Shown: one piece after another, positions 1 through 32,591 of the stretch | How positions within the stretch are numbered: position 1 is the stretch's first letter | Layout of the letters: each line of letters opens with the position of its first letter | Assembly: GCA_012961955.1 (NCBI GenBank) | Contig: DTYH01000286.1 | Location: 1-32,591, forward strand | Direction of reading: 5' to 3' | DNA from: Desulfobacterales bacterium | Lineage (GTDB): Bacteria; Desulfobacterota; Desulfobacteria; Desulfobacterales; DTYH01 | Length of the DNA: 32,591 nucleotides | Made by a program: the position numbers and the translations under genes | The notes under the pieces: model-generated | What the model saw: the letters and a program-made list of their open reading frames with translations, nothing else | What the model was told of the DNA's origin: nothing | Database searches by the model: none

Positions 1-1
1 G

Positions 2-2587
2 GCGTTGCGTTATGGCCACGTGGAAATAGATGGTGAGCACCTGCTCCTCTCCCTCGTGGAACAACCTGACGGTCTTGTGCCACGGTTATTCGGGAAGATG
101 GATGTTTCCACGGAGACATTCAAGCTCGAGCTGGAGCGTGAGTTGGAAAAAAGACCCCGCGTTTCAGGTTCTGGTGCAGAGGCTGGAAAGATCTATGTCA
201 CCCAGCGACTAAACAGAATCCTTATTCGTGCTGAGGACGAGGCCAAACGTCTTAAAGACGAATACGTGTCTGTGGAGCACTTGGTACTGGCCATGTTAGA
301 TGAGGGCGATTCAACCCCTGCTGGTCGAATATTGAGGCGATTCAATATTACTAGAGACAGGTTCTTGCAGGCCCTGAACGAGGTAAGGGGGCACCAACGC
401 GTGACCAGCGCCAATCCAGAATCGACATATGAGGCGCTTGAGCGGTACGGTCGTGATCTGGTACAGGAAGCCCGCAGGGGCAAGCTGGACCCGGTCATTG
501 GCCGTGATTCTGAGATTCGTCGTATCATCCGGATACTTTCGCGCAAGACAAAGAACAACCCTGTCCTCATTGGCGATCCCGGCGTGGGGAAGACGGCCAT
601 TGTGGAGGGGCTGGCACATCGAATAGTTCGTGGTGATGTCCCGGATGGTCTGAGAGATAAGACGGTATTTGCCCTCGACATGGGATCACTGGTTGCAGGA
701 GCAAAGTATAGGGGAGAGTTTGAAGAGCGGCTAAAAGCTGTTCTTCAGGAGATAAAGCAGAGCGATGGCAGAATCCTGTTATTTATTGATGAGCTTCATA
801 CCATTGTGGGGGCAGGCAAGGCAGAAGGTGCCATAGATGCCGGAAATATGCTAAAACCCATGCTAGCCCGTGGCGAGCTCCACTGCATCGGAGCAACAAC
901 ACTCGATGAGTACCGTAAATATGTTGAAAAGGATGCCGCACTGGAGCGACGATTTCAGCCAGTCCTTGTGGACGAGCCCGGTGTAGAGGATACTATCTCC
1001 ATCTTGCGAGGGCTGAAGGAGCGTTTTGAGGTGCATCATGGGGTCAAGATCCAGGACAATGCCTTGGTGGCCGCAGCAGTGCTTTCTAACCGGTATATTA
1101 CTGACCGGTACTTGCCTGATAAGGCCATCGATCTTGTTGACGAGGCATGTGCCATGATCCGTACGGAGATCGATTCCATGCCTGCTGAGCTGGACGAGGT
1201 GACCAGGCGGGTGATGCAGCTTGAGATCGAGGAGGCGGCCCTGAAGAAGGAGAAGGATAAAGCGAGCAGGGAGAGATTGAACGTCCTCCAAAAGGAGCTG
1301 GCTGATCTAAAAAACAGGGCTGATTCGATGCGTGCTCAGTGGGAGGCGGAAAAGAATGCTATTCGGAAGGTGCAGGCCCTTCGTGAAGAGCTGGAAAGGG
1401 TTCGACATGAAATAGAGATGGCCGAGCGTGATTATGATCTGAATCGTGCAGCGGAGCTCAAACATGGAAGACTTCCTGACCTGGAGAGGCGGCTAAGGGC
1501 AGAAGAAGAGCACCTTTACAGGAAGCAGGGTCAGTCCCGTCTCTTAAGGGAGGAAGTAACAGAGGATGAGATTGCAGAGATTGTGTCCCGCTGGACCGGG
1601 ATCCCTGTTGCCCGGTTGGTAGAAGGAGAGCGGGAAAAGTTGCTGAAGCTGGACGAAGTGCTTCACCGGCGTGTGGTGGGACAGGATGAGGCGGTTCAGC
1701 TTGTGGCGGATGCTGTTATAAGAGCCCGGTCCGGGATTAAGGATCCCCGACGGCCTATCGGGTCCTTTATCTTTTTGGGTCCAACGGGTGTGGGTAAGAC
1801 AGAGTTGGCAAAAACCTTGGCTGACACCCTCTTTGACAGCGAAGATAACATGGTCCGTATCGACATGAGCGAGTACATGGAAAAACACACGGTTTCAAGG
1901 CTTATCGGCGCCCCTCCGGGATATGTGGGTTACGAAGAGGGTGGACAGCTAACCGAGGCGGTGCGGCGAAAGCCGTATTCGGTAATCCTCTTCGATGAGA
2001 TCGAAAAGGCTCATCACGATGTGTTCAACGTACTCCTGCAGATACTAGATGATGGTCGTGTGACCGATGCTCAGGGTCATACCGTAGACTTCAAAAATAC
2101 AGTCATAATTATGACGTCAAACATAGGATCTCAATACCTGACCGAGGAAATCACCCCGGATGGTCTAATACCTGATAGGACCCGTGAGACGGTCATGCGC
2201 GAGCTGCGTCTCCATTTTCGGCCTGAATTCCTCAACCGTGTGGATGATATAGTACTTTTCAAGACCCTGACTCAGGAAGAGATTAAGAAGATTGTTGACC
2301 TCCAGGTGGAGGAATTACGCAGCCGCTTAAAAGATCGTCAGATCACGCTGGAACTGACAGAACCTGCCAGGGAGTTTATTGCCCGGGAGGGGTATGACCC
2401 TGTGTTTGGAGCGCGACCCCTTAAACGATTCTTGCAAAGGGAGCTTGAGACCCGCATAGGGAGAGCCCTTATCGCCGGGAATATCATGGATGGAGCAAAG
2501 ATTCTTGTAGACTACGACGGTAAAGAGTTGACTATCCAGCACCAGAACCCGGAGGCGCATGAAGTGGAAGAGGAAGATTTGCCATGA
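2..2587 (+). CDS. clpB: ATP-dependent disaggregase ClpB (5' end cut by window edge)
   Basis: ClpB is a cytoplasmic hexameric AAA+ chaperone that, with DnaK, pulls proteins out of aggregates. The frame is open to the window edge. The first visible residues ([18 protein letters not shown]) match ClpB from about residue 22, so roughly 20 codons are missing; the TTG at base 5 is internal, not a start. Visible in order: Clp N-domain (residues 1-135), first AAA+ domain with Walker A GDPGVGKT near residue 190 and Walker [10 protein letters not shown], the long charged middle coiled coil (about 395-515) that separates ClpB from ClpA, second AAA+ domain with GPTGVGKT near 592 and [10 protein letters not shown], and the C-terminal D2-small domain ([13 protein letters not shown]). 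A strong hairpin terminator follows the stop. The gene looks intact apart from the edge. Identification is near certain. Confidence 0.97.
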
Positions 2588-2643
2588 GTGGGCTAGGGGA
2601 TGGCGATGAAAGTATCAAAAAACGGTAACCGTGATATCGTTGT

Positions 2644-2681
2644 AGACGTAGGGCCGGGTGTAAAACCGGCCCTACGTTTTT
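2644..2681 (+). terminator. Rho-independent terminator after clpB
   Basis: The arm GTAGGGCCGG (2648-2657) pairs perfectly with CCGGCCCTAC (2666-2675) over an 8-base loop. The stem can extend outward by about four pairs, and a run of five T (2677-2681) follows. It lies 60 bases after the clpB stop. A half-site resembling its right arm (TAAAAACCCCGCCCTAC) recurs near 3066-3082, so the hairpin may come from a dispersed repeat used as a terminator. Confidence 0.85.
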
Positions 2682-2902
2682 GAATCAAAGTGAGACAACC
2701 TGTCCAAGTAATTAGTGATTTTTTACTTTACTTTTTTGCCTTGTTTAGTATCCTATCTAGGAAGAGTAAATAGATGGTCCAGTAGTAAGTCACAGGTATT
2801 TACAATACCTTACGCCCTTGGAGGTCGAACTATTTCCCATAGTTCTATTTATCTTCTGGGAAGTGGAGAAGGGTTACAAGTCTTGATATTCTCTGGAACA
2901 CT

Positions 2903-2985
2903 TTAGCCTCTTGGAAGAAACCTGGTCGCATCAAAAGAGAATGCGAGTAGCGAGTATGGCATACACGATGCAGGATGCAAGATAT
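2903..2985 (+). repeat. Dispersed repeat family A, head portion
   Basis: It starts TTTAGCCTCTTGGAAGAAAC, then shares CATCAAAAGA and GATGCAGGATGCAAGAT-type stretches with 20013-20090 in the same order. There are scattered substitutions and small gaps. The tail of the family is found separately at 3341-3390. Confidence 0.65.
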
Positions 2986-3340
2986 AAGATTATAGCAATT
3001 TCGGTGGAATATACAATGCCACCTAGCATTTGGTCTTGCTTATAAAATGTTATGCGGGTAACTGTAAAAACCCCGCCCTACAATATTTGTGGAAAAACCA
3101 TTATCACAAACTTTGTGGAACAATAACATCTTAGTGTTTTAAAAAAAAGATGACCGATGATGTTGTAATCAGCCAATCTTGCTCACTTTCGTGAACAATT
3201 TTTGGGATTCAAGATTGTTCAAGATCGTTTGCAAGATTAACCGGTTACAACTTTTTTTCAAAGTATTAGGTGGAACGCTATATTTACGTGCAATCTGTTC
3301 CCGCCCAGTGTATCATGTATCGTGTATCTTGGATCATGAT

Positions 3341-3390
3341 CCCGTACCGTAAGTTCAGCTTGAGTCTGATCCCACCGGCTTGTTTCGAAA
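3341..3390 (+). repeat. Dispersed repeat family A, tail portion
   Basis: The block beginning GTACCGTAAGTTCAGCTTGA and ending GGCTTGTTTCGAAATG aligns without gaps to 20129-20178, with about 42 of 49 bases the same by eye. A weaker relative is at 26281-26312 (TTCAGCTTGAGTTCGATGCT, then TTTGTTTCAAA). It carries no coding frame of note. Confidence 0.75.
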
Positions 3391-3651
3391 TGGTAAAACG
3401 TTAGGATATTTTTCTAATTCGACGATTACCAGCCAACGGGCTAGTCTGATTGGGAAAAGTAATCAATCCAAGTGGTTGAAATTACATCGGATGATTAATG
3501 ATATCAAAATTTGTAACGCTCAATTTAGGTAAAGGGGTGTTGCGCATGATCCAGCAAGCGGCCAGCAAAACGTCTCAGATAAAGGAAACTTGAATTTGTG
3601 CAACTCCTGGAGCGGTCTATAAGAAATTCCTGATGTCCTAAGGAGGCTACT

Positions 3652-6600
3652 ATGAGAAAGGAGATCGACGAGCCCTCTCCAAAGGAGAAGCTTTCCGCGT
3701 ATGAAGCCCTTTTTCATGGGATGAATATCTTCGCAGCAGTCACGGATGAAACAGGGAAACTCACGCTGATAAACAGGACTACCTTATCAGGTCTGGGATA
3801 CAGTGAAGAAGAGGTCCTGAAAAAGCCCTTCTGGGAGGCGCCTTGGTTTCCGAAGGAATGGCAGAGCCCGATAAAGGAGTCAGTGGAAAAGGCCTTAAAA
3901 GGGGAAGGCAACCAGCTCGAGTGCGAGGTTGTTACGGGCAGAGGGAAGATTCTACCTATTTTTCATCGTTCGATTCCTTTAAGGAACAAACGCGGGAGGA
4001 TTACTGGCGTAATACTCGAAGGGATGATAATCAAGGAACTCAAGGATGCTCAAAATTCCTTACGGAGGATACTAGATTCTACCCAAAGCGGGATCGTGAT
4101 AATAGATGCCGATACACATGAAATATTTGACATCAATCCGTATGCGGCCAAAATGATTGGCTTACCCAAAGAGGAGATTATTGGTCGTACCTGTCACAGG
4201 TTTATCTGTCCAGCAGAGAAAGGGAAGTGTCCGATTAAAGATCTTGGGAAGACAATAGACAGGTCAGAACGGATACTTCTCACAGGGAACGGCAAGAGTA
4301 TACCGATTCAAAAGACAGTAACCCGCATAAGATTCAATGGAAAAGAATACCTGGTCGAGAGCTTTTTCGATATCACAGAGATAAAGGAAAGGGAGCGAGA
4401 GCTTGCCACATTGAGTATGGCGGTTGAAAACGCCATGCATGGGATCGCTGTCCTTGACAAGGAAGGTAGGGTTGAGTATCTGAATCCTTTCATTCTTAGG
4501 ATATGGGGGTATGGTCCGGAGGATAAGGAGGAGATGATTGGAAAGCCTGCCACGGACTTCTTTGAGTCAGACTACAGGGAACAGGTGGCTCGATTCATCT
4601 TCAAGGCGTTCAAGGAAGGAGGCAGGGGTGACTTCCTGGCAGAGAGGAAGGATGGCACGCACTTCTGGGTCAGGATGGCTCTATTTCCCAATATGGATAA
4701 AGCGGGTGATGTATTAAATGTCATTGCATGTGTGGAGGATATCACAGAACAGAGAAGGACTCAAGAGGAGCTCCAGCGGTACGTTGACAACCTCCTTACC
4801 TTTAATGCCAGGCTGGATACGAACGGAACAGTTGTCATGGCGAACAGGACGGCAGTGGAGGCTGCCGGTCTCAAATACGAGGAGGTCGTTGGTCACCATT
4901 TGAGTGAGAGCTACTGGTGGTCTTATGATCATAAGGTTCAGGAGCGACTAAGGCAAGCAGTTTCTGAGGCAGCTCAGGGAAAGACCGTGATGTATGAGGA
5001 GAAGGTGAGGGTAAAGGATGGCTTTATCGCTATCCAGTTCAGCTTGAGACCTGTGTTTGATGATGAAGGGAACGTGGAATATCTTGTGGCCGAAGGCCAG
5101 AACGTTACCTCTGTAAAGGAGATGCAGACAGAGGTGCAGAAGGCGTACGACCTGATAAACGCAATGTCGATCTTCTGTGCGATGCTGGATAAAGATGGGA
5201 GGGTGGAGTTTGTTAACAGAAGAGTGCTTAAAGATCTCGGATTTAATGAAAAGGAAGTAATAGGAAGACCTTTCTGGGAGATAGAATGGTTTCCTGAAGG
5301 GATAGGCGAAAAGGTAAAGGAGACCATGGATGAGACCTTTAAAGGGAAGAGGTACCGAATTGAAACACAGGTCATATCTAAGGCCAGTAAGAGGTCTTTC
5401 CCCGTCCTGTTGAACTTTACTCCCATGTTTGACTACGAAGGAGAGGTTAGGGGTGTTGTAGCTGAAGGCATGGCGATTTCAGAGCTGAAGAGGCGGGAGG
5501 GAGAGCTGGGCAAGTACCTCCACTTACTGAATTCCATGAGCAATTTTGCTGCTCTCTTTGATACAGACGGAAGATTTATGTTTGTAAATGAGACAAGCCT
5601 TGAAGGTACTGGTTTTAATAAGGAGGATGTAATCGGATTTCCTGTGTGGGAAACAGGCTGGTTTAGCCCTGATGAAGAGATCAGCTCGGTCATAAAGGAC
5701 GCGGTCTTTCTCGCCTTAGAGGGAAGGAAGCTCCAGTTTGAGATAAATATCTTTGAGAAGGATGGTAATTCATTTCCTGCACTTACCAATGCCGCACCCC
5801 TTTTAGACCCTGAGGGGAATATCGTCGGTGGTGTGCTTGAGGCTAAGCCGATAGGAGAATTAAAGCAGATCGAGGATGAGCTGAGGCGAGAGACGACTAA
5901 GTTCAGGGCCATGGTTACGGTTATGGAGGAGGGGGTCGTATTTGCAGACAAGAGCAATGTGGTGACCGAGGTAAACGAATTCTTCTGTAAATTTATAGGG
6001 ATGCGGGCCAATGACATCGTAGGTAAGACCCTTGAGGATCTCCACCCGAAAAGGCTCTACAGCCGATTACGGGAGATAATATTTAACTTTCGCATCCATC
6101 TCCAATCACCTCCGGTGATCATACAGCGTCGATTAAAGGACGCAGAGATAATCATGCGTATTCAACCCATCTATAGAGAGAGGAAATACGAAGGCGTACT
6201 TTTGAATGTTGTGGATGTGACGGAACTGGTTACAGCAAGAGAGGGGGCAGAACGGGCGAGCAAGATGAAGAGCGAGTTTCTGGCCAATATGAGCCATGAA
6301 ATTCGGACTCCGCTGAATGCGGTGATAGGCTTCACCGATATGTTGCTTGATACCAATCTGGATAAGGATCAGATCGATTATGTAAAGACGATCAAGACGA
6401 GTGGTGAGGCGCTACTCTCCCTGATCAACGACATCCTTGATTTTTCCAAGATCGAGGCTGGAGAACTCGACCTGGAGGAGATCGAGTTTGATCCAGAACT
6501 CCTTGCCTATGACGTGTGTGACCTGATCCAGCCCAGAGTTGAAGGAAAACCTGTGGAGATAATATGTCGTATAGGGCCAAGGCTCCCATCCCTGGTAAGG

Positions 6601-7827
6601 GGTGATTCTGTGCGATTCCGGCAAGTCCTGACCAATCTGATGGGAAACGCCTCCAAGTTTACCGAGTCAGGAGAGATAGAGCTCTCCATTGATGTGGACG
6701 AGGAGGATGACGAGAGGATAAAGCTTTATGCAAAGGTACGGGACACAGGGGTCGGGATTCCGCAGGACAGGCTAGGCACGATCTTTACACCCTTTCGGCA
6801 AGCCGATAGTTCTACAACACGAAGATACGGTGGCACCGGTCTAGGTCTATCCATATGCAAACAGATATCGAACCTTATGGGCGGTGATGTCTGGGTGGAG
6901 AGCGAGCCTGGGAAGGGGAGTACATTCCATTTTACGGCTTGGATGAAGAAGGGAAAAGGTAAAGAACCCAGGAGGTTCAGGCCTGTCTCCCTATCCGGCA
7001 AGAAGGTACTTATCGTGGATGATAACCAGACCAACCTGGATATCCTGAAGCACGTCTTAGAGTCGGCCGGGATGCGCGTGGTTTCCCTCGTAAATAGCAC
7101 GGAGGTTGTGCCTACTTTAGAAGGTGCATTGAATGCAGGTAAACCTTTTGATATCTGCGTCCTAGACATTCAGATGCCCGGTATGAACGGGTATGAAGTG
7201 GCACAGCGGATTCGAAATTCTGTCTCACAGGTTTCCCATATCCCGCTCCTTGCCCTTTCTTCCTCGATGGAGAGGAGCGCCAAAAAATGCGGGGAAGCTG
7301 GGTTTGACGGTTTCTTGAACAAGCCGATCCGGAGACAGAGGCTGTTTCAGATGCTTGAAAGGATGCTTGGTGACAAGGAACTCAGAGAGGACATGGACGA
7401 GGAAGGAGAGAAGAAGATAATTACTCAGTATACGGTTCGGGAAGGCATGAAGCATTCTGTGCGTATACTCCTTGCGGAGGACAATCCGGTTAACCAGAAG
7501 CTGACAAAGATGATGCTGACCAAGGCCGGGTATCAGGTGGAGGTGGCCAATAATGGTCGTGAAGCGGTCGGAAAATACACGTCTTCCCCTGAAGACTTCG
7601 ACCTGATATTCATGGATGTCCAGATGCCGGAGATGGACGGAATGGAAGCTACAAGGAGGATTAGACAGAAAGGGTTTAGATCTGTTCCAATCATCGCCAT
7701 GACGGCCCATGCCATGAAGGGCGACAAGGAAAAGTGCCTCGAGGCCGGTATGAATGATTATATCACAAAGCCGATCAAGAGAGAGGTTGTTTTTAAGATA
7801 ATTGAGAAATGGATGTTTAGGAGATAA
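3652..7827 (+). CDS. Seven-PAS hybrid sensor histidine kinase with two receiver domains
   Basis: A 1391-residue cytoplasmic signalling protein; no membrane segment or signal peptide is visible. About seven PAS modules are seen: residues 20-130, 134-245, 252-375, 377-495, 502-615, 625-745 and 751-865. A HisKA dimerisation domain follows, with phospho-acceptor His882 in [16 protein letters not shown], then a HATPase domain (N box [10 protein letters not shown] boxes DTGVGIP and GGTGLGLSI). Two receiver domains complete the protein, with phospho-Asp at 1172 ([11 protein letters not shown]) and 1322 ([11 protein letters not shown]). PAS modules 1, 5 and 6 share a PFWE/PVWE-xx-WF signature. PAS2 has a Cys-rich insertion ([15 protein letters not shown]). 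The start is supported by AGGAGG at 3641-3646, six bases from the ATG. Phosphate probably passes from His882 to the receivers. No Hpt domain or output domain is present, so the final target is unknown. Signal unknown; class certain. Confidence 0.95.
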
Positions 7828-8030
7828 CAGGAGTTGAGAGTTGAGGATGTTGAGAAAATAACGGTTAATTCTTCATTCGTGACTACTCAAGTCAAAGGCC
7901 TCATGTTGAACTCCTCGTTCCGTTATGCTGGTCGAAAGGAATGCATCATCCAGCGACGCATCTCAAGAGATTCTTCACCTCGTGAACAGTTACCGTCGTC
8001 CTTGATTCGTACTAAAGGGTTCGATACAAA

Positions 8031-8471
8031 ATGAAAGAGGGGAAAGAAGCAAAGTATTGTTTCGAAAGCGAAGAAAGATGGGCATACGAGAGATCATCGA
8101 GGCTAAAGGATCTTTTTGACCTTCTCTGTCCGGATCCCAGAAGGAATATTGATATTATAGTTAGGTATACCTGCGAAATACTGGACAGAGTCTGTTCCCT
8201 GTACAACCGACTCCACAACAAGGAGAAATCGTTATACGCGTGGTCAGTCCACAATCTTCCCCCCGATTTTGATCGAGAAGACGTTCCTGATGGTCGTATC
8301 TGTTAAGGAGCAACCATTAAAGGGAGGGATAAGCCGCTCGTTATTGGGGATTTAGAAGAGACGAGATACGAAGAGACGGATCCAAACGTTAAGACGTTAA
8401 GTATCATGAGTAGATTACCCAAGGCACTTTCTCCTGAAGAAGAGCGTCTCCATGGAATTGAAGAAGGCTAA
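8031..8471 (+). pseudogene. Broken GAF-domain N-terminus, probably once part of the next kinase
   Basis: From the ATG at 8031, 91 codons read as the start of a GAF-type sensor (RNIDIIVRYTCEILDRVCSL, then SLYAWSVHNLPPDF). A TAA at 8304-8306 falls where related GAF domains read ICYEA. Past the stop the same frame remains GAF-like (PLVIGDLEETRYEETDPNVK), then appears to jump to the domain's end ([11 protein letters not shown]). It closes at 8471, overlapping the next gene in another frame. The downstream frame opens with [20 protein letters not shown], the kind of linker that normally follows such a GAF domain. I infer a nonsense mutation, an internal loss of some 30-40 codons and a frameshift. 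The alternative, a short functional 91-residue protein, is less likely because no ribosome site is visible. Confidence 0.7.
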
Positions 8472-10401
8472 TGGACAGCTTCAGCATAAGATAGCCGAAC
8501 AAGAAGAGGTCCAGGTGAGACCCAGGATCTCGCATCAGCTCATAAACGCTATATCCAACTTTGTAGGGATAGCCGATTTAAAAGGAAGGCTTCGATTCGT
8601 GAACCGGAAGACCATGGATGTACTAGGTTTCTCAGAGGATGAAGTAATCGGTCTCCCCTTCTGGGATTGTGGATGGTTTACACCAGAGCCCACGAATGTT
8701 GAAAAGGTTCGGAAATCGATTGATGCAGCTCTACGTGGAGAGACAAGGCGGATGGAGATCTCTGCCTTTACAAAGGATGGAAGGGAGATTCCTATATATT
8801 ATACTTCGACTCCAATGTTTGATAGTACAGGTAAGGTAACAGGTATTGCCCTTGAAGGGATGGTCATCACCGAGCTAAAGGAGAAGGAAGAGGCACTGCG
8901 GGCCTCTGAGGCCATGTACCGTGATCTCATATCCAGGATGAACGAAGGATTCGCTGCAATCGACGAAAAGGGGTTCTTTACCTTTGTAAACCCCAGGTTT
9001 TGCGAGATGACCGGTTACGACAGGGATGAGCTTATCGGGGCACATGTTTTTGAGCTCTTCGATGAAGAGAATCAGGAGATACTTAAGCAGGAGCTAAAAG
9101 TATCAGAAATGGGTGTGGCTTCAAGGTACGAAGTTGCGTGGAAATCCAAGTCCGGCAGGAGCATACCAACCCTGGTCTCAGCCTCCCCTATATTCAAAGA
9201 TGGAGTTCACAAGGGAAGCTATGCCGTGATCACCGACCTTTCTGTGCTCAAACGGACAGAAGATGCGCTCAGGCGTGAGCGGAAAGCCTTTCATTTAATA
9301 GCCGATGCTGCTATCTATGCCACCGATATTCCTGATTTATGCAACCGTGTACTTGCCGGTCTTGTGGAGACTCTGGATTTTGACTTTGGCACGGTGAGGC
9401 TCTACGATGAGAATACGAGGCTCCTGGAACCGGTTGCAGTGGTAGGCCTGGACGAAGAAGATGCAAAGAAGATTCTGGCTCACACTATTGATGATCCAAG
9501 GTATGTGGCAGCGTTTGTGGCGCGTACACGCCAGCCAATATTTGCTCCAAATGTGACCGGGCATTGGTTACAGCAGACCCATGGGCCAAGGGTAGATGAT
9601 CTCAGGATTCGTTCTATATTTTCCTGGCCGATATTTTATACCGGCCAGGATGTTATCGGGGTACTCCAGCTTATGGGACACGCCCCAAAGGATATCACCG
9701 AAAAGGAGCGAATCTTCTTTGAGACAGTTGCCAGGATGTTCGCCACTGCCCTTGAGCGGAAGCAGACCGAGGAGCAAATCATGAAATCGCTGGATGAGAA
9801 AGATCTCCTGCTAAAAGAGATTCACCACCGGGTCAAAAACAACCTCCAGGTTATATCCAGCCTGCTAAACCTCCAATCAAGATATATCGAAGATAGGAGC
9901 TACAAAGAGGTATTCAAGGAGATTCAGGATAGGGTAAGAACCATGGCCCTTATCCACGAGCAGCTTTACCAGTCCAGAGACTTGGCCAACGTAAATCTTA
10001 ATGAATACATAAAGCGCCTAGTAGATAGCCTTTTCAGGTCTCACCGGCTTGATCCAGAGAGGATTGCATTAAAGATAGAGGGTGATGATGTCTTACTTGG
10101 AATTGATAAGGCCATTCCGTGTGGCTTGATTATCAATGAGCTGGTTACCAATTCCTTGAAGCACGCCTTTCCTGAAGAAAAAGGAGGGGAGATCAATATC
10201 ATGCTCTGTTCAAATAAAAAAGACAGGATAGAACTCGTGGTGAGTGATAACGGTGTGGGGTTTCAGTCGCCCCTGGATTTCCGCAATACGGATTCGTTGG
10301 GGATGCAACTGGTGATCATGCTTGTAAGACAGATAGGTGGAAGTATAGACCTTGAGAAGGACGGGGGGACAACCTTCAGGATTTCATTCAGTGCGAGTTA
10401 A
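8452..10401 (+). CDS. PAS-PAS-GAF sensor histidine kinase, HisKA_2 type
   Basis: 649 residues, soluble. Domains: PAS (about 24-140, with the PFWDCGWF signature shared with the upstream hybrid kinase), PAS (155-275), GAF (279-440), HisKA_2 dimerisation domain with the His-His pair at 458-459 in [20 protein letters not shown], and a HATPase_c_2 domain (540-645; [19 protein letters not shown]). HisKA_2 kinases usually phosphorylate a separate response regulator. The receiver-first protein 230 bases downstream is a natural candidate partner, but that is inference. The ATG at 8452 is the first start after an in-frame TGA at 8407 and has only a weak purine-rich stretch ahead. Translation may have been re-established after loss of the upstream GAF portion. 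The protein itself shows no damage. Confidence 0.93.
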
Positions 10402-10620
10402 GAGTTAAGGAGTTAAGGGTTAACGCAGGTTTCCTACCAAATGTCTCAATCATCCAATTTGTCGAAGATGCGTTGAAATTACCGTACGCTCCTCCACAAA
10501 ATCTGTTCGTAGTCCCCGTAAGGATCTCCAGAGGGCGTTAACCTTTTAATATAACTACTATTTTCAGTTTATGAGTTAGAAACTATTTCACTTTTAACTC
10601 CCTAAACCTTAACTCTAAAG
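10395..10620. repeat. GTTAA-rich inverted repeat between two kinase genes
   Basis: The stop region of the second kinase runs into tandem GAGTTAAG-like units (10395-10425). About 150 bases later the complementary pattern TTAACTCCCTAAACCTTAAC appears (10589-10614), so the two ends could pair. Similar GAGTTGAGAGTTGAGG units follow the first kinase at 7831-7848, and GAAGAGTTAAGAC is at 25368-25380. It looks like a short non-autonomous repeat. No gene lies inside. Confidence 0.5.
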
Positions 10621-10635
10621 ACTGGGAGCGGAAAT

Positions 10636-12543
10636 ATGCCAAAGGCGAATATCCTGGTGGTAGAGGATGAAGGGATCGTGGCAAAGGACATCCAGGTAAG
10701 CCTGGAAGGTCTGGGCTACGCTGTTCCTGCTATTGCCCTTTCTGGAAAGGAGGCGGTTAGCAAGGCAAGAGAACTACAACCGGATTTGGTCTTGATGGAT
10801 ATAATGTTGAGGGGGGGTATGAATGGCATAGAAGCCGCTGATAGCATCCGTGAAGACCTGGACATACCAGTAGTGTATCTTACAGCGTATGCTGATGCGC
10901 ACATCTTAGAGCGAGCCAAGGTTACAGAGCCGTTTTCCTATATAGTGAAACCCTTTGACGAAAGAGAGTTGTATTCAGCAATTGAGATAGCTCTTTACAG
11001 GCATAAGCTGGAAAAGGAACTAAAGGAGACCAAGAATTGGCTTGCCACCATCCTAAGAAGTATAGGCGATGCCGTAATTGCCACGGATAGGAATGGGTCG
11101 GTTACGTTCATGAACCCAGTAGCCGAGAGTTTGACGGGCTGGAAGGAGGAAGAGGCCCTCAATAAGGAGTTGACTGAAGTCTTTAATATCATAAGCGAAA
11201 AGACACGCAAGCCTGTTAAAAACCCAGTATACCGAGTACTTCGGGAAGGGACCGTAGTTGGTTTGGCCAACCATACTGTGCTTATTGCCAGAAACGGCAC
11301 TGAGATACCTATTGATGACTGTGCTGCACCTGTCAGGGATGGTAGAGGAGGGATCACCGGTGTGGTCCTAGTCTTTCGCGATATTACCGTCCGGAAGAGG
11401 ATGGAAGAAGAACTTTTGAAATCGCAGAAGCTCGAATCCGTCGGTATCCTTGCTGGCGGCATTGCCCACGATTTTAATAATATTCTGATGGCTATTTTGG
11501 GGAATATCTCTATGGCAAAGGTATTTGCAAAACCTGGGGACAAGGTCTTCGAAAGGTTGAGCGAGGCGGAAAAAGCGTCCCTTCGAGCCAGGGATTTAAC
11601 CCAGCAATTGCTCACATTTTCAAGGGGTGGAAGGCCGGTAAAGAAACAGGTCTCAATCTCGGAATTGATACAGGACTCGGTCAGCTTTGCCCTGGCTGGG
11701 TCGGATGTTGGATGCGAATTTTCCCTCCCTGACAACCTCTGGCCAGTGGAGGTGGATGATGGACAGATTAGTCAGGTCATAAATAATCTCGTGATAAATG
11801 CTGATCAAGCCATGCCTGAAGGGGGGATAATCAAGGTACGGGGAGAAAACATCACTGTTGATAAAGACCATCCCCTCCCCGTCAAAGAAGGAAGGTATGT
11901 AAAGGTATCCATTGAGGATCAAGGGATTGGCATCCCAAAGGAACATCTATCCAAGGTATTCGACCCATATTTCACAACTAAGCAAAAAGGGAGCGGACTA
12001 GGACTTGCCACTAGCTATTCCATCCTCAAGAACCATGGTGGGTATATCAGTGTGGAATCCGAACTAAACGTCGGAACTATCTTTCATATCTATCTTCCGG
12101 CGTTAAGGGAAGGGCTTATACCGGAGAAGGAAGTCGAGGAGGAAGTGCCGATTGCGGGGAGGGGAAGGGTTCTTGTTATGGACGATGAAGATATAGTAAG
12201 GGAAGTTGCTGGCGACATGCTTACCCAGCTTGGGTATGAGGTGGAGTCTGCTAAAGATGGCGTGGAAGCGATTGAGCTATACAAGAAAGCAATGGAAGCT
12301 GGCAAATCGTACGATGTTGTGATACTTGACTTGACTGTACCCGGGGGTATGGGAGGGAAGGAGGCGATCCAGAGACTTCTTGAAATAGATCCTGAAGTAA
12401 AAGGCGTTGTATCGAGTGGCTATTCCAATGATCCGATCATGGCCGAATTCAGAAGGTACGGATTCACCGGAGTAGTGGCCAAACCGTATAGAATAAAAGA
12501 CCTCAGTGAGGTGTTGGCTCGAATAGTTGGTCGTAATTCTTAA
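10636..12543 (+). CDS. Receiver-PAS-histidine kinase-receiver protein
   Basis: 635 residues, soluble. An N-terminal receiver (about 4-120; phospho-Asp55 in LVLMDIML) is followed by a PAS domain (130-250), an NtrB/ZraS-like HisKA domain with His278 in LAGGIAHDFNNILMAILGN, a HATPase domain (about 380-490; NLVINADQAMPEGG, DQGIGIP, GSGLGLATSYSI) and a C-terminal receiver (about 505-630; phospho-Asp565 in VVILDLTVPGGMGG). A receiver at the front lets an upstream kinase control this kinase. The HisKA_2 kinase just before it is the obvious candidate donor, giving a possible phosphorelay. GGGAGCGG lies a few bases before the ATG. No DNA-binding output is present. Class certain, partners inferred. Confidence 0.95.
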   Translation: MPKANILVVEDEGIVAKDIQVSLEGLGYAVPAIALSGKEAVSKARELQPDLVLMDIMLRGGMNGIEAADSIREDLDIPVVYLTAYADAHILERAKVTEPFSYIVKPFDERELYSAIEIALYRHKLEKELKETKNWLATILRSIGDAVIATDRNGSVTFMNPVAESLTGWKEEEALNKELTEVFNIISEKTRKPVKNPVYRVLREGTVVGLANHTVLIARNGTEIPIDDCAAPVRDGRGGITGVVLVFRDITVRKRMEEELLKSQKLESVGILAGGIAHDFNNILMAILGNISMAKVFAKPGDKVFERLSEAEKASLRARDLTQQLLTFSRGGRPVKKQVSISELIQDSVSFALAGSDVGCEFSLPDNLWPVEVDDGQISQVINNLVINADQAMPEGGIIKVRGENITVDKDHPLPVKEGRYVKVSIEDQGIGIPKEHLSKVFDPYFTTKQKGSGLGLATSYSILKNHGGYISVESELNVGTIFHIYLPALREGLIPEKEVEEEVPIAGRGRVLVMDDEDIVREVAGDMLTQLGYEVESAKDGVEAIELYKKAMEAGKSYDVVILDLTVPGGMGGKEAIQRLLEIDPEVKGVVSSGYSNDPIMAEFRRYGFTGVVAKPYRIKDLSEVLARIVGRNS

Positions 12544-12640
12544 GCTCTTTGATAGATTAAACTGCGTAACATTTTGGCCCCTTTTTACGAGCATTTATTA
12601 TATGATGAAGTAGTGAGGAGTCCGAATTTGCCTCTTTGAG

Positions 12641-12733
12641 TCATTCCAGCGTAAGCGGGAATCTCGCCCCCCCCCTTGGCGGGGGATACAGGATTACACC
12701 GTGGTATGGACTCCCGCTTTCGCGGGGGTGACA
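12641..12733. repeat. CCCGC-type inverted repeat pair (REP/MITE-like)
   Basis: The left arm TCATTCCAGCGTAAGCGGGA (12641-12660) and the right arm GACTCCCGCTTTCGCGGGGG (12709-12728) are imperfect reverse complements; the pairing extends a few bases further on each side. The middle contains a 9-base C run paired with GGCGGGGG. The form resembles extragenic palindromes with a TCATTCCCGCGAAAGCGGGAA-like core that recur in many proteobacterial genomes. Confidence 0.6.
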
Positions 12734-12793
12734 GGTTAGGAGACTTTTTACGAATCTATCAGAGATGACGAGACTCTTTTCAAAGAGCAAAAG

Positions 12794-12955
12794 GTAACCG
12801 TTCACGGGGCAGAGCTTTTCTTTACATTCTGATATCTCAAACCTTTGTTTTTCGAGTGAGTTGTGAGCAGGGGACGCACGGAAAATGTAAAGGTTTCCGC
12901 CAAGTCGTTCCGAGAAAAGGTTCATCCCGTGGACAGTGACAGCTAAAGCGTTAAG
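12794..12955 (+). repeat. Dispersed repeat family B, short copy
   Basis: Shared blocks with 20299-20592, in the same order: TAACCGTTCACGGGG, TTTTCTTTAC, AAACCTTTGTTTTTC, AGTGAGTTG, AGTCGTT, and a tail AAAAGGTTCATCCCGTGGAC. The other copy has extra DNA between the second and third blocks (about 109 bases) and again before the AGTCGTT block (about 36 bases). Confidence 0.65.
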
Positions 12956-12998
12956 TACATCGAGATGATTTCAAGGGACATGGTAAAAACGAAAAAAA

Positions 12999-13028
12999 CG
13001 TTACTACAAACTTTTGTAACGAGGGAGG
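12999..13028 (+). promoter_or_regulatory. Hairpin adjoining the hsp20 ribosome binding site
   Basis: CGTTAC (12999-13004) pairs with GTAACG (13016-13021) around an 11-base loop. The right arm ends exactly where the strong ribosome site GAGGGAGG (13021-13028) begins. Small heat-shock genes are often controlled by temperature-sensitive 5' RNA structure or by operator palindromes in this position. Whether this hairpin does either is inference. Confidence 0.4.
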
Positions 13029-13034
13029 TTTATC

Positions 13035-13481
13035 ATGCCAGAGCTGATGATATGGGTGAGTCGGGAGATCAATAAGATGAGGAGAGACATGGACCGTCTC
13101 TTCACCAGGTTCTGTGATGAGTTCAGGGTGCCACTCTTTCCCGATAGAATCAGGGAAGTTCCCCCCATGGACATCCGTGAGACAGAAGAGGATCTCATCA
13201 TAAGGCTTGAGGTTCCGGATATCGATCCAGAAGATCTGGACATTTCCCTATCCGATGATACCCTGACCATTAAGGGGAAAAAGAGAGAGAGGATTGTGCA
13301 GAACGGTGAAGACTATCGTATAGAGGAGAGGCGGACCGGCTCCTTCTCTCGGACTATCCGACTCCACTACAGGGTCAGGGTCGATGATGTGAGGGCCACT
13401 TACAAGGACGGAATCTTGCATATTGTGCTGCCCAAGTTCAGGCCGGAGAAGAGACAGGGAGTAAGAGTGAAGATAGGATAG
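13035..13481 (+). CDS. Hsp20 family small heat-shock protein
   Basis: 148 residues. Small heat-shock proteins form oligomers that hold unfolding proteins until Hsp70 or ClpB can rescue them. The N-terminal 40 residues are variable. The alpha-crystallin domain runs from about 45 to 140 (MDIRETEEDLIIRLEVPDID, DTLTIKGKKR, GSFSRTIRLHYRVRVDDVRA, YKDGILHIVLPK); the loss of the usual LP in the SFSRTIRLH segment is a mild variation. The C-terminus (GVRVKI) is a possible short IxI-type oligomerisation tail. The ATG sits six bases after GAGGGAGG. A hairpin immediately upstream may control translation. The LonB-like protease gene begins 190 bases downstream in the same direction. Family assignment is secure; its transcript partners are not shown by the sequence. 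Confidence 0.95.
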   Translation: MPELMIWVSREINKMRRDMDRLFTRFCDEFRVPLFPDRIREVPPMDIRETEEDLIIRLEVPDIDPEDLDISLSDDTLTIKGKKRERIVQNGEDYRIEERRTGSFSRTIRLHYRVRVDDVRATYKDGILHIVLPKFRPEKRQGVRVKIG

Positions 13482-13668
13482 ATAATGAAATCGATTTGAA
13501 GAAGCAAGACAGGTGTGCCGTTCGCTGGGAGAACTTCTCTGTAATGACCTCGCTTAAGTCACTAATTTTTCAGTGAGTTATCAACGGAGTCAAATCGCAA
13601 AGACTGGATTGAAAAGAGGAACTTCGACCTAGTGGACTGGTACAGTTGTAAGAAGGAGGAGATTACAA

Positions 13669-16152
13669 ATGCCCAGGGAAAAATCGTATCCAGAAGTACC
13701 GGTTGAGAAACTTAGGTGGCGCCTTGATCCAGCAACCCTTCCTTTTGAAACTACTGAAGATCTTGAACCCCTGAAAGAGATTATAGGTCAGAAGAGGGGC
13801 GTGGAGGCTTTCAAATTCGGAATGGGAATGGAAAAGCCAGGCTACAATGTCTTTGTCACCGGTATGGCAGGCACAGGCCGGATGTACACGGTCCGAAAAT
13901 TGCTTGAGGAGATGTCAAGAAAGGATAAAGTGCCGGACGACCTGTGCTACGTAAATAACTTCAAAAAACCGGAGTCCCCTATTCTCCTGCGGCTCAAGGC
14001 GGGAATGGGGAGCCAGTTTAAGAAAGATATCCATGACCTGGTTGAGGTCCTAAAAAAGGAAGTGCCTCAGCTGTTTGAGAGCCAGGACTATCTCAGCCGC
14101 AAAAAGGAGATCATGGAGACGTATGAGAAAAAGGGGAAAAGCTTCTTTAAAAGCCTGGATAAGAAGGTGAAAGAGCAGGGGTTTACCCTGGTGGATATAC
14201 AGATGGGCCAGTACAAACGTCCTGAGGTAGTTCCGCTGGTAGACGGGAATCCCATGCACATCGACCAGGTGGAGGCACTGGTGGAAAAGGGGAGATTCCC
14301 CAGGGATGAGTTTGAGGAGATGAAGGCAAAGCAGAAGAAACTTAGAGAAGAGATAGACCAGATATTCCTCGAACTTAGAGACCTGCAAAAAGAGGTTCAT
14401 GAAACCTTGGAAAAGATGGATCGCTTGATGTTTATGAAGATGTCCACGGAACTAGCTGCTCCGATAGGCAAAAAGTACGAGAACGAAAAGATAGATAGAT
14501 ACCTGAAGAACATGCTTGAGGATATGGCTGATCATCTTCAGATCTTTAGAGGTCAGGGTCAGACACCTGTACCCGGGATGCCCGTCCTCATACCGGAGAG
14601 CGATCCTTTTCAGCCGTATCAGGTCAACCTGTTGGTGGATAATGGTGATCAAAAAGGACCCCCAGTGATTATCGAAACCAATCCAACCTACCGAAACCTC
14701 TTCGGGAGTATAGAGAGGGTGGTAGACAGAGCTGGGGTCTGGAGGACGGACTTCAGTAAGATCAGGGCCGGATCTTTCATCAAGGCAAATGGAGGCTACC
14801 TTGTGCTGAACCTAATAGATGCTATAGTAGAACCTGGCGTGTGGTCCGCACTCAAGAGGTCTTTAAAGACCAAGAAGCTGGAAATTCAGACATATGACCC
14901 TTTTTATCTGTTTACTACTACGAGTTTGAAACCAGAACCAATAGAGATGGATATCAAGGTGGTGGTTATCTCAAATGAATATCTTTATCATATACTTCTT
15001 GCATACGACGAAGACGTGAGGAAGATATTCAAGGTGAGAGCCGACTTTGATACTGTCATGGACAAGAACGAGGAGACGATTCTCCAGGTCGCACAATTTG
15101 TCAAGACAAAGGTAGATGAGGATCGACTAAGACCCTTTGACAGGACGGCTGTTGCAGCCCTGGTAGAACAGGCGGTTCGCATGGCCGGAAGGCAGGAGAA
15201 GCTCTCTACGAGCTTTCCCCTTATGGCAGACCTTATCAGGGAGGCCGATTACTGGGCAGCACAAGAAGGCCAGTCGGTAGTTCAGGAGAGTCATGTCGAC
15301 AAGGCCATAGAGGCCAGGATATACAGATCGAACATGATTGAAGAGCATATTCAGGAGATGATCGATCGAGGAACCTTGAAGATCGACGTGGATGGTGAAG
15401 CGGTGGGTCAGGTTAATGGTCTGGCTGTCTACAGCTCAGGTGAATACGTGTTCGGCAAGCCTTCCCGTATCACAGCCTCCACCTCAATGGGTCGCGCAGG
15501 TATCATCAACATAGAACGTGAAGCCGACTTGTCTGGTAGCACGCACAATAAAGGCGTTCTGATCCTCAGCGGATACCTGAGAAAAAAATATGCACAGGAC
15601 AAGCCGCTGACCATGAGTGCAAGCATTGCGTTTGAACAGTCGTATACCGGAGTAGATGGCGACAGCGCCTCTTCCACTGAAATCTATGCCCTGATTTCAA
15701 GCCTGTCTGGTGTTCCAATTAAACAGAATATCGCGGTAACTGGATCGGTGAACCAGAAGGGAGAAATCCAGGCTATTGGTGGTGTCAATGAAAAGATAGA
15801 GGGGTTTTATGATTGCTGTAAGCGAATGGGTTTAACAGGAACCCAGGGCGTTATGATTCCGGAGAGTAATGTAAAGGATCTGATGCTTCGCAAGGATGTG
15901 GTGGAGGCGGTAAAGGAAGGGAAATTCCATATATACGCCATAAAGACCATCGATGAGGGAATAGAGATACTGACAGGCAGGAAGGCAGGCGAGAAAAAGC
16001 CTGACGGTTCCTATCCCAAGGGGACTGTCAATTATCTGGTGAACGAGAAATTGAGGGAGCTGGCAGAAGGGATCAAGAGGTTTGGTGAAAAAGAGGAGAA
16101 GGAAGGTAAAAAGAGAGGAAAGACGAAGAAGGAGAAGGGTTCCAAGGAATAG
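13669..16152 (+). CDS. LonB-like ATP-dependent serine protease (AAA_32 + Lon catalytic domain)
   Basis: 827 residues, cytoplasmic, of the S16 protease group with an AAA_32-type ATPase region. The N-terminal part (MPREKSYPEVPVEKLRWRLD, residues 1-40) is typical. Walker A at residues 65-71 reads GMAGTGR, with Arg in place of the usual Lys, a variation I believe is common in this family. A Lys/Glu-rich helical stretch lies at about 115-290. The Lon catalytic domain occupies about 575-780, with Ser666 (DGDSASSTE) and Lys709 (IGGVNEKIEGF) as the catalytic dyad. A highly basic tail rich in KEKEGKKRGK ends the protein. It degrades damaged or regulatory proteins; substrates are unknown. GGAGGAG precedes the ATG. 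The next gene starts six bases after the stop, so the two are probably one transcript. No membrane segment is seen, unlike archaeal LonB. Confidence 0.93.
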   Translation: MPREKSYPEVPVEKLRWRLDPATLPFETTEDLEPLKEIIGQKRGVEAFKFGMGMEKPGYNVFVTGMAGTGRMYTVRKLLEEMSRKDKVPDDLCYVNNFKKPESPILLRLKAGMGSQFKKDIHDLVEVLKKEVPQLFESQDYLSRKKEIMETYEKKGKSFFKSLDKKVKEQGFTLVDIQMGQYKRPEVVPLVDGNPMHIDQVEALVEKGRFPRDEFEEMKAKQKKLREEIDQIFLELRDLQKEVHETLEKMDRLMFMKMSTELAAPIGKKYENEKIDRYLKNMLEDMADHLQIFRGQGQTPVPGMPVLIPESDPFQPYQVNLLVDNGDQKGPPVIIETNPTYRNLFGSIERVVDRAGVWRTDFSKIRAGSFIKANGGYLVLNLIDAIVEPGVWSALKRSLKTKKLEIQTYDPFYLFTTTSLKPEPIEMDIKVVVISNEYLYHILLAYDEDVRKIFKVRADFDTVMDKNEETILQVAQFVKTKVDEDRLRPFDRTAVAALVEQAVRMAGRQEKLSTSFPLMADLIREADYWAAQEGQSVVQESHVDKAIEARIYRSNMIEEHIQEMIDRGTLKIDVDGEAVGQVNGLAVYSSGEYVFGKPSRITASTSMGRAGIINIEREADLSGSTHNKGVLILSGYLRKKYAQDKPLTMSASIAFEQSYTGVDGDSASSTEIYALISSLSGVPIKQNIAVTGSVNQKGEIQAIGGVNEKIEGFYDCCKRMGLTGTQGVMIPESNVKDLMLRKDVVEAVKEGKFHIYAIKTIDEGIEILTGRKAGEKKPDGSYPKGTVNYLVNEKLRELAEGIKRFGEKEEKEGKKRGKTKKEKGSKE

Positions 16153-16158
16153 CTGAAC

Positions 16159-16722
16159 GTGACCCTAGGAGAGGTTTCCCTCAAAAGTTCAATAAGAGAA
16201 AAGATCGAATGGGCAGAGGCCTTCTATCTCAAATACAGGGATCGTTTTATTAAAGACCCCGAAATCTGTGAGCTCCTACACAGACTCAAGGAGGCGATAT
16301 ATGCTTCCCGTAGGGAGATGGCGAACATTGGCATGACTGTTGAGTGCGAGTTCTGCGAGAAGGATGAGGGCGGTTCGTGCTGCGGGGCAGGGATGGAGGA
16401 CCGGTACGACGGGGGACTCCTGTTGATAAATCTGCTACTCGGCGCAGAGCTCCCTAAAAGGAGGTACGATCCTGCAAGCTGTCTATTCCTCGGACCTGAT
16501 GGTTGCCTCCTTTTGGCCCGGGAGGTAATCTGCATTAATTACTTGTGTCAGAAGATATTAGAACATGTAGATTCAAAAGGGATTGCCTCGCTTAGAGAAA
16601 AGGAGGGGGTTGAACTGGAGGTGTTATTCATTCTGCGTGAGCGGATAAGGAAGATCTGTAATACTTCATATCCTACGCTTTCGCAAAAAGTGCGAAATTG
16701 CTCAAAGTCGACCGCAAAATGA
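16159..16722 (+). CDS. Cysteine-rich protein, YkgJ-like metal-cluster type, function unknown
   Basis: 187 residues from a GTG start six bases after the protease stop; AGGAGA-like bases at the protease end do not decide the start strongly. The core has a cysteine pattern CEFCEKDEGGSCCG (Cys63, 66, 74, 75), then SCLFLGPDGCLLLAREVICI and NYLCQ, giving at least eight cysteines. This resembles the loosely defined YkgJ/Fe-S or zinc-chelating CxxC proteins of deltaproteobacteria, but I cannot name the family firmly. A hydrophobic segment GLLLINLLLGAEL is too short and polar-flanked to be a clear membrane helix. Tight coupling to the LonB-like protease suggests a linked role, perhaps as a partner or substrate, but this is inference. 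It ends 44 bases from the convergent ATPase gene. Confidence 0.75.
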   Translation: MTLGEVSLKSSIREKIEWAEAFYLKYRDRFIKDPEICELLHRLKEAIYASRREMANIGMTVECEFCEKDEGGSCCGAGMEDRYDGGLLLINLLLGAELPKRRYDPASCLFLGPDGCLLLAREVICINYLCQKILEHVDSKGIASLREKEGVELEVLFILRERIRKICNTSYPTLSQKVRNCSKSTAK

Positions 16723-16766
16723 CTTTTCAAGAGGCCATCAAGAATTCGAGAGGAAAAGAATATCCT

Positions 16767-19700
16767 TTATCTCTCAACTATTCGCTCCAAATTCGCGTTT
16801 ATAGACAGTATTGGAACAGAGGTGTCATGTTTGCGAAAAAGAGCTACTGTCTCCGGGTGACACGTGAAAAAGATGACCTGATGAAGGCGTGAAAGTTCCA
16901 ATATGGCGCGTGCGGCAGATAGTGCCCGATCAGGGTCGAAGTTGACCAGGATGTCGTCCATTATGACCGGTAGACTTACCGCCTTTTCGGCAAATTCGTT
17001 GATCAGACCAAAGCGGAGAGAGAGGTAGAGCTGTTCCTGAGTACCGCGACTTAATTGGTCGACCTGTTTTCTCACACCATCTGGTGTAAGGACTTCAATT
17101 CTGGATTCGTTCATGGGAGAGATGAGGCGGGTGTAGCGCCCTTTTGTGATCGATCGGAAGTAGGCCTCTGCCTGTTTTACGACACCGGGTTGACGTTCAA
17201 GCTCGTACCGTTCCCTGGCAAGGCGCAACAAGGTCTGCGTAATCGTGAGTATACACCATTCCCGAGCATGTTCCTTGAGAGTCTCATGAAGGATCATAGA
17301 ACGTGCACGCAACTGTGATAACTCATCCTGGGTTTCCAGTGCCTGCAGACGTTCCTGGACTCGTCCCCGCTCCTCGGTTATTTTCTGAAGCTCTCTTTCC
17401 ACCTGTTGCAAACCCGAATCGAGCTCCTGCTCCCTGACCCTTAGGGCATCCGGATTCGCTCGACTAAGCTCTTCACAGAAAAGCTTGTACGATTCTCCAG
17501 GTCCACATATCCTTACGATCGCAGCCTTTTTCTGTTCGATTATCTTTTTCAATTCCTGTCTTTGACGAAAGATTTCTCCTTTCCTCAAGAAATCGTCTTC
17601 ATTTGAGGCATGAGCGCGGTCTAAGAGACCCTTCTTCTCCCTCATGAGTTCCATGAGCCTCTTTTCGATTTTTTCCTTTTTTTTCCTATCCTCTTCCAAT
17701 GAGCGGAGCAGGGCTTTTCTTCCCTCCTCCTTTTTCTTGCTGTCTTCATACTTTGAAACAAGGTGTTCCACATCGTTCGACATGAACGATTTATCAGTAA
17801 CTGGTCGATTGATGGCGGAAAACACCTTTAAGGCCTTTTCCTCGTATCTCTTCTTGTAGAGTTCGAGTTCGGTTAACCGTTTCTGGAGCATCTCCAAGGC
17901 CCTCAACGTATTTCTTCCACTCTCGATCTTGGAAAAGGTCTCAATGGCCCCATCAGGAGACAATATCTCCGGTAGATTAAGCTGTCTCAGTCTAGTCTTA
18001 AACTCATCTTCAATAACCTTTACGGATTGTTCTTTCTCGTCTACGTTTCGGACGGCATCGATTACCTTGTTTCGAGCCCTTTCGAGATCGACCTCTTTTT
18101 CCTTCAATTTTATCTGCCAGGCTTTCCATCTTCTCAACCCTTCCAATTGGTGCTCGAACTCTGAATCGAGACGTTCTATCACGTCCTCCTGCGGAATTCC
18201 ATTCATACCTAACCCTTTTGCAAGATCCAGAAGCTCAACCTCAGCCTGGCTGAGCCTGATACTGTTCTCTCTCATCTCCGTATCTACACGTTCAATTGTT
18301 GCAAGGAGGTTCTGCTTAGACTTTTCAAGCTCATCTAACCTTTTAGCCTCTTTAGCCTTAAGCCAGAAGTGAAGGACAAGCAGGACGGCGCTTGAAATTC
18401 CCGTAATAACCGACATTCCAAGGATAAAAGGGCTGTGGTCAACCAGAAAATACCAGAGTAAAAATACGAATGTTACTAAACAGCTTAATACCGAAGGGAA
18501 GATGGTGAGAATTCCATTCCCCTTTTGTTCATTAAGACGAGCTATCTGTGCTTGCAGGTCAGCACGTCGGGACGATAGATGTTGAGAGAAAAGTCGAGTC
18601 TCGCGAATTGAAGGGAGTTTTGTTCGTATCAGTCGGACCCTATTGCGACGGTCTTTGATCTCATCCTCACTCGTTATCGGAATCTTAAAATGCTGTAATT
18701 CCTCTTTAACCTTGTCAAAAACCTCTTTTGATTCATTCAATCTTTGTTCAGCCGAAGAACGATTCCTTCGGGCCTCTATCAGCTCGTTTCGGGCAAGTAC
18801 AATCCTGTCCTTGTATACCCTGATTTCTTCACGAACAGGAATGGAAGAGTCAAACCCCCTCAGGCGTTCTTCGTCCCAATCCGGCCCTATACTCCGCAGG
18901 TCGTCAGCCAGTCCTTGCTTGATGGACCTTAGCTCAGTGACGAGTGAAGGGATTGACTCGCAGGCCGACTTGTAATGGACAAGGCCTCGACGGAGTTCTT
19001 CGATTACTTTGCCGTTTTCGAGGAGTTGTTTGTCTACGCGCAGTTCTTTATAAGCTACTTCTTTCTGCGAAATTGCCTCTCTGATCTCATCGATTTTGTT
19101 GGCCTCTTCCTCCACCTTCTCGTTCAACCTGTTCAGCCGCCGAACCCCATCGGACGGGAAGCTTGAAACACAAGGAAGCTCCTTAAGCGCATTTTCAGCA
19201 AGTACTAGTTCGGTCCAATCCGGCCACGCCCTCTTGAGATCATGGACATGCTTTAAGGCCCTGTCTATTTCCAGACGCCGAGCCTGGTGTTCAGTTATTT
19301 CCCTGGACAGGGTATCAAGGCGGTATTGAAGTTCATCGTATTCTTCGGGAATCTTTTGAAGTTGTCTGAGACGGAGCTGAAGGGCTTCCAGTTCAACAAA
19401 GAGTTTTGGTATGAGCTGAGCACTCCCCCTCTGTTTGAAAAGTTTCGCCTTCTCCTTCTCGATATATCCCTCCACCTCGATTATAGATACACCTCCCGTA
19501 CCCAGGCCCGCACTGTATATCCGGCTTTTGACCTCTTTACTGTTCATGCTTTCCAAGTCCTGCAATTCATTTAGTCCAAAGCCGAACACATTCTTGAATA
19601 GATCCCGAGAAGCGTGTCCTAACAACCGCTCAAGGTCTGAAGCGCCTCCTTCTGAATTATCAGGCAGAGTCAATCTTAGAAGACCGCCTTTAGGGCCTGA

Positions 19701-19964
19701 GAATCGCTCTACAATATATCTCTTTCCATGGTCGTCCAGTAGGTAAAGTCGCCCGCCGTGCCTTCCGCCATTAAGTGGAGGGTAAAGATTCTCCTTGCTC
19801 CTGCCATCCGGGAATCCGAAAAGGACTCTTTGAATAAAGGCGAGTAATGTGCTTTTACCGGCCTCGTTTTTACCGCTCAGAATTGTGAAACCGGGTGCAA
19901 GCCCCTGAAGGGTAAAATCGGAAAATATTCCAAAACCTTCGATCTGGAGTCCTTCGATCCTCAT
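16767..19964 (-). CDS. YhaN/SbcC-like SMC-type AAA ATPase with central membrane hairpin
   Basis: 1065 residues. The N-terminus MRIEGLQIEGFGIFSDFTLQ and Walker A LSGKNEAGKSTLL (about 30-42) are typical of YhaN-type ATPases. Long heptad-rich coiled coils flank a central hydrophobic segment (about 485-540, SVLSCLVTFVFLLWYFLV and SVITGISSAVLLVLHFWL) that should form two membrane helices, as in other YhaN-like proteins. The C-terminal half of the ATPase has the signature QLSRGTQEQLYLSLRFGL and Walker B SLPVIMDDILVNFDPDRA. GGAAGG lies just before the ATG (minus strand). Bacterial YhaN is usually encoded beside YhaO/YhaM-type exonuclease, by analogy to SbcC with SbcD. None is next to it here, and the 2.2 kb upstream is non-coding or decayed. 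A DNA-repair or DNA-end-processing role is inferred. Confidence 0.88.
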   Translation of the reverse strand: MRIEGLQIEGFGIFSDFTLQGLAPGFTILSGKNEAGKSTLLAFIQRVLFGFPDGRSKENLYPPLNGGRHGGRLYLLDDHGKRYIVERFSGPKGGLLRLTLPDNSEGGASDLERLLGHASRDLFKNVFGFGLNELQDLESMNSKEVKSRIYSAGLGTGGVSIIEVEGYIEKEKAKLFKQRGSAQLIPKLFVELEALQLRLRQLQKIPEEYDELQYRLDTLSREITEHQARRLEIDRALKHVHDLKRAWPDWTELVLAENALKELPCVSSFPSDGVRRLNRLNEKVEEEANKIDEIREAISQKEVAYKELRVDKQLLENGKVIEELRRGLVHYKSACESIPSLVTELRSIKQGLADDLRSIGPDWDEERLRGFDSSIPVREEIRVYKDRIVLARNELIEARRNRSSAEQRLNESKEVFDKVKEELQHFKIPITSEDEIKDRRNRVRLIRTKLPSIRETRLFSQHLSSRRADLQAQIARLNEQKGNGILTIFPSVLSCLVTFVFLLWYFLVDHSPFILGMSVITGISSAVLLVLHFWLKAKEAKRLDELEKSKQNLLATIERVDTEMRENSIRLSQAEVELLDLAKGLGMNGIPQEDVIERLDSEFEHQLEGLRRWKAWQIKLKEKEVDLERARNKVIDAVRNVDEKEQSVKVIEDEFKTRLRQLNLPEILSPDGAIETFSKIESGRNTLRALEMLQKRLTELELYKKRYEEKALKVFSAINRPVTDKSFMSNDVEHLVSKYEDSKKKEEGRKALLRSLEEDRKKKEKIEKRLMELMREKKGLLDRAHASNEDDFLRKGEIFRQRQELKKIIEQKKAAIVRICGPGESYKLFCEELSRANPDALRVREQELDSGLQQVERELQKITEERGRVQERLQALETQDELSQLRARSMILHETLKEHAREWCILTITQTLLRLARERYELERQPGVVKQAEAYFRSITKGRYTRLISPMNESRIEVLTPDGVRKQVDQLSRGTQEQLYLSLRFGLINEFAEKAVSLPVIMDDILVNFDPDRALSAARAILELSRLHQVIFFTCHPETVALFRKHDTSVPILSINANLERIVER

Positions 19965-20012
19965 TTCCTTCCTTGATTGTAATCGATGGTTTCGTAAAAA
20001 CTCGTAACTCTT

Positions 20013-20178
20013 TAGCCTCTTGAAACGAACCCGGCCACATCAAAAGACAAGCCGAACATCGAATATATGATGCAGGATACAAGATCATTCACGTCGAATA
20101 TATTCCCGCCAAGTGCGTCATCCATCCTGTACAGTAAGTTCAGCTCGAGTCTGATGGAACCCGCTTGTTTCAAAATGC
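20013..20178 (+). repeat. Dispersed repeat family A, complete copy
   Basis: This copy joins the two portions seen separately at 2903-2985 and 3341-3390. The head starts TTTAGCCTCTTGAAACGAAC. The tail runs from GTACAGTAAGTTCAGCTCGA to CGCTTGTTTCAAAATG. A more diverged relative lies at 26211-26312 with GATACA, GAATATA, CGCCA and TTCAGCTTGAG in the same order. Confidence 0.7.
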
Positions 20179-20230
20179 TACATTTTCTGGAAAACCATCC
20201 TTATTAACTTCTCAAGATCCCTTTAACACC

Positions 20231-20278
20231 CGGGCATGTTTCTGTCAAGTATGGGTAATTGCCGCCATACCATGCCCG
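20231..20278. other. Two-part hairpin in non-coding DNA
   Basis: CGGGCATG (20231-20238) pairs perfectly with CATGCCCG (20271-20278). Inside it TATGG (20250-20254) pairs with CCATA (20265-20269). There is no T run after it on either strand, so it is not a standard terminator. It adjoins repeat family B and may be part of a repeat. Confidence 0.45.
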
Positions 20279-20330
20279 TGTTCAAGCCTTGTTCCAGTGT
20301 AACTATTCACGGGGTGGGGTTTTTCTTTAC

Positions 20331-20439
20331 CCCGTTAGAAAGTCATGATCAATCTTGAAAGATGCAGCTATAGCAGTTTGAATTAAGCAGTACTTGGTTT
20401 AAAATTAGAGTGAGGACCTTCTAACGAGGCTTGCACTCC
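20331..20439. mobile_element. Candidate short non-autonomous insert (MITE-like)
   Basis: This segment is absent from the other copy of repeat family B. Near its ends are perfect inverted CGTTAGAA (20333-20340) and TTCTAACG (20419-20426). A wider inverted pair, CAAGCCTTGTT (20283-20293) and AACGAGGCTTG (20423-20433), matches at 10 of 11 bases, so the exact borders are uncertain. The right end CTAACGAGGCTTGCA recurs as CTAACGAGGTTTACA at 24683-24697. No open frame of note is inside. Confidence 0.45.
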
Positions 20440-20497
20440 GATGTCTTAAACCTTTGTTTTTCCAGTGAGTTGAGAGTCAGGACTGAAAAACTACGGT

Positions 20498-20519
20498 TCT
20501 GTCTGGTCGACCAGACAGA
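20498..20519. promoter_or_regulatory. Perfect 22-base palindrome, operator-like
   Basis: The half-site TCTGTCTGGTC is followed directly by its exact reverse complement, centred on GTCGAC. Loop-free dyads of this size are typical of dimeric repressor sites such as TetR-family operators. It lies 394 bases before the decayed YdcF-like gene and 534 bases from the YhaN-like start, so its target is unclear. It also sits in a segment missing from the other family B copy. Confidence 0.4.
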
Positions 20520-20912
20520 CGAAATAGACCAGATAAGGCTCTGCGACGAGTCGTTTCAGGAAAGGCTTTACCCCATGAACAGTTAGATTCCAGTTCGGTG
20601 GATCGGAGTCCTTTGACAAAACAAGGCATAATATGTTATGAAACATCTTAAAAAATTGTGACATCTTAGCTCTTTGAAAGCATTAAGCTGCCGAAGATGA
20701 TGGCTTTGTGTAACTGAACGGCAGCCATGGATATGTTCTCTTGTGGGTTGTCACCTGAATATATCGATGGTTGCCATAGAAATCACAAACAGGTATGCGG
20801 ATATACTTTTCTCAGAGACCTAAAGTTTCACAGGAAAGGCGTAAGATCTTAAGAGATTGATCTAATCTAATTTATACTAGCTCCAATTGGGACTGGCACG
20901 ATAGGTGATTTT

Positions 20913-21556
20913 ATGAGTACCATGACATGTAAGAAGGTTTTGACCACAGCAATTGTTTTGTGCCCAGCTCTCGTTCTATTTTTTCAATTTCGACTTCCTA
21001 CCGCTTAGGCTCTGGGGCGATATCTTCAACTAAGGGATTCGCTGGAGCATTGTGAGGTCATATTTGCACCTTCAGGTCGGTTGGAAACCAACTTTGCGTA
21101 CGCGGTGGTCTTGCTAAGGAATAGGTGGGGAGATAGAGTGATTATCACGACCTCCAAGCTTTCGCCAGTAGAGCAAAGGTTTTATAAAAAATACGGGATG
21201 GAGTTTAGCGAGAAGGGGATTGCCAGGCATGTACTTGAGCAGGAAGATATACCTTTGATAAGCTCATTCTCCTCCAGGGTTCTACAAGGACCTTCACGGA
21301 TCTCAAGCTCCTCCATGACTGGTGGAGGAAGCATCCGTTCAAGTCCGTAATCTTGATTACTGATCCTCCACATGCCCGTCGCGTCTCAATGGTTGCAGAC
21401 CGGATATTTAACGATACTGGAATAAAGATCGTCTCTTATCCGTCATTTCCTGAAAAATCGCTCCTGCAGCTCTTTCCAGATACGGAAGATTATATATTCT
21501 TCGTATTTTCTGAGTACGTAAAGATCGTTGCCTATATCCTGAGATATTATCTTTAG
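20913..21556 (+). pseudogene. Decayed YdcF-like (DUF218) membrane-anchored protein
   Basis: An ATG at 20913 with AGGTGA just upstream begins an N-terminal anchor (KKVLTTAIVLCPALVLFF). The frame is broken by TAG at 21006-21008 but continues as DUF218-like sequence: CEVIFAPSGRLETNFAYAV, then WGDRVIITTSK and FYKKYGMEF. Near 21250-21260 the homologous sequence moves to another frame, which gives LQGSTRTFTDLKLLHDWW, FKSVILITDPPHARRV and an end FSEYVKIVAYILRYYL typical of the family. The rebuilt product is about 214 residues, close to the family norm. YdcF/DUF218 proteins (SanA/ElyC relatives) act in envelope processes, but their exact reactions are mostly unknown. One nonsense codon and one frameshift make a working product very unlikely, unless they are sequencing errors. 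Confidence 0.8.
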
Positions 21557-21761
21557 AATTCAACTTTCTGAGCTGCAATAACTAATCGTAATAGAATAGG
21601 ATCTATTGCATACTCTAGACGTACTTCGATAGAAGCTAGAATTCAGGAGTCAGGACCCAGAACAACGTTCAATCAAACCAAGCAATCTGTAATCTTTGAC
21701 CCGTTGACCCTTTGAAAATATTGATGGTCTCCTAAGAAGTCCGTTTTGTTCACTAAATGAG

Positions 21762-21835
21762 CATTTTGGGCGCATTTGAAACATTCAGGCAAAATTCTAA
21801 AACTCGGGCTAACGCCCCAAAATAGTTAGAATTTT
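21762..21835. repeat. Nested inverted-repeat element (MITE-like hairpin)
   Basis: ATTTTGGGCG (21763-21772) faces CGCCCCAAAAT (21813-21823). AAAATTCTAAAACT (21791-21804) faces AGTTAGAATTTT (21824-21835). A tight GGGC-TAAC-GCCC hairpin sits in the centre (21806-21817). The first two pairings compete, so alternative folds are possible. There is no coding frame. Confidence 0.5.
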
Positions 21836-21916
21836 TAAACGTTGAGTATTTCATATGCTTTTCTCCTAAAATGCTTAAAATCGATCACAACAGACTTTTT
21901 ACGAGAGCATCAAATT

Positions 21917-22075
21917 TAGCACTTTAAAAAAAATTCTCGCAGCAGGATGCTGCTCGTAAGAGAAGATTAGGGATCCGGAAGACTTATGAGTAAGAAATGA
22001 ACGGTGAAGGAATTATTCCAGATTCATTCTTCACTCTCAGGAGGAGCTGCTCCGGCCGCGACCGAGTAGCGTAGT
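21917..22075 (+). repeat. Dispersed repeat family C, copy 1
   Basis: It shares with 25303-25485, in order: TTAGC followed by a short A run, TCGCAGCAGGATGCTGCTCG, GTGAAGGAATTATTCCA, ATTCATTCTTC, then a GAGCTGCTCC / GCGCGACCGA-like end. Differences are scattered substitutions and some length change in the middle. Confidence 0.65.
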
Positions 22076-22156
22076 TTTTCTTTAACAAGGCCGCAATACA
22101 TTGCATAAAATCGAATAAGTTACGTAGTACGGGTTCATCATGGAGAGCTGCACAAA

Positions 22157-23569
22157 ATGAACGTAGAATCTTTGACCACAGTTTTTCATAGGTATCCCCT
22201 GGAAACGATATTTAGGACGGTTCTAAGACATGGCGGTCTGTTCTCCGATCTTTACCTTGAGGAGAGCAGGAACAATTCCATAACGTGTGACGACGATAAG
22301 ATAGAGCAGGTAATAAGCGGAATAGATGCAGGGGCTGGATTACGAGCAATATCCAATTATAGGACGTATTATGCCCACACCAATACCTTTTCCCTGGAAG
22401 ATATAATGAACATGGCCGAACACCTTTCTACCGTGGTTGAGAGCAAATCAAAGGTTAAATCTGCTCACGTGTATCACCTGAGGCCTCGAGTTTCTCTTGA
22501 CATCAAGAATTATCCTGATACCGTAGCTATCGGCAAGAAGGTAGCATTAGTTAGAGAAGCCAACAGAGCAGCCAGGTGTTTTGACCCACGGGTCAGACAG
22601 GTAAAGGTAATCTATAGCGATAAACACCAGAGGATTGGAATCGCTAATTCTGAGGGGTTGATGGTAGAAGAGGAGCGGGTTTTGACCGTCTTTGCTGTAC
22701 AGGTAGTGGCCGCAGACAAAGGGATTATTCAGACTGGATATGAACCGGTGGGTGGGTTGATAGGCTTTGAACTCTTTGACAAAGTTGATCCTGTTGAGGT
22801 GGCGTTGACTGCGGCAAGGCGGGCTGTTCAGAATTTGGAGGCACGGGAGGCTCCTACCGGGACCATGCCTGTGGTTATTTCTGGAGAGGCTGGAGGAACT
22901 ATGATTCATGAAGCAGTAGGGCATGGCCTGGAGGCAGACTTGTCTCGTGAGGGACTTTCGGTATATGCAGGAAGGATCGGGGAGATGGTAGCGTCTCCTC
23001 TGATTACAGTAATCGATGACGCCACTCTGCCCACAAAACGGGGATCATACGGCTATGATGACGAAGGTGTTCCTGCGCAAAAGACGGTCCTGGTGGAAAA
23101 AGGAGTCCTGAAGAGGTATTTGTACGATCGACTCTATGCCCTCCGTTTTGATCAAGCCTCTACTGGAAACGGGCGCAGGGAGTCATATCGGAACGTGCCT
23201 ATTGTTCGGATGTCAAACACCTATATTGCTCCTGGAGAGGATGATCCAGATTCTATAGTGAGGGATACTCCTAAGGGCCTGTTCGTGAAAAAGATGGGCG
23301 GAGGTCAGGTCAATACGGTTAACGGCGACTTTGTATTTGAGGTGAGTGAGGGGTACATTATCAAAGAGGGTAGGATCGGAGATCCTGTACGCGGAGCAAC
23401 ACTTGTGGGAAATGGTCCAGATGTTCTTAAACGCATTGATCGGGTAGGGAGCGATCTCGGTTTTGCAATAGGGACGTGTGGAAAGGACGGTCAGGCCGTT
23501 CCTGTATCGGATGCCCAACCTACTCTTAGGATTCCAGAGATTGTGGTGGGTGGAAGGGATCAAACCTGA
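22157..23569 (+). CDS. tldD: TldD-type metalloprotease subunit
   Basis: 470 residues. TldD is the catalytic half of the TldD/TldE (PmbA) zinc protease, known for degrading unfolded peptides and maturing microcin B17 and the antitoxin CcdA. The zinc motif HEAVGH is at residues 251-256, and the third metal ligand is probably Cys441 in [11 protein letters not shown]. Other family landmarks are [40 protein letters not shown] and a C-terminal [18 protein letters not shown] lies upstream of the ATG. The stop overlaps the start of the next ATPase gene (TGATG), so the two are translated together. The partner tldE is not in this window. Length matches the family, with no sign of damage. Confidence 0.95.
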
Positions 23570-24543
23570 TGGGGAAGCTACTTCAGGTTCGAAATCTCAG
23601 AACGGTATTCTACACCGAAAACGGACCCATCCGGGCAGTGGATGATGTCAGCCTTTCCGTGGATCAGGGGAAGACCCTGGGGATTGTTGGAGAATCTGGG
23701 TGTGGCAAGAGTGTAACTGCCCTTTCCCTGATGCGTCTTATTCCTGACCCACCAGGTCGAATCGAATCTGGCTCAATTATTTTTAGAGGAAAGGAGATTC
23801 TCTCCCTTTCTGAAAAAGAGATGCAGCGTATCCGAGGAAATGAGATAGCGATGATTTTTCAGGAGCCGATGACCTCCTTGAACCCTGTATTTACTATTGG
23901 TTATCAGATTTTAGAGGCTATTCGACTTCATCAGAATTGTTCCAGGAAAGAAGCGGAAAAGATTGCTCAGAGAATGCTGGAAGAGGTAGGTATCGGAGAT
24001 GCCAGAGGTCGCTTGCGGGAATATCCCCATCAAATTAGTGGCGGTATGAGACAGCGGGTAATGATTGCTATGGCCCTTTCCTGTAAGCCAGATCTGATAA
24101 TTGCTGATGAGCCCACCACGGCGTTAGACGTAACCATTCAGGCGCAAATCTTAGAATTATTGAGGAGTCTCCAGGTACGATATCGCATGTCAATAATCTT
24201 AATTTCACACAACTTAGGGGTGATCGCCGGGCTTGCACACCATGTTCTAGTAATGTACGCAGGCCAGGTGGTAGAGGAAAGCAGCACGGAAAGACTCTTT
24301 ACAAAACCGCTTCATCCCTATACACAGGGGTTGATCGCGTCGATTCCGAATCCGATGTCCTGGAAAACAGGACGGTATCTTTCTGGCATACCGGGCTCTG
24401 TTCCGACCCTAACAGCTCTTCCACAGGGATGTCGGTTTCAGGACCGATGTGGTGATGTAATCGAGGTATGCCGCAACAGAGCTCCTGACCTTGTTGAGGT
24501 AGGAGAGGACCACAGAGTACGTTGTTGGAAATATAAATCCTGA
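23569..24543 (+). CDS. Peptide/oligopeptide ABC transporter ATPase (OppD/DppD type)
   Basis: 324 residues. Walker A GESGCGKS at 41-48, Q-loop [17 protein letters not shown], signature ISGGMRQRV near 156-164, Walker [13 protein letters not shown] near 177-188, H-loop ISHNLG. The C-terminal oligopeptide-transporter region ([14 protein letters not shown]) and four-cysteine pattern GCRFQDRC-x6-C-x14-C are typical of OppD/DppD. It would power import of peptides or, in some members, nickel. No permease, binding protein or OppF gene follows, so it depends on components elsewhere. Overlap with tldD (1 base) suggests a link between peptide uptake and peptide breakdown, which is inference. A hairpin cluster after the stop probably ends the transcript. 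Confidence 0.93.
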
Positions 24544-24582
24544 ACCCTGTTGTATCTAATCAAATGATTCCAGGTTTGCCCT

Positions 24583-24687
24583 GTTAGAGAAAGCCACCGA
24601 CATCAATCGGTGGTAATTACCGGTTAGAGCTGACGGTGGTTTAAAGCCACCGTCAGCGCAGACCGTTAGAGGTCGTAGTTCTCTAAC
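24583..24687. terminator. Three-part hairpin cluster between convergent genes
   Basis: An outer pair GTTAGAGAA (24583-24591) and TTCTCTAAC (24679-24687) encloses two hairpins: CCACCGA/TCGGTGG (24594-24613) and GCTGACGGTGG/CCACCGTCAGC (24629-24657, 7-base loop). The second stem is perfect and strong. It lies between converging genes, so it could end transcription from both sides, although no long T run follows. The right arm overlaps the last codons and stop of the minus-strand gene. The motif GTTAGAG occurs three times here. The ends resemble the insert at 20331-20439. Confidence 0.55.
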
Positions 24688-25267
24688 GAGGTTTACATAT
24701 AACTTCCTTTACCTTTAGGTCAAGAAAATTGGTGCTATTTGCAGGCTGGACTACTAAGGCAGTATCTGCCCCCTTTCCTGTTCCTCCTACGGATATTACA
24801 TCCTCATCAGTTCGCACAAGACCTGCATCTGCGGCCATTAGTGTCAATTCGACCGCTACTTTTGTTCCCTGTCCGAATATCCTCAGGGTATAGGCAATAA
24901 TTTCATCCACCTGATAGGTGGATAGCTTAATTCTCACTCCTCGACCAACGCCTCCAAATGCATGTTGGCAGGTCAAAACAGCAACTCCTTTTGACTCTAA
25001 TTCCTGACGGGCTTCTTCACTAAGTTCTTGAAAGTTAGGTTTTATAAAACCTGTTACATGGGTTACTGCAATGATCTTAATACCCGGGTCAAGTATTTCC
25101 AGGGCTTCAAAGGCTGTCTTCCCACTGCAAGTTGCAACAAGGACCTTCCTGAGTCCAAGCTCGCCTGCACGTTTAGAAACCATTTCAAGGGTCCTTCTGG
25201 TGTTCTTCGGGCCGGGTTCTTCAAAATATCGGCACTGGATATCCTTGTAAGCTGCCGACTCTGTCAT
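24683..25267 (-). CDS. Stand-alone pyruvate-kinase C-terminal-like protein
   Basis: 194 residues, related to the alpha/beta C-terminal domain of pyruvate kinase (PK_C) but lacking the catalytic barrel. Visible features: NTRRTLEMVSKRAGELGLRK, VLVATCSGKTAFEALEIL, IIAVTHVTGFIKPN, VELTLMAADAGLV and a glycine-rich ISVGGTGKGADTA. In pyruvate kinase this domain binds the allosteric effector. The free-standing family is widespread in archaea and anaerobic bacteria, with no proven function that I know. By analogy it may bind a small phosphorylated ligand. GGGAGG lies upstream of the ATG on the minus strand. The gene is alone, converging on the tldD-ATPase pair. Family assignment is good, function unknown. 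Confidence 0.85.
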   Translation of the reverse strand: MTESAAYKDIQCRYFEEPGPKNTRRTLEMVSKRAGELGLRKVLVATCSGKTAFEALEILDPGIKIIAVTHVTGFIKPNFQELSEEARQELESKGVAVLTCQHAFGGVGRGVRIKLSTYQVDEIIAYTLRIFGQGTKVAVELTLMAADAGLVRTDEDVISVGGTGKGADTALVVQPANSTNFLDLKVKEVICKPR

Positions 25268-25302
25268 ATTAAGATACCTCCCTTGAGAATTTTATGTAAC
25301 AA

Positions 25303-25485
25303 TTTAGCTTTTTGAAAAAAAGTTGTCGCAGCAGGGTACTGGTCCTACAGGGGAACTAGGAATAATGAAGAGTTAAGACTGAAAAATGAAAAGTGAAGGT
25401 ATTATTTCATATTCATTCTTCCTTTTTCACTCTTCATTCTCCACTCCTAATACGAGCGGCTTCCAAGCGCGACCGAACAGTGGGT
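25303..25485 (+). repeat. Dispersed repeat family C, copy 2
   Basis: The partner of 21917-22075. It starts TTAGCTTTTTGAAAAAAAG, followed by TCGCAGCAGGGTACTGGTCC and later GTGAAGGTATTATTTCA and ATTCATTCTTC. An internal inverted pair, AATGAAAAGTGAA (25386-25398) against TTCACTCTTCATT (25427-25439), matches at 12 of 13 bases, so this copy can form a hairpin. Confidence 0.65.
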
Positions 25486-26210
25486 TTTCAGAGAGCTAAA
25501 CTGTTGCAATTTTATTTTTTTCCATTCGTCAGGTTTAAAGCCTTCGCGTCCCAAGACACTTTATTATATGAAATTTGCTAGGAGTCGGCAAGGATTTGGT
25601 AATAAGTTGTTCGGGGACACGGGGCAAGGGCCAGTGATCAAGGATTGGAAGAAAGATCTTGGTTGGTTTGTAACCCTGTTTGGGGGTTTTCATGTTGATA
25701 GCACGTGGTGGGGTGGATAGACATCTTTGCCCTTGGAGTCCCCCCCCGCGGTTTTTGAGAAGACCATCTTAAGGGTTTGCTTTTTTTAGGAACATTTGAT
25801 AAATTTGGTAAAGGCTCGGTTGTCCCGTTCCGCTTCTCAGGCGATTATGGGCAAGAGACTGGCGTCGATATATTTTCTTGCATGGGGTGAAAAATGTCGT
25901 ATAGCCAGTATGAACGCCACAGACATAATAACAATGCTGTAAGCTGCGACTGTGCAAGTATCTTGCGTGCTATAGCCAAACGCTTAGGCGTCCCTCGCGA
26001 ACTTTTTCGATGCTCGTCAAAGCGGGGGAGGGACTTTTCAGGTTTGCCCTCATGCAAAAAAACATATTGACGCCTGCCTTTCAGAGGACGATGTACGACC
26101 TTTACCGGGTAACCGAATATCCACTAAGCTCATATATAGTAACATGTTGGCTCTTTGAAAAAATGACACTTTAACCATTTGAAAGTATTGAGTTCAGGCA
26201 AGCCAGGATA

Positions 26211-26312
26211 CAACATGCATGATTCATGATACATTGGGGAGGAATATAATCCACGCCACCCATCCTCTGTATCTTGCGTTCAGCTTGAGTTCGATGCTGC
26301 TGCTTTGTTTCA
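26211..26312 (+). repeat. Dispersed repeat family A, diverged copy
   Basis: It has the order CATGATACAT, GAATATAATCC, CGCCACCCATCC, GTTCAGCTTGAGTTCGATGC and TTTGTTTCAAAGG, following the same layout as 20066-20178 with more differences. It ends about 90 bases before the DUF502 gene. Confidence 0.5.
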
Positions 26313-26405
26313 AAGGCGTTATTATGTTTAGGATTCAATGCAACCTAAGAAATTGTCTAATATCGATTTTAGGATTTCCATTGAATTTGATACAAGGGGT
26401 ATGAC

Positions 26406-27044
26406 ATGAAAAGCGTGAGAGCTAAACTAAAAAACTATTTTTTGACCGGCGTTTTGGTGACTGTTCCCATCAGCTTGACAATCTATATCCTCGTTTCCAT
26501 CATAGGATATGTGGACAAAAGACTCCTAACCCTGGTGCCTCTAAAATACCACCCAGATGCTTACCTCGGGTTCAAGGTGTACGGTATTGGCATTGTGGCT
26601 ACTGCTTTGCTCCTTTTCATAGTTGGAATCCTGACTCAGAATTTAATAGGGAAAAAACTTGTCAGATTTGGTAATAAGATATTACACAAGATTCCTTTGG
26701 TGCGAAGTATCTATTTTCCCATACGAGACTTTTTTGAAGTCGTCATGATGCAGGGAAGAGACAAGTTGAGGCGGGTTGTGCTCGTAGAATATCCCCGGAA
26801 AGGGATGTGGGTAATAGGTTTTGTAACCGGTCTAACAGACGGCGAAGTGAAAGCGCAATTTTCAGAAAAGCACATAAACATCTTTGTTCCGACTACTCCG
26901 AATCCTACTTCTGGTTTTTATGTTGTTGTCCCGGAAAAAGATGTCATCCCCTTGGACATGACGGTCCAAGATGCATTTAAGCTGATCATTTCTGGAGGAA
27001 TTGTCCAGAATCAAACCGAAGGCATCCCATCAAAAGATCTGTAA
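26406..27044 (+). CDS. DUF502 family inner-membrane protein
   Basis: 212 residues. Two membrane helices are clear (about 12-34, YFLTGVLVTVPISLTIYILV, and 56-78, GIGIVATALLLFIVGIL). A conserved segment follows (KIPLVRSIYFPIRDFFEVVM), then a soluble domain with VVLVEYPRKGMWVIGFVTGL and NIFVPTTPNPTSGFYVVVP. These are hallmarks of DUF502 proteins, found widely in bacteria and plants (COV1-like). The biochemical function is not established. The ATG is preceded by AAGGGG. The small protein that follows starts eight bases after the stop, so the two form one transcript. Assignment is secure at the family level only. Confidence 0.92.
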   Translation: MKSVRAKLKNYFLTGVLVTVPISLTIYILVSIIGYVDKRLLTLVPLKYHPDAYLGFKVYGIGIVATALLLFIVGILTQNLIGKKLVRFGNKILHKIPLVRSIYFPIRDFFEVVMMQGRDKLRRVVLVEYPRKGMWVIGFVTGLTDGEVKAQFSEKHINIFVPTTPNPTSGFYVVVPEKDVIPLDMTVQDAFKLIISGGIVQNQTEGIPSKDL

Positions 27045-27052
27045 GAGGTGAT

Positions 27053-27280
27053 ATGATGTCCAGGCGGGAAGAAGAACTTGAAAAAGAAGGCTGGGTCAGG
27101 CAGTTTGTCGCCGATGAGCCAAGGCTGAGTGAGGCGGTTGAGACCTATAAATCAATCGGTTTTGAGGTGCACCTTGAGCCCCTACCCATGGACGAGAACT
27201 GCGATAGCGGAGAATGTCGTATGTGCTTTAAGGAGAATCCTGACCGGTATCGTGTTATCTATATAAGGCCGGTGAAGTAG
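27053..27280 (+). CDS. Small conserved-looking protein with a three-cysteine cluster
   Basis: 75 residues, acidic and soluble. GAGGTGAT lies directly before two consecutive ATGs (27053 and 27056); either could be used. Near the C-terminal half is DENCDSGECRMCFKENPDRY, whose Cys-x4-Cys-x2-Cys pattern suggests metal binding or a redox role, and the ending RVIYIRPVK looks like a closing beta strand. I recognise the general look from deltaproteobacterial genomes but no named family. Eight-base spacing to the DUF502 gene suggests shared expression. Likely a real gene, function unknown. Confidence 0.75.
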   Translation: MMSRREEELEKEGWVRQFVADEPRLSEAVETYKSIGFEVHLEPLPMDENCDSGECRMCFKENPDRYRVIYIRPVK

Positions 27281-27429
27281 GTATGAGGACTCACAAGGGG
27301 CGTATGTGAGCGTTCCAGATCCCTACCGGTATTACTCCACCAACAATGTGTAGCGGTCGTGGGGAAAGATAGTCAATGACTTTGAACGATTGGTACAAAT
27401 CGTTATTATCATACGAAATATAACAAAAA

Positions 27430-28413
27430 ATGGGAACAAAAATATTGAAGCAGGCCAAAGAGGTCCTTCAGATCGAGGCTGAAGGAATCTTGAACCTAGT
27501 AAATCGTGTTGATGACAAGTTTGAAGAATTGGTAGATTTGATCTACCATTCCAAAGGACGGGTTATTCTAACAGGTATCGGCAAATCAGGCATTGTGGCC
27601 CGAAAGATTGTCGCTACCCTTAACAGTACTGGGACTCCTTCCCTTTTTCTTCATCCGGTTGAGGCAATGCATGGAGACCTGGGGATGGTAAGACCGGATG
27701 ATGTTGTAGTTGCCCTTTCCAATAGTGGCGAGACGGATGAGCTAAACATGCTCATTCCGAGCATAAAGGCCATAGGTTGTGTCCTCGTTTCGTTTTGCGG
27801 AAGGGTGGATTCCACCCTGGCTCGAAACAGCGATATTGTCATCGACGTAGGCGTAGAACGTGAAGCTTGTCCTTTAGGGCTTGCGCCCACCGCCAGCACT
27901 ACTGCCCTTCTAGCCATGGGAGATGCTTTAGCTGTTTCTCTCGTCCATAAACGCCGCTTCAAACCAAGCGATTTTAAAAGATTTCACCCCGGTGGTAACC
28001 TGGGTCAACGCCTTTCTGTTCGGGTGCGTGAGATAATGCTTACCGGGGAACTTATTCCTACTGTACGTGCCGGTGTAAGTATGAAGGAGGTGATTGAGGA
28101 GATCAACCGGTTACAGATGGGTGCTGCTCTTGTTATTGACGAAGACGATACCCTTGTTGGTATCGTGACCGATGGTGATATTCGGCGTTTTCTCATCCAC
28201 AGCGATCAAATACACGAACGGAGGGTGGAGGATGTTATGACCAGAAATCCAAAAACCGTGCCCCCTAATACGCTGGCATTGGATGCCCTGACCATGATGG
28301 AGAAGTACGAGATTACGATCCTCCCCATAACCAACTCTGCCAAAAGGGTTCAAGGTATATTGCACCTTCACGATATCCTGGGAAAAGGAGCATTTAAATT
28401 CAATGGGGTCTGA
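27430..28413 (+). CDS. kdsD: D-arabinose 5-phosphate isomerase (KdsD/KpsF/GutQ family)
   Basis: 327 residues. It interconverts D-ribulose 5-phosphate and D-arabinose 5-phosphate, the first step towards Kdo, a sugar of the lipopolysaccharide core. An N-terminal SIS sugar-isomerase domain (about 40-175) contains GIGKSGIVARKIVATLNSTG, HPVEAMHGDLGMV and ALSNSGETDEL. Two CBS domains follow (about 203-262 and 272-325; AALVIDEDDTLVGIVTDGDI). Length and layout match the family. No Shine-Dalgarno sequence is visible before the ATG, only an A-rich stretch. The next gene overlaps its last 11 bases. The other Kdo genes (kdsA, kdsB, kdsC) are not here. The finding implies a Gram-negative envelope. Confidence 0.94.
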   Translation: MGTKILKQAKEVLQIEAEGILNLVNRVDDKFEELVDLIYHSKGRVILTGIGKSGIVARKIVATLNSTGTPSLFLHPVEAMHGDLGMVRPDDVVVALSNSGETDELNMLIPSIKAIGCVLVSFCGRVDSTLARNSDIVIDVGVEREACPLGLAPTASTTALLAMGDALAVSLVHKRRFKPSDFKRFHPGGNLGQRLSVRVREIMLTGELIPTVRAGVSMKEVIEEINRLQMGAALVIDEDDTLVGIVTDGDIRRFLIHSDQIHERRVEDVMTRNPKTVPPNTLALDALTMMEKYEITILPITNSAKRVQGILHLHDILGKGAFKFNGV

Positions 28414-29365
28414 TACTAAAGAATACAGGCCCCCAAAGGGTCTGATTTGTCCGATAATTACTCCGTTGACAGACAAGAAGCTACTTGACGAGGCATCGCT
28501 TGAGAAGCTTATCCGACATGTTGAACCGTACATAGACGCTATTCTACTGGGAGACATATCCTTTGGAGAGGTCCTTTTTTTGAATTCAAGGACAAGAGAG
28601 GATCTGATAGCCAGAGGGTTCGAGATCATTGATGGGCGGCTGCCGATACTCGTCACAATCACAGATGAAACAGCGGAAAAGACAAATAAGAATATGTACA
28701 GATTTGAGTCTATTATTGAAAGATCAGGCTACACGGGAGAGATCTTCTGGGTCGATTATCCTATTTACTACCATAGCAACCGTAAGCTACCACAATTCTA
28801 CAGAGAATTATCGGAAAATACAAAGATTCCCTTTATAATAGGGAATGATCCACGCCTGATCAAGAATAATAAGATTCCGGTGAGACACAAAAATATTCGT
28901 ACCAGTATAATGAAGAATCTCGCCAACTTAGAGTCAATCAAGGGCTTGATCTTCTCAGGGACATTAAATCGGGCTCTGAATTATCAAAAGGGGCTGAGAG
29001 ATCGGAAGGATTTTAGGTTTTACGATGGGAACGAAGGCACTTTTTTAAAAAGGCCTAGCTCCAGCGGGGTTGTGGCTGGAGGAGCAAACCTCCTCCCTGA
29101 GGCCTGGCGAAAGATTACATATTCTTCCCTGAATCTGTATGATGTTCAAAGAGAGTATCGCGATTATGTAAGGCATATATGGAGGACAGGCTCCATGCTT
29201 CAGGCCATCTACGACCTTTATGGTAAAAATCCTGGAGTAGTAATGAAATACATCCTTTATCTAGCAGGGCTTATTCCAAACAGCGTGACCGCATCTGGAG
29301 AGAGTGTGGGACCCGATGAGGAGCGGACCATAAAGGCAGTCATTAAAGAGTATGAGATTGTATGA
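28403..29365 (+). CDS. Divergent DapA-family (dihydrodipicolinate synthase/aldolase) protein
   Basis: 320 residues, overlapping kdsD by 11 bases. The fold is that of DapA/NanA class I aldolases: PKGLICPIITPLTD at the front, YPIYYHSN in the middle (Tyr119, 122 and 123 near the usual catalytic Tyr), SIKGLIFSG with Lys180 at the Schiff-base position, and SSGVVAGGANLLPEAW for the GxISxxAN strand. The usual GTTGE pocket reads GDISFGE, so the Thr-Thr pair that binds the carboxyl group is missing. This argues against true dihydrodipicolinate synthase. A lyase or aldolase acting on another sugar acid is more likely, perhaps linked to the Kdo pathway given its neighbour, but this is inference. The intact Lys suggests it is active. 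Confidence 0.85.
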   Translation: MGSDTKEYRPPKGLICPIITPLTDKKLLDEASLEKLIRHVEPYIDAILLGDISFGEVLFLNSRTREDLIARGFEIIDGRLPILVTITDETAEKTNKNMYRFESIIERSGYTGEIFWVDYPIYYHSNRKLPQFYRELSENTKIPFIIGNDPRLIKNNKIPVRHKNIRTSIMKNLANLESIKGLIFSGTLNRALNYQKGLRDRKDFRFYDGNEGTFLKRPSSSGVVAGGANLLPEAWRKITYSSLNLYDVQREYRDYVRHIWRTGSMLQAIYDLYGKNPGVVMKYILYLAGLIPNSVTASGESVGPDEERTIKAVIKEYEIV

Positions 29366-29669
29366 GTGTTTAGTTTCAGGCCAATCCAAAATATTCATGC
29401 CAATTACGAACAAAATTGCACCTTAGCTTGTAAATATTCGGTTATCCTGTGAAAGTCCTAGAGTACCGGGTGAAAGGACTAAGGATTGACGGGTAAGGAT
29501 TAGGGAGTAAAGGAGTCGCCAATATGTTTTTTTGGATGGGGGCAACCTGGAAGACTCTGTCTTCTTAGCTCTGAGGAGCAAAGAAAATGAGGTGGCGCAG
29601 ACAGATACACTCTTTTTAGAGGGCTCGAGTGTTAAAAAAGAAAGAATTTTCAGACGAGTGGAGGTCAGG
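29366..29669. other. Short gap before the phosphofructokinase gene
   Basis: About 300 bases. An open frame continues upstream of the chosen phosphofructokinase start as far as a TTG at 29532, but those 46 extra codons lack family resemblance and a ribosome site. At 29470-29513 there are loose GGACTAAGGATT / GGTAAGGATTAGG direct units. Nothing else stands out. Confidence 0.5.
29660..29664 (+). promoter_or_regulatory. Ribosome binding site that fixes the phosphofructokinase start
   Basis: GGAGG lies five bases before the ATG at 29670. It favours this start over the TTG at 29532 in the same frame, which has no comparable site. Confidence 0.75.
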
Positions 29670-31004
29670 ATGAAAGAAGATATTCTTGATACATCGATTC
29701 CTGTCCTGGGAAAACCCAAGGTTCCTTCTCCAATCGCATCGATAAACGATCCTTTGCGATCTCGTTCCTTTGTGTCAGACAATGAGCGGATACTCTTAAA
29801 CATTCTTGAGCACGAAGTTGTGGAAGGAATAGAGGCCGGTAAAAAATGCCTTTCGTTTGAACGAGCAGGCCCACGGAAAAGAATATACTTTGACCCCAGC
29901 AAACTTCGTTGTGCCATCGTGACATGTGGAGGCCTCTGTCCTGGAATAAACGATATTATACGGGCCATAGTACTCGAACTGTATCATGTATATAAGGTGA
30001 AAAATATAGTCGGTATACGATACGGACTTCAGGGATTTATTCCCAAGTACGGCCACGACGTGATTGAGCTAACTCCTGATATCGTGTCGCACATCCATGA
30101 GATGGGGGGGACGATTTTGGGTTCTTCGAGGGGGCCGCAGGACATAGGAGAGATCGTGGATGCCCTTGAAAGGATGAACGTGGGACTCCTTTTCGCCATC
30201 GGGGGGGATGGAACCCTGAAGGCAGCTACCAGGATTGTTGACGAGATACTAGAGAGGGGATTAAAGATCTCCGTAATCGGTATACCCAAGACCATCGATA
30301 ATGATATCTACATGGTAGAACGTTCCTTTGGTTTCAGCACTGCTGTAGAGGTTGCTACTCACGCCATCCGTAGTGCACATATAGAAGCTTTGGGTTTTCC
30401 AAACGGGATCGGGTTGTTGAAACTCATGGGACGGAACTCGGGATTCATCGCTGCTACAGCCACCTTGGCATTACGAGATGTCAACTTTGTTTTAATCCCT
30501 GAATCGGACTTTGACTTGGAAGGTCCTAACGGTCTCCTTGAGGCATTAAAAAGACGATTGTTAGAAAGAAAACACGCGGTTATTGTGGTTGCCGAAGGGG
30601 CAGGTCAAAAATTTTTCGGCAATAACAAAGAAGAACGTGATGCATCAGGAAATATTCGACTTAAGGACATTGGCCAGTTTTTAAAAGATGCAATTCTTGA
30701 ATACTTCAATCAAGAGGGCATGGAAGTCAACTTGAAATACATAGATCCAAGCTATATGATTCGGAGCCTCCCCGCAAACACAAGTGACAATATCTTTTGT
30801 GGCTTCCTGGGGCAGAGCGCGGTTCATGCGGGAATGGCGGGGAAGACGAAGATGTTAGTGAGTTCCCTGAATAACCACCTTGTGCATGTGCCTATGCACT
30901 TGTCTGCAGGACGTCAGAAGAGAGTGGATCTCAAGGGAAAGTTGTGGCTCAGCGTACTTGAGACAACAGGTCAGCCGAGTCTGAAGAACGAAAGAGATGA
31001 TTAA
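29670..31004 (+). CDS. 6-phosphofructokinase, plant-type (long) subfamily
   Basis: 444 residues from the ATG at 29670. It phosphorylates fructose 6-phosphate in glycolysis. Core motifs: IVTCGGLCPGINDIIRAI, GIRYGLQGF, GSSRGPQD, IGGDGTLKAATRI (178-190), GIPKTIDNDI (Lys207, catalytic Asp210), IEALGFPNGIGLLKLMGRNS and FVLIPESDFDL. The phosphoryl-donor positions are Gly181 (GGDG, the ATP-type residue) and Lys207 (PKTIDND, shared with PPi enzymes). This Gly/Lys combination is that of plant ATP-PFKs, so ATP is the more likely donor, although PPi use cannot be excluded. An N-terminal extension of about 85 residues precedes the catalytic core, as in plant-type enzymes. The family is common in deltaproteobacteria and spirochaetes. 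The gene stands apart from the kdsD pair by 304 bases. Confidence 0.92.
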   Translation: MKEDILDTSIPVLGKPKVPSPIASINDPLRSRSFVSDNERILLNILEHEVVEGIEAGKKCLSFERAGPRKRIYFDPSKLRCAIVTCGGLCPGINDIIRAIVLELYHVYKVKNIVGIRYGLQGFIPKYGHDVIELTPDIVSHIHEMGGTILGSSRGPQDIGEIVDALERMNVGLLFAIGGDGTLKAATRIVDEILERGLKISVIGIPKTIDNDIYMVERSFGFSTAVEVATHAIRSAHIEALGFPNGIGLLKLMGRNSGFIAATATLALRDVNFVLIPESDFDLEGPNGLLEALKRRLLERKHAVIVVAEGAGQKFFGNNKEERDASGNIRLKDIGQFLKDAILEYFNQEGMEVNLKYIDPSYMIRSLPANTSDNIFCGFLGQSAVHAGMAGKTKMLVSSLNNHLVHVPMHLSAGRQKRVDLKGKLWLSVLETTGQPSLKNERDD

Positions 31005-31197
31005 ATGGGTAACGGGTTAGGGTCATCCCAATGCTATGGTATCTCGGCACCTTTTCTGTCAGTATTGAAATTCTGGTTACTGGGGGATCGGGAGCTCGGT
31101 GTCGAGGGGGGCTTGGGATAGCAAAGAAAGTTAGAGAGTTGAGCTAGTTGGGGATTCGACGAGTTTGACCTGTTTCGTTGCTACGGATTCAGAGTGA

Positions 31198-31916
31198 GAT
31201 GGCATAGCTGGACGACTGCCGCTGTTTCAGGACCGACACATCCTCTTAAACAGGGGCGTACTGGAGTCGACAGGGCTCAACTTGGATGAGGCAAAAAAGG
31301 CTTTTCAGCGTTACAGAGTGCTTTATCAAGACAAGGATGACGTTGATACGAAAATTGAGCTAACCGACTTTTTGATGCAGGGGTTCTTGAACGTCCCGGA
31401 CACATCCCCTGATGAGCATGTTACCTGTGTACACTCTGGATGTCCTTTGAGGCCTACGTGAAGGCCGTGGGTTTTGAAGGTGAAGATACTGTCTCAAAGG
31501 TTGAGAGTTCCTTTTTCGAAGCGTGTTCCAAGCCGTTAATCGATGCAAATCGACTGGCGCGCCTGATCTTTCCGATACTATTCCCAGCGGCTATGTCTAT
31601 ATTCAGACCCCTCAATATGACCTGGCCGTTGAGTCCTTCCGAGCCTGCATTCCTGTCACTCCAGACAGTTCTGTGATTTGCGGTTATCTTGGTAATGTTA
31701 TATGTTGTAGGGGAGCCGGACGTTGCCAGGCAGTGTTACCTGGAGGTATGCTTGATTGAGCCTGGTGGCATGGATTGGAATCACATGAAGGACAGAGCCC
31801 TTCTGGAATTGCGAGATCGACTCCTTGAAGAACATGATTTGGACAATTCATTGGCCCTTGAATGGCTTCCGAGCTATGCCTACATTCAGGGTTTATTTAA
31901 GCCCAAGGCCCCATAA
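31198..31916 (+). pseudogene. TPR-like gene broken by three frameshifts
   Basis: Four successive pieces in changing frames appear to belong to one protein. Piece 1 (to about 31415): ESTGLNLDEAKKAFQRYRVL, TKIELTDFLMQGFLNVP. Piece 2 (about 31422-31520): LCTLWMSFEAYVKAVGFEGE. Piece 3 (about 31517-31690): VFQAVNRCKSTGAPDLSDTI, GYVYIQTPQYDLAVESFRAC, IPVTPDSS. Piece 4 (about 31690-31916): GEPDVARQCYLEVCLIEPGG, RDRLLEEHDLDNSLALEWLP, ending FKPKAP. The PQYDLAVESFRACIPVTPD to GEPDVARQCYLEVCLIEP region has TPR-like spacing. The stop at 31914-31916 looks like the original end. The start is not visible: an in-frame TGA lies shortly before 31198. Function unknown. Three shifts in 300 bases make sequencing error an unlikely sole cause. 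Confidence 0.7.
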
Positions 31917-32215
31917 AGCTGAACGAGGGAATGAAGGCGTGTGGACGAATATCTAGACTTGCGAAAAGCGTATCTAAAAGATAGGTCTCATAGATATTCG
32001 CAGGCAAATGAAGGATACAGAACCTGGTCTATTTTCCAAGTACTTGAGGCACATTGAAGGAGAGAATCAACGCAAAGGATAAGGACTCTATAGCCTGCGC
32101 ATCCAGCGAGTTGACTTAGAAAGTGTCTGAAGTCTAGGCCGAGCATATGAGGTATAATCTGCACACCAGCCATTGGGCTATGCTGTTCTCCGCCGGTGAC
32201 GCTTATTCGTGTTGC
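31917..32215. other. Non-coding stretch between the broken TPR-like gene and the SDR gene
   Basis: About 300 bases, no gene or strong hairpin seen. A TATAAT (32153-32158) is present, but no well-spaced partner box was found, and the only plus-strand gene after it is absent, so it is not called as a promoter. Confidence 0.45.
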
Positions 32216-32591
32216 CTACAAAGATGATCTGTTCGTTGCCAGGTGTCGTCCTCCATCCACGTTGAGAGTGATGCCAGTTATCCATGAGCTCTCTTCGGAT
32301 GCCAGAAAGAACGCGGCCTCGGTAACGTCTTTCGGTTTGCCGTTTCTGTCTAGGGGGTGTAGAGGGCGCATATTATCATAAAATTCAGATACGTTCTCCT
32401 CGCCGAAGATAGGTACCGAAAGTTCCGTGTCTTCAACAACTGGAGGGCATATCAAATTGACCCGAATGTTGTCCGATGCTACCTCCATGGCCATGACTTG
32501 TGACAGCATTTGCAGTGCAGGCTTTGAAGTGCAATACAGACCTACGCTGGGAAAGGCCTTGAGTCCCGCTATGGAGGAGATGTTTATGATA
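32216..32591 (-). CDS. Short-chain dehydrogenase/reductase, C-terminal part (cut by window edge)
   Basis: The minus-strand frame is open to the right edge; 124 residues are visible. It shows the second half of a classical SDR: NISSIAG with the catalytic Ser, then YCTSKPAL with the YxxxK pair, VASDNIRVNLICPPVVEDTE (the usual NxIxPG reads NLICPP), a variable substrate lid with FYDNMRPLHPLDRNGKPKDV, and the closing ASEESSWITGITLNVDGGRH. The Rossmann half with TGxxxGxG lies outside the window. SDRs use NAD(P)H to oxidise or reduce alcohols and ketones; the FabG-like ending does not fix the substrate. The ATG at 32509 is internal. Class certain, substrate unknown. Confidence 0.92.
   Translation of the reverse strand, partial: IINISSIAGLKAFPSVGLYCTSKPALQMLSQVMAMEVASDNIRVNLICPPVVEDTELSVPIFGEENVSEFYDNMRPLHPLDRNGKPKDVTEAAFFLASEESSWITGITLNVDGGRHLATNRSSL

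Follow-up and report, generated by a model that had tools for sequence, protein, structure and literature searches.

A lysine-less DapA-like protein encoded beside kdsD in Desulfobacterales

The window, that is, the whole stretch of DNA analysed here, is the 32,591-nt contig DTYH01000286.1 of a Desulfobacterales bacterium (assembly GCA_012961955.1), read on the forward strand. Three neighbouring genes on its plus strand were assessed. The first, kdsD (27430-28413, +), encodes a KpsF/GutQ family arabinose-5-phosphate isomerase with a SIS domain (PF01380) and two CBS stretches (PF00571), and its TIGR00393 score of 326.8 bits, compared to a cut-off of 203.7, identifies it as a full KpsF-family protein. 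The second (28403-29365, +) is an open reading frame of 320 amino acids that encodes a DapA-like protein, and its start overlaps the end of kdsD by 11 nt (28403-28413, +). A preliminary description of this DNA had called the two genes fused by overlap; the overlap is there, but in the window they are two separate frames and not a fusion. The third gene of the kdsD-DapA-like-pfk order is a 6-phosphofructokinase-like gene (pfk; 29670-31004, +). Its longest frame, 29532-31004, scored 692.4 bits on NF005301 (cut-off 400), and the probable start at 29670 was picked by eye from relatives. The KpsF/GutQ-KdsD isomerases are neighbours of the DapA-like gene only and are built from other domains (SIS and CBS). 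In E. coli, kdsD is followed by kdsC instead of a DapA-like gene.

The DapA-like protein matched PF00701 (DHDPS) at 41.7 bits, above the gathering cut-off of 22.1, and both the reading frame and its likeness to DapA, as first described, are real. NanA and the KDG aldolases (YagE and the archaeal KDG aldolase) belong to this same domain family. The best NCBIfam match was the DapA equivalog model TIGR00674, at 43.7 bits, which is below its cut-off of 206.15. Models for NanA and for KDG aldolases also scored far under their cut-offs, with 22.3 bits for PRK04147 (cut-off 281), 13.9 for TIGR00683 (382) and 23.3 for Arch_KDGaldase (390). Among solved structures the best matches were 3pb0 and 1o5k, which are listed as dihydrodipicolinate synthase (PDB match E 4.6e-14). 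An hhalign comparison of the family (72 members) with a reference set (26 sequences) gave a probability of 99.7% and an E of 1.9e-26, with the same register at Lys161 as the alignments described below. The homology, which covers most of the length of the protein, predicts a (beta/alpha)8 barrel fold; the AlphaFold model, made from a two-sequence input, had a mean pLDDT of 52 and was set aside because of its poor quality. Only one other PF00701 match was present in the source genome, a canonical DapA that scored 231.9 bits on TIGR00674. The DapA-like protein, though homologous to DapA, falls short of what defines DapA or the class I pyruvate aldolases.

Residue columns were compared between the 72 family members and the 26 references, which comprise E. 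coli DapA, NanA and YagE and otherwise sequences from the same phylum. The 72-row alignment omits the partial or duplicate loci L016, L019-L022, L045-L047 and L049. In E. coli DapA, K161 is described as the lysine that forms a Schiff base with pyruvate (PMC3862839), T44, Y107 and Y133 are described as the catalytic triad with R138 in the active site, and mutation of K161 is stated to largely impair activity (PMC3369909). All 26 references have Lys in the Lys161 column, compared to none of the 72 family members, in which this column holds Ile (57), Val (7), Met (4), Leu (3) or Cys (1). Four MAFFT modes were concordant on this assignment. For the window protein, profile-profile alignment paired Ile183 (28949-28951, +) with DapA Lys161 and placed Lys180 (28940-28942, +) against DapA Ile158, three positions earlier. 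Lys180 had initially been taken for the catalytic lysine that remains in the protein. That assignment does not hold, as residue 180 is out of register with Lys161 and is Lys in just 12 of the 72 members. E. coli NanA and YagE keep the Schiff-base lysine, unlike the DapA-like family, and it is also kept, as K167, in GudL, a putative 5-KDG aldolase that is termed homologous to DapA in PMC11775122.

Most of the remaining DapA catalytic set has been lost as well. In the Y133 column just 12 of the 72 family members have Tyr, and in the R138 column 6 have Arg. Residues at Y107 are mostly aromatic (Trp in 28, Tyr in 27 of 72). The T44/T45 pair is not kept, Thr being absent from the residues listed for the family at either position, where the register varies with the MAFFT mode. 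At the columns of T44, Y107, Y133 and R138 the window protein has Ser or Ile (depending on alignment mode), Tyr, Gly and Leu, respectively. The replacement of the Thr pair and GTTGE by GDISFGE (residues 50-56; 28550-28570, +), noted from the start, was borne out. GTTGE is absent clade-wide, and the other seven rows of the first alignment read DxxWGE. Because the whole clade is without the DapA signature, the change of motif is, as judged from the alignment, not a chance one. Features shared with DapA are the GE that follows the strand 2 motif, and N134, which is Asn in 72/72 members. The loss of Lys161 and of most of the DapA catalytic set means that the usual pyruvate Schiff-base chemistry would be unavailable at its usual place in this protein.

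Maximum-likelihood analysis placed a single branch, with a support of 100/100, between the 72 family rows and the 26 references, leaving the family outside the DapA, NanA and YagE references. This tree was rebuilt without NanA, YagE and L121, the references with the three longest branches, because the long NanA branch and the long family branch may join falsely. The rebuilt tree had no long end branches, and its 25 family rows and 23 reference rows were again split at 100/100. Both trees are unrooted. The DapA-like gene belongs to a discrete clade apart from the references and does not lie within true DapA, which on this point supports the preliminary description. A named relative, at 48% identity, comes from the Desulfobacterales MAG JABXJW010000278.1. 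The family thus differs from DapA in its missing Schiff-base lysine, its missing GTTGE, the loss of Y133 and R138 in most members and its separate position in the tree. This is important to note because matches to DHDPS models lead by default to a name as a lyase or DapA. Such a name is probably wrong for this kdsD-linked clade, since its members are missing the lysine needed for such chemistry.

Of 389 genomes sampled in the class, 26 carry the DapA-like gene, as do 51 of 395 sampled in the phylum, the window's own genome being included in both counts. A search of the 395 genomes with a broader profile, in which up to five candidates were scored per genome, returned the same 51 genomes, each at no less than 280 bits; below them the scores drop from 281 to 91 bits, the value of the next whole match. 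The next five matches (G514, G687, G418, G704 and G540) were canonical DapA with GTTGE and the lysine, and no kdsD match was found within approximately 2 kb of these five dapA loci. In two genomes the DapA-like gene is incomplete: in G222 it is split between two frames (loci L045 and L049), and in G274 it was matched only over model positions 1-185. Genome G321 has two copies on two contigs (L039 and L048), and an extra family fragment of 78 model positions (74 bits) lies on another contig of G695. None of the 89 stretches of viral contigs that matched a pattern encoded a relative of the DapA-like protein. No paper on a kdsD-linked DapA-like protein was among the titles and abstract openings listed from the open-licence PMC literature, which does not prove its absence in print.

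The family has a set of conserved residues of its own. All 72 members have N126, N148, G186, E211, F214, P218, G222 and W235. Nearly invariant positions (n = 72) are R166, T167 and R190, each in 69 members, K171, N164 and R127, each in 67, D118 in 66 and H124 in 65; a further conserved lysine, K282, is present in 61. A segment of the type D-x-P-x-x-Y-H-S-N-R-x-L-P stands out, together with a second of the type K-x-x-N-x-R-T-x-x-x-K, in which the window protein has R for the first K. Acidic and polar residues that are fully or almost fully conserved fall, by alignment to DapA, close to the ends of strands 4, 5 and 7 of the barrel, and neither K171 nor K282 is aligned with the strand 6 lysine of DapA. 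The conserved residues may be seen as a putative new pocket, with basic residues that would bind phosphate.

Gene order was compared around 76 DapA-like loci, and the pairing with kdsD on which the preliminary description had drawn is conserved, as 70 of them have kdsD immediately upstream in the same orientation. These 76 include L016, which has the same profile score as L025 and is probably the same gene, and L045 and L049, which are one broken gene. All three were counted as adjacent, and subtraction of L016 and L049 gives 68 of 74. The window itself, G054 (L020, seen adjacent) and G743 are left out of the count. Of the six loci with no kdsD upstream, four (L056, L079, L080 and L088) extend over 1.4 kb in that direction, and the other two (L046 and L077) stop too early for kdsD to be seen. 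In the genomes of L077, L079, L080 and L088, kdsD is found elsewhere. Counted by hand from positions, kdsD adjoins the DapA-like gene in 42 of 46 genomes, the exceptions being G496, G596, G747 and G695. Estimated positions indicate that most class loci have an overlap of the two genes similar to that of the window. In G093 (L018:2915-4942), kdsD and the DapA-like gene form a single frame of 675 amino acids by way of an out-of-frame repeat of the kdsD end, which could be either a real duplication or an assembly error.

The third gene, pfk, follows the DapA-like gene in 20 of 26 class loci. Among the class loci without it, L025 and L032 have little room, and L041, L042, L043 and L047 have at least 0.9 kb free. 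The kdsD-DapA-like-pfk order was also seen in 6 of 20 more distant phylum loci (L084-L087, L089 and L090); pfk was not seen in the stretch fetched for the other 14. Several distant loci have, by eye, a purF-like gene upstream of kdsD. Loci without the DapA-like gene were also compared, 20 of them, drawn from the 24 genomes with kdsD over cut-off among 28 gene-lacking genomes examined. In 18 of these 20, pfk comes directly after kdsD. One of the other two is without pfk, and the second (L136, in G060) has an insert, a DAHP synthase-chorismate mutase gene (L136:1872-2951) between kdsD and pfk, in the slot of the DapA-like gene. The simplest reading is an old gene order whose middle, DapA-like gene has been lost in many genomes. 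Gain of the DapA-like gene between kdsD and pfk is the alternative.

Values of dN/dS, calculated with a Nei-Gojobori script for close pairs chosen by hand from the tree, ranged from 0.07 to 0.28 in 11 of 11 pairs and indicate purifying selection. Co-occurrence with the Kdo pathway was assessed in genomes with and without the DapA-like gene. A kdsD over cut-off was present in 46/46 genomes with the gene as compared to 24/28 without it, and kdsA over cut-off in 44/46 and 26/28, respectively; the source genome has kdsA. Transaldolase (PF00923) was matched in 70 of 74 genomes and was missing from 2 of the 46 with the gene and 2 of the 28 without it. A role for the DapA-like gene as a replacement for a missing transaldolase or KdsA was considered and dropped, as neither tracks the gene. 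Because most of the gene-lacking genomes checked keep both kdsD and kdsA, the DapA-like gene is an optional extra that the Kdo pathway does not require.

The DapA-like protein is neither DapA nor a standard pyruvate aldolase. We give an even chance to the reading that a former DHDPS-type barrel has been kept as an accessory of KdsD, having lost its usual Schiff base while binding a sugar phosphate or sugar acid. Under this proposal, the predicted DHDPS-type (beta/alpha)8 barrel, in which Lys161 and most of the DapA catalytic set are lost, would have a pocket that now binds a phosphorylated sugar (or sugar acid) belonging to the Ru5P-A5P-Kdo-8-P route. Candidates for such binding, as placed by alignment, are a new polar set of D118, H124, N126, R127, N148 and N164, to which R166, T167, K171, R190, Y207 and E211 may be added. 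The protein would act together with KdsD and tune the supply of A5P, either as a regulatory pseudoenzyme or as a partner subunit. An obligatory step is less likely than tuning, since many genomes have kdsD, kdsA and pfk and yet no DapA-like gene. If the DapA-like protein does control KdsD, an early enzyme of Kdo synthesis would gain a partner.

The step from neighbourhood to function in this proposal is a presumptive one, as the link to sugar phosphates comes only from the neighbouring genes, and adjacency to kdsD alone does not equal interaction. The six loci with no kdsD upstream count against an accessory of KdsD, as does the presence of pfk as the next gene in only 6 of 20 distant loci. 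The occurrence of kdsD without the DapA-like gene in related genomes would also agree with a function that has nothing to do with KdsD.

The missing lysine and the optional occurrence of the gene tip the balance slightly towards a regulatory pseudoenzyme and away from an enzyme of new chemistry. Lysine mutants of E. coli DapA retain slight activity, which tempers the reading of a lysine-less protein as inactive. The main alternative, a possible one, is an active enzyme of the DHDPS fold that acts on a sugar phosphate or Kdo derivative by Schiff-base-free chemistry, for example as a lyase, isomerase or hydratase. It would use the invariant E211 and the D118/H124/N126/R127 cluster. The acidic and polar residues conserved around the ends of strands 4, 5 and 7, the purifying selection and the linkage to two genes for sugar-phosphate enzymes are all consistent with such an enzyme. 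However, these candidate catalytic residues are drawn from sequence alignment, and a gene that is absent from many pathway-keeping genomes would imply that the reaction is optional. It can be suggested, tentatively, that E211 and the DxPxxYHSNRxLP segment form the basis of a new active site that needs no lysine and carries out a reaction, as yet undescribed, with A5P, Kdo-8-P or a relative as substrate. An enzyme of this kind would be new chemistry in a classic fold.

A hitch-hiking paralogue, or one in decay, that plays no part beside KdsD is a further reading, which we regard as unlikely. Its presence in only 26 of 389 class genomes, the split gene of G222, the partial match in G274 and the few genomes in which it lies away from kdsD are in keeping with this reading. 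However, dN/dS is low in all 11 pairs, residues are invariant in all 72 members and kdsD adjoins the gene in most loci. Slightly less likely still is a class I pyruvate-dependent aldolase acting on Kdo, Neu5Ac or KDG, with Lys180 or another lysine as the nucleophile. Homology to PF00701 over the cut-off, the neighbouring kdsD and the conservation of other lysines (K171 in 67/72, K282 in 61/72) would suit such an enzyme, but the Lys161 position is without Lys in 72/72 members, Lys180 is Lys in only 12/72, K171 and K282 are out of register with the strand 6 lysine, and the NanA and KDG models score far under their cut-offs. The novel aldolase step on a sugar acid that was originally envisaged for this gene is, in the form of an ordinary class I reaction, not supported, because such a reaction depends on the Schiff-base lysine. 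A second dihydrodipicolinate synthase or lysine-pathway back-up is barely credible: TIGR00674 is the best NCBIfam match, but the 43.7 bits stand against a cut-off of 206.15, a canonical DapA (231.9 bits) is encoded elsewhere in the genome, the active-site lysine is absent and the protein lies outside DapA in the tree.

Two further genes were observed in the window. One (24683-25267, -) encodes a stand-alone PK_C (pyruvate kinase C-terminal domain) protein, a relative of which (L088:4545-5114; 33.5% identity, E 1.7e-29) lies approximately 600 nt downstream of the DapA-like gene of L088. The other (3652-7827) encodes a sensor histidine kinase of large size, in which seven PAS_9 stretches and two receiver domains were matched.
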